The translations under genes and the position numbers were made by a program. DNA of 64,000 nucleotides from Aureivirga sp. CE67. Its GTDB lineage: Bacteria > Bacteroidota > Bacteroidia > Flavobacteriales > Flavobacteriaceae. Location of the stretch: assembly GCF_015767245.1 (NCBI RefSeq), contig NZ_JADOTV010000002.1, forward strand, positions 248,001 to 312,000, written 5' to 3'. Below are positions 1 through 64,000 of the stretch, piece by piece (position 1 is the first letter of the stretch; each line of letters begins with the position of its first letter). The notes beneath the pieces were generated by a model that ran no database searches, was not told where the DNA came from, and saw nothing but the letters and a program-made list of their open reading frames with translations.

Positions 1-90
1 TAAAAAACTATAAATACAAATATTTAATTTTTAATTGTTTGCTTCACTGATTTGTTATGATCGTTTAAAAGTAACTGTATTTATTTTTAA

Positions 91-130
91 TCCATAAAAA
101 AAATAGGCTACCTGTTTAGATAGCCTATTT
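91..130 (-). terminator. Rho-independent terminator of the secreted protease
   Basis: A perfect 10-bp stem (AAATAGGCTA / TAGCCTATTT) closes a 10-nt loop. On the minus strand it is followed by a T-rich run, directly downstream of the protease stop codon. Confidence 0.8.
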
Positions 131-175
131 TATTTTACCCATAAAATCCTTTACAAGGATTATTAAAAAAAATAA

Positions 176-2428
176 TTATTTGATGATAATTTTTTCAACT
201 CTTCTCTTACCATTAGCTTCTAAAGAAACAAGGTAGATTCCAGGTTTTAGAGAGCTGATGTTAATTTCGTTTCTGTTAGCAGAGAATTTTTGATTTAATA
301 CTTTAGCACCAAGAATATTGATGATTGTAACATTTCCTTTTTCTTCAGAATCAATATATAATTTTCCTGAAGCAGGGTTAGGATATACACTAATTGTAGC
401 TAAATCAAACTCCTCTAATCCAATTTGGTTATTGTAAACAATGTATTGCTCTTCACCATTCATGATGAAATCTTTTTCTCCAATAGCAAAGAAAATATTA
501 TCAGAAGCTTTTACCATGATTCTAGCATCTTCATAGTATCCAATCTCTGTTGGAATATCAACAGATTCTTGTCCATCATTAGGTGTGTTTTCTAATAAAG
601 TAACAATTGATTCTCCATCGTTAGCAATTAAGAAAATATCTACACTTGCAGCATTGATTGGAGCCATATCTGTATTTTCAACATTCCATTTTACAGTTTT
701 AGTTGATCCAGGTTGCCAAGTAGTTCCGTCAAAAGAAGGAGTTGTTACTTTAAATGGTCCAGCAGCAGTTGATATAGTTACTTTCATATCGTCTGTTCTA
801 CTTTGACCTACTCCCATTTTGTTATCTCTTACCGTAGCAGCGAAATTTAAATCTCTTGCTACGATTGGAATTTGTTCCCATTCCCAACCAATATTTCCAT
901 TAGTTGATTCGAAGATTGATACTAAATTAGGAAAGTATCTTTTGTTGTTATGTCTTGGTTTATAAGATCTAAATAATGGATTTTCATCTTCATTTGGAGT
1001 TGGTTTTAAAGATAAATAATTTAAGTATCTATCTTTTTGTTCCCAACAATAAGTTAATTGATCTCCATCAGCATCAGAAGCAGTAGCTTCTAATACAAAA
1101 GCAGTTCCCATAGGGATAATGTAATCATCACCTGCATCTACAGTTGGAGCTTGGTTATCAAATTCAGTAATTGAAGCGCAGTTACCACCTGAACCATTTC
1201 TTACATGGTATGCAACTTGTGCCATGTTAATTTGGTTGAAATAATCATCTCCTGAACTTTGAACATCTAAATCACCTGAAATTCCAGCATAACTCATAAC
1301 AGTTGACCCACTTCCTGGCTCTACCTGGAATTGGTGTTTTTCACCATTTCCACTTGAATTTACATTGGATACGTGTGTGTGGTTAGCTCCAAATTGATGT
1401 CCCATCTCGTGAGAAGCGTAGTTTGTATCAAAAGCATCTCCTTCAGGAATGTTGTGTCTTGTCCAAGCACTTGCACTTTGTCCTGGAACACAAATACATC
1501 CAATACATCCTGCATTTCCTTGTGGGTTTCCAGTTGAGAATAAATGTCCAAAATCATATTCAGAATTAGTAAATGTAGCACTAATTGTGTTTTGAATTTG
1601 TTGATTGAACTGAGTCTGATCAGAAGCATTCCAAGTAAATGGATCTGTAACAGGGTCTAAGTAAATTACTTCATCATTATCAGCAATTAAGTTGATATGA
1701 ACTGTAAAATCTTTTTCGAAGATTCCATTTAATCTTGTCATTGTAGCATTCATTGCAGCTAAAGCAGCAGATTTAGTTCCTCCATGATAAGTAGTATATT
1801 CTGCAGTAGAAGCTAAAGCAACTCTATAAGTTCTTAACTTTCCATCATAAGAATGTCTATTTTGAACTTCTTCGATATCTTTGATTCCAGCTTCTTCAGT
1901 AAGACATTCGAAGTTATGATCCACAGTATAACCTGATTTTCTATCATAAATAGCGTATAATCCTTCAGCTACATCAATAGACTCGATGTATGTTGTTGGA
2001 GCATCAACTGTAAATGACATCGAACTTAATCCTTTTTCTGGAGAAAGACTGAATCTGATATAGTCAGAAGCATTTTCAATATTTACACCAATATAAGCTC
2101 TGATGTTAGGATATTTAGCTTGTAATCCTGGTTCGAAGTTTGTTGCTTCTTTTACTTCATAAGTAGTAATTTCTCCTTGAGAATTTGGGAAATTTATCAA
2201 AGCACCAGCTTTTCCAGTTTCAAATCTTTCTGGAACATCACTTAATAATAAAGCGATTTTTTCTGTGTCTAATTTGAACACATTATATTCATGAGGTTTT
2301 ACTTTTGTGTAAAGTAAAGCATCCGTATCTTTTGTTCTATCTGATCTTTCCCAAACAGTTTGGGCGTTTATAAAATAAGAGAAAAAACAAAAGAATAGTA
2401 AAATAAAATTAGAGTATATTACTTTCAT
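176..2428 (-). CDS. Secreted reprolysin-family zinc metalloprotease with T9SS sorting domain
   Basis: This is a secreted M12B/reprolysin-like metalloprotease, 750 aa. The zinc-binding motif HEMGHQFGANHTH (HExxHxxGxxH) begins near residue 340, and conserved Cys residues lie just before it (GCIGCICVPG). An N-terminal signal peptide (MKVIYSNFILLFFCFF...NAQ) fits Sec export. The C-terminal ~80 residues form a type IX sorting domain (ISVYPNPASGKLYI ... GIYLVSLEANGKR), so the protein should be carried across the outer membrane by T9SS. A PKD/Ig-like region lies between. An in-frame start nine codons upstream is possible, but the ATG chosen here begins the signal peptide and sits ~18 nt from a TAnnTTTG box. 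The gene stands alone, divergent from ribF. The natural substrate is unknown. Confidence 0.93.
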   Translation of the reverse strand: MKVIYSNFILLFFCFFSYFINAQTVWERSDRTKDTDALLYTKVKPHEYNVFKLDTEKIALLLSDVPERFETGKAGALINFPNSQGEITTYEVKEATNFEPGLQAKYPNIRAYIGVNIENASDYIRFSLSPEKGLSSMSFTVDAPTTYIESIDVAEGLYAIYDRKSGYTVDHNFECLTEEAGIKDIEEVQNRHSYDGKLRTYRVALASTAEYTTYHGGTKSAALAAMNATMTRLNGIFEKDFTVHINLIADNDEVIYLDPVTDPFTWNASDQTQFNQQIQNTISATFTNSEYDFGHLFSTGNPQGNAGCIGCICVPGQSASAWTRHNIPEGDAFDTNYASHEMGHQFGANHTHVSNVNSSGNGEKHQFQVEPGSGSTVMSYAGISGDLDVQSSGDDYFNQINMAQVAYHVRNGSGGNCASITEFDNQAPTVDAGDDYIIPMGTAFVLEATASDADGDQLTYCWEQKDRYLNYLSLKPTPNEDENPLFRSYKPRHNNKRYFPNLVSIFESTNGNIGWEWEQIPIVARDLNFAATVRDNKMGVGQSRTDDMKVTISTAAGPFKVTTPSFDGTTWQPGSTKTVKWNVENTDMAPINAASVDIFLIANDGESIVTLLENTPNDGQESVDIPTEIGYYEDARIMVKASDNIFFAIGEKDFIMNGEEQYIVYNNQIGLEEFDLATISVYPNPASGKLYIDSEEKGNVTIINILGAKVLNQKFSANRNEINISSLKPGIYLVSLEANGKRRVEKIIIK

Positions 2429-2452
2429 ACATATTTGTTTTAAAATAGTTAT

Positions 2453-2460
2453 CAAAAATA
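2453..2460 (-). promoter_or_regulatory. Bacteroidota -7 box of the protease gene
   Basis: The minus strand reads TATTTTTG, a match to TAnnTTTG, about 25 nt upstream of the chosen ATG. No clear -33 TTTG box was found, so this is a moderate call. Confidence 0.5.
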
Positions 2461-2728
2461 TTATATTATCGCTAATTTTTATTAATTATTATTTATTAAA
2501 TATTTTTTTTGATAAAAATTAAAAAAAAAGCTAAATCAGATACTTTAAATTTAATTAATGATTTTTTATGTTTAAAAAAATAGTAAATACATAAAATTTT
2601 CACATTAAAAATAGGATTAATATTTTATTTTTAGAGTTTAAATATCTGTATAAGAATTATGTTTTTGGTTTTTTTAGATAAGATTGAACTGATTTCAAAA
2701 AAAACTTCAACAACTTTTATATTCTTAA
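2461..2728. other. AT-rich intergenic region between divergent genes
   Basis: This stretch separates the divergent protease and ribF genes. It is almost entirely A/T with several poly-A and poly-T runs. Apart from the promoter boxes at its two ends I see no ORF, repeat or strong hairpin. Confidence 0.6.
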
Positions 2729-2736
2729 TATATTTG
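2729..2736 (+). promoter_or_regulatory. Bacteroidota -7 box of ribF
   Basis: TATATTTG matches TAnnTTTG and lies 28 nt before the TTG start of ribF. The -33 region is weak. Confidence 0.5.
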
Positions 2737-2764
2737 TAACATAGAATTTTTAAAAAATTTCACG

Positions 2765-3691
2765 TTGTTAATTCATAAAAGTTTAAACGATTTTTCTTCA
2801 ACAAAAGAAACCGTAATTACAATCGGAACTTTTGATGGTGTTCATGTTGGTCATAAAAAGATCATTGAGCAATTAGTTCAAGATGCAAAAAAACATAATA
2901 CAGAGTCTTTATTATTGACTTTCTTTCCTCATCCAAGGATGGTTCTTCAAAAAGATATGGACATTAAATTGATCAATACAATTGAGGAAAAAGCTTCTCT
3001 TTTAGAAAATTTAGGTTTAGATCATTTGATTATTCATCCTTTTGATAAAGAATTTTCAAGATTAACAGCATTAGAATTTGTTCGAAATATTTTAGTAAAT
3101 AAACTTCATGTTTCAAAGTTGGTTATTGGTTATGACCATCATTTTGGAAAAAATAGAGAAGGTAGTTTTGAACAATTAAAAGAATATAGCGAATTATACG
3201 ATTTTGAAATTCAAGAAATTCCTGCACAAGACATTGATCATATTTCTGTTTCATCTACAAAAATCCGAAAAGCTCTTGAAGATGGAGATATTAAAAGAGC
3301 AAATGATTATTTAGGATATTCTTTTATGCTTCATGGGAAAGTAGTGAAAGGAGAGCAAATTGGAACTACAATAGGTTATCCTACAGCAAATATTGAGATT
3401 TCTGAAGATTATAAATTAGTTCCAAAAAATGGTGTTTATATAGTACAAACTTTTTACAAAGATCAATTGTATTATGGAATGATGAATATCGGAAAACGTC
3501 CTACAGTTTTTGGAAATCATCGTACGATTGAAGTGCATCTTTTTGACTTTTCGGAGAATATTTATGGAGAAAATCTAAAGATTGAATTGCTTCATTATTT
3601 ACGAGAAGAAAAAAAGTTTGAAGACATAGAGCAATTAAAACTTCAACTAGAAAAAGATAAAACAAACTCAAAACGATTTTTATTTTCTTAA
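2765..3691 (+). CDS. ribF: Bifunctional riboflavin kinase / FAD synthetase
   Basis: The enzyme makes FMN from riboflavin and then FAD from FMN in the cytoplasm. At 308 aa it has the usual family length. The N-terminal FAD synthetase domain carries the nucleotidyltransferase signature GTFDGVHVGHKKI (about residues 22-34). The C-terminal flavokinase domain (about 180-305) includes GYPTANIE and NIGKRPTV. Translation appears to begin at TTG: no in-frame ATG lies between the upstream promoter box and the conserved region. It is followed 78 nt later by serS in the same direction with no terminator between, so the two may be co-transcribed. Confidence 0.95.
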   Translation: MLIHKSLNDFSSTKETVITIGTFDGVHVGHKKIIEQLVQDAKKHNTESLLLTFFPHPRMVLQKDMDIKLINTIEEKASLLENLGLDHLIIHPFDKEFSRLTALEFVRNILVNKLHVSKLVIGYDHHFGKNREGSFEQLKEYSELYDFEIQEIPAQDIDHISVSSTKIRKALEDGDIKRANDYLGYSFMLHGKVVKGEQIGTTIGYPTANIEISEDYKLVPKNGVYIVQTFYKDQLYYGMMNIGKRPTVFGNHRTIEVHLFDFSENIYGENLKIELLHYLREEKKFEDIEQLKLQLEKDKTNSKRFLFS

Positions 3692-3769
3692 AACGATTTA
3701 AAATAACTGTTGAAATACTTTATTATTCAGAGTTATTATTAAATTTGCTTTTTTATTAAAATAAAAATT

Positions 3770-5044
3770 ATGTTACAAGTAACGTTTATCAGAGAAAACA
3801 AAGAAGCCGTATTAAAAGGTTTAGCAAAGCGTAACTTTCAGAACGCTGAAGAAATTATCAACAAAGTATTGAGTACAGACGAAAGTAAGAGAAGTATTCA
3901 GTTAGACTTAGATAATACATTGGCTGAATCCAATAAAATCTCAAAGGAAATCGGTATTTTATTCAAATCTGGTGAGCGTGAGAAAGCTGAAGAAATGAAA
4001 GCTAAAACTGCAGAATTAAAAGAAAAAACTGCAACTTTAAAAGAAGCTTTCCAAAAAGAAGCTGATGCTTTATTAGACTTATTATATCAGATTCCAAACA
4101 TTCCTAATGATTTAGTTCCTGCTGGAAAAAATGAAGAAGACAACGAAACTGTTTTCGAGCACGGAGAAATTCCACAACTTTTTGAAGGAGCATTACCTCA
4201 CTGGGAATTGGCTAGTAAGTATGATATTATTGATTTCGAATTAGGAAATAAAATCGCAGGAGCAGGTTTCCCTGTTTATAAAGGAAAAGGAGCTAGATTA
4301 CAAAGAGCTTTGATCAACTATTTCTTAGACAAAAATACTGCTGCTGGATATAAAGAAGTACAAGTTCCTCATGTGGTGAATGAAGCTTCTGGATATGGAA
4401 CAGGACAATTACCAGACAAAGAAGGGCAAATGTATCATATTCCTGCACAGGATTTATACTTAATTCCAACTGCGGAAGTTCCAGTAACAAACATTTTTAG
4501 AGATGTTTTATTAAAAGAAAAAGATTTCCCAATCACATACACCGGTTATACACCATGTTTCCGTGTAGAAGCTGGATCTTATGGAGCACATGTAAGAGGA
4601 TTAAACAGATTACACCAATTTGATAAAGTAGAAATCGTAAGAGTTGAACATCCAGAGAATTCTTATAAAGCTTTAGACGGAATGGTGGAGCATGTAAAAG
4701 AAATTTTACAAGAATTAAACTTACCGTATAGAATTTTAAGACTTTGTGGTGGAGATACAGGATTTACTTCTGCTTTAACTTATGATTTTGAGTTATTCTC
4801 TACAGCGCAAGATAGATGGTTAGAAATTAGTTCTGTTTCAAACTTCGAATCTTTCCAAGCAAATAGATTAAAATTAAGATTTAAAGGAAAAGATGGTAAA
4901 AAGCAATTGGCACATACTTTAAATGGAAGTTCATTAGCATTACCAAGAGTTATGGCAGGGATTTTAGAGAATTACCAAACTCCGGAAGGAATTAAAATAC
5001 CAGAAGTATTAATTCCTTACACAGGGTTTGACATAATCAACTAA
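3770..5044 (+). CDS. serS: Seryl-tRNA synthetase
   Basis: This class II aminoacyl-tRNA synthetase charges tRNA(Ser). Its 424 aa match the family. An N-terminal coiled-coil tRNA-binding arm (about residues 30-105, rich in K and E) precedes the catalytic core. Motif 2 is visible as CFRVEAGSYGAHVRGLNR followed by HQFDKVE, and motif 3 as LNGSSLALPRVMAGILENYQ. The ATG follows an AT-rich leader without a Shine-Dalgarno. A strong terminator follows the stop codon. Confidence 0.97.
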   Translation: MLQVTFIRENKEAVLKGLAKRNFQNAEEIINKVLSTDESKRSIQLDLDNTLAESNKISKEIGILFKSGEREKAEEMKAKTAELKEKTATLKEAFQKEADALLDLLYQIPNIPNDLVPAGKNEEDNETVFEHGEIPQLFEGALPHWELASKYDIIDFELGNKIAGAGFPVYKGKGARLQRALINYFLDKNTAAGYKEVQVPHVVNEASGYGTGQLPDKEGQMYHIPAQDLYLIPTAEVPVTNIFRDVLLKEKDFPITYTGYTPCFRVEAGSYGAHVRGLNRLHQFDKVEIVRVEHPENSYKALDGMVEHVKEILQELNLPYRILRLCGGDTGFTSALTYDFELFSTAQDRWLEISSVSNFESFQANRLKLRFKGKDGKKQLAHTLNGSSLALPRVMAGILENYQTPEGIKIPEVLIPYTGFDIIN

Positions 5045-5059
5045 TAATAAACAAATCAT

Positions 5060-5108
5060 AATACCTAAACAGTGAATGTTTTCATTTTATTGTTTAGGTA
5101 TTTTTTTT
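5060..5108 (+). terminator. Terminator of serS
   Basis: A 12-bp stem (AATACCTAAACA / TGTTTAGGTATT) is followed by an eight-T run immediately downstream of serS. Confidence 0.88.
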
Positions 5109-5353
5109 AGTAATATTTTAACAATTCACTTCTGTTAAAGTATTTCATTGCTTCTTCGCTATTTTTCAATATTTATTTTAAAATTTTATTTAATTACATA
5201 TTTAAATTGAAGTGTATCATAAATTGTGATATATGTTATTTAAATATGTGAAACTATATGATGATTGTCTGTAATTATGTATTATTGATTCATATTGTAA
5301 TTAGTGCTTTGCTTTTAATGTAAACTTAATGTTAAGAAATTGTTTCTAATATA
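5109..5353. other. AT-rich non-coding stretch
   Basis: Between the serS terminator and the next promoter I see no ORF, no repeat and no convincing RNA structure. Confidence 0.5.
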
Positions 5354-5384
5354 TTTGGTTAGTGTAAAAAAATAGCTATCTTTG
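5354..5384 (+). promoter_or_regulatory. Complete Bacteroidota promoter (TTTG-N19-TATCTTTG)
   Basis: A -33 TTTG at 5354-5357 and a -7 TATCTTTG at 5377-5384 are separated by exactly 19 nt, close to the consensus for this phylum. It is 34 nt upstream of the next ATG and is the best-formed promoter in the window. Confidence 0.75.
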
Positions 5385-5418
5385 TGAATATATCGTTAAC
5401 CATTAAAAATTTAATATC

Positions 5419-5769
5419 ATGAAAAAAGTATTTTTTACAATATCGGTTTTAATAGGATTAGGATTATCTGCTCAAACAGTTGAACCTAAATATGAGAAAA
5501 ATGAAGACTTAGTAAAAGCTACATACTATCATGATAATGGAGAAGTAAGAGAGAAAGGATTTTACAAAGACAAGAAATTACACGGAACTTGGGTTAAGTA
5601 TAATGAGAAGGGAGAAAAGGTTACTTTAGGAAATTATCATGAAGGAATGAAAGTCGGAAAATGGTTATTCTGGCAAGAAGGAGTTTTAAGAGAAGTGAAT
5701 TATGATAATTCTAAAATAGCTAGTGTGAGCGAATGGAAAGAAACTTCAAAAGTGGCTTACAATAAATAG
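5419..5769 (+). CDS. Secreted MORN/YwqK-like repeat protein
   Basis: This 116-aa protein has an N-terminal signal peptide (MKKVFFTISVLIGLGLSAQT). It is followed by two to three MORN-like units: HDNGEVREKGFYKDKKLHGTW, then NEKGEKVTLGNYHEGMKVGKW, then QEGVLREVNYDNSK. Such repeats occur in the YwqK/MORN superfamily. Members in flavobacteria are abundant and sometimes carry wrong enzyme names, so I give no enzymatic role. The gene has its own promoter and terminator and is therefore monocistronic. The likely location is the periplasm or cell envelope. Confidence 0.8.
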   Translation: MKKVFFTISVLIGLGLSAQTVEPKYEKNEDLVKATYYHDNGEVREKGFYKDKKLHGTWVKYNEKGEKVTLGNYHEGMKVGKWLFWQEGVLREVNYDNSKIASVSEWKETSKVAYNK

Positions 5770-5802
5770 TTTTACGATATACAATCAAATTTGAATACAT
5801 GA

Positions 5803-5833
5803 GAAAACCACCTTATATAAGGTGGTTTTTTTA
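5803..5833 (+). terminator. Terminator after the MORN-like gene
   Basis: A perfect stem AAAACCACC / GGTGGTTTT with loop TTATATAA is followed by T-rich sequence. Confidence 0.87.
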
Positions 5834-5968
5834 TTTGTATTATGTTAAAAATATTCGATTTTTAGCTTTAAATATGATAATTGTTATAAAAAAAGAAAAA
5901 ATATAGCAGGAAAAGTGTAAAAATAAAGACATACACTTGCTTGTTATTTCATAAGAAAAATTATTGTG

Positions 5969-5976
5969 TATATTTG
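5969..5976 (+). promoter_or_regulatory. Bacteroidota -7 box upstream of the hmgA leader
   Basis: TATATTTG matches TAnnTTTG. It ends 6 nt before the ATG of a 21-codon ORF and lies about 240 nt upstream of hmgA. If used, transcription would begin at or next to that ATG. The nearest TTG for a -33 box gives a spacing of 25 nt, longer than ideal. Confidence 0.45.
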
Positions 5977-5982
5977 TTTCCT

Positions 5983-6048
5983 ATGAAAGAAGCTTGGGCA
6001 AACTTACTAATTTTACTAAAATTCTTAATCAAGAGAAATCCTGAATAA
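5983..6048 (+). CDS. Possible 21-codon leader ORF upstream of hmgA
   Basis: An ATG-to-TAA frame encodes a 21-residue peptide beginning MKEAWANLLILLKFLIKRNP. It is preceded within 6 nt by a promoter -7 box, so an mRNA starting there would be nearly leaderless. It lies in the 390-nt non-coding region ahead of the tyrosine catabolic genes. The peptide contains single Trp and Phe residues but no run of regulatory codons, so classical amino-acid attenuation is not evident. It could be a leader peptide, a small hydrophobic peptide, or a chance ORF. Confidence 0.3.
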   Translation: MKEAWANLLILLKFLIKRNPE

Positions 6049-6082
6049 GAGCTACTACTTTTATGTAAATTATTAAGATTTA

Positions 6083-6176
6083 AAATTATCCAATTCTAGA
6101 AAAATAGCATTAAATTTATTTTGTCTAAAAAGAAAGAGTTTTAACCAATATTTATGGTTGAAATTTAGGATAATTT
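6083..6176 (+). promoter_or_regulatory. Inverted repeat in the hmgA 5' region
   Basis: AAATTATCC (6083-6091) and GGATAATTT (6168-6176) are exact reverse complements bracketing about 76 nt. Inside is a smaller AACCA/TGGTT hairpin. This could fold as a structured leader or act as an operator. I do not recognise a known riboswitch. Confidence 0.3.
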
Positions 6177-6218
6177 CGAAATTGACTTTAAAATTATACC
6201 AATAAAAAGTTTTATAAA

Positions 6219-7376
6219 ATGCCAAGATATCACAAATTAGGTAGTATTCCTTCAAAGAGGCACATCACTTTCGAAAAGCCAGATGGAGGTTTATACCAAG
6301 AAGAGCTTTTTGGTACAGCAGGATTCGCAGGGAATTCTTCATTATTGTACCACATTTATCCTCCAACAGTAGTTACAGAGATAAAAAAAGTAGGAGATGT
6401 ATCTCCAAAGGTTGCAATTGAGAAAAACATGAAAGCATTAAGCTTAAAAGGTTTTTCATTACCACAAGAGCAAGATTATTTAGAAAGTAGAAAAACATTA
6501 TTTGTAAACAATGATTTACATATCGGTTTAGCTGCTCCTAAAGAATTTTCAAAAGATTATTTCTATAAAAATGCAGATGCAGACGAAATGTTATTCGTTC
6601 ACATCGGTTCTGGAACATTAAGAACATCTTATGGAAGCATTCCTTTTGAATATGGAGATTATTTAATCATTCCAAGAGGTACGATTTATCAAATCGATTT
6701 TGATACTGAAGATAACAGGTTACTTTATGTAGAATCATTTAGTCCAATTGTAACTCCTAAACGTTACCGTAACAATTTTGGACAAATGTTAGAGCATTCA
6801 CCATATTGTGAAAGAGATTTTAAACTTCCTGAAAATCTAGAAACTCATGATGAAAAAGGAGAGTTTAAAGTAAAAATCAAGAAGCAAGGTGTAATGTGGG
6901 AATATACTTATGGAAACCACCCATTTGACGTTGTAGGATGGGACGGATTTAACTATCCATTTGGATTCTCAATTCATGATTTTGAGCCATTAACAGGAAG
7001 AATTCACCAACCGCCACCAGTACACCAACAATGGGAAGCTGCTGGATTCGTAGTTTGTTCTTTCGTGCCAAGATTGTATGATTATCATCCAAAAGCAATT
7101 CCTGCTCCTTACCACCATAGTAATATTGATTCGGAAGAATTATTATACTATGTAGATGGTGATTTCATGAGTAGAAATAATATTGAAAAAGGACAAATCA
7201 CTTTACATCCAGGAGGAATTCCACACGGACCACACCCTGGAGCAATTGAAAGAAGTATTGGTAAAAAGGAAACAGAAGAATTAGCTGTTATGATTGATCC
7301 TTTTGCACCAATGATGATTACGGAAGAAGCGTTAAAATTAGAAGTTGATGATTATTACAAATCATGGGCTGAGTAA
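6219..7376 (+). CDS. hmgA: Homogentisate 1,2-dioxygenase
   Basis: It opens the aromatic ring of homogentisate to maleylacetoacetate in tyrosine/phenylalanine breakdown, using Fe(II). The 385-aa length matches the shorter Bacteroidota form. Family landmarks are the N-terminal MPRYHKLGSIPSKRHITFEK, the QPPPVHQQWEA and FVPRLYDYHP stretches, the iron-ligand region HHSNIDSEE, and HPGGIPHGPHPGAIE near the C-terminus. hppD, which makes its substrate, follows after 54 nt with no terminator between, so the pair is an operon. The upstream region carries the leader ORF and inverted repeat described above. Confidence 0.95.
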   Translation: MPRYHKLGSIPSKRHITFEKPDGGLYQEELFGTAGFAGNSSLLYHIYPPTVVTEIKKVGDVSPKVAIEKNMKALSLKGFSLPQEQDYLESRKTLFVNNDLHIGLAAPKEFSKDYFYKNADADEMLFVHIGSGTLRTSYGSIPFEYGDYLIIPRGTIYQIDFDTEDNRLLYVESFSPIVTPKRYRNNFGQMLEHSPYCERDFKLPENLETHDEKGEFKVKIKKQGVMWEYTYGNHPFDVVGWDGFNYPFGFSIHDFEPLTGRIHQPPPVHQQWEAAGFVVCSFVPRLYDYHPKAIPAPYHHSNIDSEELLYYVDGDFMSRNNIEKGQITLHPGGIPHGPHPGAIERSIGKKETEELAVMIDPFAPMMITEEALKLEVDDYYKSWAE

Positions 7377-7430
7377 TTTTATGCAAGTAAAATGACTATT
7401 TTTTTCTAAAACTAAAACAACAAAACTAAA

Positions 7431-8582
7431 ATGAAAGACTTAAAAAATATAGAGAACGTATCTTATGGATTAGAGAAAATTTTCCCAGAAGCTGAGGATT
7501 TTCTTCCATTAAACGGAACAGATTATGTAGAAATGATTGTAGGAAATGCAAAACAAGCTGCGCATTTTTATAAAACTGCATTTGGATTTCAATCATTAGC
7601 ATATTCAGGATTAGAAACAGGAAACAAAGAAAAAACTTCTTATGTTCTTGTTCAAGATAAAATCCGTTTAGTATTAAGTACGCCAACAAAATCAGGAGGA
7701 GAATTAAACGAGCACTTAGATAAGCATGGAGATGCTGTGAAAGTGGTTGCCCTTTGGGTTGATGATGCAAGAAAATCTTGGGAAGAAACTACTAGCAGAG
7801 GAGCAAAATCTTACATGGAGCCAACTGTAGAAACAGATGAGCATGGAGAAGTAGTTCGTTCAGGAATTCATACTTATGGAGATACTGTTCATATTTTCGT
7901 GGAAAGAAAAAACTACAAAGGAACTTTCTTACCAGGATTCAGAAAATGGGAATCTCACTATAACCCAGTTGACTGTGGATTACGTTATATCGACCACATG
8001 GTAGGAAACGTAGATTGGAATGAAATGAACAAATGGGGAGATTTCTACAGAAATGTAATGGGATTTGCTCAATTAGTATCATTCGATGATAAAGATATTT
8101 CTACAGAGTACACAGCTCTTATGTCAAAAGTAATGACAAACGGAAATGGACGTATCAAATTCCCAATTAATGAGCCAGCTGAAGGAAGAAAAAAATCTCA
8201 AATCGAGGAGTATTTAGATTTCTATAATGGAGCAGGAGTTCAGCATATTGCTGTTGCAACAAACAACATTATCGAAACAGTTACAGCTTTAAGAGATAGA
8301 GGAGTTGAATTCTTATATGTTCCTTCTACTTATTATGATGATGTATTAGAAAGAGTAGGAGAAATTGATGAAGATTTAGAGCCATTAAAAGAATTAGGAA
8401 TCTTAATTGACCGTGATGATGAAGGATATTTATTACAAATCTTCACGAAGCCAGTAATGGATAGACCAACTTTATTCTTCGAAATTATTCAAAGAAAAGG
8501 AGCTACTTCTTTCGGAAAAGGAAACTTTAAAGCTTTATTCGAATCAATCGAACGTGAGCAAGAACAAAGAGGAACTTTATAA
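7431..8582 (+). CDS. hppD: 4-hydroxyphenylpyruvate dioxygenase
   Basis: The enzyme converts 4-hydroxyphenylpyruvate to homogentisate with Fe(II). It has two vicinal-oxygen-chelate halves: the N-terminal one starts DYVEMIVGNAKQAAHFYKT, and the C-terminal one carries the metal ligands in YIDHMVGNV, GVQHIAVAT and FFEIIQRKG. At 383 aa it is a typical length. The ATG is preceded by an A-rich leader. Together with hmgA it provides two consecutive steps of tyrosine catabolism. A strong terminator follows its stop. Confidence 0.96.
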   Translation: MKDLKNIENVSYGLEKIFPEAEDFLPLNGTDYVEMIVGNAKQAAHFYKTAFGFQSLAYSGLETGNKEKTSYVLVQDKIRLVLSTPTKSGGELNEHLDKHGDAVKVVALWVDDARKSWEETTSRGAKSYMEPTVETDEHGEVVRSGIHTYGDTVHIFVERKNYKGTFLPGFRKWESHYNPVDCGLRYIDHMVGNVDWNEMNKWGDFYRNVMGFAQLVSFDDKDISTEYTALMSKVMTNGNGRIKFPINEPAEGRKKSQIEEYLDFYNGAGVQHIAVATNNIIETVTALRDRGVEFLYVPSTYYDDVLERVGEIDEDLEPLKELGILIDRDDEGYLLQIFTKPVMDRPTLFFEIIQRKGATSFGKGNFKALFESIEREQEQRGTL

Positions 8583-8605
8583 TTGAAAAAGTAACAAAAT
8601 ATATA

Positions 8606-8646
8606 AACTCTTTACCTGAATTAATTTTTGGGTAAAGAGTTTTTTC
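8606..8646 (+). terminator. Terminator between hppD and kynA
   Basis: An 11-bp stem AACTCTTTACC / GGTAAAGAGTT is followed by a T run. It ends only 9-14 nt before the kynA ATG, so it may act as a partial terminator or attenuator for the downstream dioxygenase. Confidence 0.82.
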
Positions 8647-8654
8647 ATTTAAAT

Positions 8655-9602
8655 ATGGACAGAGAAACACTTTTAGCTAAACTTGACGAAAAATTTGCAG
8701 CAATGGGACAGGATACAAATGTCCATTTAGAAGGATTGTTGCATAATACTCCGATTACTTATTGGGATTATATCCAAACTGATGCTTTATTAAATCTTCA
8801 AATTCAAAGAACCAATCTTCCTGATGAAATGGTTTTTATCATGTATCATCAAGTAAATGAACTTTTGTTTAAGATGATTCTTTGGGAAATGGATCAGATT
8901 GCTGACAATCAAGACTTGACTCCAGAATTTTTCACAGAGCATTTAAGCAGAATTTCAAGATATTTTGATGTATTGGCAAATTCATTCGAAATCATGGGAG
9001 ATGGAATGGAAGTAGCACAATACATGAAATTCAGAAATACTTTAACTCCAGCAAGTGGTTTCCAAAGTGCACAATATCGTTTAATCGAATTTTCTTCAAC
9101 AGAAATTATCAACTTAATCGATGCAAGATTTAAAATGAATTTTGACATTGAAAATAAATCTTTTGAAGAAATTTTTGAAAATCTTTATTGGCAAGCAGCA
9201 GGAAAAGACTTTAAAACTGGAGAAAAGTCTACATTATTGAATTTATTTGAAAAAAGATATAAAGCAGAATTTTTAAGATATATCGAAGATTATCAAAAGA
9301 AAAATCTTTGGACTCGATTTAAAGAATTACCAGAAGAAGCACAAAATAATATTGATTTAAGAAATGCAATGCGTCACTATGATCATACAGTGAATGTAAA
9401 ATGGGTGATGGCGCATTATAATGCAGCTGGAAAATACCTTTTAAGTGGAGACGAAGATGTAGAAGCGACTGGAGGAAGTGATTGGAGAAAATACATGCAT
9501 CCGAAATATCAAAGAAGAATTTTCTTCCCAACTTTATGGACAGAAGAAGAGCATAAAAATTGGGGAATTACGAATTTAGAATCGTATGAAATCCTGAAAT
9601 AA
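8655..9602 (+). CDS. kynA: Tryptophan 2,3-dioxygenase
   Basis: This heme enzyme opens the indole ring of tryptophan to N-formylkynurenine, the first step of the kynurenine route. Conserved segments include TPITYWDYIQTDALLNLQ, FIMYHQVNELLFKMIL, SGFQSAQYR and the C-terminal heme-ligand region RNAMRHYDHTVNVKW. Length is 315 aa from this ATG. A longer frame from TTG at 8628 is possible, but that codon lies inside the hppD terminator stem, so I prefer ATG 8655. The arrangement hmgA-hppD-kynA groups tyrosine and tryptophan breakdown. No other kynurenine-pathway gene is nearby. Confidence 0.92.
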   Translation: MDRETLLAKLDEKFAAMGQDTNVHLEGLLHNTPITYWDYIQTDALLNLQIQRTNLPDEMVFIMYHQVNELLFKMILWEMDQIADNQDLTPEFFTEHLSRISRYFDVLANSFEIMGDGMEVAQYMKFRNTLTPASGFQSAQYRLIEFSSTEIINLIDARFKMNFDIENKSFEEIFENLYWQAAGKDFKTGEKSTLLNLFEKRYKAEFLRYIEDYQKKNLWTRFKELPEEAQNNIDLRNAMRHYDHTVNVKWVMAHYNAAGKYLLSGDEDVEATGGSDWRKYMHPKYQRRIFFPTLWTEEEHKNWGITNLESYEILK

Positions 9603-9637
9603 AAAATATTTTGATACAATTATCAGTATTTTAATGA

Positions 9638-9670
9638 AAGCTTAGCAATTTTTGTTAAGCTTTTTTTTAT
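9638..9670 (+). terminator. Terminator of kynA
   Basis: A 12-bp stem (AAAGCTTAGCAA / TTGTTAAGCTTT, one G-U pair) is followed by a T run. Confidence 0.83.
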
Positions 9671-9726
9671 TTTTATTTGGCATTATTTGTGTAATGTTGT
9701 TAAAATGTGAAACAAAATAAAAATAT

Positions 9727-10500
9727 ATGAAAAAAATATTTCTCTTACTGATATTTCTATACGGAATAAATATAAATGCTCAAACTCCAGAAGCTTTTAA
9801 GTCTGGAGAATGGTTTAAGTTCAGAATGCATTACAGTAATTTGGTAAATGCAGGTTTTGCAACTTTAGAATTAAAAGAAACAAGTCATAATGGAAAGGAA
9901 GCTTATCATGTTGTTGGGAAAGGATGGACAACGGGATTGGTGAAATTTTTCTTCAAAGTAAAAGATGAATATCAAACCTATTTTTATAAAGATACACTTT
10001 TGCCTTATCATTTCGTTCGAAGAGTGGATGAGGGAGGACATATTATAAGTAGAGATATTTATTTTGACCAACAGAAAGGAAAAGCAGAAATAATTGATCA
10101 TAAAAAAAATACCGAAAAAACGTTGGAAGCATCTGATGTTCAGGATATGATTTCTGCTTTTTATTATTTGAGAAATCAAGATTTTACTGGAATGAAGGAT
10201 GGAGATGAATTACATATGAAGTTATTCTTCGATTATGAAACATTTGACTTTAAATTACGTTTCTTAGGTAGGGAAGTAATAAAAACTAAATTTGGTAAAG
10301 TTAAATGTATTAAATTTAGGCCTTTAGTTCAGGCAGGAAGAGTTTTTAAAGAAGAAGAAAGTGTAACGATTTGGGTGTCGGATGACAAGAATAAAATACC
10401 ACTTCGTATAAAAGCTTCTTTAGCTGTAGGTTCTCTTCGTTCTGAATTGGAAGAGTTCAAAGGCTTAGCGCATCCTTTTAACATAATATTTGATAATTAA
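9727..10500 (+). CDS. DUF3108 domain-containing periplasmic protein
   Basis: This 257-aa protein has a signal peptide (MKKIFLLLIFLYGININAQT) followed by a DUF3108-type beta-rich domain. Recognisable segments include SGEWFKFRMHYSNLVNAGFATLE near the start and TIWVSDDKNKIPLRIKA near the C-terminus. The family occurs in the envelope of many Gram-negative bacteria; a precise role is not established as far as I know. The stop codon is followed immediately by the M23 peptidase gene and then pgi, all in one direction. Confidence 0.85.
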   Translation: MKKIFLLLIFLYGININAQTPEAFKSGEWFKFRMHYSNLVNAGFATLELKETSHNGKEAYHVVGKGWTTGLVKFFFKVKDEYQTYFYKDTLLPYHFVRRVDEGGHIISRDIYFDQQKGKAEIIDHKKNTEKTLEASDVQDMISAFYYLRNQDFTGMKDGDELHMKLFFDYETFDFKLRFLGREVIKTKFGKVKCIKFRPLVQAGRVFKEEESVTIWVSDDKNKIPLRIKASLAVGSLRSELEEFKGLAHPFNIIFDN

Positions 10501-10503
10501 TTG

Positions 10504-10511
10504 TACTTTTG
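10504..10511 (+). promoter_or_regulatory. Possible internal -7 box before the M23 peptidase
   Basis: TACTTTTG matches TAnnTTTG and lies just after the DUF3108 stop codon. If used it places the peptidase start downstream of about 10518, favouring the TTG codons at 10543 or 10552 over the earlier TTG at 10501. Confidence 0.35.
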
Positions 10512-10542
10512 TAGTCTTGTGTTTTTAAAAAAGAATTTAAAA

Positions 10543-11811
10543 TTGATTCCATTGAGAAGAATAGCATATTTTCTAGTAGCTGTATTTACTATTGTTTCTT
10601 GTTCGAAAGAAAAGAAAAAAGAAGTAGTAGTGCCGGAAATTAAAGAAGAAATTAAGAAACCATTAATCAAGTTTGGATATAACTTAGATAACTATTTTAT
10701 CGTAAAAGATACTGTGAAAAATGGTGATAGTTTTGGGCAAATTTTAGATGAAAATGGAGTTGAATATCCAGTAATCAATAAGATTGCAGAAAATATTAAA
10801 GAAGTTTTTGATGTAAGAAAACTTAGAGCTGGGAAAGAATACACAATTTTGAAATCAAAAGATTCTTCACAAACTGCATCTGTTTTTATTTATCACCAAG
10901 ATAAAATTAATCATAAGATTATCCATTTTAAAGACACAATTAAAGCTTCGGATTTTAAAAAACAAATAAAAATAGTTGAAAAAACAGCTTCAGGTCAAAT
11001 CGAAAGTTCACTTTCTAAAGCTATAGATGATCAAGGATTAAGTTATGTAGTTTCAAATGAATTATCAGATATTTATGCTTGGACTATTAACTTTTTTGCT
11101 CTTAAAAAAGGAGATAAATTCAAGATTGTCTATGAAGAAAAGTTTATTGACGATACTATTTATGCTGGAATGGGAGAAATAAAAGCTGCATATTTTGAGC
11201 ATGGTGGAAAACCTTTTTATGCTTTCAATTATATGCCAGATTCTACTAAAAGATATACTGAATATTATGATGAAGAAGCTACAAACTTAAGAAGAGCGTT
11301 TTTAAAAGCACCTTTAAAGTTTAGTAGAATTTCTTCAAGATATAACTTACGCAGAAGAATTGCTTATTATGGAAATAAGATAAGACCACATTATGGAACT
11401 GATTTTGCGGCACCTATTGGTACTCCTATTATGAGTACTGCAAATGGAGTTGTAGTAAAATCAGAAAGAAGAGGAGGAAATGGGAATTATGTAAAAGTGA
11501 AACACAACGCTACTTACTCAACACAGTATTTACATATGAAAAGTAGAGCTGTAAAAGTTGGAGATGTTGTAAAACAAGGAGATGTTATTGGATATGTTGG
11601 AATGACTGGAAATACTTCAGGTCCACATGTTTGTTATCGTTTCTGGAAACATGGTAAACAGGTTGATCCGTTAAGAGAAAAACTACCTGCAGCAGATCCG
11701 CTTAAGGATAGTTTGAGAAAGCCATATTTTCATTACATAAAACCATTTAAAGAGAAACTAGATTCTATTACATTCGAAAAGGAAGTTTTAGAGTTTGCGG
11801 AGTTAAAATAA
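10543..11811 (+). CDS. M23 family metallopeptidase lipoprotein
   Basis: This is an LytM/peptidase M23 endopeptidase, probably acting on peptidoglycan cross-links, tethered as a lipoprotein (hydrophobic segment then lipobox VSC, followed by a Lys/Glu-rich linker). The C-terminal M23 domain shows the zinc ligands HYGTDFAAPIGTP (H and D), QYLHMKS and GPHVCYRFWKHGK (HxH-like). A LysM-like/OapA-like region lies between (VKNGDSFGQILDENGV). No ATG precedes the signal peptide in frame. I place the start at TTG 10543, which has an A-rich upstream; TTG 10552 (MRRIAYF...) and TTG 10501 are alternatives. Confidence 0.9.
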   Translation: MIPLRRIAYFLVAVFTIVSCSKEKKKEVVVPEIKEEIKKPLIKFGYNLDNYFIVKDTVKNGDSFGQILDENGVEYPVINKIAENIKEVFDVRKLRAGKEYTILKSKDSSQTASVFIYHQDKINHKIIHFKDTIKASDFKKQIKIVEKTASGQIESSLSKAIDDQGLSYVVSNELSDIYAWTINFFALKKGDKFKIVYEEKFIDDTIYAGMGEIKAAYFEHGGKPFYAFNYMPDSTKRYTEYYDEEATNLRRAFLKAPLKFSRISSRYNLRRRIAYYGNKIRPHYGTDFAAPIGTPIMSTANGVVVKSERRGGNGNYVKVKHNATYSTQYLHMKSRAVKVGDVVKQGDVIGYVGMTGNTSGPHVCYRFWKHGKQVDPLREKLPAADPLKDSLRKPYFHYIKPFKEKLDSITFEKEVLEFAELK

Positions 11812-11817
11812 ATTGAA

Positions 11818-13389
11818 ATGTCTTTAAAGAAAGTTAACCCTACAAATACAAAGTCCTGGGAGAATTTAAGCTTGCATTTTTCTGATATTAAGAAAAAGCA
11901 TTTGGATTCTTTATTTAAAGAGGATAAAAAAAGAAAAGATAATTTTACTATTTCTTTTGAAGATTTTGAAATAGATTTTTCTAGAAATAGAATTACTAAA
12001 GAGACAATTCAAAAGCTTATAGCACTTGCTAAAGAAGTTCATTTAGAAGATGCTATCGAAAAATTATACAGAGGAGAGGAAATTAATGAAACAGAAAGAA
12101 GAGCTGTATTACATACAATATTAAGAAGTCAAGAATCAAATGTTTGTAAAAAAAATAGGGAAAGATTCTATGAAGTTCAAAATACACTCGAAAGAATTAA
12201 ATATTTTTCAGAAGAAGTAAATAATGGAAAATGGAAGGGGTTTTCAGGAAAAAAAATAACAGATATTGTAAATATTGGAATTGGAGGTTCAGATTTAGGA
12301 CCGAAAATGGTTGTAGAAGCTTTATCTAATTATAAGACAGAGTTAAATACACATTTTATTTCCAATATTGATAGTGATTTTTTAGAAAATTATACACAAA
12401 AATTAAATCCTGAAACTACTATATTTATTGTTGTATCTAAATCATTCTCGACTTTAGAAACAAAATTAAATGCAGAATATTTTAAAAATTGGTTTTTAAA
12501 GGAAACAAATAATGCTACTTTAAAACATAATTTTATTGCAGTTAGTACAAATACAAACGCTTGTGATACTTTTGGTATTTGTAAAGAGAATATTTTTCCA
12601 ATGTGGAATTGGGTTGGAGGTAGATTTTCATTATGGAGTGCTGTTGGTTTAAGTATTAGTTTGAGTATTGGATTTGATAATTTTAAGCAGTTATTAGAAG
12701 GAGCAGATGAAATGGATACGCATTTTTCTTCAGCACCTTTTGAAGAAAATATTCCTGTTCTTTTAGGTTTAATCGGAATTTGGTATAACAACTTTTTTAA
12801 TGTTGACTCTGAATTAGTAATTCCTTATTCTCAGTTTCTAGAATCTTTTGTTCCTTATCTTCAGCAATTATCTATGGAGAGTAATGGGAAAAGTGTAGAT
12901 AGAAATGGAGATAAAATAGATTATCAAACAGGAACAATTGTTTGGGGAAGTGTTGGAACAAATTCACAGCATGCTTATATGCAATTGATTCATCAGGGTA
13001 CTAAATTAGTTCCAGTGGATTTTATTGGATTTAAGAATACAATGTTTGGAAATACTAGTTTACATAAGCAATTTATGGCTAATATGTATGGTCAAGCTGA
13101 TGCATTATGTTTTGGGAAATCTAAGAATAAAGTTCATCTTGATTTAAAAGTTGATAAGAAATCAGAGGAAATTTCAAAAGTATTACCTTATAAGATTTTT
13201 GAAGGAAATAAACCTTCTACTATTATTATGATAGATCAACTATCTCCAAAATCTCTTGGAAAGTTAATAGCTATGTATGAACATAAAGTATTTGTACAAG
13301 GTGTTATTTGGAATATATTTAGCTTTGATCAATTTGGAGTAGAATTAGGAAAAGAAAATTCAAATAAGATGATTTCGAATCTTATATAA
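11818..13389 (+). CDS. pgi: Glucose-6-phosphate isomerase
   Basis: It interconverts glucose-6-phosphate and fructose-6-phosphate in glycolysis and gluconeogenesis. Signature segments are VNIGIGGSDLGPKMVVEAL, FIVVSKSFSTLET, MWNWVGGRFSLWSAVGLSI, ESNGKSV and GTNSQHAYMQLIHQGTK. At 523 aa it is slightly shorter than the E. coli enzyme but covers the whole fold. It starts 7 nt after the M23 peptidase stop, so it is probably co-transcribed with it. Confidence 0.97.
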   Translation: MSLKKVNPTNTKSWENLSLHFSDIKKKHLDSLFKEDKKRKDNFTISFEDFEIDFSRNRITKETIQKLIALAKEVHLEDAIEKLYRGEEINETERRAVLHTILRSQESNVCKKNRERFYEVQNTLERIKYFSEEVNNGKWKGFSGKKITDIVNIGIGGSDLGPKMVVEALSNYKTELNTHFISNIDSDFLENYTQKLNPETTIFIVVSKSFSTLETKLNAEYFKNWFLKETNNATLKHNFIAVSTNTNACDTFGICKENIFPMWNWVGGRFSLWSAVGLSISLSIGFDNFKQLLEGADEMDTHFSSAPFEENIPVLLGLIGIWYNNFFNVDSELVIPYSQFLESFVPYLQQLSMESNGKSVDRNGDKIDYQTGTIVWGSVGTNSQHAYMQLIHQGTKLVPVDFIGFKNTMFGNTSLHKQFMANMYGQADALCFGKSKNKVHLDLKVDKKSEEISKVLPYKIFEGNKPSTIIMIDQLSPKSLGKLIAMYEHKVFVQGVIWNIFSFDQFGVELGKENSNKMISNLI

Positions 13390-13410
13390 AATACAAAAAA
13401 TATATTTATG

Positions 13411-13444
13411 AAAAGCTACTAGAACAATAACTAGTAGCTTTTTT
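13411..13444 (+). terminator. Terminator of pgi
   Basis: A 12-bp stem AAAAGCTACTAG / CTAGTAGCTTTT with loop AACAATAA is followed by T residues. Confidence 0.87.
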
Positions 13445-13755
13445 AGTTAAGTTTAACATGTTAAAGTGTTAAAAAAATCCACGAAAATCTATGTTAAGTT
13501 ATTTTTAAGAGTAATTTTAATTGAAAAAAAAAGGTTTTTAATTTGAGATAATTTATTTTAAATGTTAAAATAATAATAAAAAATATATTTGTGTGATTTA
13601 AACAATAAATATTATGAATTTATTAACATATGTCTTAGCTATTAATTATTAACTATTTACCTTCCTAATGTTATCATTTCTTAACATTAACTTAAAATTA
13701 GATATTTTTTAAATAGTCACATTTGCAACGCATGTTAAAACGTAATTATTTAAAA
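13445..13755. other. AT-rich upstream region of the TonB receptor operon
   Basis: This region is AT-rich and contains several TTAACAT-like words. A near-match to the -7 box (CACATTTG, 13719-13726) lies about 30 nt before the receptor ATG and is a candidate promoter. I see no ORF or clear hairpin. Confidence 0.4.
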
Positions 13756-16329
13756 ATGAAAAATTTTAAAAATTTATTGATTGCTATGTTGATGATAACT
13801 TCATCAGCAATTTTTGCACAAGCAAAACTGACAGGGGTGGTTACAGATGAGACTGGACCTTTACCAGGAGCAGATGTAATCGTGAAAGGAACTACTAAAG
13901 GTGCATCAACTGATTTTGATGGAATCTTTACTATTGATGTGGAGCCTGGAAGTGGAACTGTAGAAATCTCTTTCATGGGATATACTACGCAATCGATTTC
14001 TTATTCAGTTTCTAATGGAGAAACTAAAGATTTAGGAACGATTAACTTAAAATCTAATTCTGTTGGATTAGAAGAAATTAACATTGTTGCTTCTGTTGCA
14101 ACAGGAAGAAAAACTCCAGTAGCTGTTTCTACTATTAAAGCTGCTGAGATTCAAGAAAAATTAGGAAACCAAGAGTATCCAGAGATCTTGAAAACAACTC
14201 CAGGTGTATACGCTACTAAACAAGGGGGTGGATACGGAGATTCAAGAATTAACTTACGTGGATTTAACTCTGAGAACATTGCTGTATTAATTAACGGTAT
14301 TCCTGTTAATGATATGGAGAACGGAAGAGTATACTGGTCAAACTGGGCTGGATTATCTGATGTAACTAGCTCAATGCAGGTTCAAAGAGGATTAGGAGCT
14401 GCTAGAGTTGCTGTACCTTCTATTGGAGGAACAATCAACATTATCTCTAAAACAACTGACGTTGAAAAAGGAGGTAAAGTAATGGCTTCTACAGGTAACG
14501 ACGGATACCAAAAATATGGATTTACATTATCTACAGGATTAATGGATAATGGATTAGCTGCAACTGTTTCAGCTTCAAGAACTACAGGAAATGGATTTGT
14601 AGATGGAACTTCTTTCGAAGGATATTCTTACTTCGCAAACATTTCTAAGAAAATTAATGATGCTCACAAATTATCTTTCACGATTTTTGGAGCACCACAA
14701 GAGCACGACCAAAGAACTACAAGAGCTTCAATCGCTGATTATAAAGAAGCAGATAGAGGAATTCGTTTCAACCCAGACTTCGGATACAAGAATGGACAAG
14801 AGTATTCTGCTAGAAGAAACTTCTACCACAAGCCTCAAGCTTCTTTAAACCACTACTGGAATATCAATGATAACATGATGTTATCAACTGTATTATACGG
14901 TTCTATCGGAAAAGGTGGAGGAACTGGATTATTATCTAGTGGAGCTGGAAGAGCTATTCAAGATGACATTTATAACTACACTAGTTCTGCATACAGATTT
15001 GGACCTTATCAAGCAATTGATTTTGATAAAGTTGTTCAAAACAACATAGCTCAAGGAGATGCTGGATCAAACGTAATTAGAAGAGCTTCTAAAAACAACC
15101 ATAACTGGTACGGAATTTTATCTAATTTAAACACTACAATTGGTGAAAAGTGGACTTTATCAGGAGGAGTTGATTTAAGATACTATAGAGGAATGCACTT
15201 TAGAGAGGTTGAAGATTTATTAGGTGGAAAATACTACGTTGATAATTCAAATGATAACAACCCAATGAATAGAGCTAAAGTTGGAGATAAGATTGCTTAT
15301 AACAATGATGGTGTTGTATTATGGGAAGGATTATTCGGACAATTAGAATATGATAATGATGTAATTTCAGGATTCGTATCTTTAGCTGGATCTAATACTT
15401 CTTACAAAAGAATTGACTACTTTAACTACTTAGATTCTGACCCAGAGCAAGAAACTGACTTCCAAAACTTCTTAGGATTCAGTGCAAAAGGAGGAATCAA
15501 CTGGAACATTGACGAGACTCACAATGTATTCTTTAATACTGGATACTTTGAAAAAGCACCAAACTTTGATGCGGTATTCCAAAATTTCCAAAACATTATC
15601 AATGCTGATGCTGTAAATCAAAAGATCTTCAGTCTTGAGTTAGGATATGGTATTAAATTAGAGAAATTCAGATCTAACATTAACGTTTATAGAACGCAAT
15701 GGAAAGATAGAACTTTCGTAAAGAGAGATGTTAACCAAGATGGTATCGATATTTTTGGAAACTTGACAGGAGTTAACGCTATCCACCAAGGAATTGAGTT
15801 TGACTTTACTTATAACCCAACTGAAAAGTTAGGATTTAAAGGAATGGTTTCTGTAGGAGACTGGTTCTGGCAAAATAACATCTTAGATGTACAATTATTT
15901 GATGGTGATCAAAACCCAGTAGGAGATCCTGTAAACTTATTCATCAAAGATTTAAAAGTTGGAGATGCTGCACAAACTACAGCTTCTTTAGGAGTTAACT
16001 ATGAAATCATCAACGGAGTTAGATTATCAGCTGACTATATCTACTACGATAACTTATATGCTGACTTTAACCCATCAAACAGAACATCTGCAGCTGAAGA
16101 AGGAGTAAACTCTTGGAAGTTACCAAGCTACGGATTAGTTGATTTAGGATTACGTTGGAAGTTTAACATCAAATCTTTAGATGCTACTTTAAATGCTAAC
16201 GTAAACAACGTATTTGGAACTGAGTATGTTTCTGACGCATTAGACGGAAGAACTCACAATGCTAGTACAGCAGCTGTATACTACGGAGCTGGAAGAACAT
16301 ATACTGTAGGAACAAAAATTAAGTTTTAA
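13756..16329 (+). CDS. TonB-dependent receptor with CarboxypepD_reg-like N-terminal domain
   Basis: This is an outer-membrane beta-barrel importer energised by TonB. The order is: signal peptide (MKNFKNLLIAMLMITSSAIFAQA); a CarboxypepD_reg-like domain (LTGVVTDETGPLPGADVIVK ... FDGIFTIDVEPGSGTVEISFMGY); a plug (RKTPVAVSTIKAAEIQEK ... RINLRGFNSENIAVLINGIP); and a 22-strand barrel ending NVFGTEYV ... YTVGTKIKF with a terminal Phe. At 857 aa it is mid-sized. Codons are biased toward AAC, TAC and TTC compared with neighbours, suggesting high expression. The partner downstream is a lipoprotein that does not look like SusD, so a polysaccharide substrate is not implied. The substrate is unknown. An in-frame ATG 33 nt upstream exists but would lengthen the signal peptide. 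Confidence 0.93.
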   Translation: MKNFKNLLIAMLMITSSAIFAQAKLTGVVTDETGPLPGADVIVKGTTKGASTDFDGIFTIDVEPGSGTVEISFMGYTTQSISYSVSNGETKDLGTINLKSNSVGLEEINIVASVATGRKTPVAVSTIKAAEIQEKLGNQEYPEILKTTPGVYATKQGGGYGDSRINLRGFNSENIAVLINGIPVNDMENGRVYWSNWAGLSDVTSSMQVQRGLGAARVAVPSIGGTINIISKTTDVEKGGKVMASTGNDGYQKYGFTLSTGLMDNGLAATVSASRTTGNGFVDGTSFEGYSYFANISKKINDAHKLSFTIFGAPQEHDQRTTRASIADYKEADRGIRFNPDFGYKNGQEYSARRNFYHKPQASLNHYWNINDNMMLSTVLYGSIGKGGGTGLLSSGAGRAIQDDIYNYTSSAYRFGPYQAIDFDKVVQNNIAQGDAGSNVIRRASKNNHNWYGILSNLNTTIGEKWTLSGGVDLRYYRGMHFREVEDLLGGKYYVDNSNDNNPMNRAKVGDKIAYNNDGVVLWEGLFGQLEYDNDVISGFVSLAGSNTSYKRIDYFNYLDSDPEQETDFQNFLGFSAKGGINWNIDETHNVFFNTGYFEKAPNFDAVFQNFQNIINADAVNQKIFSLELGYGIKLEKFRSNINVYRTQWKDRTFVKRDVNQDGIDIFGNLTGVNAIHQGIEFDFTYNPTEKLGFKGMVSVGDWFWQNNILDVQLFDGDQNPVGDPVNLFIKDLKVGDAAQTTASLGVNYEIINGVRLSADYIYYDNLYADFNPSNRTSAAEEGVNSWKLPSYGLVDLGLRWKFNIKSLDATLNANVNNVFGTEYVSDALDGRTHNASTAAVYYGAGRTYTVGTKIKF

Positions 16330-16350
16330 TTCTAAAGAAATTATAAAAAA

Positions 16351-17436
16351 ATGAAAAAATATATTTCAATCGCATTTTTAGCTGTTGCTGCACTTTTCGT
16401 AGGGTGTGATGCTACAGAAGATATCTATGATGAGATAGATGCAAATCCAGTAAAGTTAGAATCTTATACTTTAACTGAAAATGACTATAAGGACATCGAT
16501 AACGAAGTAGTATCTGGACAAGGTTTTTTTGACACAAAAGAACAAGCTTTAGAGTTAGTTCCTTCTGTATTAGATAAGAACTTCCACGAGTACATTAACG
16601 GAACTACTGTTGATGTTTACTTTAACAAATCTAACTCTTTTGATTTATCAAATGAATTAGAAGCTTATACTGTAACAGCTCAAGATTATGAAGATTTAGG
16701 ATATTCTTACCCTAACTTTAGTAATGCTGATCAAATTGCTGGATTTTTAGAATCTAAATATACTTCAGCTACAAGAGGAACATTTGTAGAATTAACTTAT
16801 GATTACTACAGTGGAAGTGTAAGTACTTTAACTAATACTTTCGTTTACTTAAACGGATGGGTTCAAGGATTAACGTTCTCTTCTTCTCAGTACAATGATA
16901 TGGGACAAACTTTCTCAAACTTTAGTGATCATGCTACAGCTGTAAGAAATATTGGAATTTACTTAGAGTCTCTTTATCCATTTGCTAATGAAGGTGATGT
17001 TGTAAACCCAATTTATGTTTATACATACAAAAATGACGAAGGAGATAGAATCTTTGAAGATTATTTAGTTGAGTATACTTTTAATGGAGATAAATGGATC
17101 CAATCTACTTCAGTAGTTGAAGATATGTACTTATTCTTAAAAGGAGACGAAGGAAAATGGATTCCAGATCCAACAATCTATTATTCTTTAACTAACGCTG
17201 ATTATGAGTTAGTAGGAAATGGATTCTATAACAACTTCGATATCCGTGAAGGTAAAGGAGAGTATGATTTATCTGTAAGAGTAGAGAAGATTGATACAAT
17301 CTTAAAAGCTAACTTCCCTGAAGTTGCAGTAGGACAAGAGTTTGTAGTTACTTACAAATACTACGATGGTACAAATGGTTCTGATAGCATTAGAGTTATC
17401 TTAAATGCTGAAGGAAACTATGAAATCGTTGAATAA
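16351..17436 (+). CDS. Lipoprotein with three internal repeats, partner of the TonB receptor
   Basis: This 361-aa lipoprotein (signal MKKYISIAFLAVAALFVGCD, lipobox VGC) starts 21 nt after the receptor gene. It contains three related units of about 85-110 residues. Each opens with a phrase like YTLTENDYKDI / YTVTAQDYEDLG / YSLTNADYELVGN, then an aromatic-rich NF-containing stretch, and ends with TTVDVYFNK / TFVELTYDYYSG / EFVVTYKYYDG. A fourth, more divergent unit (LTFSSSQYNDMGQTFSNF) is visible in the middle. It shares the receptor's codon bias. It is probably a surface lipoprotein acting with the receptor in uptake. I do not recognise the family by name. Confidence 0.8.
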   Translation: MKKYISIAFLAVAALFVGCDATEDIYDEIDANPVKLESYTLTENDYKDIDNEVVSGQGFFDTKEQALELVPSVLDKNFHEYINGTTVDVYFNKSNSFDLSNELEAYTVTAQDYEDLGYSYPNFSNADQIAGFLESKYTSATRGTFVELTYDYYSGSVSTLTNTFVYLNGWVQGLTFSSSQYNDMGQTFSNFSDHATAVRNIGIYLESLYPFANEGDVVNPIYVYTYKNDEGDRIFEDYLVEYTFNGDKWIQSTSVVEDMYLFLKGDEGKWIPDPTIYYSLTNADYELVGNGFYNNFDIREGKGEYDLSVRVEKIDTILKANFPEVAVGQEFVVTYKYYDGTNGSDSIRVILNAEGNYEIVE

Positions 17437-17465
17437 TTGAATCAATTATTTTTAAATATTTTTCG

Positions 17466-17501
17466 AAAAACCTGTTCTTTAATTAGAGCAGGTTTTTTTC
17501 T
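17466..17501 (+). terminator. Terminator of the receptor-lipoprotein operon
   Basis: A stem AACCTGTTCT / AGAGCAGGTT (one G-U pair) is followed by a seven-T run. Confidence 0.85.
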
Positions 17502-17534
17502 TTTATAGAATACGGTAGATAAAGACTAAATGCT

Positions 17535-17542
17535 TATTTTTG
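17535..17542 (+). promoter_or_regulatory. Bacteroidota -7 box
   Basis: TATTTTTG matches TAnnTTTG, 23 nt upstream of the next ATG. Confidence 0.5.
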
Positions 17543-17565
17543 TTCGAATCTATAAATAAAATATC

Positions 17566-18000
17566 ATGTTATTACAAATCCATTCATATGTTGCTTATGC
17601 AGTGCTTATTCTAGTATTAGCTGCGCTATTAAATAGCATCATAGGTTTTTCTTCAAACAAACCATATTCAGACAAAAACAAAAAGATTTACCTATTTACA
17701 TTAATTGCATCCCATATTCAATTATTAATCGGTTTAGTATGGTTTTTTACATCTCCAAAAATCGCTGCTTTAACAGAAGGTGGAATGGGAGCTGTAATGA
17801 AAAATTCTGCTGCTAGAAATGCTGTAGTAGAACACCCAATCACAATGTTAATTGCAATTGCATTAATCACAATTGGATTTTCTAAACACAAGAAGAAAGA
17901 AGATGCTAAATCTAAGTTTAAAACAATCATGGTTTTTTACGGAATCGCATTATTATTGATTTTAGCTAAAATTCCATGGAAAATGTGGTTTGCTTCTTAA
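17566..18000 (+). CDS. Four-TM membrane protein with conserved-looking histidines
   Basis: This 144-aa integral membrane protein has four predicted helices (about residues 8-28, 43-62, 92-108 and 120-138). Histidines sit at or near helix ends (HSYVAY, SHIQLL, EHPITM), a pattern compatible with b-type heme binding. Relatives in flavobacteria are variously labelled cytochrome b-like or, wrongly, a ribosomal protein. It has its own promoter and terminator. I infer only an inner-membrane location; the heme suggestion is speculative. Confidence 0.7.
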   Translation: MLLQIHSYVAYAVLILVLAALLNSIIGFSSNKPYSDKNKKIYLFTLIASHIQLLIGLVWFFTSPKIAALTEGGMGAVMKNSAARNAVVEHPITMLIAIALITIGFSKHKKKEDAKSKFKTIMVFYGIALLLILAKIPWKMWFAS

Positions 18001-18026
18001 GAAAAATATAAAATTTCAAATTATAG

Positions 18027-18062
18027 AAAATCCTAAGTCTTAGTACTTAGGATTTTTTTTGT
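18027..18062 (+). terminator. Terminator after the four-TM protein
   Basis: A 12-bp stem AAAATCCTAAGT / ACTTAGGATTTT is followed by a T run. Confidence 0.85.
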
Positions 18063-18094
18063 TTCTTTGCCAAATCAAATTTTTAATCTCAAAC

Positions 18095-18829
18095 ATGAAA
18101 ACTATTTTATCGTATATACTGAGTGTATTCTATTATATCGCTTTCGGATCCACACTTGTAATCTTTCACGCCATTCAATGGTTAGGATTAAAACTAGGAG
18201 GATATAAAGGACACAAAAGAACAGTAGATGCTTTTAACTATACTTTATTACAATGTTTAAAAATATTAGGAACTAAAATTACGTTTAAGGCAGAAGGAGA
18301 ATTACCTGATGATGCCCCAATGATTTTAGTTTCAAATCACCAAAGTATGTATGATATTTCTCCAATTTCATATTTTATGAGAAAATATCATCCAAAATTT
18401 GTTTCAAAAATTGAACTAGGAAAGGGGATTCCAAGTGTTTCTTTTAACCTTCGTCATGGAGGTTCTGTGCTAATTGATCGTAAAGATGCAAAGCAATCAT
18501 TATTAGCAATTAGAAATTTTGGAAAATATTTGCATAAAAATAATTACTCTGGCGTGATTTTTCCGGAAGGTACTAGAAGTAAGAATGGAAAACCAAAACG
18601 ATTTTCTGAGAATGGAGTTAAAATGTTAGTGAAATTTGCACCAGGAGCTTATGTAGTTCCTGTGACAATTAACAACTCTTGGAAATTAGTAGAAAAAGGA
18701 AGTTTTCCACTAAACATCGGAGTGCATTTAGAGATAATTGCACATAAACCAATCAAAGCAGATTCAATGCCATTTGAGGAGCTTTTTAAAGAAGTAGAAC
18801 AAACAGTGAAAAGTGCTGTAACAGCATAA
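18095..18829 (+). CDS. 1-acyl-sn-glycerol-3-phosphate acyltransferase (PlsC family)
   Basis: It acylates lysophosphatidate to phosphatidate in phospholipid synthesis. The PlsC motifs are the HX4D box NHQSMYD (about residues 81-87) and FPEGTRSKNG (about 150-160). An N-terminal TM helix anchors it. The 244-aa start used here is the ATG that opens the hydrophobic segment; a start twelve codons upstream would lie in the preceding terminator. An acyl-ACP desaturase follows 22 nt later, so the two lipid genes are probably co-transcribed. Confidence 0.9.
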   Translation: MKTILSYILSVFYYIAFGSTLVIFHAIQWLGLKLGGYKGHKRTVDAFNYTLLQCLKILGTKITFKAEGELPDDAPMILVSNHQSMYDISPISYFMRKYHPKFVSKIELGKGIPSVSFNLRHGGSVLIDRKDAKQSLLAIRNFGKYLHKNNYSGVIFPEGTRSKNGKPKRFSENGVKMLVKFAPGAYVVPVTINNSWKLVEKGSFPLNIGVHLEIIAHKPIKADSMPFEELFKEVEQTVKSAVTA

Positions 18830-18851
18830 ACACCCCTTAATAAAGACAATT

Positions 18852-19847
18852 ATGTCAATAAAAAATATTAGACTAGAAGTGATGCAAACTCTTGAGAAAA
18901 GTATCGGAGAGTTTGTGGACAAATATCTTATTCCTGTAGAACAGATTTGGCAGCCAACGGATTTTTTACCAGATCCACAGGGGGATAACTTCATCGAGGA
19001 AATCAAAGAAATTAGAGAAATATCAAAAGATATGGATGATGATTTCTGGGTTTGTCTTGTTGGAGATACCATTACAGAGGAAGCTTTACCAACTTATGAA
19101 TCTTGGTTATTAGATTTAGAAGGAGTTCAGCAAGACCCACATGATAATTCATGGGCAAAATGGGTTAGAGCTTGGACAGGTGAAGAAAACCGCCATGGAG
19201 ACGTTTTAAACAAGTATTTATACCTTTCAGGAAGAGTGAATATGCGTGAGGTAGAAATCACGACACAACACTTAATTAACGATGGTTTTGATATCGGAAC
19301 TTCAACAGATCCATACAAAAACTTCGTTTATACAAGTTTCCAAGAATTAGCAACATATATTTCGCATATCAATGTGGCTAAAATCGCAAAGAAAAAAGGA
19401 CATAAAGCATTAGCAAAAATGTCTAGAATTATTGCCGGAGACGAAATGCGTCACCACTTAGCTTATACAGATTTTATTCGTCACATTTTCCAGTACGATC
19501 CAAGTGAAATGATGCTTGCTTTCCATCACATGATGAAACACAAAATTGTGATGCCAGCAATGAATCTTCGTGAAGGTGGAGCAGAGAAAGGAACTTTATT
19601 TGATCAATTTTCTAACGTAGCACAAAGAGCAGGAGTTTATACAGCACAAGATTATATTGATATCTTAGAAAAGCTTCTAAAAGACTGGGATATTCAAAAT
19701 ATCAATGGTCTTACTGATGAAGCAGAGAAAGCAAGAGACTATTTAATGCGTCTTCCATCAAGAATGCAGAGAATTACGGATAGAATCGTAGTTCCTGATA
19801 CAAAATATGATTTTAAATGGTTACAACAACCAGAATTAAAAATATAA
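18852..19847 (+). CDS. Acyl-ACP desaturase (ferritin-like di-iron)
   Basis: A soluble stearoyl-ACP-type desaturase that introduces a cis double bond into acyl-ACP. Both di-iron motifs are visible: EENRHGD (about residue 111) and DEMRHH (about residue 197). Length is 331 aa, typical. Its neighbour plsC uses acyl chains for phospholipid synthesis, so the pair may adjust membrane lipid composition. Just downstream lies palindromic repeat copy A and a terminator. Confidence 0.93.
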   Translation: MSIKNIRLEVMQTLEKSIGEFVDKYLIPVEQIWQPTDFLPDPQGDNFIEEIKEIREISKDMDDDFWVCLVGDTITEEALPTYESWLLDLEGVQQDPHDNSWAKWVRAWTGEENRHGDVLNKYLYLSGRVNMREVEITTQHLINDGFDIGTSTDPYKNFVYTSFQELATYISHINVAKIAKKKGHKALAKMSRIIAGDEMRHHLAYTDFIRHIFQYDPSEMMLAFHHMMKHKIVMPAMNLREGGAEKGTLFDQFSNVAQRAGVYTAQDYIDILEKLLKDWDIQNINGLTDEAEKARDYLMRLPSRMQRITDRIVVPDTKYDFKWLQQPELKI

Positions 19848-19850
19848 TAA

Positions 19851-19883
19851 GTTCCCCTCTTGAGAGGGGCTAGGGGTGTGTTT
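19851..19883 (+). repeat. Palindromic repeat copy A
   Basis: Core CCCCTCTTGAGAGGGG (7-bp stem, 2-nt loop) followed by CTAGGGGTGTGTTT and preceded by GTT. The same unit recurs at 20508, 30081, 30375, 31492, 31976 and 32109. Here it lies four nt after the desaturase stop codon. Confidence 0.9.
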
Positions 19884-19902
19884 AAGCACTCGTAATAAAA
19901 TG

Positions 19903-19934
19903 AAGAGGTTTTTTTATAAACCTCTTTTTTTTTG
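19903..19934 (+). terminator. Terminator after the desaturase and repeat copy A
   Basis: Stem AAGAGGTTT / AAACCTCTT is followed by a long T run. Confidence 0.82.
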
Positions 19935-19948
19935 CCATAAAATTCAAC

Positions 19949-19956
19949 TAATTTTG
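19949..19956 (+). promoter_or_regulatory. Bacteroidota -7 box of the SpoU methyltransferase
   Basis: TAATTTTG followed by CAG matches TAnnTTTG, 20 nt before the ATG. The same extended word occurs ahead of dnaE. Confidence 0.55.
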
Positions 19957-19975
19957 CAGTCTAAAAAATAAGAAG

Positions 19976-20434
19976 ATGATTGATAATTTAGAGCAAGGTT
20001 TTTTTGGGATTGGAATGCAAAATGGAAAAACTCCAGAAAACTTAGGCGTACTTTGGCGTTCTGCTCAAAATATGGGAGCCAGTTTTATTTTTACTATCGG
20101 AAATAGATATGCAAAACAAGCTTGTGATACACATAAAGCAGTTGGTGCAATGCCATATTTTCATTATAAAGATTTTGAAGATTTTTATGCACATCTTCCA
20201 AAAGGAGCTATGCTTGTAGGAGTAGAGTTAGATGAGAAAGCAGTTCCTCTAGAAACTTTTGAACATCCAAGACGTTGTGTTTATCTTTTAGGTGCAGAAG
20301 ATCATGGTTTGTCTAATAAAGCAATTGAGAAGTCACATCATCTTGTGAAGTTTGATACACCACTGAGTCTTAACGTTGCTGTAGCAGGAAGTATCGTGAT
20401 GTATGATCGAAATATGAAAAAGAAATTTAAATAA
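19976..20434 (+). CDS. TrmH/SpoU family RNA methyltransferase
   Basis: A small SPOUT (knotted) 2'-O-ribose methyltransferase of 152 aa. Motif 1 is NLGVLWRSAQNMGASFIFTI, motif 2 YLLGAEDHGLS and motif 3 LSLNVAVAGSIVMYDR. It lacks the extra N-terminal substrate-binding domain, so the RNA target (tRNA or rRNA) cannot be told. It is bracketed by palindromic repeat copies A and B in the same orientation, with its own promoter between A and the ATG. Confidence 0.88.
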   Translation: MIDNLEQGFFGIGMQNGKTPENLGVLWRSAQNMGASFIFTIGNRYAKQACDTHKAVGAMPYFHYKDFEDFYAHLPKGAMLVGVELDEKAVPLETFEHPRRCVYLLGAEDHGLSNKAIEKSHHLVKFDTPLSLNVAVAGSIVMYDRNMKKKFK

Positions 20435-20446
20435 GTTTTAAAGTTT

Positions 20447-20498
20447 CTCTGAAGTGTTGCCTGAGGTTCTCGAAGTGTTACCTGAGGTTCTCGAAGGC
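20447..20498 (+). repeat. 21-nt tandem repeat (about 2.4 units)
   Basis: GAAGTGTTGCCTGAGGTTCTC is followed by the same 21-mer with one change (G to A), then a partial GAAGGC. It lies between the methyltransferase stop and palindrome copy B. Confidence 0.8.
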
Positions 20499-20507
20499 AA
20501 TTTTTAT

Positions 20508-20540
20508 TTTCCCTTCTTGAGATGGGCTAGGGGTGTGTTT
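20508..20540 (+). repeat. Palindromic repeat copy B (degenerate)
   Basis: Core CCCTTCTTGAGATGGG followed by CTAGGGGTGTGTTT. Two substitutions in the stem relative to copy A. Same orientation as A. Confidence 0.82.
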
Positions 20541-20892
20541 TTAAATTCTTACCTAAAAATAATTAGGGCATTCCCATTTTTCTTCGTTTCATAAAACTCA
20601 GAAAAAGGTCAGGCTTTCCGTTTCAAGTTTTTCATTTTCAAAAAAGAATTTTTAGAGAATCCGTGGGCTTCTAAGGTCGCCTCCGTTTCTCAAAAAATCT
20701 AAATTTTGAAAAAGAAAAAGCTTTTCACTTCAATCCTTAATGTCGCATAAACATTGAGAATTTTCTTTTGAAAATTGTAATTATTCTAAAATTATATGTT
20801 TTATAAATTAAACTATATTAGAATAAATAAAGAACACATCATTTCATAACACACCATAAACATTGAGAAAATGAATCTGAAAATTGTATTTT
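20541..20892. other. Non-coding stretch with a degenerate ~185-nt element and a short duplication
   Basis: From about 20560 to 20744 the text (TTAGGGCATTCCCAT ... GGTCAGGCTTTCCGTTTCAA ... CACTTCAATCCTTAATG) resembles a structured intergenic repeat I have seen in many Bacteroidota genomes; this is from memory and I cannot name it. Its ends ATTAGGG and CCTTAAT can pair. Next, CATAAACATTGAGAA occurs twice (20746-20760 and 20855-20869), each time followed by a GAAAATTGTA word. No ORF of note. Confidence 0.45.
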
Positions 20893-22098
20893 TTAGTCAA
20901 TTAATTGTTTTGAAATACGACTACTAGCGATAAGAGAAGCAATGTAACCTAGAGCTAGAATCGTGAAAAATACCACGGACACATTTGTAAGTGTTAGTGT
21001 CATTGGGTAAGGAAGTGTGCTGGTAATCATAATGATTCCAAAATGTTGTTGTAGTAGTACAAAAATAATCCCAAGTCCAAGTCCGATAAATAATCCAAGG
21101 ACAGAAAGTAAAAAACCTTGAAGAATGAAAACTCGTTTGATATCTTTGATAGAAGCTCCGATGTTGTAAAGTGTTTTCTGGTTATCTTTTTTATCAATAA
21201 TCATCATGATAATTACTCCAACAACATTGAAAAGTGCAATAATTAAAATCAAACAAAAAATAAGATAAGTGATAAACCTTTCTGAATTAATCAGACGATA
21301 ATAATCTGCATTTAGTTCATTTCTTGTTTTTACTTCAAAAGTATTTCCGATTTTATCCTTTAAATAATTAGCAACCGAATTAATATCACTTGCATTTGGT
21401 ACAGAAAGTTCAATGCTAGAAATCTGATTTGGTTTATATCCTAAAAGTTCTTGTCCAGATTTCAGTGGAATAAAAATATAATTAAAATCTAGATCTTCAT
21501 TATTTGCAGCAAAAACTCCAGTAACAGAAGTATTGATTTCATTAAATGCTTTACTAACACTTGTAACAGTTCCTTTTCCTGGCTTTGGAACGAACATTTT
21601 CAGATTTGCTCCAAATTCATAGGCAGAAATAGAAAGTTCGTTTGAAATTCCAATCCCAATTACTGCGCTATTTTCAAAACGTTTGTCAAACCAAGAACCT
21701 GTATAAATACTATTTCGAATATTAGTGAGTTTGGAAAAATTAGTATCCACAGCTTTAAAGTTTGCTATGATTTCTTTTTCTCCATTTTTCAAAAAAGACT
21801 TTTCTTCAATAACTTTTGAGTAGTAAGCAATGTCTTTATTTTCTTCAATAATGTTTTGAATAGTATCATTAAAGAAGAAAGATTTTCCTTTTTTCGGTGA
21901 AATTTCCAGAGAAGGCGTAATCGCATTTAAGCTTTCTTCACCCAAATCTTTTAAACCAGAAAAAACAGAAAGTACGACAAACAAAGAAAGTGTACCAACC
22001 ATAACCGCAAAAACAGCAATAAATGTGATGATGTTTATCGCATTATTGCTGTTTTTAGAAAATAAATATCTTTTGGCTATGTATAAAGAAAAATTCAA
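20893..22098 (-). CDS. FtsX-like ABC permease of the LolC/LolE type
   Basis: A 401-aa inner-membrane permease with one N-terminal TM helix (NAINIITFIAVFAVMVGTLS), a large periplasmic domain and three C-terminal helices (FITYLIFCLILIIALFNVVG; FILQGFLLSVLGLFIGLGLG; VSVVFFTILALGYIASLIAS). This is the MacB-PCD plus FtsX layout of lipoprotein-releasing LolC/E proteins. It likely works with an ATPase encoded elsewhere to release lipoproteins to the outer membrane. It starts one nucleotide after the rbfA stop codon, so the two are translated from one mRNA. Confidence 0.88.
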   Translation of the reverse strand: MNFSLYIAKRYLFSKNSNNAINIITFIAVFAVMVGTLSLFVVLSVFSGLKDLGEESLNAITPSLEISPKKGKSFFFNDTIQNIIEENKDIAYYSKVIEEKSFLKNGEKEIIANFKAVDTNFSKLTNIRNSIYTGSWFDKRFENSAVIGIGISNELSISAYEFGANLKMFVPKPGKGTVTSVSKAFNEINTSVTGVFAANNEDLDFNYIFIPLKSGQELLGYKPNQISSIELSVPNASDINSVANYLKDKIGNTFEVKTRNELNADYYRLINSERFITYLIFCLILIIALFNVVGVIIMMIIDKKDNQKTLYNIGASIKDIKRVFILQGFLLSVLGLFIGLGLGIIFVLLQQHFGIIMITSTLPYPMTLTLTNVSVVFFTILALGYIASLIASSRISKQLID

Positions 22099-22099
22099 T

Positions 22100-22492
22100 T
22101 TATCTTTTTTGTCTTCTTGGTAAAATATCAGGATTTTTAATAGGATTTTCCTTCTTTCCTTTTAAAGCATCATCGATACCTTCAATATAATCTAGAGAAT
22201 CATCTCCGATGAACTCTAAATTTGGCATTCTTCTCAATTGATTTTTTGTACGTAGAGCTAATTCATGACGTACTAAATGTGTATTTGTTTTGATTGCCTC
22301 AATCAACTCATCTCTCTTCTCCGATGGGAAAACGCTTAAATACACTTTAGCTTGCGATAAATCTGTTGTTACATTTACTCTTGTAACAGAGATAATCACA
22401 CCCTTCATTCCTTCTTTTGCAGCAGATTGCAAAATATCTACTAAATCCTTTTGAAGAACTCCTGCAATTTTCTTCTGTCTCGTTGTTTCCAT
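22100..22492 (-). CDS. rbfA: 30S ribosome-binding factor A
   Basis: A KH-fold protein that binds the 16S rRNA helix 1 region and helps mature the 30S subunit, also needed in cold adaptation. The family pattern is seen in METTRQKKIAGVLQKDL, GVIISVTRVNVTTDLSQAKVYLSVFP and LVRHELALRTKNQLRRMPNLEF. Length is 130 aa, typical. The ATG follows a TAnnTTTG promoter by only a few bases. The LolE-like gene follows in tight linkage. Confidence 0.95.
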   Translation of the reverse strand: METTRQKKIAGVLQKDLVDILQSAAKEGMKGVIISVTRVNVTTDLSQAKVYLSVFPSEKRDELIEAIKTNTHLVRHELALRTKNQLRRMPNLEFIGDDSLDYIEGIDDALKGKKENPIKNPDILPRRQKR

Positions 22493-22496
22493 TTTG

Positions 22497-22504
22497 CAAA
22501 AATA
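22497..22504 (-). promoter_or_regulatory. Bacteroidota -7 box of rbfA
   Basis: The minus strand reads TATTTTTG, 4 nt from the rbfA ATG, implying a very short or leaderless transcript. No good -33 box found. Confidence 0.4.
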
Positions 22505-22680
22505 CGTTTTATTTGATATTTTTGAAACTTTAAGACCAACTATTAAGTATTATTACAAAATATTTTACATCAGAACGGGGTTTTGTTAAAGATATTTTAA
22601 AAGATTCTTACTTTTAAAATTCTAATTCAATTATTCCGTTTAAGTTTTGTGATAATTATAACCAAACTAAAACATTATTA

Positions 22681-23085
22681 ATGAAAAAAATTGAACACAT
22701 TGGTATTGCTGTAAAAGATTTAGAAAAATCAAACCAAGTGTATGCAGCCCTTTTTGGAAAAGAAGCATATAAAATCGAGGAAGTAGAAAGCGAAGGTGTA
22801 CGAACTTCTTTTTTTGAAAGTGGTCCGAATAAAATAGAACTTTTAGAGGCAACAAAAGAAGATAGCCCAATAGCAAAATTTATTGCAAAAAGAGGAGAAG
22901 GAATTCATCATATTGCTTTTGCAGTAGATAATATTTACTCGGAAATGGAGCGTCTGAAAGAAGATGGTTTTAAAGTTTTAAATGAGAAGCCAAAAAAAGG
23001 AGCAGATAACAAATTAGTTGTATTTTTACACCCGAAAGATACACACGGAGTTCTTGTAGAGCTTTGTCAAGAAATTGAAGAATAA
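22681..23085 (+). CDS. mce: Methylmalonyl-CoA epimerase
   Basis: It interconverts the R and S forms of methylmalonyl-CoA in propionate metabolism. This is a vicinal-oxygen-chelate protein of 134 aa. Metal ligands are expected at H in KIEHIGIAVKDLEKS, in GIHHIAFAVDNI and the Glu of VLVELCQE. It is divergent from rbfA and precedes ftsX by 24 nt. No mutase gene is in the window. Confidence 0.93.
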   Translation: MKKIEHIGIAVKDLEKSNQVYAALFGKEAYKIEEVESEGVRTSFFESGPNKIELLEATKEDSPIAKFIAKRGEGIHHIAFAVDNIYSEMERLKEDGFKVLNEKPKKGADNKLVVFLHPKDTHGVLVELCQEIEE

Positions 23086-23108
23086 TAACCTATAAAACCT
23101 AAAAATAA

Positions 23109-23987
23109 ATGTCTAGACAACATGATCGTTACCAAAAAAGACGCTTGCGTTCTTCCTATTTTTCTGTAATAGTTAGTATTGGTTTGGTACTATTTCTTGT
23201 TGGACTTTTAGGTATTGTTGTTTTCAAAACGAAAGATGTTACGGATCATGTGAAGGAAAATGTTGCGCTGACAGTTTTCTTAAAAGATGATACTGCTCAA
23301 AGTCAAATCAAGTTATTTGAATCCAAATTGAAAACTTCTGACTATGCTAAAAAAGTTGTTTTTATAGATAAAAATGAAGCAGCAAAACAGTTTCAGGATG
23401 ATATAGGAGAAGATTTTGTAAACTTTATTGGAGAAAATCCACTTAAAAATGCTTTTGATGTTTATTTGAAAGCAAATTATGTAACACCAGAAAAGATTGA
23501 AGAAATAGAGAAAGAAATCAAACGTCAGAAATTTGTTTATGAAGTTTCTTACGACAAGCCTTTGATTACAATTCTAACCAAAAATATCAATCGATTAAGT
23601 ATTTGGATTCTTGGTTTTAGTGTGTTTTTTACATTTGTAGCGATTATTCTTATCAATGGATCAATCCGTCTTTCAGTATATTCTAAAAGATTTACAATTA
23701 AGACAATGCAAATGGTTGGAGCTACGAAGAGTTTTATTCGAAAACCATTTATTTATACTAGTATCAAACTTGGAATTGTAGGAGCTTTATTTGCAATTTT
23801 AGGTCTTGGTGGAATAATTTATTATGGAGATATTCAATTTCCACAATTTAGCATGTTGGAAAATCTAGAGTTTTTGATTTTCTTATTTTCTGGAATTCTT
23901 GTGCTTGGAATTATTATTACTTGGATTAGTACGTATTTTGCAACACAAAGATTCTTAAACCTTAGAATTAACGAACTATATTATTAA
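23109..23987 (+). CDS. ftsX: Cell division protein FtsX
   Basis: The inner-membrane permease-like partner of FtsE, which activates peptidoglycan hydrolases at the septum. Length is 292 aa. TM1 is at about residues 17-40, a periplasmic ECD follows, and three more helices lie near 170-190, 215-240 and 255-280. Motifs include VALTVFLKDD and TMQMVGATKSFIRKPF. It heads the conserved Bacteroidota order ftsX-DUF3098-uppP-truB seen here. Confidence 0.94.
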   Translation: MSRQHDRYQKRRLRSSYFSVIVSIGLVLFLVGLLGIVVFKTKDVTDHVKENVALTVFLKDDTAQSQIKLFESKLKTSDYAKKVVFIDKNEAAKQFQDDIGEDFVNFIGENPLKNAFDVYLKANYVTPEKIEEIEKEIKRQKFVYEVSYDKPLITILTKNINRLSIWILGFSVFFTFVAIILINGSIRLSVYSKRFTIKTMQMVGATKSFIRKPFIYTSIKLGIVGALFAILGLGGIIYYGDIQFPQFSMLENLEFLIFLFSGILVLGIIITWISTYFATQRFLNLRINELYY

Positions 23988-23994
23988 TAAAAAT

Positions 23995-24246
23995 ATGAAA
24001 GAAAATTCGAACAAACAGTTTTTATTCGATGGATATAATTACAAAATTATGCTGATTGGTCTTGTAGTTATTATTATCGGATTTGTTCTAATGTCTGGAG
24101 GTTCTTCGGATGATCCGAATGTATTTAGCCCAGATATTTATGATTTTAGAAGAATTCGATTGGCACCAACTGTTGTTCTTATCGGTTTTGCTATTCAAGT
24201 TTATGCGATTGTAGCAAAAAAGAAAGAGAAGAAAACAGAAGATTAA
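23995..24246 (+). CDS. DUF3098 membrane protein
   Basis: An 83-aa protein with two TM helices (YKIMLIGLVVIIIGFVLM and APTVVLIGFAIQVYAIV) and the family stretch GGSSDDPNVFSPDIYDFRRI. DUF3098 genes regularly lie between ftsX and uppP in Bacteroidota, suggesting a link to the cell envelope, but no function is known to me. It begins 7 nt after ftsX. A hairpin with a T-run follows it. Confidence 0.9.
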   Translation: MKENSNKQFLFDGYNYKIMLIGLVVIIIGFVLMSGGSSDDPNVFSPDIYDFRRIRLAPTVVLIGFAIQVYAIVAKKKEKKTED

Positions 24247-24284
24247 AAGATTGTTTTTCGAGACATTCTTTAAAAGATAATACC

Positions 24285-24318
24285 AAATTCCCTTCAAGAT
24301 TTGTTGGGAATTTTTTTG
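24285..24318 (+). terminator. Terminator after the DUF3098 gene
   Basis: Stem AAATTCCC / GGGAATTT followed by seven T residues. It may be only partial because uppP follows in the same direction. Confidence 0.7.
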
Positions 24319-24373
24319 TAAAAAATAATAAACAAAATTAAATATTAGCAATTGCTAAACCTCAAAGAATAAA

Positions 24374-25165
24374 ATGGATTTTTTAGAAGCAATTATTTTA
24401 GGAATTGTACAAGGTTTGACGGAATTTTTACCTGTTTCGTCGAGTGGTCACTTGGAATTGACCAAAGCACTTTTTGGAAATGAAGCTGTGCCAAAAGAAA
24501 GTTTGACTTTTACAGTGGTTTTACACTTCGCAACAGCATTAAGTACCATCGTGATTTTTAGAAAAGAAATCATGGAAATTATCAAAGGGTTATTTCAGTT
24601 TAAATGGAATGATCAAACAGAATTTTCTGTAAAAATTATTGTTTCTATGTTGCCTGCAGTAGTTGTAGGATTACTTTTTGAAGAACATTTAGAAGCTTTT
24701 TTTAGCGGAAAAATTGTTTTAGTAGGAGCGATGCTTTTAGTTACAGCTTTACTTTTATTGTTAGCAGATAAAGCAAAAAATACAATAAAAGATGTTAGTT
24801 ATTCAAACGCATTTATTGTTGGAGTTTCACAAGCAGTTGCGATGTTACCAGGAATTTCTCGTTCGGGTTCGACAATTGCAACCTCGGTATTACTTGGGAT
24901 TGATAGAACAAAAGCTGCAAAATTTTCATTTTTAATGGTGGTTCCATTGATTTTTGGAAAAGTAGCAAAAGATATTTTAGGAGGTGGAATTTCGATTGAA
25001 AGTGATCAGATTGGAGTGATGAGTGCAGGATTTATTGCTGCGTTTTTTTCAGGTCTTTTGGCTTGTCAGTGGATGATTGCTTTGGTGAAAAAAAGTAAAC
25101 TTAGTTATTTTGCAATTTATTGCGCAGTTGTTGGTGTGATTGCAATTATTTATTCAATTATATAA
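24374..25165 (+). CDS. uppP: Undecaprenyl-diphosphate phosphatase
   Basis: It recycles the lipid carrier for peptidoglycan by removing one phosphate from undecaprenyl diphosphate. This is the BacA family, 263 aa, with about eight membrane segments. Signatures are GLTEFLPVSSSGHLEL (residues 15-30) and PGISRSGSTIATSVLLGIDR (about 157-176). truB starts 10 nt after the stop codon, consistent with co-transcription. Confidence 0.96.
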   Translation: MDFLEAIILGIVQGLTEFLPVSSSGHLELTKALFGNEAVPKESLTFTVVLHFATALSTIVIFRKEIMEIIKGLFQFKWNDQTEFSVKIIVSMLPAVVVGLLFEEHLEAFFSGKIVLVGAMLLVTALLLLLADKAKNTIKDVSYSNAFIVGVSQAVAMLPGISRSGSTIATSVLLGIDRTKAAKFSFLMVVPLIFGKVAKDILGGGISIESDQIGVMSAGFIAAFFSGLLACQWMIALVKKSKLSYFAIYCAVVGVIAIIYSII

Positions 25166-25175
25166 GAAGGATAGA

Positions 25176-25865
25176 ATGAGCTTAGAATTGGAAGACTTTA
25201 AAAATGGTCAGGTTTTATTAATTGATAAACCTTTAGAATGGACATCTTTTCAGGTGGTGAATAAACTGAGATGGCATATTCGTAAAAAATTCGATATTAA
25301 AAAAATCAAAGTTGGACATGCTGGAACTTTAGATCCTTTAGCAACTGGACTTTTGGTGATTTGTACTGGAAAATTCACAAAGAAAATTGAAACTTATCAG
25401 GGACAAATTAAAGAATATACTGGAACAATTCGTTTGGGAGCAACAACTCCTAGTTATGATTTAGAAACAGAAGTGAATGAAACTTTTCCTACAGAACATA
25501 TCACAGAGGAAATGATTCATGAAACTACGAAACAGTTTATTGGTGAAATTGATCAGAAACCACCAATTTTTTCTGCGCTTCGTAAAGATGGAAAACGTTT
25601 ATATGAAATTGCAAGAGCTGGAGAAACGGTAGAGATTAAAACTAGAAAAATTACAATTCCAGAATTTGAAATTACAAAGATTAATTTCCCAGATGTGGAG
25701 TTTCGTGTTGTTTGTTCAAAAGGAACTTATATTCGTTCTCTTGCATATGATTTTGGGAAAGCTTTAAATTCTGGTGGGCATCTTACTGTATTGAGAAGAA
25801 CTAAAATTGGAGATTTTTCTGTAGAGGAAGCGCAGACTATTGAAGAGTTTATTGAAAGTTTATAA
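25176..25865 (+). CDS. truB: tRNA pseudouridine(55) synthase
   Basis: It makes pseudouridine 55 in the T-loop of tRNAs. The catalytic motif GHAGTLDPLATGLLVICTGK includes the active Asp; CSKGTYIRSLAYDFG is the second family motif. Length is 229 aa from ATG 25176. A frame extending 12 codons upstream would overlap uppP, and the chosen ATG is preceded by AGAAGG, one of the few purine-rich Shine-Dalgarno-like sites here. Confidence 0.95.
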   Translation: MSLELEDFKNGQVLLIDKPLEWTSFQVVNKLRWHIRKKFDIKKIKVGHAGTLDPLATGLLVICTGKFTKKIETYQGQIKEYTGTIRLGATTPSYDLETEVNETFPTEHITEEMIHETTKQFIGEIDQKPPIFSALRKDGKRLYEIARAGETVEIKTRKITIPEFEITKINFPDVEFRVVCSKGTYIRSLAYDFGKALNSGGHLTVLRRTKIGDFSVEEAQTIEEFIESL

Positions 25866-25922
25866 TATTATTTATAATTGTTATAAATATCATCTTTGTA
25901 ATTAAAATTAACATAATATTTA

Positions 25923-25930
25923 TATATTTG
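25923..25930 (+). promoter_or_regulatory. Bacteroidota -7 box of the first CYEC lipoprotein
   Basis: TATATTTG followed by GCAGAA, 33 nt before the ATG. A nearly identical word precedes the paralogous gene downstream. Confidence 0.6.
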
Positions 25931-25962
25931 GCAGAAATTTAACCAAAACAATAAAAAATATT

Positions 25963-26241
25963 ATGAAAAACTTTAGAGTTTTAGTAGCAGTATTAGCTAT
26001 CGGTACATTAGGATTCACATCTTGTTCTAAAGATGATGATGGAGATTCAAATTCAGCTCAAAATTGTTATGAGTGTAAAATAGAAATATTAGGAAATTCT
26101 CAAGTACAAAATATTTGTGAAAATGAAGATGGAACTTTAACTGTAACAACTCAAGGCATATCAAATACTGTTGAAGATACTACTTTAGATGAGTATGTTT
26201 CTTTACAGGAATTAGTTGGTGCTGAGTGTACAAAGAAATAA
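25963..26241 (+). CDS. Small CYEC lipoprotein, paralogue 1
   Basis: A 92-aa lipoprotein: signal MKNFRVLVAVLAIGTLGFTSC with the lipobox Cys, an acidic linker (SKDDDGDSNS), then CYECKIEILGN ... NICENEDGTLTV ... ELVGAECTKK. Four cysteines outside the lipobox suggest two disulfides. It is paralogous to the next gene in domain order and in its promoter and terminator. I do not recognise a named family. Confidence 0.75.
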   Translation: MKNFRVLVAVLAIGTLGFTSCSKDDDGDSNSAQNCYECKIEILGNSQVQNICENEDGTLTVTTQGISNTVEDTTLDEYVSLQELVGAECTKK

Positions 26242-26266
26242 TTAGTTTAAAATAAAATTATTGTTT

Positions 26267-26294
26267 AAAACAGCTCAATTGAGCTGTTTTTTTA
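26267..26294 (+). terminator. Terminator of paralogue 1
   Basis: Perfect palindrome AAAACAGCTC-AATT-GAGCTGTTTT followed by T residues. Confidence 0.87.
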
Positions 26295-26299
26295 TTTTA

Positions 26300-26307
26300 T
26301 ATATTTG
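26300..26307 (+). promoter_or_regulatory. Bacteroidota -7 box of the second CYEC lipoprotein
   Basis: TATATTTG followed by GCAAAA, 29 nt before the ATG. Confidence 0.6.
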
Positions 26308-26335
26308 GCAAAACTAAAAAATAATCAAATTTCTT

Positions 26336-26572
26336 ATGAAAAACATTAAATTGTTTGTTGCTATGATGGCAATTTCTACAGCTAGTTTTATTTCTTGTTC
26401 AGAAGATGATGGTGATGATTCTACACCTTGTTATGAATGTGAGTTAAATGGAATAAAAAATACACTTTGTCCTGATGCAGATGGAAACATTAAAGTATTA
26501 GGTCAGACGATTTCTTATGAAGATCATAAAAAGAATATAGAACTTGGAGGAGGTTCTTGTAAAGAAAAATAA
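26336..26572 (+). CDS. Small CYEC lipoprotein, paralogue 2
   Basis: A 78-aa lipoprotein with the same order as its neighbour: signal MKNIKLFVAMMAISTASFISC, acidic linker SEDDGDDSTP, CYECELNGIKNTLCPDADGN, and a C-terminal GGGSCKEK. It is shorter by about 14 residues in the middle. Tandem duplication is the simplest origin, since promoter word, signal, CYEC core and terminator stem are all shared. Unknown function; probably envelope-located. Confidence 0.72.
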   Translation: MKNIKLFVAMMAISTASFISCSEDDGDDSTPCYECELNGIKNTLCPDADGNIKVLGQTISYEDHKKNIELGGGSCKEK

Positions 26573-26601
26573 GATTCTTTATAAAATTAAATTAATAAAA
26601 T

Positions 26602-26628
26602 GACAGCTCTTTTTGAGCTGTTTTTTTA
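26602..26628 (+). terminator. Terminator of paralogue 2
   Basis: Stem ACAGCTC / GAGCTGT with a T-rich loop, followed by a T run. The stem sequence is the same as in the terminator of paralogue 1. Confidence 0.83.
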
Positions 26629-27000
26629 TGTCTAAATTTTTAACCTAAAATCTAAAAATTGCTATTTTTTTTAGCGAATCTAACCAGATATGACGATTTA
26701 AAGCTTTTATTGTTACTTTTCACTTGTTTAAAACTAATTTTTTTAGCTAAAAAAAGAGCTAAATTTTATAGTTATTTTAATTTGATGCTAATTTTAATAG
26801 TGTTAAAATAATATTATTGAAATTTTTATTAGCAGTTTTTTAGATTTTCATAATAATAATACTTGTTCTTGAAAATTATAAAAATTTGACATATTTTTAT
26901 CAAAAACATTGAAACAGTAATTAATAATTAATTAAAATAAAGTTTTAATGAAAATATTATAATCTATAAAACGTAAACTTAAAACTTAAATTAATCGAAA
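26629..27000. other. AT-rich upstream region of the OB-fold/flotillin operon
   Basis: About 370 nt with no ORF of note. Several TTTAGC/GCTAAA words are present (26673, 26745, 26758) that could form weak inverted repeats. No clear TAnnTTTG box near the next ATG; TATTTTTA at 26892-26899 is the nearest look-alike. Confidence 0.35.
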
Positions 27001-27645
27001 ATGTTAGAGTTATTAAAAATTGCAACAACAGGAGCAAACATCATCCCAACAGCTTTGCTAATATTTTTAATCTTGTATGGATTAATAGCAATTGTTGGTT
27101 TAATTGAATTTGATTCCCTTGATTTTGATATAGATACAGATGTAGACGTTGATATGGACGTAGATGCCGACATAGATACAGATGCAGATATTTCTACTGG
27201 AGGAGGACTTTCGGGGGTTTTGACTTTTTTCAATATCGGGAAATTGCCAATCATGATTTACCTGTTTTTCGTAGCAATTCCAATGTGGGGACTTTCAATT
27301 TATATAAACCATTTGATTGGAAATAACTCTTTCTTAATAGGGTTTTTACTTTTAATTCCTATTACATTCGTATCCTTGCTGTTTGCAAAATATGCTTGTA
27401 TTCCTTTCGTAAAAGTTTGGGATGGATTAGACGGAACTATCGATACTAATTTTGTTGGTAAAATGTGTACGGTGCTTTATGATACTGAAAATGAAAAATT
27501 GAGCCAAGCAGATTTAGATTTTCAAGGAGATAAGATTCGATTGAACATTAAGTCTATTGAAGGGAGAAAGATTTATAGAGGAGACGAAGTTGTAATAGTA
27601 GAACACTTCGAAGAGAACGACTACTACTTAGTAGCAAAAATTTAG
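27001..27645 (+). CDS. YqiJ/NfeD-like membrane protein with OB-fold tail
   Basis: A 214-aa protein. Two hydrophobic regions (about residues 12-38 and 80-135) flank a strikingly acidic segment in which Asp alternates with a small or hydrophobic residue (about residues 40-62). The C-terminal ~75 residues look like the small OB fold of NfeD-type proteins (GKMCTVLYDTEN ... GDEVVIVEHFEENDYYLVAKI). In E. coli, yqiJ (this type) sits next to the flotillin gene yqiK, and the same pair is seen here. The likely role is to partner flotillin in the membrane. Confidence 0.8.
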   Translation: MLELLKIATTGANIIPTALLIFLILYGLIAIVGLIEFDSLDFDIDTDVDVDMDVDADIDTDADISTGGGLSGVLTFFNIGKLPIMIYLFFVAIPMWGLSIYINHLIGNNSFLIGFLLLIPITFVSLLFAKYACIPFVKVWDGLDGTIDTNFVGKMCTVLYDTENEKLSQADLDFQGDKIRLNIKSIEGRKIYRGDEVVIVEHFEENDYYLVAKI

Positions 27646-27674
27646 AAACAACATTTTATACATATTTGAATTAA

Positions 27675-27716
27675 CCAGTTTTTCCCTTCTGAAAATGGAG
27701 GGAAAGCAAAAGCTGG
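27675..27716 (+). repeat. Imperfect inverted repeat between yqiJ-like and flotillin genes
   Basis: CCAGTTTTTCCCT and AGGGAAAGC...GCTGG form an interrupted stem around TCTGAAAATGG. Its arm TTTCCCTTCT is shared with degenerate palindrome copy B, so it may be a distant relative of that repeat. It leaves the 150-nt spacer otherwise featureless. Confidence 0.4.
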
Positions 27717-27797
27717 ATAGGAAAAGTACATTCAAATTTTAAGCAAAGAACAAACAAAAAGTAAATTATAAATTAATCTAAAAACAAAAATTTAATT

Positions 27798-30002
27798 ATG
27801 GAAGAAACAGTACAAGAATTAGGAGCAGGAGCTTTTGCAGGCTATATAAGCCTTGGTTTAGGAGCCTTTGCAATTATTGTTTTTTTAGTCATTATCATCA
27901 AAATGTATAACAAAGCAGCTCAGGGAGAAGTTTTAGTTCGAACTGGAGGTTTTGGAGGTGTAGATAAGAAACCAAAAGTATCTTCTTCAGGTTTGATTTC
28001 GGTACCCGTGATTCATAGACTAGAAAAAATGGATATTCGTGTGAAAACAATTAATATTTCAAGAACTGGTTCAGAAGGTCTGATTTGTAAAGACAATATG
28101 AGAGCAGATATTAAAGTAACTTTTTTCGTTCGTGTGAATGTGGATAAAGTTGCAGAAGTTGCTAAATCTATTGGTTGTGATAGAGCTTCAGATCCAGAAA
28201 CGTTAAGAGGATTATATGAACCAAAATTTGCAGAAGCATTAAAGACAGTAGGTAAGCAATTTGATTTTATCGAATTATATACTTCTCGTAGAGAATTCAA
28301 TCAAGCTATTGTAAATATTATCGGAACAGATCTTAATGGATACAAATTAGAAGATTGTGCGATTGACTTTTTAGAGCAAACTCCAATTAACGAATTAGAC
28401 GAGAGTAATATTTTAGATGCAGAAGGTATCAAGAAAATTATTGAATTAACTGCAGAGCAAAAAGTACAATCTAATTTAGTTGAAAGAGATAAAGAAAAAA
28501 CAATCAAACAACAAGATGTTGAGGCACAAGAGACAATTTTAAACTTAGAAAAACAAAAAATAGAAGCAGAAGAGCGTCAAAAACGTGAAATCGAAAATAT
28601 CAAAGCTAGAGAGCAATCGGAAATTGATAGAATCAATGAAGAAGAACGCTTAAAAGCAGAAAAAGCTAGGATTGCTACAGAAGAGCAAATCCAGATTGCA
28701 GAAGAAAACAGAATGCGTGAGGTAATTGTTGCAGAGAAAAACAAAGAGAAAATCGAAGCAATAGAAGCAGAGCGTGTAGAGCAAGCAAGACTTTTAGAAG
28801 AAACAGAAAAAACAAGAATTGTTGAGTTAGCTCAAATTGAAAAACAAAGAGCAATCGAAGTGGAACAGAAAAATATTCAGGATGTAATTCGTGAGAGAGT
28901 TTCTGTAGAAAAAGCGGTTGTAGAAGAACAAGAAAAAATTAAAGATACACAAGCACTAGCGAAAGCGGAAAGAGATAAAGTAGTTGCATTGAAAAACGCA
29001 GAGCAAGAAGCAGAATCAGCATTAGTGAAGAAAATCAAAGAAGCAGATGCTGCGAAAGAAGCTTCGAAATTGGATGCGGAACGTATGTTAATTGATGCGA
29101 AGAGTAAAGAAACTGCTGCAATTCATGATGCGGAAGCTACAAAAATATTAGCGGAAGCTGCTGCTGCCGAAGCTGCTGCAATCGGAATGTCGGAGGCACA
29201 GGTGATGGAAGCAAAAGCGGAAGCGCGTGAAAAAGAGGCTGCTGCTGAGGCTGCTGCTGTTGAGGCAACAGCTCATGCAGAAGCAAAGGGAATTGAAGTT
29301 AAAGGAGCTGCTCAAGCGGAGGCGGACAGACAAATTGGGGAAGTTGCTGCACAAATTGAAAAAGAGAAGGGATTAGCAAAAGCGGAAGTTATTCAAGTTC
29401 AGGCGGAAGCTAATGAAAAACAAGGATTGGTGGATGTTCGCATCTTAAACGAGAAACTGGAAGTGGAAGCAGAAGGAATCCGTAAGAAAGCAGATGCGAT
29501 GAAAACATTGGATCCTACAAGCGTTGCTCATGAGGAGTTCCGTTTACGCTTAGAGCAAGCTAAAGAAATTGAGTTAGCTAGAATTGATGCAAACAAAGAT
29601 GTTGCTGCTTCACAAGCTGGTGTATTAGCGGAAGCGTTACAGTCTTCTAATATCGATATTATCGGTGGGGAGTCTATGTTCTTTGATAAATTGACTAGCG
29701 CAATTACAACTGGAAAAGCAATTGACAAAGCTGTTGGAAATAGTGAGGTTTTACAAGAAGTAAAAGGAACTTTCTTCAATGGTGAAAATGGAAATGGTTT
29801 TAAAGAAAATTTTAAAATGTTTATCGATCAGTTTGGAGTAAACTCTGAAGATTTGAAAAACTTAACAATCTCTGCATTACTTTACAAATTAATGCAACAA
29901 ACACAAGATGAAGATTCTCTTTCTGTGTTAAACCAATTACAATCGGTTTCTAAAATGTTAGGTGTTTCAGATAAAACTCCAGCTAGCATCGGATTGAACT
30001 AA
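27798..30002 (+). CDS. Flotillin family protein (YqiK-like)
   Basis: A 734-aa membrane scaffold protein. Order: one N-terminal TM helix (about residues 16-36), a Band 7/SPFH domain (about 45-230, with VRTGGFGGVDKKP, RMDI-like strands and KVTFFVRVNVDKV), and a very long Glu/Lys/Ala-rich coiled coil (about 230-610). The C-terminal region (about 630-734) is globular. Flotillins oligomerise in membrane microdomains; bacterial YqiK is linked to envelope stress and motility. It follows the OB-fold protein by 152 nt. A strong terminator follows. Confidence 0.92.
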   Translation: MEETVQELGAGAFAGYISLGLGAFAIIVFLVIIIKMYNKAAQGEVLVRTGGFGGVDKKPKVSSSGLISVPVIHRLEKMDIRVKTINISRTGSEGLICKDNMRADIKVTFFVRVNVDKVAEVAKSIGCDRASDPETLRGLYEPKFAEALKTVGKQFDFIELYTSRREFNQAIVNIIGTDLNGYKLEDCAIDFLEQTPINELDESNILDAEGIKKIIELTAEQKVQSNLVERDKEKTIKQQDVEAQETILNLEKQKIEAEERQKREIENIKAREQSEIDRINEEERLKAEKARIATEEQIQIAEENRMREVIVAEKNKEKIEAIEAERVEQARLLEETEKTRIVELAQIEKQRAIEVEQKNIQDVIRERVSVEKAVVEEQEKIKDTQALAKAERDKVVALKNAEQEAESALVKKIKEADAAKEASKLDAERMLIDAKSKETAAIHDAEATKILAEAAAAEAAAIGMSEAQVMEAKAEAREKEAAAEAAAVEATAHAEAKGIEVKGAAQAEADRQIGEVAAQIEKEKGLAKAEVIQVQAEANEKQGLVDVRILNEKLEVEAEGIRKKADAMKTLDPTSVAHEEFRLRLEQAKEIELARIDANKDVAASQAGVLAEALQSSNIDIIGGESMFFDKLTSAITTGKAIDKAVGNSEVLQEVKGTFFNGENGNGFKENFKMFIDQFGVNSEDLKNLTISALLYKLMQQTQDEDSLSVLNQLQSVSKMLGVSDKTPASIGLN

Positions 30003-30025
30003 AATATTTGTTTGGGTTTTGAATC

Positions 30026-30063
30026 AACTTAGGACATTTCGAAAGAAATGTTCTAAGTTTTTA
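30026..30063 (+). terminator. Strong terminator of the flotillin gene
   Basis: A 15-bp stem (AACTTAGGACATTTC / GAAATGTTCTAAGTT, one G-U pair) with a 4-nt loop and T-run. It separates flotillin from the repeat block and the downstream ATPase. Confidence 0.87.
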
Positions 30064-30080
30064 AAAAAGTAAGGAACAAA

Positions 30081-30114
30081 AGTTCCTCTCTTGAGAGGGG
30101 CTAGGGGTGTGTTT
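30081..30114 (+). repeat. Palindromic repeat copy C
   Basis: AGTTCCTCTCTTGAGAGGGG followed by CTAGGGGTGTGTTT. One change from copy A. Plus orientation. Confidence 0.9.
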
Positions 30115-30345
30115 CAACTGTCTGAGTAGTTTTTCAAAATGTCTAAGTCTTAAAAACAAATGTCGGAGTGATAAATGCAACTGTTGGAGTAGTTTTTCAA
30201 AGTGTCTGAGTCTTAAAAACAAGTGTCTGAGTGCTAAATGCAACTGTCTGAGTGATTCCTCAAAGTGTCTGAGTCTTGAAAACAAGTGTCGGAGTGACAA
30301 ATGCAACTGTCTGATTGATTTCTTACAGTTTCTGAATAATAATTA
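30115..30345 (+). repeat. Hierarchical minisatellite: 63-nt unit built from three 21-mers
   Basis: A 63-nt period is exact at 30115, 30178, 30241 and 30304 (start CAACTGTyTGAkT). Within each unit three 21-mers share the core TGTCtgAGT: CAACTGTCTGAGTAGTTTTTC, AAAATGTCTAAGTCTTAAAA.., CAAATGTCGGAGTGATAAATG. About eleven 21-mers are present, the last two decayed. Both strands stay open in one frame across it, giving artefactual repetitive ORFs. It begins directly at the end of palindrome copy C and ends 30 nt before copy D. Confidence 0.9.
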
Positions 30346-30374
30346 TACAAGTTCTATAAGAAGTAAAGAATGTA

Positions 30375-30408
30375 AGTTCCCCTCTTGAGAGGGGTTAGGG
30401 GTGTGTTT
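30375..30408 (+). repeat. Palindromic repeat copy D
   Basis: AGTTCCCCTCTTGAGAGGGG followed by TTAGGGGTGTGTTT. Plus orientation, 14 nt before the next ATG. Confidence 0.92.
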
Positions 30409-30422
30409 AAAAGTAATTTGCC

Positions 30423-31487
30423 ATGAATAAAAAATTATCTAAAAAAAATATAATAATTACCATTTCAATTTTAGTTGCATTTTTAGTAATTATTTTTACG
30501 ATAAAAGCAATTTATATTGTTGATAATCCAAAATGGTTTGACATAGATTTTGATAAAAAAGGAAGTATAATTTCAAGTTATGCTGCTTTAGTTGGTTCTT
30601 TACTAACTTTTTTATCTATTCTTTTTGTTATATATACAATTATTCAACAAAAAGATTTACATGAAAAAAACTTAAAACATAAAGAAAAAGAGGAGCTAGA
30701 GAAATTATATGATAATATCCTTTTTTGTCAGAATTATTTGGATAAATTAATTGATATTGTTGATAAAACTGGAGGTTATCTAAAAGAATTTTATGAAAAA
30801 GAAAAAGAACATCCATTAAAGAGTAATCTACTTTATTTTACAATTTATATGGAGTTAAATCCTTTTTTAGAGTTGAACTCAGTAGAAATTTTTAAAAGTT
30901 TTCAAGTTTTTTATGAAAAAGAAACTAATGTAAAACATTATAATACATTATATAGTAAATTTCATTTTTATTCAATTGCAATCAAAGAATTAAAAGGGAA
31001 ATATGATAATTATATCATTGATAAAGTTAATATAAAGCGTAAACTCGTAAGAGATATTAATAGCAATATTGATGAAATTGTTTATTTAAAAGAAGAATTT
31101 GAAAAAAGGAATTTAGAATCTGATCCATGGTACGTTTTATTTGAAGAATTTATCGAAAAATATTATCAAAGTATAAATAATGAAGAGGAAATAGATTTAA
31201 AATTCTTAAAAGATGAAAATTTAAAAGACTTTATAAAAAAAACAATTGAACTAAAGAAAATAACAAAAGTTTACACTGCTAAGAGTACTAATGTAATTAT
31301 TCTTAAATTTTCAACAATTAGAAAAGAAATTTATTCTTTAGAGTTTGATTCTTTGAATTATGCAAAACAATTAGAAGGAAATTATAAAAATTATTATTCT
31401 AAGGACAGTGAATTTTTAAAAGAACTTTATCAATTAAGAGATGATTTAAAGAAAACAATTCCAATTGATGAAATTTTGAAAAAGTAA
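30423..31487 (+). CDS. Two-TM protein resembling putative phage abortive-infection (PutAbiC-like) proteins
   Basis: A 354-aa protein with a TM helix at about residues 9-30, a second at about 48-72 (SYAALVGSLLTFLSILFVIYTI), then a Lys/Glu-rich helical cytoplasmic region to the C-terminus. This two-TM-plus-helical layout, with a GSIISSYAALVGS turn before TM2, resembles PutAbiC-type proteins. The similarity is by layout only and I could not run a profile search. It is more AT-rich, with Asn, Lys and Ile codons, than the flanking operon. Palindromes D and E lie on either side in inverted orientation, marking it as part of the inserted block. Confidence 0.6.
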   Translation: MNKKLSKKNIIITISILVAFLVIIFTIKAIYIVDNPKWFDIDFDKKGSIISSYAALVGSLLTFLSILFVIYTIIQQKDLHEKNLKHKEKEELEKLYDNILFCQNYLDKLIDIVDKTGGYLKEFYEKEKEHPLKSNLLYFTIYMELNPFLELNSVEIFKSFQVFYEKETNVKHYNTLYSKFHFYSIAIKELKGKYDNYIIDKVNIKRKLVRDINSNIDEIVYLKEEFEKRNLESDPWYVLFEEFIEKYYQSINNEEEIDLKFLKDENLKDFIKKTIELKKITKVYTAKSTNVIILKFSTIRKEIYSLEFDSLNYAKQLEGNYKNYYSKDSEFLKELYQLRDDLKKTIPIDEILKK

Positions 31488-31491
31488 TTTG

Positions 31492-31525
31492 AACACACCC
31501 CTAGCCCCTCTCGAGAGGGGAACTT
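31492..31525 (-). repeat. Palindromic repeat copy E (perfect 16-bp palindrome)
   Basis: AACACACCCCTAG then CCCCTCTCGAGAGGGG, a perfect palindrome, then AACTT. Minus orientation relative to copies A-D. The similarity to copy F continues downstream for about 30 nt (AGTGAAGAGAGTATTT vs TGTGAAGAGAATACATTT). Confidence 0.92.
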
Positions 31526-31578
31526 ATTTTTGGGAGTGAAGAGAGTATTTAACTGGGAACTTGAAAAAAACATAAACA

Positions 31579-32010
31579 ATGAGAAAAATAATACCATATA
31601 ATTCAGAGTTGAAGGAGCTTGCTAAAGAGTTACGAAATAAAAGTACGAAGAGTGAGATTTTACTTTGGCAAAAATTGAAGGGAAAGCAATTGTATGGTTA
31701 TCAATTTTCGAGACAAAAACCTTTGTTGAAATATATTGTAGATTTTTATTGTTATGATTTGAATTTAGTAATAGAATTAGATGGTTATTCTCATCAGCTG
31801 GATGAAGTTTTTGAGAAAGACAAACAAAAAACTTTGGATTTAGAAAAACAAGGATTAAAAATATTGAGATTTCAGGATAAAGATGTTTTTGATGATATGG
31901 AGAATGTGATTCTAGTTATTGAAAATTATATTTTGGAATTTGAGGGTGGTGGAGATGTTGAGGTTGATTTGGAAAAACACACCCCTAGCCCCTCTCAAGA
32001 GGGGAACTGA
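31579..32010 (+). CDS. DUF559 endonuclease-domain protein (Vsr-like PD-(D/E)XK fold)
   Basis: A 143-aa protein. The DUF559 core runs from about residue 5 to 118: RNKSTKSEILLWQKLKGKQL, then YGYQFSRQKPLLKYIVDFYC, then the LVIELDGYSH catalytic segment and QGLKILRFQDKDV. Asp in IVDFYC and the Glu/Asp pair in IELDG are the expected metal-binding residues of the Vsr/PD-(D/E)XK fold. The domain is followed by an acidic linker (EFEGGGDVEVDLE) and the tail HTPSPSQEGN, which is encoded by palindrome copy F; the stop codon lies at the repeat end. Direct copies E and F flank the gene. Nuclease activity and substrate are unproven. Confidence 0.88.
   Translation: MRKIIPYNSELKELAKELRNKSTKSEILLWQKLKGKQLYGYQFSRQKPLLKYIVDFYCYDLNLVIELDGYSHQLDEVFEKDKQKTLDLEKQGLKILRFQDKDVFDDMENVILVIENYILEFEGGGDVEVDLEKHTPSPSQEGN
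31976..32008 (-). repeat. Palindromic repeat copy F, overlapping the DUF559 3' end
   Basis: AACACACCCCTAG then CCCCTCTCAAGAGGGG then AACT. It is translated in frame as the final residues of the DUF559 protein. Direct orientation with copies E and G. Confidence 0.93.
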
Positions 32011-32038
32011 TTATTGAGTGTGAAGAGAATACATTTCT

Positions 32039-32060
32039 AATTCTTTTCGAGAGAGGAATT
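32039..32060 (-). repeat. Strongly degenerate palindrome (copy H)
   Basis: AATTCTTTTCGAGAGAGGAATT aligns with the palindrome core and flank of the other copies and can still form a 10-bp stem if G-U pairs are allowed. It suggests an older insertion or decay. Confidence 0.45.
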
Positions 32061-32108
32061 TAAAAATCTTTATTTGAGTAAATTAATTTTAAAATTTAGG
32101 GTGAAGTA

Positions 32109-32143
32109 ACACACCCCTTAATCCCCTCTCAAGAGGGGAGATT
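32109..32143 (-). repeat. Palindromic repeat copy G
   Basis: AACACACCCCTTAAT then CCCCTCTCAAGAGGGG then AGATT. It ends 13 nt before the ATPase ATG, so the repeat supplies part of that gene's 5' untranslated region. Confidence 0.9.
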
Positions 32144-32156
32144 AAAACCAAAAAAA

Positions 32157-35100
32157 ATGAACGATCAAAAAGAAAATATAGAAAATACAGAAATGCAATT
32201 AGACGGAGGAACGTATGAGATTCTGAAGCAACGATTGCGTAAAGATAATGTAGATTTAAGAGAAAGATTAAATCAATTAAATGTTGCTAGAAAAGATGTT
32301 TTTGGAGCGATTGATTTTCAACTTCAAGCCACAGAAAGAGTAACGACGAATTATAATTGTGTGCCTTGGGATATGTTTTCTTTGGGAAATCATTTTCTTT
32401 TTGGTTACAACATTCACATGGGCTTGAAAACGGAAATAAAACTAGAAGATGTTTTTAGTTTTTATTGTTTCCGAGATCATGAATTTCATCAAGCTACTTT
32501 AGAGATTTTAGACGACGAAAATTTCCATAGAGATTTTCAGAATTTATATAAATATTACAGAGATACACAGTTTGTAAAGTTTGCAAAAATTGGGCAGTAT
32601 CTTCATATGGTTTTCCGTTTTGGAACTCGTGAGGAAGATATCAAAACGTTTAAATGGCTGATAAAAGAAGAAACTTTACAATATGTAGATAATCGAAGTG
32701 AACATGAATTTCGCTTTCCACATCAACACGAATTTCGTTGGAAACAAACGACTCGTGAGAACTTTTGCGAGGGAGAACATCCACATATTTCGATAGAAGA
32801 TATTGTTTTTGTTGAAACAGTTGGTGGCGATTTGACCATCAAAGTGGAAGACAATACAAAGGATGGAAAAGGAATTTATAATGAACCTGTAAAACATCAG
32901 GAACAGAGATTAGATGATGCGGAAGTGGAATATGCAATCATTGATCATTTGGTGATTTTCAGAATTAAACCTTATCAAGAAGCGTTTCGTTATTTTGTTT
33001 ATAACAGCAAATTACAAGAAGTAAAACGTGTCGATTCGATGGAAGAAGCTTGTATTTTACTTCCGGAAAGTCAAGGTTTACTTTTCTCGGATGGTTATTA
33101 TTTACAATCTGGAGAATACAAACGTTTTGAGCAAGATTTGGAACACATGCTTTTCGAAAGATGTATTACTTCGCCAAATGGAGAAGATTTCTTGTATGTG
33201 TTTTACAATCAAAGTAAAGGAGTTTATTTGCTTTTGCCTTATAATTTAATTGAGCAAAGAGTAGAAAACCCGATTGTTTGTCATGGTTTTTCTTTGTTTG
33301 ATAATGGAGAAATGTGTTTGTTTAAAGCGGAAGAAGAAGCGAAAAAACACCATGCAATTCAGATTTGGCAAACACCTTTTATTGGAGCAGATTTCCAAAT
33401 TGATGGAAATAAAGATTCATTTTTATACAAAATTGGAAACAAAGATATCGTTCGTGCAATGGCGGAATGTCATTCGTTGATGACTTTGACAGATAAGGAA
33501 GAAGTTTACAACGATTTGTATTTAGACATTATAAAATATAGTACGGATGTTTTAGATACTTATCATTGGTTAAACAAAAAAGAAACTTTTGAACTTACAG
33601 TTCCGCTTCATGCCATAAAAGAAACGGCTTCAGCGGCTGTGGAAGAATATGAAAAAGTTCGTCAGATTCAACAAAATACTAAAAACGAATATGAAAAAGT
33701 TACAGCAGAAGCAGATGAGTTAATTCGAGTAATTAAAAGAGAAATTCCACATCATATCAATGATTTTGTACAGTCGTTGACAAATCTTCGAAAAGTTCGT
33801 GGAGAAGTGATTTCTTTGAAAGAATTACGCTATGTAGATATTGAAGCTGTTGAAAACTATGATGAAATTTTAGGGCAATTTACGGAAGAAACTTCAAAAT
33901 CTTGTGTGCAATTTTTATTGAAAAAAGAAGCTTTAGCTCCATATCAGCAAAAAGTTTCGGAATTGACAGCAGAAATTGAGCAAATCAAGAAAGTTGTAGA
34001 AGCAAATGCTTTAGAAGAAAAAATCACAGAAAATGCTGCGGAATTAGAAATGCTAATCGAAATTGTTTCCAATCTGCAAATTGAAGATGCGACAGAAACA
34101 ACAAGAATTATTGATAATATTTCTGAGATTTATGCTTCTTTCAACCAAATAAAAGCGAGTTTAAAAAGAAAACGTAAAAGTTTATTAGGAGAAGAAGGGA
34201 AAGCGGAGTTTAATGCGCAAATTAAATTAGTTGATCAAGGAGTTGTAAACTATATCGATTTATGTGATACGCCAGAAAAATGTGAGGAATATCTTACCAA
34301 ATTGATGGTGCAGCTAGAAGAATTGGAAGGGAAATTTTCTGAATTCGATTCTTTTGTTGAAAAAATATCTTTAAAAAGAGAGGAATTATACAACGCATTT
34401 GAATCGAAAAAAGTTGCTTTGGTGGAAGCTCGAAATAAAAGAGCAACGACTTTACAACAAACTGCGGAAAGAATTTTAAAATCTGTAAAAAGTAGATTAT
34501 CTCGATTTAAAGAAGTTTCAGAAATCAACGGATATATTGCTTCCGATTTGATGGTGGAGAAAATCAGAAAAACGATTGAAGAACTTGAAAATATTGGAGA
34601 TTCTGTAAAAGCAGATGATATTCAAAGTAAACTGAAATCTTTAAAAGAAGAAGCAATTCGTCAGCTAAAAGATAAATCAGAACTTTTTGTTGATGGGAAA
34701 AATATTATTCAGTTTGGAAATTATAAATTCTCTGTAAACACACAGAATTTAGATTTAACCATGGTTTTCAAAAATGATAAAATGTATTATCATTTGACAG
34801 GAACTGATTATTTTGAAGAAGTTGTAGATAAAACTTTTAATGAATATCAGCCAGTTTGGAATCAGATTTTGCCTTCGGAAAATAGAAATGTGTATCGTTC
34901 GGAATATTTGGCTTATCAGATTTTAGAAGCTGTAAAGAGAAAAGAATTAATTGATGATACTACAAAAGCGATTATAACTTGGGACGATATTTCGACTTTA
35001 GATTCGAAAGATTTATTGAAAGTTGTACAAAAATTTAGTGCTTCCAAATATTCGGAAGGTTATGTGAAAGGAGTTCATGATCAGGATGCTTTGTTAATTT

Positions 35101-37070
35101 TACACAATTTAATTCAAATGTATTCGCATGTTGGATTGTTGAAATATGATGCAACAACTCGTGCTTTTGCTAGATTTTATTGGGAGATTTGGGAAAAAGA
35201 TGAAGCGAAGAAAGTTTTAGAACAACAATTAAAAGCAGCAGGAATTTTATTGAAAGTTTTTCCAAATACAAAAGAATTTGAAGCGATAAAAAAACAAATG
35301 AAAAATCGCTTGGAAATTTGTTTTGAGTCTGAAAATATCACTTGGAATACTTCTGTAGAACAAGCTTGTGATTATCTTTTTGATGAATTAGCTTTTACTG
35401 AAAACTTTGTGATTGATGCAAATGCAGCGGATTTAGTACATTCTTTTGATATTGAATTACGAGGGAAAAAGATGAAAAATGCTTTTGAAAAATCGATGGA
35501 AGAAATCGAAGATATGAGCATTCGTTTTCAGACAATTCAAACTTGGTTAAAAGCGTTTATGCAAAATTCGAAAAGTTCTTATATCAAAAATGTAGAAGAA
35601 GCAGCTTTATTAATCATTTTACAATCAGATGTGAAGAAAAATGTACATAAAGTAATTACAGAAGAAACTTTAGAAAATTTGACTGGAACACATGAAATTA
35701 TTGAAGATGGAAAATACCAATTAAACATTCATGATTTCCAGAATAAATTAGAAAAATATAGTGAAACTGTAGTTCCAACGTATGAGAAATTTACTTCTTT
35801 AAAACATGAATTATTAGAAGAAACTTCAGAAATAATGCGTCTTGGCGAGTTCAAGCCGAGAGTGCTTTCTTCTTTTGTGAGAAATCAATTGATTGATAAA
35901 GTTTATCTACAAATTATTGGAGCAAACTTAGCGAAGCAAATCGGAACTGCTGGAGAAAATAAAAGAACTGATTTAATGGGACTTTTATTATTAATTTCTC
36001 CTCCAGGATATGGAAAAACAACCTTGATGGAATATGTTGCAAACAGACTTGGTTTGATTTTTATGAAAATTAACGGACCAGCTTTAGGACATGATATTAC
36101 TTCTGTAGATCCGTCTGAAGCAACAAATGCTGGAGCAAAACAAGAATTAGAAAAGTTGAATTTAGCTTTTGAAATGGGAGATAATGTGATGATTTATTTA
36201 GACGATATTCAGCACTGTAATCCAGAGTTTTTACAAAAGTTTATTTCACTTTGTGATGGACAGCGTAAAATTGAAGGAGTTTATAAAGGAAAACCAAAAA
36301 CATACGATTTCCGAGGGAAGAAAGTTTGTGTGGTGATGGCAGGAAACCCATATACGGAAAGTGGAGATAAATTCCAGATTCCAGACATGCTTGCAAACCG
36401 TGCGGATATTTATAATCTTGGAGATATTCTTGGAGATTCGGCTTATGAATTTGAATTATCTTATATAGAAAATAGTATTACATCGAATCCGACGCTTTCG
36501 AAATTGGCAAATAAAAGTCAAAAGGATATTTTGACGATATTAAAAATTGCGGAAACAGATCAGCGAGAAAATGTGGAGTTTGAAGCAAATCATTCGGCAA
36601 TAGAAATCAAAGAATATATTTCAGTTTTCAAAAAGTTAATTGAAGTTCGAGATGTTGTTTTAAAAGTAAATCAAGCTTATATTCAATCGGCAGGAATTTC
36701 AGAAGAATATAGAATGGAGCCAATGTTTAAATTACAAGGTTCGTATCGTGATATGAATAAAATGGCAGAGAAAATTGTTCCTGTAATGAACGATAAAGAA
36801 TTAAAAACATTGATTATTTCGCATTATGAGAGAGAATCGCAAACTTTAACTTCAGGAGCAGAAGCGAACATTTTGAAATTTAGAGAAATGATTGGACTTT
36901 TATCTGAAGAAGAAAAAGATAGATGGAATTCCATCAAAGAAACTTTCTTGAAAAAGCAAAAACTAAACTTAGTTGGAGGAAATCAAATGGGACAAATCTT
37001 AGAACAAATGGAAGCAATTTCAGAGAGTCTACAGAAAATGGCTCAGGTTGATAAGGTTTCTTTGAATTAA
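32157..37070 (+). CDS. Giant DUF3686 / AAA+ ATPase (annotated elsewhere as DNA repair ATPase)
   Basis: A 1637-aa protein. The N-terminal ~480 residues match the DUF3686 type ('ATPase involved in DNA repair'), with segments NYNCVPWDMFSLGNHFLFGY and QHEFRWKQTTRENF. A long helical, coiled-coil-rich region follows (about 500-900). The C-terminal AAA+ module (about 1260-1500) has Walker A PPGYGKTT near residue 1284, Walker B VMIYLDDIQ near 1349-1350, and MAGNPYTESGDKFQIPDMLANRADI resembling a MoxR/dynein-type sensor and arginine-finger region. I recall, without proof here, that such proteins co-occur with flotillin and OB-fold genes. The repair label comes from the family name, not from evidence. 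It is separated from flotillin by a terminator and the repeat block. Confidence 0.88.
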   Translation: MNDQKENIENTEMQLDGGTYEILKQRLRKDNVDLRERLNQLNVARKDVFGAIDFQLQATERVTTNYNCVPWDMFSLGNHFLFGYNIHMGLKTEIKLEDVFSFYCFRDHEFHQATLEILDDENFHRDFQNLYKYYRDTQFVKFAKIGQYLHMVFRFGTREEDIKTFKWLIKEETLQYVDNRSEHEFRFPHQHEFRWKQTTRENFCEGEHPHISIEDIVFVETVGGDLTIKVEDNTKDGKGIYNEPVKHQEQRLDDAEVEYAIIDHLVIFRIKPYQEAFRYFVYNSKLQEVKRVDSMEEACILLPESQGLLFSDGYYLQSGEYKRFEQDLEHMLFERCITSPNGEDFLYVFYNQSKGVYLLLPYNLIEQRVENPIVCHGFSLFDNGEMCLFKAEEEAKKHHAIQIWQTPFIGADFQIDGNKDSFLYKIGNKDIVRAMAECHSLMTLTDKEEVYNDLYLDIIKYSTDVLDTYHWLNKKETFELTVPLHAIKETASAAVEEYEKVRQIQQNTKNEYEKVTAEADELIRVIKREIPHHINDFVQSLTNLRKVRGEVISLKELRYVDIEAVENYDEILGQFTEETSKSCVQFLLKKEALAPYQQKVSELTAEIEQIKKVVEANALEEKITENAAELEMLIEIVSNLQIEDATETTRIIDNISEIYASFNQIKASLKRKRKSLLGEEGKAEFNAQIKLVDQGVVNYIDLCDTPEKCEEYLTKLMVQLEELEGKFSEFDSFVEKISLKREELYNAFESKKVALVEARNKRATTLQQTAERILKSVKSRLSRFKEVSEINGYIASDLMVEKIRKTIEELENIGDSVKADDIQSKLKSLKEEAIRQLKDKSELFVDGKNIIQFGNYKFSVNTQNLDLTMVFKNDKMYYHLTGTDYFEEVVDKTFNEYQPVWNQILPSENRNVYRSEYLAYQILEAVKRKELIDDTTKAIITWDDISTLDSKDLLKVVQKFSASKYSEGYVKGVHDQDALLILHNLIQMYSHVGLLKYDATTRAFARFYWEIWEKDEAKKVLEQQLKAAGILLKVFPNTKEFEAIKKQMKNRLEICFESENITWNTSVEQACDYLFDELAFTENFVIDANAADLVHSFDIELRGKKMKNAFEKSMEEIEDMSIRFQTIQTWLKAFMQNSKSSYIKNVEEAALLIILQSDVKKNVHKVITEETLENLTGTHEIIEDGKYQLNIHDFQNKLEKYSETVVPTYEKFTSLKHELLEETSEIMRLGEFKPRVLSSFVRNQLIDKVYLQIIGANLAKQIGTAGENKRTDLMGLLLLISPPGYGKTTLMEYVANRLGLIFMKINGPALGHDITSVDPSEATNAGAKQELEKLNLAFEMGDNVMIYLDDIQHCNPEFLQKFISLCDGQRKIEGVYKGKPKTYDFRGKKVCVVMAGNPYTESGDKFQIPDMLANRADIYNLGDILGDSAYEFELSYIENSITSNPTLSKLANKSQKDILTILKIAETDQRENVEFEANHSAIEIKEYISVFKKLIEVRDVVLKVNQAYIQSAGISEEYRMEPMFKLQGSYRDMNKMAEKIVPVMNDKELKTLIISHYERESQTLTSGAEANILKFREMIGLLSEEEKDRWNSIKETFLKKQKLNLVGGNQMGQILEQMEAISESLQKMAQVDKVSLN

Positions 37071-37090
37071 GAAAATAGATTTTAAAAAAT

Positions 37091-37136
37091 AAAACCTAGT
37101 ACTTTATTCATTTAAAGTACAGGGTTTCTTATTTTA
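37091..37136. terminator. Bidirectional terminator between the ATPase and ankyrin genes
   Basis: A 15-bp imperfect stem (AAACCTAGTACTTTA / TAAAGTACAGGGTTT) lies between convergent genes. T-rich runs on each strand suggest it serves both. Confidence 0.75.
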
Positions 37137-37162
37137 ATATCTGTTAGAAGGTATAATTAATG

Positions 37163-37960
37163 TTATTTATTATTTTTTAAATAATTTAAAATTTCTAACC
37201 TCATTTGTTGACGTTTACCAGATGGTTCAAAATTAAAGATATCTCTTTTTAAAATATCTTCTAAACTATAAAACCCCGAATTGTCACGCAATATAAAACT
37301 ATCTATAAATATTTTTTCTGGTACTTGACAGTTTAAATCTATAATTAAAAATTTTAAAGCACTCATATTTCTTACTCTTAAACAGAAATATATAATATTT
37401 TGTTCATACTCCTTTTTATTATTAAACTTTTTTAAATCAATACCATCGAGTTTAGTATCAAATAATTTTAATATTTCATAAGAACATTTCTCTCTATAAT
37501 CCAGATTATATTCGAGTATTAGTGTTAATATTGGATCATATTCAAAATTACACTTTTTGTGTAGTCCTAAATTAAATTTAATATCATATTTAAGAAGTTC
37601 TTTAATATAAAATAAATCACATCTTTTATTAATTTTTAAGGCTAATAAAAGAGGAGTAATACAGTCTTTATTATCATATAAATTAGGATTTGCTCCTAAT
37701 TTAAGTAATTCACTAAAAGCCTCTTTTTTATTATGTACCATCGCAGTTAATAATAAAGAAGTTCCATACTTTGGACTAAGATAATCAATATCAGATTTAT
37801 TTATAATTACTTCCTCTCTGATGTCATTTAAGTTATTTTTTTCTACAGCTTTAGATAATGCTTCTACTGGAGTGTTATCAAATTGAGAGAAACTAAAAGC
37901 TGGATTTCTATTCTTACACGAAACAAGAATCATTATTAATAATAAATAAAAATATTTCAT
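37163..37960 (-). CDS. Ankyrin-repeat lipoprotein
   Basis: A 265-aa protein with a lipoprotein signal (MKYFYLLLIMILVSC). Ankyrin-like repeats include SPKYGTSLLLTAMVHNKKEA, FSELLKLGANPNLYD, NKDCITPLLLALKINKRCD and IKELLKYDIKFNLG. The likely role is protein binding in the envelope. The frame stays open for 36 codons upstream (to ATG 38068), where a TATATTTC promoter-like box sits 20 nt ahead, so a longer product with a Trp-rich leader is possible. I prefer ATG 37960 because it opens the signal peptide directly. It belongs to a minus-strand run of small, poorly conserved envelope genes. Confidence 0.75.
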   Translation of the reverse strand: MKYFYLLLIMILVSCKNRNPAFSFSQFDNTPVEALSKAVEKNNLNDIREEVIINKSDIDYLSPKYGTSLLLTAMVHNKKEAFSELLKLGANPNLYDNKDCITPLLLALKINKRCDLFYIKELLKYDIKFNLGLHKKCNFEYDPILTLILEYNLDYREKCSYEILKLFDTKLDGIDLKKFNNKKEYEQNIIYFCLRVRNMSALKFLIIDLNCQVPEKIFIDSFILRDNSGFYSLEDILKRDIFNFEPSGKRQQMRLEILNYLKNNK

Positions 37961-38087
37961 ATTTATAAATAAATTATAAGAACTCCAACTTGGCATTTTT
38001 TTCGTTGAAGGGTCAACACTTGACCAAGTACTCCATTTTGAGTTGTAGTAGCGGTTTTTCCTTTTCATATTATTTAGCTATTTTTTT

Positions 38088-38095
38088 GAAATATA
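38088..38095 (-). promoter_or_regulatory. Variant -7 box TATATTTC
   Basis: The minus strand reads TATATTTC followed by AA and an A-rich run, 20 nt ahead of ATG 38068. The same word and context precede the lipoprotein gene at 39625-40044. Confidence 0.35.
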
Positions 38096-38132
38096 CGATA
38101 ATATTTTAATTTTCTTTTTCTAAACATATTTG

Positions 38133-38735
38133 CTAATTGTATTTTTTTGTGATTTCAGTAGCTGGAGGAGGAGGCATTTTAATATCAAAAGAATCTACAG
38201 GAAAAAAATAAAATTTAAGTTGTAATAATTTAGCTATTTTATTTTGGTCAATAGTATTTGTTTTTCCAATTTTAGAAACACTTTTAGAAATAACACTTAT
38301 TATTTCTGACATTTTTTTAGGTTTATTTTTTTCATTATTGTTTAAATATGTAAGATTAAAACCAACATCAGGATAATCATTTATATGATAGTCTTTAAAG
38401 TTTTCAATTAATGTTAAGAACTCTTTTTCTAAGACTTTAGTTAAATTGTCTAAATCTGTAACTACGCCATCCAATAATACAGTCTCATTTATAAAATCAA
38501 TTTCTAATGAATAATTAAACCTACCACAATTAAAAGTATTATTTTCATTATTTAAAAAAGTATATTTCTCCTGAAAAGATTTAATTAAAAAACTTTTATT
38601 ACGAGTGAAAACTTCATTTTTAATAAAAATATTTTCTAATTCATCTTGAGATTTATTTGTTTTACAAGACTGTAAAATTAAAGCTCCAAAAAATATTAAA
38701 AACAGTTTAATAAGAGATTTATTTGGATGATTCAT
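38133..38735 (-). CDS. Hypothetical lipoprotein
   Basis: A 200-aa protein with signal and lipobox ending LILQSCKTNKS. The mature part has no motif I recognise (SLEIDFINETVLLDGVVTDL, KISPKKMSEIISVISK-like helices, C-terminal PPPPATEITKKYN). The start was moved 34 codons in from the longest frame because that extension would overlap the decayed frame just upstream. The upstream broken ORF ends 2 nt before this ATG, so they may once have formed an operon. Confidence 0.6.
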   Translation of the reverse strand: MNHPNKSLIKLFLIFFGALILQSCKTNKSQDELENIFIKNEVFTRNKSFLIKSFQEKYTFLNNENNTFNCGRFNYSLEIDFINETVLLDGVVTDLDNLTKVLEKEFLTLIENFKDYHINDYPDVGFNLTYLNNNEKNKPKKMSEIISVISKSVSKIGKTNTIDQNKIAKLLQLKFYFFPVDSFDIKMPPPPATEITKKYN

Positions 38736-38736
38736 A

Positions 38737-38894
38737 TTATTTTTGGATTTCAAAAGTTTTATAGCGTTTATCAAATAAAATAACAGGTGGTTCCGTATTT
38801 TCTTCAGGAACTCCATTAACAACAGAGTAATTATCAACTTTTCGACAAGATCGAATTAGATTTAAATTATCTCGTAGTATTAATTCTTTTTCAT
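38737..38894 (-). pseudogene. Frameshifted small ORF (52 codons if repaired)
   Basis: The minus strand shows ATG at 38894, then a run of five A, then an immediate stop. Adding one A to that run opens a frame of 52 codons beginning MKKELILRDN and ending YKTFEIQK, with its stop 2 nt before the next lipoprotein ATG. Its ATG overlaps the TGA of the preceding ORF (ATGA). The coding look of the repaired frame suggests a real gene broken by a homopolymer indel, or a sequencing error. Function unknown. Confidence 0.55.
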
Positions 38895-39103
38895 TTATTT
38901 TTTCCTATATTTTTAAATCTTTTCCAGCTTTCTTTTATTTCATAAATGATTATAGTATCTTTTTGATTACAAACGGCATTATAGTAAATATATTTTTCTA
39001 AATGAGTTTTAGCAAAGATGGTATAGTCTTTTTTCTTTTGAAATTTAATTTCTGATTGAAAAAATAGCTACGGAAATAATAAAGATTTAATTAGCAATTT
39101 CAT
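38891..39103 (-). pseudogene. Small ORF with an internal TAG stop (70 codons)
   Basis: Minus strand: ATG at 39103, a signal-like start MKLLIKSLLFP, then TAG at 39070-39068, then an open frame of 58 codons (LFFQSEIKFQKKKDYTIFAK ... ESWKRFKNIGKNK) to TGA at 38891. Its Trp/Lys-rich C-terminus recalls that of the 73-aa ORF next upstream (KFQKNWKKYRKNQWK). It looks like a secreted small protein gene killed by one nonsense change. Confidence 0.5.
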
Positions 39104-39164
39104 ATTGATTTAGATTTTAAGTTTTTTAAAAAAGTTTGATGAAAAATCTTCAATAATAATACCT

Positions 39165-39197
39165 ATAAAAAAAGGCTACCCAATAAAGAGTAACCTT
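39165..39197 (-). terminator. Terminator of the 73-aa ORF
   Basis: Minus strand stem AAGGTTACTC / GGGTAGCCTT (G-U and one mismatch) followed by a seven-T run. Confidence 0.75.
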
Positions 39198-39206
39198 CAA
39201 AAGATT

Positions 39207-39428
39207 TTATTTCCATTGATTTTTCCTATATTTTTTCCAGTTTTTCTGAAATTTACTTTCTTTAGAATTAATAGTTTCAAATCCATGAGGGAAACAAAAA
39301 GAACATCCGCCCATTTCTTCATGATGTAAAATTCTAGCAATTTTCACGCTTGAAATTTTTCTAGGAAAATCAATCATTTGGTATTCATTTAAACCAAAAG
39401 CATTTTTAAGTTTTTTAGAAATTTTCAT
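39207..39428 (-). CDS. Small CxxCFPHG protein, hypothetical
   Basis: A 73-aa basic protein without signal peptide. Notable is GGCSFCFPHGFET, a CxxC followed by FPHG, and a C-terminal Trp/Lys cluster KNWKKYRKNQWK. The CxxC could bind a metal. I do not recognise the family. It has its own terminator, supporting that it is a real gene. Similarity of its C-terminal DNA to the broken 70-codon ORF nearby hints at local duplication. Confidence 0.6.
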   Translation of the reverse strand: MKISKKLKNAFGLNEYQMIDFPRKISSVKIARILHHEEMGGCSFCFPHGFETINSKESKFQKNWKKYRKNQWK

Positions 39429-39624
39429 TCCATTCTTTTTTAAGTTTTATACTTAAAACATGGAACCTTTTAAAAATTGAATTAATAACATATTTATATT
39501 CTATATTTAACGTAAAGTAAAAGCTCTGAAAATCCCTTAAAAGTCTATGTTGAATGGAGTTTTGCAGAGAAAGATATAGCTTTTTTGGCTTGTTAGATTA
39601 TTTAAAAGTTTATTTTGAATAACT

Positions 39625-40044
39625 CTAATAAAAAAGACCTTGTAATTCATTTCCTTTCAAGAAATTTTCACTGATCAAGTTCATCTCATCTTGTGTGAAG
39701 TATTTAGAATATGAATTTTTAAATAGAGCTAATTTTTGATTATCTAATAGCGTATTACTTTTAGATAAATAGATTTCATTTTCGAATTTTAAGATTTTAT
39801 GTATAATTGACACACTTTGTAAATTATGTTCATAGTATCTATACAATCCGATACAATTTTCTTCATTAGTAATTATGGGATGAATTTTTAAACCATCGCC
39901 ATCCCCAAAATCTTTATCTTGAATGACTTTTTTATAATCTTCCTTTGTAAAACAAGTTGTATTATTCTTGTAGGATTGAGATACATCTATTGTTTTACAA
40001 GATGAAAATAAAATAGCTATTATTAGAAGTAAAGGTATTTTCAT
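39625..40044 (-). CDS. Hypothetical lipoprotein
   Basis: A 139-aa lipoprotein: signal MKIPLLLIIAILFSSC, mature part with TKEDYKKVIQDKDFGDGDGL and a C-terminal YFTQDEMNLISENFLKGNEL. Two further Cys residues. No family recognised. A TATATTTC box lies 17 nt upstream. Monocistronic within the minus-strand accessory stretch. Confidence 0.65.
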   Translation of the reverse strand: MKIPLLLIIAILFSSCKTIDVSQSYKNNTTCFTKEDYKKVIQDKDFGDGDGLKIHPIITNEENCIGLYRYYEHNLQSVSIIHKILKFENEIYLSKSNTLLDNQKLALFKNSYSKYFTQDEMNLISENFLKGNELQGLFY

Positions 40045-40060
40045 ATTTCATTATTTTCTT

Positions 40061-40068
40061 GAAATATA
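40061..40068 (-). promoter_or_regulatory. Variant -7 box TATATTTC
   Basis: Minus strand TATATTTC followed by AAG and A-rich sequence, 17 nt ahead of the lipoprotein ATG; the same word as at 38088. Confidence 0.35.
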
Positions 40069-40096
40069 AGATGTTATTTTGATTTTTAATAATAAA

Positions 40097-40143
40097 AAGT
40101 CCTGAAAGGACGATATAAGCCAACACAGGATGAAGTTCTGTGA
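40097..40143. repeat. Two-hairpin intergenic element
   Basis: GTCCTGAAAGGAC (5-bp stem) is followed after ATATAAGCCAA by CACAGGATGAAGTTCTGTG (CACAG/CTGTG with inner GA-TT). The tandem hairpin with CCTGAAAGG and a second CAGG..TGAA motif resembles a dispersed repeat I recall from other Bacteroidota; this needs a database check. It sits downstream of the SdiA-regulated-type gene. Confidence 0.5.
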
Positions 40144-40163
40144 AAAAGAACTCTTATGAAAAC

Positions 40164-40901
40164 CTACTCTTTCAACTGAAACTCATAAAGTCTATTTTCC
40201 GCATCACTCACAATATAAACTTTTCGATCATTCGAAATCACAACACCTTCTGCCTGATGAATTGGAAGTTCATATTCTTTTAGTAAAGTTCCATCATGAG
40301 ATAAATGAATCAAAGCTTCAGATTCATCACTTACAATCCAAAATGAATTATCATCATCGCAAAATATTCCTGAAACATCTTTGGTAAAAGGTAATTTCAT
40401 AGTATTTTCAACTTCTCCTTTTTTTGAAACTTGTAAAAGCTGTTTCGGACTAGCTTCGTTTACCATGTATAAATAATCATCATTTGGATTATAACAAATT
40501 CCTTCCAATCCGCTATTTTTATGTTTTTGTTTTCCTGATATTTTATGTTTTTCTACAATTTCTCCTTCCAAATTTACAGCATAAAGTTTCCTTTTATTTT
40601 CACTGATAATCCAAAATAAATTTTCTTTTTTGTCAAAAGTCACACCTTCAAGGTCGATTACGTCTAGCATTATCCTCGAAAGCACTTCTCCAGAAAGCGT
40701 AGTTTCATAAATTCCACCATCATTATCACTCACAATAAATAAAGTATTCTGATCCGAAGAAATAGAAATACCAGAAGGTTCTTTAATTTCTAAATCATAA
40801 ACCTCCAAAAGCTTCAAATCACTTTGCATACGCATACTACAAGAAGCAGTGATCAGCGTCAAAACACATAAACTTGTTAAAAAAGAATAAAAACGTTTCA
40901 T
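40164..40901 (-). CDS. SdiA-regulated domain beta-propeller lipoprotein
   Basis: A 245-aa lipoprotein (signal with lipobox ITASC) whose mature part is a six-bladed-type propeller. Blades are marked by KEPSGISISSDQNTLFIVSD, IDLEGVTFDKKENLFWIIS, SGLEGICYNPNDDYLYMVNE, KDVSGIFCDDDNSFWIVSDE and HQAEGVVISNDRKVYIVSD. This is the SdiA-regulated family, related to YjiK and SMP-30-like propellers. Role unknown; probably envelope ligand binding or hydrolysis. Confidence 0.85.
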   Translation of the reverse strand: MKRFYSFLTSLCVLTLITASCSMRMQSDLKLLEVYDLEIKEPSGISISSDQNTLFIVSDNDGGIYETTLSGEVLSRIMLDVIDLEGVTFDKKENLFWIISENKRKLYAVNLEGEIVEKHKISGKQKHKNSGLEGICYNPNDDYLYMVNEASPKQLLQVSKKGEVENTMKLPFTKDVSGIFCDDDNSFWIVSDESEALIHLSHDGTLLKEYELPIHQAEGVVISNDRKVYIVSDAENRLYEFQLKE

Positions 40902-41009
40902 AAATGTTGATTACTTGTTGATAAAACAAATTACTGAATAATTTTAGTAATTTATTTTAGGACTCTTAGTTTTTTTATTTATTTGTGAAAAAATTAAAAT
41001 TGTTTTAGG

Positions 41010-41753
41010 ATGAAAAGAGTTTTTCTTTCAGTTTTTACTGTATTATTATTTATTTCCTGTCAAAAAGAAACTTATCAAGATTCAAATTCATATACTAGTG
41101 TTGAAGATGAAGTTTTTGATATTTTAGGTTTAGAATCTAAAGAATTTTCTTCGAAAATTGTATTTAGATATTCTACATATCAAAGAGAAAATTCTCTAGA
41201 ATTTAGTGAAGGAAATTTTGAAACTTGGATTGTATTAAGAAATCAGTTATTTGGTAAAATTGTAGCAATTAATAAGGATTCTTACATTGGAATTGATGAA
41301 GAACTAATAATCCTTTCTGATAAAGATAATAAACAAAATCATATTGAGAAACCTAAGAATATCTTTATTCAGAGTGAAAAATCTTGTCAAATAGCAGAAA
41401 GCTTTCAAATTCCAAGACCAATATTATTAAAGAACACAATTAAGGAAGTTCCTATAGATCAGGATTTGATTTTAGAATTTGAAATTGATGAAAACTATCA
41501 AAATTCTTTTGTAATCGATTTAACCTTAAATGGAGGAGAAATTGTAAATGGAGAAGTATTTCCAAAAATTCATTATAATATTCCTGCAAATACGAATACT
41601 TTTAAAATTTCTTCAGAAGATTTAAAAGCAACTTTTTCAGAAGGAGATGAATTGATACTTTATATTGAAACTGCAAATTATGCAGAAAATGAATGTCAAG
41701 GTGAGAATTTAGGAGTGTTAGCTATTTCTCAATTATCTGTGTTTTTGTTTTAA
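41010..41753 (+). CDS. Hypothetical lipoprotein
   Basis: A 247-aa protein with signal MKRVFLSVFTVLLFISC (lipobox FISC). The mature part is beta-rich: EFEIDENYQNSFVIDLTLNG, FPKIHYNIPANTNTFKISSE and ELILYIETANYAENEC look like an Ig-like sandwich domain in the C-terminal half. No family recognised. It is divergent from the propeller gene and convergent with dusB. Confidence 0.7.
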   Translation: MKRVFLSVFTVLLFISCQKETYQDSNSYTSVEDEVFDILGLESKEFSSKIVFRYSTYQRENSLEFSEGNFETWIVLRNQLFGKIVAINKDSYIGIDEELIILSDKDNKQNHIEKPKNIFIQSEKSCQIAESFQIPRPILLKNTIKEVPIDQDLILEFEIDENYQNSFVIDLTLNGGEIVNGEVFPKIHYNIPANTNTFKISSEDLKATFSEGDELILYIETANYAENECQGENLGVLAISQLSVFLF

Positions 41754-41781
41754 AATAAAAAAAGCTACCAAAAAGGTAGCT
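41754..41781 (-). terminator. Terminator of dusB (shared hairpin)
   Basis: Stem AAGCTACC / GGTAGCTT with a 4-nt loop. The T-run lies on the minus-strand side, so it mainly serves dusB and may also stop the plus-strand lipoprotein gene. Confidence 0.8.
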
Positions 41782-41792
41782 TCTAAATATTT

Positions 41793-42770
41793 TTATCCAA
41801 ATTTTTGAAGAACTTCATCAAAAGTAGCGAAAACTGTTTCAGGATCATCTGAAGTTACCATTTTCAATCTATACTCTTTGAAATGAGGAATTCCTTTAAA
41901 GTAATTTGTATAATGTCTTCTTGTTTCTAAAACTCCAAGCGCTCTACCTTTCCAAGCAATAGCCATTTCTAGGTGGCGACGAGCTACTTCTACACGCTCC
42001 GCAATGGTTGCCGGTTCATGATGCTCTCCAGTTTCAAAGAAATGCTTTACATCTCTAAAGAACCAAGGATTTCCAATTGTTGCACGACCAATCATCGCTC
42101 CATCTAATCCAAATTCATCACGCATTAAAGCTGCTTTCTCTGGCGAATCTACATCTCCATTTCCAAAAACAGGAATGTGCATTCTTGGGTTATTTTTTAC
42201 TTCTGCAATTGGTTTCCAATCTGCAAAACCTTTATACATCTGAGCTCTTGTTCTTCCGTGAATAGAGATTGCTTTTGCTCCAGCATCCTGAATTCTTTCA
42301 GCAACTTCTACAATTTTGATAGAATCATGATCCCAACCTAAACGAGTTTTTACAGTAATTGGCAAATGTGTTCTTTTTACCATTTCCGCAGTAAGTTTCT
42401 CCATCAAGTCGATATCTTTTAAAATACCTGCTCCAGCTCCTTTACTCACTACTTTTTTTACAGGACAACCAAAGTTGATGTCAATAATATCTGGGTTCGA
42501 TTTTTCAACGATTTCTACCGTACGTAGCATCGAATCTAAATTTGCTCCAAATATCTGAATTCCTACAGGACGTTCTTTCTCATAAATATCCAATTTCATC
42601 ACACTCTTTGCAGCGTCACGAATCAAACCTTCTGAAGAAATAAATTCTGTATAAACTACATCTGCTCCTTGTTCTTTACATAATGCACGAAAAGGCGGAT
42701 CACTTACATCCTCCATTGGTGCTAATAATAAAGGAAAATCTCCTAATTCTATGTCTCCTATTTTTACCAA
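41793..42770 (-). CDS. dusB: tRNA-dihydrouridine synthase
   Basis: An FMN-dependent enzyme that reduces uridine to dihydrouridine in tRNA D-loops. 325 aa with a TIM barrel. Signatures: PLLLAPMEDVSDPPFRALC, DINFGCPVKKVVSKGAGAGI (catalytic Cys in FGCP), ISIHGRTRAQMYKG and VFGNGDV. The subfamily looks DusB-like, though a close subtype cannot be excluded. Promoter TATCTTTG lies about 20 nt upstream. Confidence 0.92.
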   Translation of the reverse strand: MVKIGDIELGDFPLLLAPMEDVSDPPFRALCKEQGADVVYTEFISSEGLIRDAAKSVMKLDIYEKERPVGIQIFGANLDSMLRTVEIVEKSNPDIIDINFGCPVKKVVSKGAGAGILKDIDLMEKLTAEMVKRTHLPITVKTRLGWDHDSIKIVEVAERIQDAGAKAISIHGRTRAQMYKGFADWKPIAEVKNNPRMHIPVFGNGDVDSPEKAALMRDEFGLDGAMIGRATIGNPWFFRDVKHFFETGEHHEPATIAERVEVARRHLEMAIAWKGRALGVLETRRHYTNYFKGIPHFKEYRLKMVTSDDPETVFATFDEVLQKFG

Positions 42771-42789
42771 AGCCTTAATTTTAAGGCTG

Positions 42790-42797
42790 CAAAGATA
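42790..42797 (-). promoter_or_regulatory. Bacteroidota -7 box of dusB
   Basis: Minus strand TATCTTTG, 20 nt ahead of the ATG. Confidence 0.55.
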
Positions 42798-42853
42798 CTA
42801 TTTAGAATAGAAACATGAAAAAAATTCACGAATTCTTAAGATAGTCCGTTTTT

Positions 42854-44149
42854 TTACAGTGAATTAGCTTCTTTTAGAAATTTAAGAACTTCTTCTTTTG
42901 TTGGGTTTTCAGCTAAAATTATTCCTTCATTGTTCACTAAAAATTGTCTTCCAGCTAAACCTTCTAAATTATATAAGTTCCAAAGATTATACTCTCGATT
43001 TAATTCCACATAGTTCTTCCAAGGATATTTTAATCTTTTAATTACTCCATCATAATCTTTTATATTTTGAAGTCTTCCAACAACTCCCACAATTTCAAAA
43101 CCTTCATCGTGATAATTATTGTATGTTTTTTCTAAAGCTTTACTTTTTCTTATACATGGGCTACACCAAGTTGCCCAAAAATCAAGAAGTGTTATTTTAT
43201 TATTTTTTACAATTTTAGAAACATCAATTTCATTTCCTTCTCTATCTTTTGTTTTAAAAGGAATATATTTATTCCCAACTTTTATTTCAGAAAATTTTAG
43301 TTCTCTATTTTTTATAAACTCTGTATAAGGATGATTTGGAAATTTATTTTCAAATTGTGAAAAAGCAGTATTAAATGCTTTACGAACACTTTTATGATTT
43401 CTATAAATAGAATTATAACTATTGATGAATTTTGTATAACTAACAATATCTAGTGGTTTAGAAAGTAAAAATTCTAAATTTTTAATTTGTATTTTTTCTT
43501 CATAAGTTTCTATTTTTTCAATTATTTGTTTCCCTTCAGAAGAATAAAACTGATTTTTATTAATCAAATCATCTCTTAAAATTCTCAATTTTTCCATTTT
43601 ATCAAAATCTTCTTCTTCTTGATATTTATCATCTATTTCTCTTCCTTTTGGACTGTGAAATTTATGATTTTCATAAAGTTCATTTCTTTTATCATAGGCA
43701 AGATTTAAACTATCGCGATAAGATGAATTATATTCTTTGGAAAAATTTTTATAATCAATTGTTTTGGAACTAGATTCTACTACGTTTTTTTGACTATTAT
43801 AAATATCATAAATTTCAAATTGAATTGTATCTTTTTCTAAAAAGAAGGAATTAGCATAATAAGTTCCTCTTTCAAGTTCATTATTTAAAGAAATTTGATA
43901 TAAAATATCTTCATCTTTTTCCAAAGTATATTCAAAACTTCCATCAGAATTCAAAGGAATTTTTACTCCTTCAAAATCAGCTTGATTTTCATAAATCTTG
44001 GAAAGTAAAACAAATTTTGTTTCAGGACTTTCTACAACTTTTCCTTTTAATACAATTTTTTGATTTAGTTCCTTTTTTAATTCTTTTTTGTCATCACAAG
44101 AAATCAAAGCCAGCAAGGCTAAAGGAAGGATAGTATTTTTTAGTTTCAT
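42854..44149 (-). CDS. TlpA-family thioredoxin-like lipoprotein with DUF4369-like N-terminus
   Basis: A 431-aa lipoprotein (signal MKLKNTILPLALLALISC). The N-terminal ~110 residues resemble the DUF4369 domain common in Bacteroidota thiol proteins (VLKGKVVESPETKFVLLSKI); a helical middle (about 130-290) follows. The C-terminal thioredoxin domain has LLDFWATWCSPCIRKSKAL with redox pair CSPC. It probably reduces or oxidises envelope disulfides. It lies 28 nt downstream of the lipoprotein gene transcribed in the same direction. Confidence 0.85.
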   Translation of the reverse strand: MKLKNTILPLALLALISCDDKKELKKELNQKIVLKGKVVESPETKFVLLSKIYENQADFEGVKIPLNSDGSFEYTLEKDEDILYQISLNNELERGTYYANSFFLEKDTIQFEIYDIYNSQKNVVESSSKTIDYKNFSKEYNSSYRDSLNLAYDKRNELYENHKFHSPKGREIDDKYQEEEDFDKMEKLRILRDDLINKNQFYSSEGKQIIEKIETYEEKIQIKNLEFLLSKPLDIVSYTKFINSYNSIYRNHKSVRKAFNTAFSQFENKFPNHPYTEFIKNRELKFSEIKVGNKYIPFKTKDREGNEIDVSKIVKNNKITLLDFWATWCSPCIRKSKALEKTYNNYHDEGFEIVGVVGRLQNIKDYDGVIKRLKYPWKNYVELNREYNLWNLYNLEGLAGRQFLVNNEGIILAENPTKEEVLKFLKEANSL

Positions 44150-44177
44150 CGTTAAATTTTTCAACGAATATATGAAT

Positions 44178-45296
44178 TTACTCCTTCTTTTTCTTCTTAT
44201 TTCTAGTAAAAACACGACCAGCTAAAAAACCTAAAGTAAACGGAACAAAGAAAATAACAAAGATGATTAAGACAACATAGAAAAGTATATCTCGAATAAT
44301 TTTATCCAAATGTGACATAGCTTTATCTACAACACTTTCGCTCAAATCATCGATGTCGTTCATGATAACTTTTCGCTCTCTTTGAATGATGCTATCCAAA
44401 GCAACTCTTTCTTCTGAAATTTCATCGAAAACAGTTTCAATTTGATGATTTAAATTATCAAAAAGAGGCCGAATTTCATTTCGAATATTTTCAATACTTT
44501 CCCCTAATAGTTCTGGACTTTTTTCAGCAACAGCAATTAATTCTGTCAAACGAATATTTAAACTATCAGCTACTCGATCAAAATTCAATGTATCCAAACC
44601 ACTTTCTTTTGCTAAAATTTGCGATTCCCAAAGAAATTGTTTTTTCGTGTTATTTGTAGTAAATGCAACCGTTGTAGAAAAATCTGCAACGACTTCGGCC
44701 AAAGAACCAATGGTTTTTACAGCCAAACTATCAGGTGTATTTGTATAACTTAAAAAAGATTCCCGTACAGGTTCATGTACCATTTTTAAAGATTTCATCG
44801 GGAAATTTTTAGCATGTCCTTCTACAAAATCTTTATATTTTTTTTCTTTATGTTTAGGCAGTTGTTTCAAAGCAATTTCTTCAATTCCTTTTTTATTTCT
44901 TTCAATTGCATCTTTGGCAATATGATGATATTTTCCAAAAAACTTTTTTCCTTCAGGCGAATTGATCAAATTTTCCATTTCAATCGCATAAGCCCAAGTA
45001 TCCAAAAGCGCCATTTCTGGAGAAACTTGATAAGAAACTCTAGAGATTCCGATAGAAGCATTTAATTTCCATTGCAAAGCTTCTAATTCAATTTTTCGAT
45101 TGTTTGTTATTTTTAATATAGAATCCGAAGCATATTCAATTTGGTCTAACATTAAATTTCCATATTCATGTGTAGAAACTCGAATGTTTAAATTTCTTTT
45201 TGTTAAAGGTTTTTGTCCTGTATCAATTTTCAATAAAGAACAAGAATAAATACACAATCCAAGAAACAAAAGCGCCAAATATTTAACATACCTCAT
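44178..45296 (-). CDS. Lipoprotein with C-terminal transmembrane helix, hypothetical
   Basis: A 372-aa protein. A lipoprotein signal (MRYVKYLALLFLGLCIYSC) leads into a helical domain (residues ~30-330, with KLNASIGISRVSYQVSPEMA and a coiled segment NIRNEIRPLFDNLNHQIETV). A single TM helix (DILFYVVLIIFVIFFVPFTL, about 340-360) follows, then a Lys-rich tail. Having both a lipid-anchor signal and a C-terminal TM is unusual. Homologues in flavobacteria have been labelled chemotaxis protein, for which I see no support. The preceding TTG start adds only two residues and was not used. Confidence 0.72.
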   Translation of the reverse strand: MRYVKYLALLFLGLCIYSCSLLKIDTGQKPLTKRNLNIRVSTHEYGNLMLDQIEYASDSILKITNNRKIELEALQWKLNASIGISRVSYQVSPEMALLDTWAYAIEMENLINSPEGKKFFGKYHHIAKDAIERNKKGIEEIALKQLPKHKEKKYKDFVEGHAKNFPMKSLKMVHEPVRESFLSYTNTPDSLAVKTIGSLAEVVADFSTTVAFTTNNTKKQFLWESQILAKESGLDTLNFDRVADSLNIRLTELIAVAEKSPELLGESIENIRNEIRPLFDNLNHQIETVFDEISEERVALDSIIQRERKVIMNDIDDLSESVVDKAMSHLDKIIRDILFYVVLIIFVIFFVPFTLGFLAGRVFTRNKKKKKE

Positions 45297-45478
45297 AACC
45301 AAACAACATTAAAAATCTTATTTGAAGTTAAATCTTAAATATTTAGAATTTTCTTTAAGAACTATTAATTAACTTTTATTAAACATTTTTAGAAACTTCT
45401 TTATCCTTCATATAATATCGGGAATAATTGATATTACTTTAAATCATAAAACGATTTCAAACAAGAAAACAGATTAGA

Positions 45479-45511
45479 ATAAAAAAATCCCCTTCAGATA
45501 AGAAGAGGATT
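45479..45511 (-). terminator. Terminator of the NRDE-family gene
   Basis: Stem AATCCTCTTC / GAAGGGGATT (one G-U) on the minus strand followed by a seven-T run. Confidence 0.82.
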
Positions 45512-45535
45512 AATATTTTTATTGATAAGTATTTT

Positions 45536-46243
45536 TTATTTCAAGAAAACTTCTTCCTTTTCTTCACGAATGACATCTTCATAAAGCATTGAAACTTCGT
45601 TTTCTTTTTTGATTACAGAAGTAATACTCACTGTTTCCACATAAGGACGATACATAAAAATAGTAGTTCCTTTTTCTCCCAAATCTTTTCTATGATGAAA
45701 ATCTAAAATAGATTTTTGTGTAAATTCTGGATTATTTTTCAGCCAATCTGCAAACCAAGTTCTTCTGTCTTCTTTCATATCTTCTGTATACAAAGTTGCC
45801 GAAGACCAAATTCGAGGTGTATCTTTTAGTTTACTGAAATATTTTGTTTCTTCATCCCAAACCAGTTCGTAAGCTTTTCTTTCTGCTGACCAATCAACAA
45901 TAATCAAAGTAAATGGTTCGATATCATGAAAATCAAAATTTTCTACATAAGTTTCCAAATCTTCCGCTTTCAGGATGTTTTTTACAACAATTCCACGGCT
46001 CATTCGGTAAGATTCTTTTCTAGAATGTTTTTCAAAAGCTCCATTTAGCAAGCAAGCTAGTCTTTGTTTTTCACTCATTCCAATCCAAGTTCCACCGGCA
46101 AATTCATCTTTTGGAAAAATCAAACGAACATTTTCTTCTGTATATTCTTTAGGGAAAAATGTTTTTCTATCTGGTTGCTCATCTCTGCTAGAAGTCAAGA
46201 TAAAATCCGAGTCAGACAATGGCAAAAAAGTTACTGTACACAT
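45536..46243 (-). CDS. NRDE (TANGO2-like) family protein
   Basis: A 235-aa protein with the name-giving N-terminus: MCTVTFLPLSDSDFILTSSR followed by DEQPDRK, where Cys2 becomes a plausible catalytic nucleophile after Met removal, as in Ntn hydrolases. Later landmarks are GGTWIGMSEKQRLACLLNG and FTLIIVDWS. The family is widespread; the eukaryotic relative TANGO2 is implicated in lipid/heme handling, but the bacterial role is unclear. Divergent from pruA, with a short promoter region. Confidence 0.85.
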   Translation of the reverse strand: MCTVTFLPLSDSDFILTSSRDEQPDRKTFFPKEYTEENVRLIFPKDEFAGGTWIGMSEKQRLACLLNGAFEKHSRKESYRMSRGIVVKNILKAEDLETYVENFDFHDIEPFTLIIVDWSAERKAYELVWDEETKYFSKLKDTPRIWSSATLYTEDMKEDRRTWFADWLKNNPEFTQKSILDFHHRKDLGEKGTTIFMYRPYVETVSITSVIKKENEVSMLYEDVIREEKEEVFLK

Positions 46244-46259
46244 TCTTTTTATTTTAAAG

Positions 46260-46267
46260 CAAAAATA
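46260..46267 (-). promoter_or_regulatory. Bacteroidota -7 box of the NRDE gene
   Basis: Minus strand TATTTTTG, 17 nt upstream of the ATG. Confidence 0.5.
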
Positions 46268-46328
46268 AAGCTTTTATTATTAAATTTACAGCAATTAATT
46301 TTTGATAATTTATTAAATAAATATAATT

Positions 46329-47954
46329 ATGGCTAACGCATTTTTTAATGTTCCAACGGCAGTAAATGAGCCAGTTAAATCATATGCTCCTGGAACTCCA
46401 GAAAGAGAAGAACTTTTAGCTATGTACAAAAAAATGTACAACGAGCAAGTAGAAGTTCCATTATATATCGGTGAAGAAGAGATCAAAACAGGAGATACTG
46501 CTACGATGCACCCTCCACATGATCACAAACACGTATTAGGAACTTACCACAGAGCTTCAAAAGAGCACGTTGACTTAGCAATCGAAAAGGCGTTAGCTGC
46601 AAGAGAAGAGTGGGCTAATACTCCTTGGGAGCAAAGAGCTTCAATTTTCATTAAAGCTGCGGAGCTTTTAGCTGGACCATACAGAGCTAAAATGAATGCT
46701 GCTACAATGTTAGCACAATCTAAGAATGTTTTCCAAGCGGAAATCGATGCTGCTTGTGAGATGATTGATTTCTTTAGATTCAACGCTCAGTTCATGACAG
46801 ATATTTACAAAAACCAACCAGAATCTGCTCCAGGAATGTGGAACAGAATGGAGTACCGTCCATTAGAAGGTTTTGTATATGCTGTTTCTCCATTCAACTT
46901 TACTTCTATTGCTGCAAACTTATTTGCTTCACCAGCAATGATGGGTAACGTTTGTGTTTGGAAACCATCTGATCACCAAATTTATTCTGCAAAAGTAATC
47001 GTTGACTTATTCAAAGAAGCTGGATTACCTGATGGAGTTGTAACTGTTGTTTACGGAGACCCTGTAATGATTACAGATACTGTAATGACACACAAAGATT
47101 TCTCTGGAATTCACTTTACAGGTTCAACTAGCATCTTCAAGAGCTTATGGAAAAAAGCTGGAGAAAACATGGATGTTTACAGAACTTACCCAAGAATTGT
47201 AGGAGAAACTGGAGGAAAAGACTTTATCTGGTCGCACCCAACTGCAAACATGGAAGAAGTTGGAACTGCAATTATCCGTGGAGCTTTCGAATACCAAGGA
47301 CAAAAATGTTCTGCTGCTTCAAGAGCTTACGTTCCTGCTAGCCAATGGGATTCTATGAAAGATTTCTTAGAGAAAGAAATTGCTACAATCAAAATGGGAA
47401 GTCCAGAAGATCCAAGTAACTTCATGAATGCAGTAATTCACGAAGGATCTTTCGATAAATTAGCTTCTTACATTGATGCAGCTAAAGAAGCTGATGATGC
47501 TGAGGTAATTATTGGTGGAGGTCATGATAAATCTGTAGGTTACTTCGTAGAGCCAACAGTTATCGTAACTACAAACCCTCAATATGCTACAATGCACACA
47601 GAGTTATTCGGACCTGTAATTACAATTTACGTTTACGAAGATGCTGAGTGGAAAGATATCTTAAAAACTGTAGATGCTACTTCTGATTATGCTTTAACTG
47701 GAGCTATTTTTGCAAAAGATAGATATGTTATCAATTATGCTTGTAAAGCTTTAGAAAACGCTGCTGGAAACTTCTACATCAATGACAAACCAACTGGAGC
47801 TGTTGTAGGACAGCAACCATTTGGAGGAGCAAGAGGATCTGGAACAAATGATAAAGCTGGATCTGTATGGAACTTATTAAGATGGGTTTCTAACAGAACT
47901 ATCAAAGAAACATTTGTACCACCAACAGACTACAGATACCCATTCTTAGGATAA
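46329..47954 (+). CDS. pruA: L-glutamate gamma-semialdehyde dehydrogenase
   Basis: The second enzyme of proline catabolism, oxidising glutamate semialdehyde (from pyrroline-5-carboxylate) to glutamate with NAD+. 541 aa, an aldehyde dehydrogenase fold. Visible motifs: SPFNFTSIAANLFASPAMMG, GETGGKDFIW (catalytic Glu region), FEYQGQKCSAASRAY (catalytic Cys) and QQPFGGARGSGTNDKAGS. Codons are biased as in the TonB receptor, suggesting strong expression. No proline dehydrogenase gene is present nearby. Confidence 0.96.
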   Translation: MANAFFNVPTAVNEPVKSYAPGTPEREELLAMYKKMYNEQVEVPLYIGEEEIKTGDTATMHPPHDHKHVLGTYHRASKEHVDLAIEKALAAREEWANTPWEQRASIFIKAAELLAGPYRAKMNAATMLAQSKNVFQAEIDAACEMIDFFRFNAQFMTDIYKNQPESAPGMWNRMEYRPLEGFVYAVSPFNFTSIAANLFASPAMMGNVCVWKPSDHQIYSAKVIVDLFKEAGLPDGVVTVVYGDPVMITDTVMTHKDFSGIHFTGSTSIFKSLWKKAGENMDVYRTYPRIVGETGGKDFIWSHPTANMEEVGTAIIRGAFEYQGQKCSAASRAYVPASQWDSMKDFLEKEIATIKMGSPEDPSNFMNAVIHEGSFDKLASYIDAAKEADDAEVIIGGGHDKSVGYFVEPTVIVTTNPQYATMHTELFGPVITIYVYEDAEWKDILKTVDATSDYALTGAIFAKDRYVINYACKALENAAGNFYINDKPTGAVVGQQPFGGARGSGTNDKAGSVWNLLRWVSNRTIKETFVPPTDYRYPFLG

Positions 47955-47976
47955 TTCTTAGAAAAGTATAGAAAAC

Positions 47977-48004
47977 AAAAAAGCTCGCAATTGCGAGCTT
48001 TTTT
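47977..48004. terminator. Bidirectional terminator between pruA and the Omp28-like gene
   Basis: A perfect 14-bp palindrome arm (AAAAAAGCTCGCAA / TTGCGAGCTTTTTT) between convergent genes, with T-runs on both strands. Confidence 0.9.
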
Positions 48005-48038
48005 ATTATGAAGAGATGTCAAAAGAGCCATCCTTCAA

Positions 48039-49067
48039 TTAATCAAACACTTTATTTTCTCCAATTTTTGCACTCTGAGCATTGATTACTTTATTGTTAG
48101 AATCAACTACAAATGCAACAATTGACATATTTTCTGGGTTTTCGATACTTCCTGGTACAGCTTGGTTAAACTGTTTTACAAATAAATCACCAACAGACTG
48201 AGGCTCCATATCATCACCAAATAAATCTGTTAATGACTTTCTCATTACATCATTATGCTCGTAATTTGGAATAGGGTTTTGTCCATCATAGTATGAAGAG
48301 TAATTTGTTTGAGAATAGATTAAGTTATTTTCCATTAAATAAACTACAATTTTAGTATCTGAAACATTTTCAGCAAAAGCAACTTTTACATCAATTGAAA
48401 TGTTATTATCTTCCAATGAAGAATTGATAGCTAAACCTAATTTTGGAGTTTGGTTTAATGGTCCTTGTAATTCTTCTTCCGTTTTTAACCATGAATCACC
48501 TCTGTTAACGTATGCTCTTGGATATCCTGTTCCTGGCTCAATCCCGTGGAATTCTTCGATGTCAGTCAAACGCTCATAAGTCATTACATCACCACCTCTA
48601 CCATGAATTACAATTGGAATAATATTAGAATTGTTTTCAATAGCATTATATAATTTATATCCCATATCTACACAGTATCCACACCATGTTCCTGTAAACT
48701 CTTCAATTGTAATTTTTTGAGTAAAGCTTGTTGGAAGTTCTTCTGTAACGTTTAATTGAATTGTTTGTGTACTTAATCCTTCGTATTTTGCATAAGCATT
48801 ATAAGTCCCAACTTCTGTAGGAGTATATGTTTTTCCACTGATTTCTTCACCATTAATGAAGTAAACAGAGTTATCTGTTAAATCGTCTCCATATTCGCTA
48901 GCAACTGTAAAATTAAAAGATTCTCCAGAATTTAAATTGATTTGATCTTTATCAGTACTAAGAATATATTCTAAGTATTCTTGTGGTTCTTCTTCATCAC
49001 ATGATACTATTAAAAGAAGAAAAAGGCAAGAGATTATTTTTGTAAGGTTAGGTATAAATTTCTTCAT
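48039..49067 (-). CDS. Omp28-related lipoprotein with thioredoxin-like domain
   Basis: A 342-aa lipoprotein (lipobox LLIVSC). An Ig-like domain (about residues 35-105, SGESFNFTVASEYGDDLTDN) precedes an Omp28-type thioredoxin fold with TIEEFTGTWCGYCVDMGYKL (CGYC), then a C-terminal beta region. Omp28 proteins are surface or envelope antigens of Bacteroidota, with poorly known function. Promoter TATATTTG lies upstream. It diverges from a TlpA gene and a DUF6029 gene, a grouping that suggests joint function in the envelope. Confidence 0.88.
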   Translation of the reverse strand: MKKFIPNLTKIISCLFLLLIVSCDEEEPQEYLEYILSTDKDQINLNSGESFNFTVASEYGDDLTDNSVYFINGEEISGKTYTPTEVGTYNAYAKYEGLSTQTIQLNVTEELPTSFTQKITIEEFTGTWCGYCVDMGYKLYNAIENNSNIIPIVIHGRGGDVMTYERLTDIEEFHGIEPGTGYPRAYVNRGDSWLKTEEELQGPLNQTPKLGLAINSSLEDNNISIDVKVAFAENVSDTKIVVYLMENNLIYSQTNYSSYYDGQNPIPNYEHNDVMRKSLTDLFGDDMEPQSVGDLFVKQFNQAVPGSIENPENMSIVAFVVDSNNKVINAQSAKIGENKVFD

Positions 49068-49110
49068 TGTTAATTATTTAATTATGTAATTAATATTTTA
49101 AAAAACAGCT

Positions 49111-49118
49111 CAAATATA
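49111..49118 (-). promoter_or_regulatory. Bacteroidota -7 box of the Omp28-like gene
   Basis: Minus strand TATATTTG, 44 nt upstream of the ATG. Confidence 0.5.
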
Positions 49119-49242
49119 TGTCTTTTCGGCATAACATTTGTAAATTATTTTATTTTTAAGTTAATTTTTATTAAAATAATAGGTTTAATATTATGTTAAT
49201 TTTATATAATTGCATACTAATTAAATTTTAAAACTCTAGAAT

Positions 49243-49728
49243 ATGAAAAAAATAATCTTATTTGCTTTTTTTATAGCCATGACTGGTTATGTGAGCGCAC
49301 AGAATTCATTACCTCAAATTTCCTTAAAAAATTTAAAAGGAGAGACAGTTGATGTAAAATCGTATGAAAAAGATGAACTAGTAATGGTTAACTTCTGGGC
49401 AACTTGGTGCGGACCATGTGTGAAAGAATTAAACGCATTAAGTGAAGAATATGATGAATTAGTAGAAGATACTAAAGTGAAAATTGTAGCAGTTACAATT
49501 GATGATGCTAGAAGTATTCCAAGAGTAAATGCATTAGTTAACGGAAAAGGTTGGCCATTTGATGTATTATTAGATTCTAACAGTGATTTAAAAAGAGCTA
49601 TGAATGTTGGAAATGTACCTCATGTTTTTATTATTAAAAATGGAAAAATTGTATATAGCCATTCAGGATATACAGAAGGAGCAGAGTACGAATTAATCGA
49701 AAAGTTAGAAGAACTTTCTAAATCATAG
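49243..49728 (+). CDS. TlpA-family disulfide reductase
   Basis: A 161-aa periplasmic thioredoxin-like protein. Signal MKKIILFAFFIAMTGYVSAQ, then ISLKNLKGETVDV and VNFWATWCGPCVKELNAL with redox cysteines at about 56 and 59, and cis-Pro region GNVPHVFIIKNGKIV. It probably reduces disulfides of partner proteins. Its stop is followed 5 nt later by the DUF6029 gene, so they form an operon. Confidence 0.92.
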   Translation: MKKIILFAFFIAMTGYVSAQNSLPQISLKNLKGETVDVKSYEKDELVMVNFWATWCGPCVKELNALSEEYDELVEDTKVKIVAVTIDDARSIPRVNALVNGKGWPFDVLLDSNSDLKRAMNVGNVPHVFIIKNGKIVYSHSGYTEGAEYELIEKLEELSKS

Positions 49729-49733
49729 AATTG

Positions 49734-51458
49734 ATGAACTTAAAAATAAAACAATTAATCCCAGCTTGTTTATTAGGAATAACTACTCTTACTACAGCCC
49801 AAGAATTAGGTAATATTACAGGAAGTTTCGAATCAACTACACAACATTATAATAATGATGATGCTATTGGAGCTAACTTTGATAATATTGATAAATGGGG
49901 TTCAAATAACTATTTAAAACTAGATTATACTTTTAAAAACATATATGCAGGTCTTCAGTTTGAAGCATACGAACCTGCTTTATACGGTTTTGATCCAGAT
50001 GGAAGTTTTCAGGGAGAAGGAATAGGTAGCTACTACTTAGCTTACGAAAAAGAGAATTTCGGATTAAGAGGAGGATTTATTTATGATCAATTTGGTAGTG
50101 GTCTAATTTTTCGTACATGGGAAGACAGACAAATTGGTATCAATAACGCTGTAAAAGGTGTTAGTGCATATGTGAATTTCGAAAATATTTTAAAAGTAAA
50201 AACGGTTTTTGGAAGGCAAAGAAAAACTTTAACAGAAACTGGAACTGGTGTAATTCGTGGAATTGATACAGAATTAGATCTAAATAATCTTTTTAAATAT
50301 GATGGAAAATGGAAATTAAACGCTGGAGCTAGTGTTGTAGATCGATATGAAGGAGGTTACTCTGGACCAATCGAGGATTTCCCATCAAATGTTACAGCTT
50401 ATTCTTTAAGATTTAGTGCTACAAATGGTTCTGTATTTTTTGATGCAGAATATGTAGGAAAAAGTAAAGATGCTTATGTGAGCTTGGTACCAGAAGTTGA
50501 GGTAACAGATTTCTTTTTTAAAGGAGATGCACTTTTAGCTAATTTAGGATATTCAAAAAAAGGATTTGGAATAAATGCAACTTTCAGAAGAATGCAATTT
50601 ATGAATTTCCGTTCTGAAAGACTTGCGCAAAATAACTCATTGATTGTAAATTATATTCCTTCTTTAACAAAACAACATGATTATGGTTTAACAAATATCT
50701 ATGTTTATGCTGCTCAGTCTAATTTAGTTTTATCTAAAAAACATGCAGTAACAGGTGAAATAGGAGGACAGATTGATATTTATTACACAATTCCTAAAGG
50801 AACTTTATTAGGAGGTAAATATGGAACTAAAATCGCTGTAAACGCTTCACAATGGAATGGACTTGTAAATAAAGGTCATTTACGTTTTGAAGACAATAAA
50901 CTAGTAGAAGCAGAAGTTGATAATGAGTTTTTAAAACTAGGAGAAAGATATTTCCAAGATATCAATATTGAGATTTATAAAAAATGGAATCGTAAATGGA
51001 AATCTACCGTAGCATTTTTAAATGGATATTATAACAATACAGTTTTAAAAGGTGGACCTGGAGTAGGAGGAATCGTTAAAACTCAAATTGCTGTTCTAGA
51101 TGTTACACATAATTTTTCTAGAAAAAGTGCTCTAAGGGTAGAAGGACAACATATGTGGGCAGAAGATAGTACTGGAGATTGGGCTGCTGCTACAATTGAG
51201 TATACTTTTGCACCAAAATGGTCTATTTATGCTGCCGATATGTATAATTACGGTAACAAAAAACCAGAAGGATCTAACGAACCAGATAATCAATTCCAAG
51301 TACATTACTACAATTTTGGAATGAGTTATACAAAAGGTTCAACAAGATTTGCTGCAAGTTACGGAAGACAAAGAGCAGGATTGCTTTGTGTTGGAGGAGT
51401 TTGTAGAATGGTACCAGCTTCAACTGGTTTAACATTAACATTGAATACTACTTTCTAA
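49734..51458 (+). CDS. DUF6029 family outer-membrane beta-barrel protein
   Basis: A 574-aa protein with a short signal (MNLKIKQLIPACLLGITTLT...AQE) and alternating beta-strand sequence through the whole length, ending with aromatic-terminated strand LTLTLNTTF, typical of an outer-membrane barrel. Segments GNITGSFESTTQHYNND and EAYEPALYGFDPDGSFQGEG fit DUF6029. It is co-transcribed with the TlpA reductase. TTG three nt upstream of the chosen ATG is an alternative start. Transport or structural role unknown. Confidence 0.85.
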   Translation: MNLKIKQLIPACLLGITTLTTAQELGNITGSFESTTQHYNNDDAIGANFDNIDKWGSNNYLKLDYTFKNIYAGLQFEAYEPALYGFDPDGSFQGEGIGSYYLAYEKENFGLRGGFIYDQFGSGLIFRTWEDRQIGINNAVKGVSAYVNFENILKVKTVFGRQRKTLTETGTGVIRGIDTELDLNNLFKYDGKWKLNAGASVVDRYEGGYSGPIEDFPSNVTAYSLRFSATNGSVFFDAEYVGKSKDAYVSLVPEVEVTDFFFKGDALLANLGYSKKGFGINATFRRMQFMNFRSERLAQNNSLIVNYIPSLTKQHDYGLTNIYVYAAQSNLVLSKKHAVTGEIGGQIDIYYTIPKGTLLGGKYGTKIAVNASQWNGLVNKGHLRFEDNKLVEAEVDNEFLKLGERYFQDINIEIYKKWNRKWKSTVAFLNGYYNNTVLKGGPGVGGIVKTQIAVLDVTHNFSRKSALRVEGQHMWAEDSTGDWAAATIEYTFAPKWSIYAADMYNYGNKKPEGSNEPDNQFQVHYYNFGMSYTKGSTRFAASYGRQRAGLLCVGGVCRMVPASTGLTLTLNTTF

Positions 51459-51486
51459 ATTATTTAGAATATTTACTATTTTTTTT

Positions 51487-51517
51487 AAAAAGCTACCATT
51501 CTTTGGTAGCTTTTTTA
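51487..51517 (+). terminator. Terminator of the TlpA-DUF6029 operon
   Basis: Stem AAAAAGCTACCA / TGGTAGCTTTTT with a 5-nt loop followed by T residues. Confidence 0.88.
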
Positions 51518-51577
51518 ATTTCATTTTGTTCAGATAAATTCCTTTTAAATTTTGATTCAAAAGTTTATTTTTAGTCC

Positions 51578-51613
51578 ATAAAAAAGCAGTAATCGTATAA
51601 AACAATTACTGCT
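51578..51613 (-). terminator. Terminator of trxA
   Basis: Minus strand stem AGCAGTAAT / ATTACTGCT followed by a T run. Confidence 0.83.
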
Positions 51614-51640
51614 CCTTTATATTTTTAATACACTAAAATA

Positions 51641-51958
51641 TTATAATGCACTATCAATTTTGTCTGTATAAGTTGCTTTTGGTGCTACACCAACTTGCTT
51701 ATCTACAACTTCTCCATTTTTGAATAATAAAACAGTTGGGATATTTCTGATTCCAAATTTAGCAGCATATTCTTGGTTTGCGTCTACATCAACTTTACCA
51801 ACTACAGCTTTTCCTTCGTACTCATTGCTGATTTCATCAATGATTGGTCCAACCATTTTACAAGGTCCACACCAAGCAGCCCAAAAATCAACTAATACTG
51901 GTTTGTCTGATTTTAATACTACTTCTTCAAATGTTGCATCTGTGATTTCTAATGCCAT
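51641..51958 (-). CDS. trxA: Thioredoxin
   Basis: Cytosolic thioredoxin, 105 aa, the general protein disulfide reductase. Active site WCGPCK (Cys at 30 and 33 in VDFWAAWCGPCKMVGP), conserved Asp in VGKVDVDAN and cis-Pro in IRNIPTVLLFKNGE. No signal peptide. It has its own promoter (TAATTTTG, about 70 nt upstream) and terminator, so is monocistronic. Confidence 0.96.
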   Translation of the reverse strand: MALEITDATFEEVVLKSDKPVLVDFWAAWCGPCKMVGPIIDEISNEYEGKAVVGKVDVDANQEYAAKFGIRNIPTVLLFKNGEVVDKQVGVAPKATYTDKIDSAL

Positions 51959-52025
51959 AATATTATTTTTTTATTGTTGTTTTATTTTTAATACTTGTAA
52001 AGAAAGTAAATTCTTATTATATGAA

Positions 52026-52033
52026 CAAAATTA
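52026..52033 (-). promoter_or_regulatory. Bacteroidota -7 box of trxA
   Basis: Minus strand TAATTTTG, 68 nt upstream of the trxA ATG. Confidence 0.45.
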
Positions 52034-52170
52034 CATATAATTTTAAGTAATATTTATATGCTTAAATCATTTTTTTCTATTTCGCTATTTCAGAAATTGA
52101 TAAAATCTAAGTCGTTTAAAAAAGTTTTTTTATACATATTTTAAATAGAATTTTTCTGTACTTTCGAACT

Positions 52171-52824
52171 ATGAAAAATACGGAGTTATTAGAAAAAACG
52201 ATTCAGTTTGTTAAAGATAAATTGAAAGATGCCGAAGGAGGTCATGATTGGTTTCACATTGAAAGAGTTTGGAAAAATTCAAAACTAATTGCAAAAAACG
52301 AAGATGTAAATCATGAAATTGTAGAACTTGGTGCTTTGCTTCACGATATTGCGGATGCGAAATTTCATGAAGGAGATGAAACAGTTGGACCAAAAGTAGC
52401 AAGAGAATTTTTAAAAGACAATAATGTAGAAGAAGAAATAATTTCTCATGTAGAAAATATCATCAAATATATTTCTTTCAAAAATGGAGATACATCGCAT
52501 ATTTTTGATTCTAAAGAACTACAAGTTGTACGAGATGCAGACCGGTTAGATGCCATAGGAGCGATCGGAATTGCAAGAGCGTTCAATTATGGTGGATTTA
52601 AAAATAGAGCTTTGTATGATCCGGAAATTGAGCCAAAATTAAACCAAACAAAAGAAGAGTATAAAAAGAGTAAAGCTCCAACAATAAATCATTTTTATGA
52701 AAAACTTCTTTTATTGAAAGATAAAATGCACACAGATTCTGCAAAAGAAATCGCTGAAAAAAGACATCAATTTATGGAAGACTTTTTAGAGCAGTTTTAT
52801 GGAGAATGGAACGGTGAAAGATAA
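52171..52824 (+). CDS. HD-domain phosphohydrolase
   Basis: A 217-aa metal-dependent phosphohydrolase. Metal ligands of the HD domain are visible: HDWFHIERV (His25/His29), LLHDIADAKF (His58, Asp59), and Asp in RDADRLDAIGAIGIARAF. It resembles the YedJ-type nucleotide-hydrolase group, but the substrate is not known. A near-promoter TACTTTCG sits ~15 nt ahead of the ATG, and a terminator follows. Confidence 0.88.
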   Translation: MKNTELLEKTIQFVKDKLKDAEGGHDWFHIERVWKNSKLIAKNEDVNHEIVELGALLHDIADAKFHEGDETVGPKVAREFLKDNNVEEEIISHVENIIKYISFKNGDTSHIFDSKELQVVRDADRLDAIGAIGIARAFNYGGFKNRALYDPEIEPKLNQTKEEYKKSKAPTINHFYEKLLLLKDKMHTDSAKEIAEKRHQFMEDFLEQFYGEWNGER

Positions 52825-52828
52825 AATG

Positions 52829-52857
52829 AAAAAATCCCTAATTAGGGATTTTTTTTA
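52829..52857. terminator. Terminator between HD hydrolase and cupin genes
   Basis: Perfect palindrome AAAAATCCCTAATTAGGGATTTTT with a T-run on the plus strand. Its A-run also gives a T-run on the minus strand for the convergent cupin gene, whose stop lies inside the T-tract. Confidence 0.87.
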
Positions 52858-53346
52858 TCTCGTCAATTTTGTAATAATTTCTTCGTGCTTTGGATATTCT
52901 TGGACTAAATAATTTCTTTCTGCCAATTGAAAATCTTCAAAATCAAAACCTGGAGCAACTGTACAACCTACAAAAGAAAATGTATTTTCATCTTTCACAG
53001 TTGCAGCAAACCAAACTCCTGCAGGAACTACATATTGTGGAATTGCATCTCCTTCTAGTCCTACTTCTTGTGTATGATAATTTCCTTCTTTGTCAATCGT
53101 ATGAACAATCACTGGTGAACCTGAATAATAATGCCAAGTCTCATCTTGATTGATTTTATGAAAAGCGGAAAAATTTTCTGATTTTAATAAATAATAAATT
53201 CCCGTAGCGTAATTTCTATCCCCACTAAATTCTTTACCCAAAACCTCTTTTGGAATAGTTCCTTCACTTCGATAAACTTCTTTGTAAAATCCACCTTCTG
53301 GATGTGGAAGCATTTCAAATTTATCTATAAAATAGCTTGCTGTCAT
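52855..53346 (-). CDS. Cupin domain protein (DUF985)
   Basis: A 163-aa single-domain cupin of the DUF985/cupin_5 type. Conserved segments are FEMLPHPEGGFYKEVYRS, ATGIYYLLKSENFSAFHKIN, DETWHYYSGSPV and PGFDFEDFQLAERN. A metal-binding cavity is expected from the His in AFHK, ETWHY and the Glu nearby. Function in vivo is not defined, though sugar-binding has been suggested for relatives. Downstream of the HD gene, transcribed convergently. Confidence 0.88.
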   Translation of the reverse strand: MTASYFIDKFEMLPHPEGGFYKEVYRSEGTIPKEVLGKEFSGDRNYATGIYYLLKSENFSAFHKINQDETWHYYSGSPVIVHTIDKEGNYHTQEVGLEGDAIPQYVVPAGVWFAATVKDENTFSFVGCTVAPGFDFEDFQLAERNYLVQEYPKHEEIITKLTR

Positions 53347-53427
53347 TTTCTAATAATAGTTTAGACATACGAAGTTATGAAAGTTTATTTTATCCTAAAG
53401 TGAAAATTTGTTTTAAACAAACACTAA

Positions 53428-53474
53428 GGGTCTGTTTAAAATTCTGATATAGATTTAAATAAGCTCTAAAAACC
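53428..53474 (-). repeat. Short derivative of the GAGCTTGTTTAAA element
   Basis: GTTTAAAATTCTGATATAGA then TTTAAATAAGCTCTAAAA joins the left and right ends of the 160-bp element at 57667 with the middle missing. Its GCTCTAAAA end overlaps the mgtE stop codon. Confidence 0.5.
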
Positions 53475-54818
53475 TAAAATTAATTTAGCAATGATAAAAT
53501 AAATCAGAATACCAAAAACATCATTACTTGTTGTAATAAATGGTCCTGTTGCTACAGCAGGATCCACACCTCTTTTATGAAGAAATAAAGGAATGAAAGT
53601 TCCGATAATAGCTGCCAAAATAATTACTGTAGAAAGTGCAACTCCAATAGTTAGTGCAATTTTTAGATCTGTTTGGAAGAAAACTTGACTAATAATTAAA
53701 AAGATAGAAGCAAGTGCTAAAGCATTTACCAATCCTAAAGTCAATTCTTTCAGAAGTCTTTTTACAATTTCATTATTCAAACTATTATTTGCAATAGCTT
53801 GTACCATAATTGCTGCAGATTGTACACCAACATTTCCGGCAGTTGCCTGAATTAATGGAATAAAAATAATCAGCGAAGAGTAAGTTTTTAAACCAGATTC
53901 AAAATGATTAATAATCGTTGCAGCTCCCAAACCTCCAAGCATTCCGATTAGAAGCCAAGGTAAACGTGCTTTTGTTAGTTTAAAAATTGTATCACTAGCT
54001 TCTACATCTTCCGAGATACCAGCTGCCATCTGATAATCACGATCTGCTTCATCCTTGATTACATCTACGATATCATCAATAGTAATTTTTCCAACCAAAT
54101 GTCCAAGCTCATCTACAACAGGAACAACGATCAAATCATATTTTTGCATGATTTTCGCTACTTCCTCGTCTTTTTCATTGGTTTTTACATAAATGATATT
54201 GTCATTATAGATTTCTTTAACTGGAGTTTTTGTAGAAGTGGTCAACATACTTTTTAAAGAAAGAATTCCCTTTAAAACATTTTCTTCATCTACCACATAT
54301 ACTGTATGTACTATATCGATTTCTTGCGCTTGATCTCGCATTTCTTTTACACATCGAAGCATCGACCAATTTTCGTTCACTTTTACAAGTTCTTTTCCCA
54401 TCAAACCTCCAGCAGTGTCTTCTGGGTAACGTAAAAGATCTACAATATCTTTGGCATGATCCGTATCTTCGATTTGTGAAATTACTTCCTCTTTTTTATC
54501 ATCGGTAAGCTCTGCAATAATATCTGCTGCATCATCCGTTTCTAGATCATCAATTTCTTCTGCAATTTCTTTTGAAGAAAGCGCATTTAAAACTTTTTCT
54601 CTAGAATCTTCATCTAGCTCAGTAAGTACATCGGATTTTTTTTCTTTGTCAACAATTTTAAAAATGTAAACAGCTTCTTCTAGATTTAATTCGTCAATAA
54701 TATCAGCAATATCAGCAGGATGAATATCTCGGAGAACTTCTAATATTGCTTTTTGATGTTGCTTAGCAATATTATCTTTGATTTCTCTGATTATTTCTTT
54801 CGTTAATTCAAACTGCAT
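53466..54818 (-). CDS. mgtE: Magnesium transporter MgtE
   Basis: A Mg2+ channel/transporter, 450 aa. Order: N-terminal superhelical domain (about residues 20-130), two CBS domains (about 135-255, KGILSLKSML and DLIVVPVVDELGHLVGKITI), a connecting helix, and five TM helices (about 285-450, LIQATAGNVGVQSAAIMVQA and PFITTSNDVFGILIYF). Cytosolic Mg2+ gates the pore through the N and CBS domains. The stop codon overlaps the end of a short repeat element. Confidence 0.95.
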   Translation of the reverse strand: MQFELTKEIIREIKDNIAKQHQKAILEVLRDIHPADIADIIDELNLEEAVYIFKIVDKEKKSDVLTELDEDSREKVLNALSSKEIAEEIDDLETDDAADIIAELTDDKKEEVISQIEDTDHAKDIVDLLRYPEDTAGGLMGKELVKVNENWSMLRCVKEMRDQAQEIDIVHTVYVVDEENVLKGILSLKSMLTTSTKTPVKEIYNDNIIYVKTNEKDEEVAKIMQKYDLIVVPVVDELGHLVGKITIDDIVDVIKDEADRDYQMAAGISEDVEASDTIFKLTKARLPWLLIGMLGGLGAATIINHFESGLKTYSSLIIFIPLIQATAGNVGVQSAAIMVQAIANNSLNNEIVKRLLKELTLGLVNALALASIFLIISQVFFQTDLKIALTIGVALSTVIILAAIIGTFIPLFLHKRGVDPAVATGPFITTSNDVFGILIYFIIAKLILGF

Positions 54819-54865
54819 GATATTCTTTTTTTCTTATGACGGAAAATTTTCTATTCTGTACTACA

Positions 54866-54893
54866 TTAAAAAAACCTATTTTGGTATAGGTTT
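54866..54893 (-). terminator. Terminator of rsmA
   Basis: Minus strand stem AAACCTAT / ATAGGTTT followed by an eight-T run, between rsmA and mgtE. Confidence 0.85.
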
Positions 54894-55673
54894 CTAACCT
54901 TTTAAGTCCTTTTCAATTTTCGCTGTAAGCTCAATAAAAGCTTGAACAGATAATTGTTCTGGACGTTTTGCAAATATAGAATCTTCCCTCAAACTATCAC
55001 TTAAATTAAAGCTTTTTAAACTATTTCTTAAAGTTTTTCTTCTTTGGTTAAAACCAGCTTTTACAACTCTAAAAAATAATTTTTCGTTAACGGGAAGTGT
55101 ATAGTTTTCTTTTCTTTTTAAATGAATAACACCAGATTTTACTTTTGGTGGTGGATTAAATACATCTTCACTAACTGTGAATAAATATTTAGCATCATAA
55201 AAAGCTTGTGCTAAGACAGAAAGAATCCCATATTTTTTACTTCCTTCTTTTTCTGCAATTCGTTCTGCAACTTCTTTTTGAAACATTCCACTAAATTCTG
55301 GAATTTGATCTCTATTTTCAATTACTTTAAAAACAATTTGTGTTGAAATATTATATGGGAAGTTTCCGATTACAGCAAAAGGTTTTTCTCCAAATAATGT
55401 TGTTAAGTCAACTTTCAAAAAGTCTTTTTCATAAATTCTGCTAGACAAGTTCATGTAATGTGCTTTCAGATATTCAACAGATTCTGTATCAATCTCGATT
55501 ACATGCGTATTGTATTTTTTTTCCAGAAGATATTTTGTCAAAACTCCCATTCCAGGACCAATTTCCAAAACATCATTATATCCTTCTTCTGTTAGAGAAT
55601 CTGCAATATCTTTTGCAATTGACTCATCTGTTAAAAAGTGTTGTCCTAAATGTTTTTTTGCTTTTACACTCAT
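54894..55673 (-). CDS. rsmA: 16S rRNA adenine(1518/1519)-N6-dimethyltransferase
   Basis: It dimethylates two adjacent adenosines in the 3' helix of 16S rRNA during 30S assembly. 259 aa with AdoMet motif [17 protein letters not shown], motif IV NFPYNIS and C-terminal [25 protein letters not shown]-type N-terminus ([17 protein letters not shown]). Located upstream of mgtE with a terminator between. Confidence 0.96.
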
Positions 55674-55797
55674 CTTTTTTAGTGTTTTTTGTAGAAGATT
55701 TTAAAGAATAAGGGTTTATAAATATTTGAATAATCACCCTTATTAAATTTAAAAAAAATCAAGAAGTAAAAAAAGGTGAATTTGTGCTAATATTTAT

Positions 55798-55832
55798 AAT
55801 AAAAAGGGAAGCTTCCTTATTAATCTTCCCTT
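55798..55832 (-). terminator. Terminator of rimM
   Basis: Minus strand stem AAGGGAAG / CTTCCCTT followed by T residues. The rising arm overlaps the last codons of rimM. Confidence 0.75.
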
Positions 55833-56371
55833 TCGTGTTCGTCTTCTAAATATAAATCGATTAATCCTTCTGGAGTTTCAACGATAAATTTTTCATTTTC
55901 TCTATCGATCTTTTTGATAAAATCGTCAACCAGAGGAATTAAAATTTGTCTATTGCTTTCTGTTTCAATTTCCAGAATTTCTTGTGCAGCATTATCGTTT
56001 ATTTTCTTGATTTTCCCGATGATTCCTTTATTCACATCTTCTACAGAAAATCCAATAATTTCGTGATAATAGAATTGTTTTCCTGATAATTTTGGTAAAA
56101 ACTCAAGAGGTAAATATAATCCTGCTTTCATAATCGCTTCCGCATCAGCTTCTGTGTCAACTCCTTCAAATTTTACTCGAAGTTGATCTCCTTTGTGTAA
56201 AGAAGATTTTTCAATAAAAAAAGGAACCAGATTGTTGCCTAGAGCAACAAAAACTGATTCCATTTTTCCGTATAACTCCGGTTCGTCAGTATCTAATTTG
56301 ATAACTACTTCCCCTTTGTAACTGTGCTTTCTAACGATTATACCTAAATAAAAACAATCTTCTTTACGCAT
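55820..56371 (-). CDS. rimM: Ribosome maturation factor RimM
   Basis: Binds S19 and helps late 30S assembly. 183 aa: N-terminal beta-barrel (LGIIVRKHSYKGEVVIKLDT) and C-terminal PRC-barrel (YYHEIIGFSVEDVNKGIIGK). It follows rpsP by 27 nt on the same strand; the rpsP-rimM pairing is widely conserved. Confidence 0.95.
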   Translation of the reverse strand: MRKEDCFYLGIIVRKHSYKGEVVIKLDTDEPELYGKMESVFVALGNNLVPFFIEKSSLHKGDQLRVKFEGVDTEADAEAIMKAGLYLPLEFLPKLSGKQFYYHEIIGFSVEDVNKGIIGKIKKINDNAAQEILEIETESNRQILIPLVDDFIKKIDRENEKFIVETPEGLIDLYLEDEHERED

Positions 56372-56398
56372 AATGTCGTTATTAAGTTTTTTTTATAA

Positions 56399-56932
56399 TT
56401 ACTCAGCAGCTTCTTCTGTAGCCTCTTCTGCATTATCAGCAGCGTTTGCAGCTTCTTCTTCAGCTTTTGCAGCAGCAGCAGCAGCTTCAGCAGCAGCAGC
56501 TTTACGCTTTTCATTAATTTCTTTTTCAGCTTCTAAAGCTTTTGCTTTCGCATCTGCTTCAGCTTTAGCTAAACCTTCTTTTTTACCAGAGATTTTACCT
56601 TCTTTTTCTGATAACCAAGCTTGGAATTTTTCTTCAGCTTGCTCTTCAGTTAAAGCTCCTTTACGTACTCCACCTACTAAGTGATTCTTTAATAAAGCTC
56701 CTTTGTAAGATAAAAGCGCTCTTGCAGTATCTGTAGGTTGTGCTCCATTTTGTAACCATTTTACAGCTGAATCAACATCTAAATCGATGATTGCTGGGTT
56801 ATGGTTTGGATTGTAAGTTCCGATTTTCTCTAAGAATTTACCATCTCTCTTTGCACGTGAATCTGCAGCTACTACCCAGTAAAAAGGTTTACCTTTCTTA
56901 CCGTGTCTTTGTAATCTAATTTTTACAGGCAT
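56399..56932 (-). CDS. rpsP: 30S ribosomal protein S16, with Ala/Glu-rich extension
   Basis: Ribosomal protein S16 ([20 protein letters not shown] ... [18 protein letters not shown]). The core covers roughly the first 80 residues; the remaining ~95 residues are an added Lys/Glu/Ala-rich tail (long runs of Ala and Glu, about 115-177), as in other Bacteroidota. The tail is likely helical and disordered at the end. Upstream promoter TACATTTG; rimM is downstream. Confidence 0.96.
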
Positions 56933-56978
56933 AATTTAAAAATTTTAGGTTCTCGACCTAGTTTATTAATTTAGTGCG

Positions 56979-56986
56979 CAAATGTA
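56979..56986 (-). promoter_or_regulatory. Bacteroidota -7 box of rpsP-rimM
   Basis: Minus strand TACATTTG, 47 nt upstream of the rpsP ATG. Confidence 0.55.
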
Positions 56987-57069
56987 CAATTTTTTTATAA
57001 CATTAAACGTTAATAAGATTAAAAATAATACGTACTTTTAGCCTCACTATAAATTTATTAAACCAAATT

Positions 57070-57594
57070 ATGAGAAAACTATTACTTGCCATTTTTGTTT
57101 TTGCTTCACTAGTTTCATGTGAAGATCCCGTAGAGGGTGTTGGTGAAGATAGCACCTATTTAGATGAATATTTTAATACAGATGACCCTAATGATAATAC
57201 ACCTGTTTTTCAAGTAAATAAAGATGATTCTACTTGGACTGGAGTTGCTTTCAATTTTGAAAAAGAAGAAGGAAAGATAACTATCAATGCAACTAGAGGA
57301 GAAGAAACTTTAAAACTAGTTGTAAATGCTAATGGAGCAGGAAATTTCCCATTATTGATTACAGATCCAGATGATTTAGACAATACATTTGGAGCGATTT
57401 TTACAAATCAAAATGGAATCGTTTATACATCTACTTCTGGTAACAATTATATAGTTATTGATTTATTAGATACAGAAAACAATATCATTAACGGTGAATT
57501 TGAATTAAACTTAGTTAATACTGAAAATGCTGATGATGTAATTGTTTGGACAAATGGAAAATTTAAAAATGTCTCTCAAGTAACTGCTGAGTAA
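57070..57594 (+). CDS. Lipoprotein of DUF6252 type
   Basis: A 174-aa lipoprotein (signal MRKLLLAIFVFASLVSC). The mature part is a compact beta domain with FQVNKDDSTWTGVAFNFEKE, ITINATRGEETLKLVVN and FELNLVNTENADDVIVWTNG, which fits DUF6252 as I remember it. Binding role unknown. Its own terminator follows. A weak -7 look-alike (TACTTTTA) precedes it. Confidence 0.72.
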   Translation: MRKLLLAIFVFASLVSCEDPVEGVGEDSTYLDEYFNTDDPNDNTPVFQVNKDDSTWTGVAFNFEKEEGKITINATRGEETLKLVVNANGAGNFPLLITDPDDLDNTFGAIFTNQNGIVYTSTSGNNYIVIDLLDTENNIINGEFELNLVNTENADDVIVWTNGKFKNVSQVTAE

Positions 57595-57611
57595 CATATT
57601 TTTAAAAATAT

Positions 57612-57661
57612 AAAAAAGCTTCCATAAAACTTTACTTTAAGTTTTATGGAAGCTTTTTTTG
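57612..57661 (+). terminator. Long-stem terminator
   Basis: A long stem (AAAAAGCTTCCATAAAACTT / AAGTTTTATGGAAGCTTTTT) with a short loop, followed by T residues. Confidence 0.9.
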
Positions 57662-57666
57662 TTTAA

Positions 57667-57826
57667 GAGCTTGTTTAAAATTGTATCAGAATTTATTTTA
57701 TAGTTTATTGAAATGCTATTTTGCCGACTTTTTTGGAGTGTATAGCATCGCTATGGAGGAGAAAAAAGACAAAAAAGAGCTTTTAAGAAGCATATAAATT
57801 TTTTTGATATAAATTTAATCAGGCTC
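57667..57826. mobile_element. MITE-like 160-bp element
   Basis: Ends GAGCTTGTTTAAAATT and AAATTTAATCAGGCTC are imperfect inverted repeats (about 12 of 16 matching). The middle has a hairpin ATAGC-ATC-GCTAT flanked by CTTTTTT and AAAAAAG. No coding capacity. A short version with the middle removed occurs at 53428-53474. No transposase is in the window, so a non-autonomous element is inferred. Confidence 0.5.
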
Positions 57827-57951
57827 TAAAATATATTTTGGAAAGAAAACTAATACTTAGTTATCAAATCTTTAGTCAAAATTAACCTCCAATTAATTTC
57901 TTCATATTTTAAATATACATTTAACCCAAATAACTAAAAAACATCTACAAT

Positions 57952-58887
57952 ATGAAGAACATTTACATTTTACCTATGTTACTTTTTTCCATTTTTTCTT
58001 TCGGTCAATTGACTGTTGTTTTGGAAAATGATTTTCAAGCTGAAGAAGCTCTTGAAGGTTATACTTTAATAAATAATGATGGTTTAACTCCAACAGAAGG
58101 ATTGGAAGTCTTTGAAGAAAATGCTTGGTATGTAGGATATAATACTCAAAATGAAGAAGAAAAATATGTAGTAAGTACTTCTTCTTATGATCCTGCAGGA
58201 CAATCGGATGATTGGTTAATTACTCCTATGGTAAGTTTAGGAACAGAATCTAAAATCTCTTATAAAGCACTTCCAACAGATCAGAACAAAAAAGATGGTT
58301 ATCAAATTTTAGTTTCAACAACAGGAACTGAAATAGAAGATTTTGAAGAAGTTTACTCTATTGATGAAGCAGAATATGGATGGCAAGAATTAGAACATAG
58401 TTTAGCAGCATATGATAATATGGATGTTTATATTGCTTTTAGAAATAATAGTACGGATAAGTTTTTATTACTAATTGATGATATTAAAGTAGAAACAATT
58501 CCAAATGATGATGATACCGACGATGGAGACGATACAGATGATGGGGACGATACAGATGATACAGATGACGGAGACGATACCGACGATGGAGATGATACAG
58601 ATGACGGAGATGATACCGACGATGGAGATAATACAACTTCGATCTCTGAAAATGAAATCAAAGGATTCTCATTATATCCAAATCCTGTAAAAGATATTTT
58701 TACAATAAAAGCAGATGTAAATATTGAAAAAATAGAAATTGTTAATAATTTAGGTCAAATAATTTTTTATAAAGAAATAAATATGTTAATTTCAGCCATT
58801 AATATTAATAATTTAACATCTGGTATATATCAAGTTAAGATATATACCGAAAATGCTATAGGAAGCTATAGGATTTATAAACACTAG
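57952..58887 (+). CDS. T9SS-secreted protein with jelly-roll domain and Asp/Thr/Gly linker
   Basis: A 311-aa secreted protein. Order: signal peptide (MKNIYILPMLLFSIFSFGQL); a cleaved-adhesin/choice-of-anchor J domain (about 22-180, with FEENAWYVGYNTQNEEEKYV, DDWLITPMVSLGTESKISYK and DVYIAFRNNSTDKFLLLIDD); a tandem DDGDDTD linker (about 185-226); and a type A sorting domain (FSLYPNPVKDIFTIK ... GIYQVKIY). The linker may bind Ca2+. Outer-membrane export via T9SS, with anchoring or release, is inferred. Confidence 0.9.
   Translation: MKNIYILPMLLFSIFSFGQLTVVLENDFQAEEALEGYTLINNDGLTPTEGLEVFEENAWYVGYNTQNEEEKYVVSTSSYDPAGQSDDWLITPMVSLGTESKISYKALPTDQNKKDGYQILVSTTGTEIEDFEEVYSIDEAEYGWQELEHSLAAYDNMDVYIAFRNNSTDKFLLLIDDIKVETIPNDDDTDDGDDTDDGDDTDDTDDGDDTDDGDDTDDGDDTDDGDNTTSISENEIKGFSLYPNPVKDIFTIKADVNIEKIEIVNNLGQIIFYKEINMLISAININNLTSGIYQVKIYTENAIGSYRIYKH
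58505..58630 (+). repeat. Tandem DNA repeat encoding the DDGDDT linker
   Basis: Units of 15 and 9 nt built on GATACAGATGACGGAGAC-like sequence, with synonymous changes between units. The reading frame is preserved. Copy number could vary between strains. Confidence 0.7.
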
Positions 58888-59009
58888 AGTAATTATTTTT
58901 TTTCCATAGATTATAATTGAAAAAATCTTGAATTAACTTTCAAGGTTTTTTTTTGTTTTATATTTTAATGGAGAAATATTTTTTAACAATACATGTTATA
59001 AAATATTCT

Positions 59010-59017
59010 TAATTTTG
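59010..59017 (+). promoter_or_regulatory. Bacteroidota -7 box of dnaE
   Basis: TAATTTTG followed by CAG, 33 nt before the ATG; the same word precedes the SpoU methyltransferase gene. Confidence 0.55.
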
Positions 59018-59049
59018 CAGACTTTTATTTTACTAAAATTTTATAATTC

Positions 59050-62000
59050 ATGTACTTAATTTTCGATACAGAAACAACTGGTTTACCAAAGAATTGGAAT
59101 GCTCCGATAACAGACACTGATAACTGGCCTCGTTGTATTCAGATTGCTTGGCAACTTCATGATGAGTATGGAGAATTAATTGAACATAAAGACTTTTTAG
59201 TAAAACCTGATGGATTTACGATTCCTTATGATGCAGAGCAAATCCACGGAATTTCTACACTTTTAGCACAAGAGAAAGGACATTCTTTAGAAGAAGTTTT
59301 AGAAGAGTTTAATATTGCACTTTCTAAAACAAAATTTGTAGTTGGACAAAATGTTGGCTTTGATGTCAATATTATGGGATGTGAGTTTTTTAGAAATGGA
59401 ACGGAAAATATTTTAGAAGAACTTCCAGTTTTAGATACTTGTACGGAAAGAACTGCTCTTTTATGTAAAATTCCTGGAGGTCGTGGAGGAAAATTTAAAC
59501 TTCCTACACTAACAGAATTACACCATCATTTATTTAATCTTCCTTTTGCAGAAGCGCACAATGCAACTGCCGATGTGGAAGCGACAACAAGATGTTTCTT
59601 AGAATTAATTCGTCAGAGACATTATTCTGCGGAGGAACTTGGGGTAACGCATGATTTTTTTAAGGAATATCAAGAAAGAAATCCGAAACCAATTCGTTTA
59701 ATTGGATTACGTCACTTAAATCTGAAAAATCAGAGTGCCTTAATCAAAGAAAAATTAACGGAAGAAGCGAAAGGAATCAGTTCTGCACAAATCAACGAAA
59801 ATGTTGAACTTCTAACAGAAGCTCCTTTTGCACATTTACACAATCATTCACAATTCTCGATTCTTCAATCTACATCAAGTATTGATGATTTAATTTCTGC
59901 AACGATTCAAAATAATATGCCAGCAGTTGCCTTGACAGATGTTGGAAACATGATGGGAGCTTTTAATTTTGTAGAAAAAATTATTAAGCACAACAAATCG
60001 GTTGCAAAAGATAATGAAGAACTAGAAGAAGGAGAAGAAAAGAAATCGGAAGTAAAACCAATTGTTGGTTGTCAGCTTTATGTTTGTGAAGATCATACGA
60101 ACAAATCGAGAAAAGACAACGGATATTTGACTACTTTTTTAGCTAAAAACAAAAAAGGATATCATAATCTAGCAAAAATGTCATCGATTGGTTATTCGAA
60201 AGGTTTCTATTATGTTCCGAGAATTGACCGAAAAGTTGTTGAAAAATATAAAGAGGACATTATTGTTTTATCAGGAAACCTTTCCGGAGAAGTTCCTCAT
60301 AAAATATTAAATATAGGAGAAACGCAAGCGGAAGAAGCTTTACTTTGGTGGAAAGAGCATTTTGGCGATGATTTTTATTTAGAATTAATGCGTCATAAGC
60401 AAGAAAATGAAGATCACGTAAATTCTATTTTATTACAATTTGCCCAAAAACATCAAGTAAAAACGATTGCTACAAATAATACTTTTTATATAAATAAAGA
60501 GAATGCAGAAGCGCATGATGTTTTACTTTGTGTAAAAGATGCAGAGAAAAAAGCAACACCAATCGGAAGAGGAAGAGGATATCGTTATGGACTTCCAAAT
60601 TCTGAGTATTATTTCAAGACGCAAGAAGAAATGAAAGAATTGTTTAAGGATATTCCTGAAGCAATTTTAAACATTCAAGAAATTATTGATAAAATTGAAG
60701 TTTTTGGTTTAGCTAGAGATGTTTTACTTCCAAAATTCGACATTCCAGATGAGTTTAAATCTGAAGAAGATGAAAAAGATGGAGGAAAACGTGGTGAAAA
60801 TGCTTTTTTGCGTCATTTAACTTATGAAGGAGCAAACCAACGGTATGAAGAAATCACGGAAGATATTCGTGAACGTTTAGACTTCGAGTTGATGATTATT
60901 GAGAAAACTGGATATCCAGGTTATTTCTTGATTGTACAAGATTTTATTGCTGAAGCTCGAAAAATGGATGTTTCCGTTGGTCCTGGTCGTGGATCAGCAG
61001 CTGGTTCTGCGGTTGCTTATTGTTTGGGAATTACGAATATTGACCCAATTAAATACGACTTACTTTTTGAGCGTTTCTTAAATCCTGACCGTGTTTCACT
61101 TCCCGATATTGATATTGATTTTGATGATGAAGGAAGACAAAGAGTTATCGATTTCGTAATTAAGAAATATGGAGCAAATCAAGTAGCACAGATTATTACT
61201 TATGGAACGATGGCGGCAAAATCTTCGATTCGAGATACTGCCAGAGTTTTAGATATTCCACTTTTTGAAGCAGATAGAATTGCAAAGTTAATTCCAGGTC
61301 TGAAACTGAAAAATATTTTCGGAACAGATAAAAAAAGTGTTCAAAAAGTAAAAGATTTACGAGAAGAAGAAAAAGCAAATGTTCAACAATTAGTTGAAAT
61401 TTCTGAAGGAACAGATTTAAATGCAAAAACCGTAAATCAAGCAAGAGAATTAGAAGGTTCGGTTCGTAATACAGGAATTCATGCTTGTGGGGTGATTATT
61501 ACACCAGAAGATATTACGAATCTAGTTCCAATTTCGATTGCAAAAGATTCAGACATGTATGTAACACAATTCGATAATGGAGTTGTAGAAGATGCTGGTC
61601 TGTTAAAAATGGATTTCTTAGGTTTAAAAACGTTGACTTTAATTAAGGATACTGTAAAACTTATTAAAGAAATTCATGGAATAGAACTGATTCCAGATGA
61701 TTTCCCGCTGGATGATGTGGAAACATATGAATTATTCCAAAGAGGAGAAACTGTTGGTATTTTCCAATACGAATCTCCTGGGATGCAAAAACACATGAAA
61801 GCATTAAAGCCTACAGTTTTTGAGGATTTAATTGCAATGAATGCTTTGTATCGTCCAGGTCCGATGGAATATATTCCAAGTTTCATTAATCGTAAACATG
61901 GTTCTGAGGAAATTGTATATGATCTTCCGGCAATGGAAGAATATCTGAAAGAAACCTACGGAATTACGGTATATCAAGAGCAGGTAATGCTACTTTCTCA

Positions 62001-63408
62001 GAAGTTAGCCGGATTTACGAAAGGTGAAGCTGATATGTTGCGTAAAGCAATGGGGAAAAAGATCTTTTCTTTACTGGAGAAGATGAAACCTCAATTTTTA
62101 GAAGGTGGAAAAAATAATGGACATCCAGAAGAAGTTCTAGAAAAAGTTTGGAAAGATTGGGAAGCATTTGCTGCTTATGCCTTCAATAAATCACACTCGA
62201 CTTGTTATGCATATATTGCTTATCAAACAGCTTACTTGAAAGCACATTATCCAGCAGAATATATGGCTGCAGTACTTTCAAATAATATGAATGATATCAA
62301 GCAGGTTACTTTCTTTATGGAAGAATGTAAGCGAATGGGAATGGAAGTTCTTGGTCCTGATGTGAATGAATCTTACTATAAATTTGCAGTAAACGAAAAT
62401 GGAGCCATTCGTTTTGGAATGGGAGCGATTAAAGGAGTTGGACAATCTGCAGTAGATGCTATTGTGAATGAAAGAAAAGAAGGAGGGCGTTATACTTCTA
62501 TTTTTGATTTGGCAAAACGTGTAGATTTAAGAGCTGCAAATAAAAAAGCTTTTGATAATTTAGTTTTAGCAGGAGGTTTTGATTCTTTCGAAGGAATTCA
62601 TAGAGCGCAATATTATGTGAAAGATGAAAAAGGAGTTACTTTCATTGAGAAAGCAATCAAATATGGTTCGAAATATCAGGAAAGTAAGAACTCTTCGCAG
62701 GTTTCTCTTTTTGGTGAAACTTCAGAAGTGCAATTTCCAGAACCAGTTTTCCCAGAATGTGATACTTGGGGAACGATGGAACTTTTAGCAAAAGAAAAAG
62801 AAGTTGTGGGAATTTATATTTCTGGACATCCATTGGATGATTTTAAATACGAAATGAGTAATTTCTGTAATACGCCTTTGTCTGCTTTTAATAATGAAAT
62901 GGAGTTAATCCATAAAGATCTTGCCATTGGTGGAATCATTACAGATGTACAACATAGAGTTTCTAAAAACGGAAAAGGTTGGGCATCTTTCATTGTGGAA
63001 GATTATACGGATGCAAAAGAATTCCGTCTTTTTGGAGAAGAATATTTGAAATTCCGCCATTTCTTGGTGCAGGGTTCGTTTATTTATGCCAAAATAGCAG
63101 CAAAACCAGGTTGGAATAATGATGTTCGATTTACGTTTATCAACATTCAATTATTGCACGATATTTTAGAAGCCTTTTCTAAGAAACTAACTTTGCGATT
63201 TAGCATTGAAGAATTAACGAAAGAAACGGTTGAATGGTTACATCAATTCTTTTCGGAAAATAGAGGTTCTAAAGCAATAGATTTTATTGTCTATGATATG
63301 AAAGAACAAATGAAAGTTCAGATGCTGAGTAGGACAATGAAGATTGATATCAATCATGATGTTCTTCGGGAATTAGAAATAGAACAAATTCATTTTAAAT
63401 TGAATTAA
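59050..63408 (+). CDS. dnaE: DNA polymerase III alpha subunit with fused proofreading exonuclease
   Basis: The replicative polymerase, 1452 aa. An N-terminal DnaQ-type 3'-5' exonuclease (about 1-185) has DTETTG, VGQNVGFDVNIM and HNATADVEAT acidic motifs. A PHP domain (about 255-400, LHNHSQFSILQSTSSIDD) follows, then the PolC-like catalytic core with PGRGSAAGSAVAYCLGI and PDIDIDFDDEGR near residues 684-690. Next come a helix-hairpin region and a C-terminal OB/tau-binding area. The exonuclease fusion is common in Bacteroidota. A terminator follows. Confidence 0.97.
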   Translation: MYLIFDTETTGLPKNWNAPITDTDNWPRCIQIAWQLHDEYGELIEHKDFLVKPDGFTIPYDAEQIHGISTLLAQEKGHSLEEVLEEFNIALSKTKFVVGQNVGFDVNIMGCEFFRNGTENILEELPVLDTCTERTALLCKIPGGRGGKFKLPTLTELHHHLFNLPFAEAHNATADVEATTRCFLELIRQRHYSAEELGVTHDFFKEYQERNPKPIRLIGLRHLNLKNQSALIKEKLTEEAKGISSAQINENVELLTEAPFAHLHNHSQFSILQSTSSIDDLISATIQNNMPAVALTDVGNMMGAFNFVEKIIKHNKSVAKDNEELEEGEEKKSEVKPIVGCQLYVCEDHTNKSRKDNGYLTTFLAKNKKGYHNLAKMSSIGYSKGFYYVPRIDRKVVEKYKEDIIVLSGNLSGEVPHKILNIGETQAEEALLWWKEHFGDDFYLELMRHKQENEDHVNSILLQFAQKHQVKTIATNNTFYINKENAEAHDVLLCVKDAEKKATPIGRGRGYRYGLPNSEYYFKTQEEMKELFKDIPEAILNIQEIIDKIEVFGLARDVLLPKFDIPDEFKSEEDEKDGGKRGENAFLRHLTYEGANQRYEEITEDIRERLDFELMIIEKTGYPGYFLIVQDFIAEARKMDVSVGPGRGSAAGSAVAYCLGITNIDPIKYDLLFERFLNPDRVSLPDIDIDFDDEGRQRVIDFVIKKYGANQVAQIITYGTMAAKSSIRDTARVLDIPLFEADRIAKLIPGLKLKNIFGTDKKSVQKVKDLREEEKANVQQLVEISEGTDLNAKTVNQARELEGSVRNTGIHACGVIITPEDITNLVPISIAKDSDMYVTQFDNGVVEDAGLLKMDFLGLKTLTLIKDTVKLIKEIHGIELIPDDFPLDDVETYELFQRGETVGIFQYESPGMQKHMKALKPTVFEDLIAMNALYRPGPMEYIPSFINRKHGSEEIVYDLPAMEEYLKETYGITVYQEQVMLLSQKLAGFTKGEADMLRKAMGKKIFSLLEKMKPQFLEGGKNNGHPEEVLEKVWKDWEAFAAYAFNKSHSTCYAYIAYQTAYLKAHYPAEYMAAVLSNNMNDIKQVTFFMEECKRMGMEVLGPDVNESYYKFAVNENGAIRFGMGAIKGVGQSAVDAIVNERKEGGRYTSIFDLAKRVDLRAANKKAFDNLVLAGGFDSFEGIHRAQYYVKDEKGVTFIEKAIKYGSKYQESKNSSQVSLFGETSEVQFPEPVFPECDTWGTMELLAKEKEVVGIYISGHPLDDFKYEMSNFCNTPLSAFNNEMELIHKDLAIGGIITDVQHRVSKNGKGWASFIVEDYTDAKEFRLFGEEYLKFRHFLVQGSFIYAKIAAKPGWNNDVRFTFINIQLLHDILEAFSKKLTLRFSIEELTKETVEWLHQFFSENRGSKAIDFIVYDMKEQMKVQMLSRTMKIDINHDVLRELEIEQIHFKLN

Positions 63409-63416
63409 AAAAATAT

Positions 63417-63455
63417 AAAACACCTTTTGGATTTATTCTGAAAGGTGTTTTTTTA
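63417..63455 (+). terminator. Terminator of dnaE
   Basis: Stem AAACACCTTT / AAAGGTGTTT followed by seven or more T. Confidence 0.87.
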
Positions 63456-63473
63456 TACATTTAAAGAAAAAAA

Positions 63474-64000
63474 ATGAAAAAGATAATTTATAGCATCTGG
63501 ATTTTTGTATTAACGATATTTCTTGTTCAAGATTATTTATATATCATTCCTTATAATCAGGATGCTTTTTTTGATATTTGGCCAAAAGACATTGTATTTT
63601 CACTAAGGTGGTTTGTATTATTTAACTTGGCTACTTTCTCAATGCTACCTTTATTGAAAAAGAAGAAAATAGGATTTTTAGCGATTGTTTTATTTTTAGG
63701 AATTATAATGAAACCAATTCTGATTAAAAAAGTTCCGAAACAAACAGCTGAAGAATTTGTTTTTGAAAAAGAGGAAGATTTATTTAAAATAATTGATGCA
63801 TATAATGCAGATCAAAATCTAGAAAAGATAAATTCTAAAATACAAAGTATCGGAATAGAACATTTTTCTGTAGAAAAAGATGTTTATGTTTTTACTATTA
63901 ATAGTTTTTCAGAGAATTCTACAGGAATAGTTTTAAACAAAAAAGAAAAACTTCCTAAAAATATTTTATCATCAAAAACTAACTTCGAATATTTGTTTGG
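63474..64000 (+). CDS. Partial membrane protein cut by the window end
   Basis: An open frame from ATG with no stop before the window ends, at least 175 codons. Two or three hydrophobic segments (KKIIYSIWIFVLTIFLVQDY, SLRWFVLFNLATFSMLPLL and IGFLAIVLFLGIIMKPIL) precede a Lys/Glu-rich part (QTAEEFVFEKEEDLFKI). No family recognised from the visible part. Confidence 0.7.
   Translation, partial: MKKIIYSIWIFVLTIFLVQDYLYIIPYNQDAFFDIWPKDIVFSLRWFVLFNLATFSMLPLLKKKKIGFLAIVLFLGIIMKPILIKKVPKQTAEEFVFEKEEDLFKIIDAYNADQNLEKINSKIQSIGIEHFSVEKDVYVFTINSFSENSTGIVLNKKEKLPKNILSSKTNFEYLF

Follow-up and report, generated by a model that had tools for sequence, protein, structure and literature searches.

Among described interspersed intergenic direct repeats, the STAR elements of Staphylococcus aureus alternate a motif with spacers and comprise a few to several units per locus (PMC3532100). 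In the excerpt of that study on which we draw, the motif is a 14-bp GC-rich sequence, T(G/A/T)TGTTG(G/T)GGCCC(C/A), the spacers are 40-44 bp long and locus-specific, the loci vary by species, the elements expand and contract, with expansion within species demonstrated, and the function is given as unknown (PMC3532100). The MIRU minisatellites of mycobacteria, according to the excerpt cited, likewise occupy several dispersed loci (PMC3635867). Flavo-1, a Bacteroidetes RNA motif, is presented in the passages cited as offering no clue to its function (PMC2864571, PMC9723704). The locus described here is a 21-bp direct-repeat array with a 63-nt higher-order period, located in a 64-kb window (the whole stretch of DNA analysed) of the 4.81-Mb draft genome of Aureivirga sp. 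CE67 (47 contigs; G000). It was compared with a sister species of the same genus (G001), so that the genus sample consists of two genomes, one per species.

Architecture of the array and its locus

The array lies downstream of a gene conserved between the two species, in a stretch with the following features:

27798-30002, + strand: upstream conserved gene, 734 aa, 97% identical in G001
30026-30062, + strand: hairpin with a T run behind it, following the upstream gene (identified by eye); a similar hairpin occurs at the G001 site
30080-30114, + strand: CCCCTC-type palindromic dispersed repeat, a separate repeat family, directly left of the array
30115-30314, + strand: array proper, three 63-nt higher-order copies on a strict 21-nt grid
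Unit starts, + strand: A at 30119, 30182 and 30245; B at 30140, 30203 and 30266; C at 30161, 30224 and 30287
30315-30345, + strand: decayed right edge of the array (of the fourth copy about 25 nt are kept, after which it decays up to 30345)
30374-30408, + strand: second copy of the palindromic repeat, between the array and the 354-aa ORF
30423-31487, + strand: 354-aa orphan ORF following the array, not present at the orthologous G001 site
31495-32138, - strand: stretch with three palindrome copies in the opposite orientation (31505, 31989, 32123)
31579-32010, + strand: DUF559 endonuclease-like gene within the same lineage-specific stretch
32157-37070, + strand: downstream conserved gene (DUF3686/AAA)

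TRF analysis assigned 30115-30314 a period of 63 with 3.2 copies, 87% matches and zero indels. Self-identity over 30115-30345 was highest at lags 63 (0.833) and 126 (0.781), was about 0.6 at lags 21, 42, 84 and 105, and stayed at or below 0.377 at all other lags from 5 to 139. The three full copies are pairwise 84-89% identical. Each is composed of three 21-nt units in the order A-B-C, and each unit of a core, TGTC[T/G]GAGT, and a 12-nt spacer that typically ends in CAAAG (A), ACAAG (B) or TGCAAC (C). The first bases of the array, CAAC, are the tail of a C unit. The preliminary description had seen four copies of the 63-nt period; the period is indeed exact, while the full copies number three and the fourth is the short remnant listed above. 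The core that it gave for all units, TGTCtgAGT, varies in sequence (TGTCTGAGT, TGTCGGAGT, TGTTGGAGT, TGTCTAAGT and TGTCTGATT in the window array). Exact TGTC[T/G]GAGT occurs seven times on the + strand of the window, every time inside the array, and nowhere on its - strand. The abutment with the palindrome is as first described, the array beginning at 30115, immediately behind the palindrome copy and its GTGTGTTT end.

Synteny with G001 holds up to 30054 and is regained from 32145; between these points the sister species has about 190 bp, which contain what look like decayed palindrome ends. The 2.1-kb stretch missing from G001 comprises the array, five palindrome copies, the 354-aa orphan ORF and the DUF559 gene. 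The absence of the 354-aa ORF refers to the orthologous site and not to the rest of the G001 genome. A mobile origin of this ORF was rejected, as tblastn gave no plasmid match, none was confirmed in viral contigs, and no PADLOC, NCBIfam or PHROGs family was found; its one Pfam match (DUF4153) is below cut-off. The 734-aa upstream protein has no Pfam match at E 0.001, and a terminator scan did not list the hairpin at 30026-30062.

The array family and its distribution

BLAST with the window array returned 15 matches in G000. A two-core pattern with up to two mismatches occurred 23 times in the whole genome, versus 0 for the reversed control, many of the 23 being neighbours inside one array. After grouping, eight array loci were obtained (the window, C5, C46, C45, C44, C11, C25 and C4), with C43, a 35-bp BLAST match without the unit grid, left out of the count. 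All eight lie between ORFs, although an ORF of 130 aa overlaps the array at C46 and the one in the window is spanned by two ORFs. The C5 array has 11 units, C and B alternating with a 42-nt period; in C46, C-A-A is repeated with a 63-nt period; and C44, C45, C11 and C4 have, on the same grid of 21 nt, four additional pyrimidine-rich units (P1-P4) as a block.

Units of the same type at different loci differ at a mean of 5.05 of 21 positions, as opposed to 9.61 for adjacent units within a locus (88 units), a comparison that leans towards its result since unit types were assigned by similarity. Given that unit types are common to loci while the 63- and 42-nt periods are locus-specific, we infer that dispersal was followed by in-register duplication; the unit types would thus be older than the dispersal, and the higher-order period would have been made locus by locus. 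Repeated unequal exchange, which had been proposed from the window alone, remains the best reading in the form of in-register exchange or slippage. Mismatches to the unit consensus number 186 over the 88 units. Inside the counted ranges there are 0 off-grid indels, and a single one of net 3 nt lies just beyond them, at C25; Flavo-1 blocks, by contrast, have 11 indels to 112 substitutions, and blocks of the leader module described below have 3 to 65. This comparison is biased, because the grid itself set the counted ranges, but selection on spacing could still play a part. Array and next gene run in the same direction at all eight loci, array and preceding gene at six; the distance from array to next gene is 95-302 bp at seven loci and 461 bp at C44.

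RNA folding placed the array on the less stable side of shuffled sequences on both strands (z +1.77 and +1.62), and an Rfam scan of 29900-32200 returned just two matches, far under their gathering scores at E of about 0.6, with no Flavo-1 match in that range. A structured RNA was rejected on the basis of these tests. CRISPR loci combine a long conserved repeat with unique spacers; here, the core is 9 bp long and the spacers recur as three types, so the array is not of that form.

The window array as query found no match in G001. That genome nevertheless has an orthologous P-type array at the C45 site, after an AcrB gene (L178), and retains two units as a remnant at the C5 site (L201), as compared with the 11 units in G000. 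Across 149 genomes of the family, a search for the A-unit pattern that allowed one mismatch gave 19 matches in G000 and a single, exact one in G001; the other 147 genomes held 19 matches in 17 genomes, all with one mismatch, and the reversed control gave 11 matches in 10 of these other genomes. The two-core pattern matched 2 of 60 genomes (G000, and one single pair in G031), a search of 59 relatives that missed the divergent array of G001 and is therefore no proof of absence. The pattern TGTCKGAGT-NNT-N9-TGTCKGAGT matched 37 stretches in GTDB contigs and five in IMG/VR viral contigs, from many unrelated taxa. In at least 12 of these 42 loci, a 21-nt grid holds no fewer than three cores, and the closest of their 56 matched spacers is 4 of 12 positions off any spacer type of the 21-bp family. 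Wide spread of the family was rejected on the basis of this spacer divergence. The 21-nt tandems with a TGTCKGAGT core in unrelated taxa are independent repeats, some of them probably coding; in one such tandem, from Sphingobacterium (L065), one frame is open. As far as the data go, the 21-bp family thus appears restricted to the genus in the genomes compared. We did not find it described in the literature on Flavobacteriaceae intergenic repeats, an absence that is not proof.

Neighbouring repeats, synteny breaks and cargo genes

Flavo-1 lies beside five of the eight arrays. At C46, C44 and C25 it scores above the Rfam cut-off, while at C11 and C4 it was recognized by DNA similarity, the C4 block reaching 27.6 bits, below the cut-off of 42. 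The G000 genome has at least 80 Flavo-1 matches at E 0.01, with 150 of 2035 candidates scored. A second kind of neighbour, again dispersed, is a module some 150 bp long that combines a promoter of flavobacterial type (TTG-N-TAnnTTTG) with the conserved leader TCTGCTGCTATG. It is found just before cargo genes in both species (L091 7850-8010, 12140-12262 and 12850-12999; L198 6164-6325 and 8970-9119; also in L092, L093 and L094) and looks like a portable promoter. A scan with the flavobacterial-type promoter consensus placed a promoter between array and gene at four of the eight loci (three strict, TTTG-N-TAnnTTTG, and one relaxed), against a background of 18 strict and 30 relaxed occurrences in 256,012 nt on both strands.

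The window also contains a second, different 21-nt tandem (TTCTCGAAGTGTTACCTGAGG, 2.4 copies) at 20445-20496, 15 nt from a degenerate palindrome. This second tandem region (20445-20526 and 20603-20752) is close to a Flavo-1 match, and synteny with G001 breaks there at 20446/20899 with an apparent inversion. The DUF559 gene sits among palindrome copies of the window, and another DUF559 gene lies about 1 kb from the C5 array.

All seven loci that could be compared have the array at a synteny break with G001, although several of them have flanks in common, so that the seven breaks are not independent; C4 was left out of this count, its left flank having given only short, weak G001 matches. At C46, C44, C11 and C25, compared within 13-15.5 kb of G000 and 16.5-18 kb of G001, synteny ends between the left conserved gene (or its Flavo-1 block) and the array, and the G001 counterparts contain other genes and no array in the stretches compared. 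At C45, the array and the leader behind it are common to both species and are followed by different genes, while at C5 the right flank is common for about 150 bp, after which the type I restriction-modification genes differ. The background comes from a small count made by hand in one window: among the 24 boundaries that separate conserved genes in 176-37070, 3 are synteny breaks, the one at the array included.

The cargo near the arrays includes hsdR, hsdM, an ABC-3C CTD9 component with an AAA ATPase, and a HATPase/HSDR_N protein, together with a tyrosine recombinase, a GIY-YIG protein, DUF6895 and orphans. At C46, the cargo (L091 8044-11995) starts with a 169-aa orphan with an alanine-rich stretch, followed by the CTD9 ABC-3C component and an AAA_23 ATPase; the latter two probably form a defence system. 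At C25, a 437-aa tyrosine recombinase with an extra N-terminal part (L095 3284-4594) starts about 200 bp after the array. It scores 246.9 with NCBIfam NF040815 (site-specific tyrosine recombinase/integron integrase; cut-off 220) and 215.7 with the integron-integrase model TIGR02249 (cut-off 265). At C44, a 90-aa ORF (MATFKIKDDNG..., 8542-8814 of L093 in oriented coordinates) lies between the leader module and a 191-aa ORF beside DUF6895; with its acidic start and small hydrophobic end, it is reminiscent of a peptide precursor.

Origin of the arrays and comparison with known systems

We consider it probable that the array is one locus of a genus-restricted set of interspersed 21-bp direct repeats that was dispersed and then re-amplified in register, without encoding a protein or a folded RNA. 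An ancestral multi-unit element would have been dispersed among intergenic sites and re-amplified in register at each site, by replication slippage or unequal recombination, to yield the 63-nt period here and the 42-nt period at C5, with the arrays decaying at their edges. The sites would be intergenic regions rich in Flavo-1 RNA, CCCCTC palindromes and CTGAG/TCGAAG repeats, where cargo genes may be gained or swapped. The array itself most probably lacks a sequence-specific role; its contribution would at most be homology that aids recombination at synteny junctions.

Contact with the palindrome had led the preliminary description to suspect a copying mechanism tied to it. The array does begin at the very edge of a palindrome copy, and the tandem at 20445-20496 also has a degenerate copy close by. 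The palindrome (CCCCTCTYGAGAGGGGNTAGGGGTGTG, up to two mismatches) is, however, present at 160 places in G000 versus 3 in G001, a large lineage-specific difference, and its copies in the window are at 19854, 30085, 30379, 31505, 31989 and 32123. Arrays without an adjacent palindrome, which had been named as the observation that would speak against such a mechanism, were looked for and found within G000 itself: only the window array abuts one, and the nearest copies (up to three mismatches) are 337 bp away at C11, 432 bp at C25, 539 bp at C45 and 1883 bp at C44, with none in the 9-15 kb around C5, C46 and C4. The C5 array starts beside a different repeat, no palindrome was found in the 3.1 kb around the orthologous G001 array (L178), and the two-unit remnant (L201) has one with two mismatches about 430 bp away. 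Palindrome-driven copying is therefore rejected, because seven of eight arrays do not abut a palindrome, and we regard it as extremely unlikely; the best explanation of the contact is a coincidence between two repeat families that occupy the same kind of site. Very improbable, too, is a derivation of the array from protein-coding heptad repeats (21 nt being 7 codons), of which it would be a remnant. This idea would accommodate a period divisible by three, the net 3 nt of the sole off-grid indel observed, and the 93-aa forward and 81-aa reverse ORFs that span the array in the window, where both strands are open as originally noted. The open frame changes by locus, however, and none is open at all eight, while between-locus substitutions are distributed over the three codon phases as 9.3, 11.3 and 8.5, without phase excess. 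A protein-coding repeat was rejected by these frame and phase tests, and the initial impression that neither ORF is gene-like holds.

Neutral dispersal does not fully explain the rarity of off-grid indels and the co-direction of array and next gene at all eight loci, both of which fit a phased protein-binding array. Such an array, with 21 bp equalling two helical turns, would display its cores on one DNA face, and the cargo would be silenced or controlled. The strict grid with few indels is in line with this idea, as are the promoters between array and gene at four loci and the fact that every array precedes its next gene and points the same way; a neutral repeat would not have to share the direction of that gene. 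Yet the four promoter matches are not independent, all belonging to one common leader module, and the window array lacks such a promoter; unit number and type vary strongly by locus, and no binding protein was found. Moreover, the C5 orthologue in G001 is down to two units, and the C25 orthologue consists of a Flavo-1-like block followed by a leader-like stretch and a gene, without any array. On balance, we deem phased binding unlikely. The position of the arrays between conserved genes and variable cargo could also suggest an integron-like attachment or recombination platform, on which a recombinase would land on the array or a neighbouring repeat and defence cargo would be swapped, as might be read from the recombinase above the NF040815 cut-off at C25 and from the C45 array, common to both species with different cargo behind it. 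A recombinase is the next gene at one of eight loci only, however, and falls below the TIGR02249 cut-off; it is the leader module, not the array, that recurs as a direct repeat between cargo genes; the lineage-specific stretch in the window is bounded by palindromes; and no integron integrase was detected among the seven proteins of window 24374-37070 that were scanned. We therefore give this possibility a low probability. A more speculative proposal, to which we attach a similarly small chance as a whole, is that a putative genus-specific protein binds TGTC[T/G]GAGT on one face, forming a platform of tunable unit number that marks or controls insertion hot spots and that would buffer the expression, or steer the exchange, of freshly acquired defence cargo.

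If the arrays are repeat DNA only, as in the dispersal and re-amplification that we favour, they provide a clean, small example of bacterial minisatellites that first spread and are then re-amplified at each locus separately; at one orthologous site, the unit number is 11 in one species and two in the other. If their link to synteny breaks is causal, they mark places of defence-gene exchange and would be useful for finding unknown cargo.

Like alpha-satellite-type higher-order repeats of eukaryotes, in which diverged monomers of one ancestor are re-amplified as multi-monomer blocks, the array consists of diverged units re-amplified as blocks; unlike them, it is bacterial, has three copies in 200 bp and no centromere role. 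With MIRU, to the extent covered by the excerpt used above, the 21-bp arrays share the status of bacterial minisatellites at several dispersed loci. MIRU are unrelated to them in sequence and have longer units. The resemblance to the Flavo-1 RNA motif (Rfam RF01705), as far as the cited passages describe it, is that of a dispersed Flavobacteriaceae element with no known function (PMC2864571, PMC9723704), but Flavo-1 is a structured RNA motif and the 21-nt array shows no such structure. Compared with STAR as portrayed in the excerpt cited at the outset, the 21-bp arrays are equally intergenic, consist of a direct short motif and spacers at several loci, and have locus-specific spacers and unit numbers, with loci that differ between species. 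They depart from it in their 9-bp core and 12-bp spacer, in not being GC-rich, in belonging to another phylum, in the strict grid of 21 bp, on which higher-order periods of 63 and 42 nt are superimposed, and in their location at synteny breaks, often beside Flavo-1. The 14-bp STAR motif, in the form given in that excerpt, was not seen by eye in the unit sequences. The STAR-type kind is the closest known for the 21-bp array, which, being unrelated to STAR in sequence, we suggest is a new member of that kind and not a STAR element.
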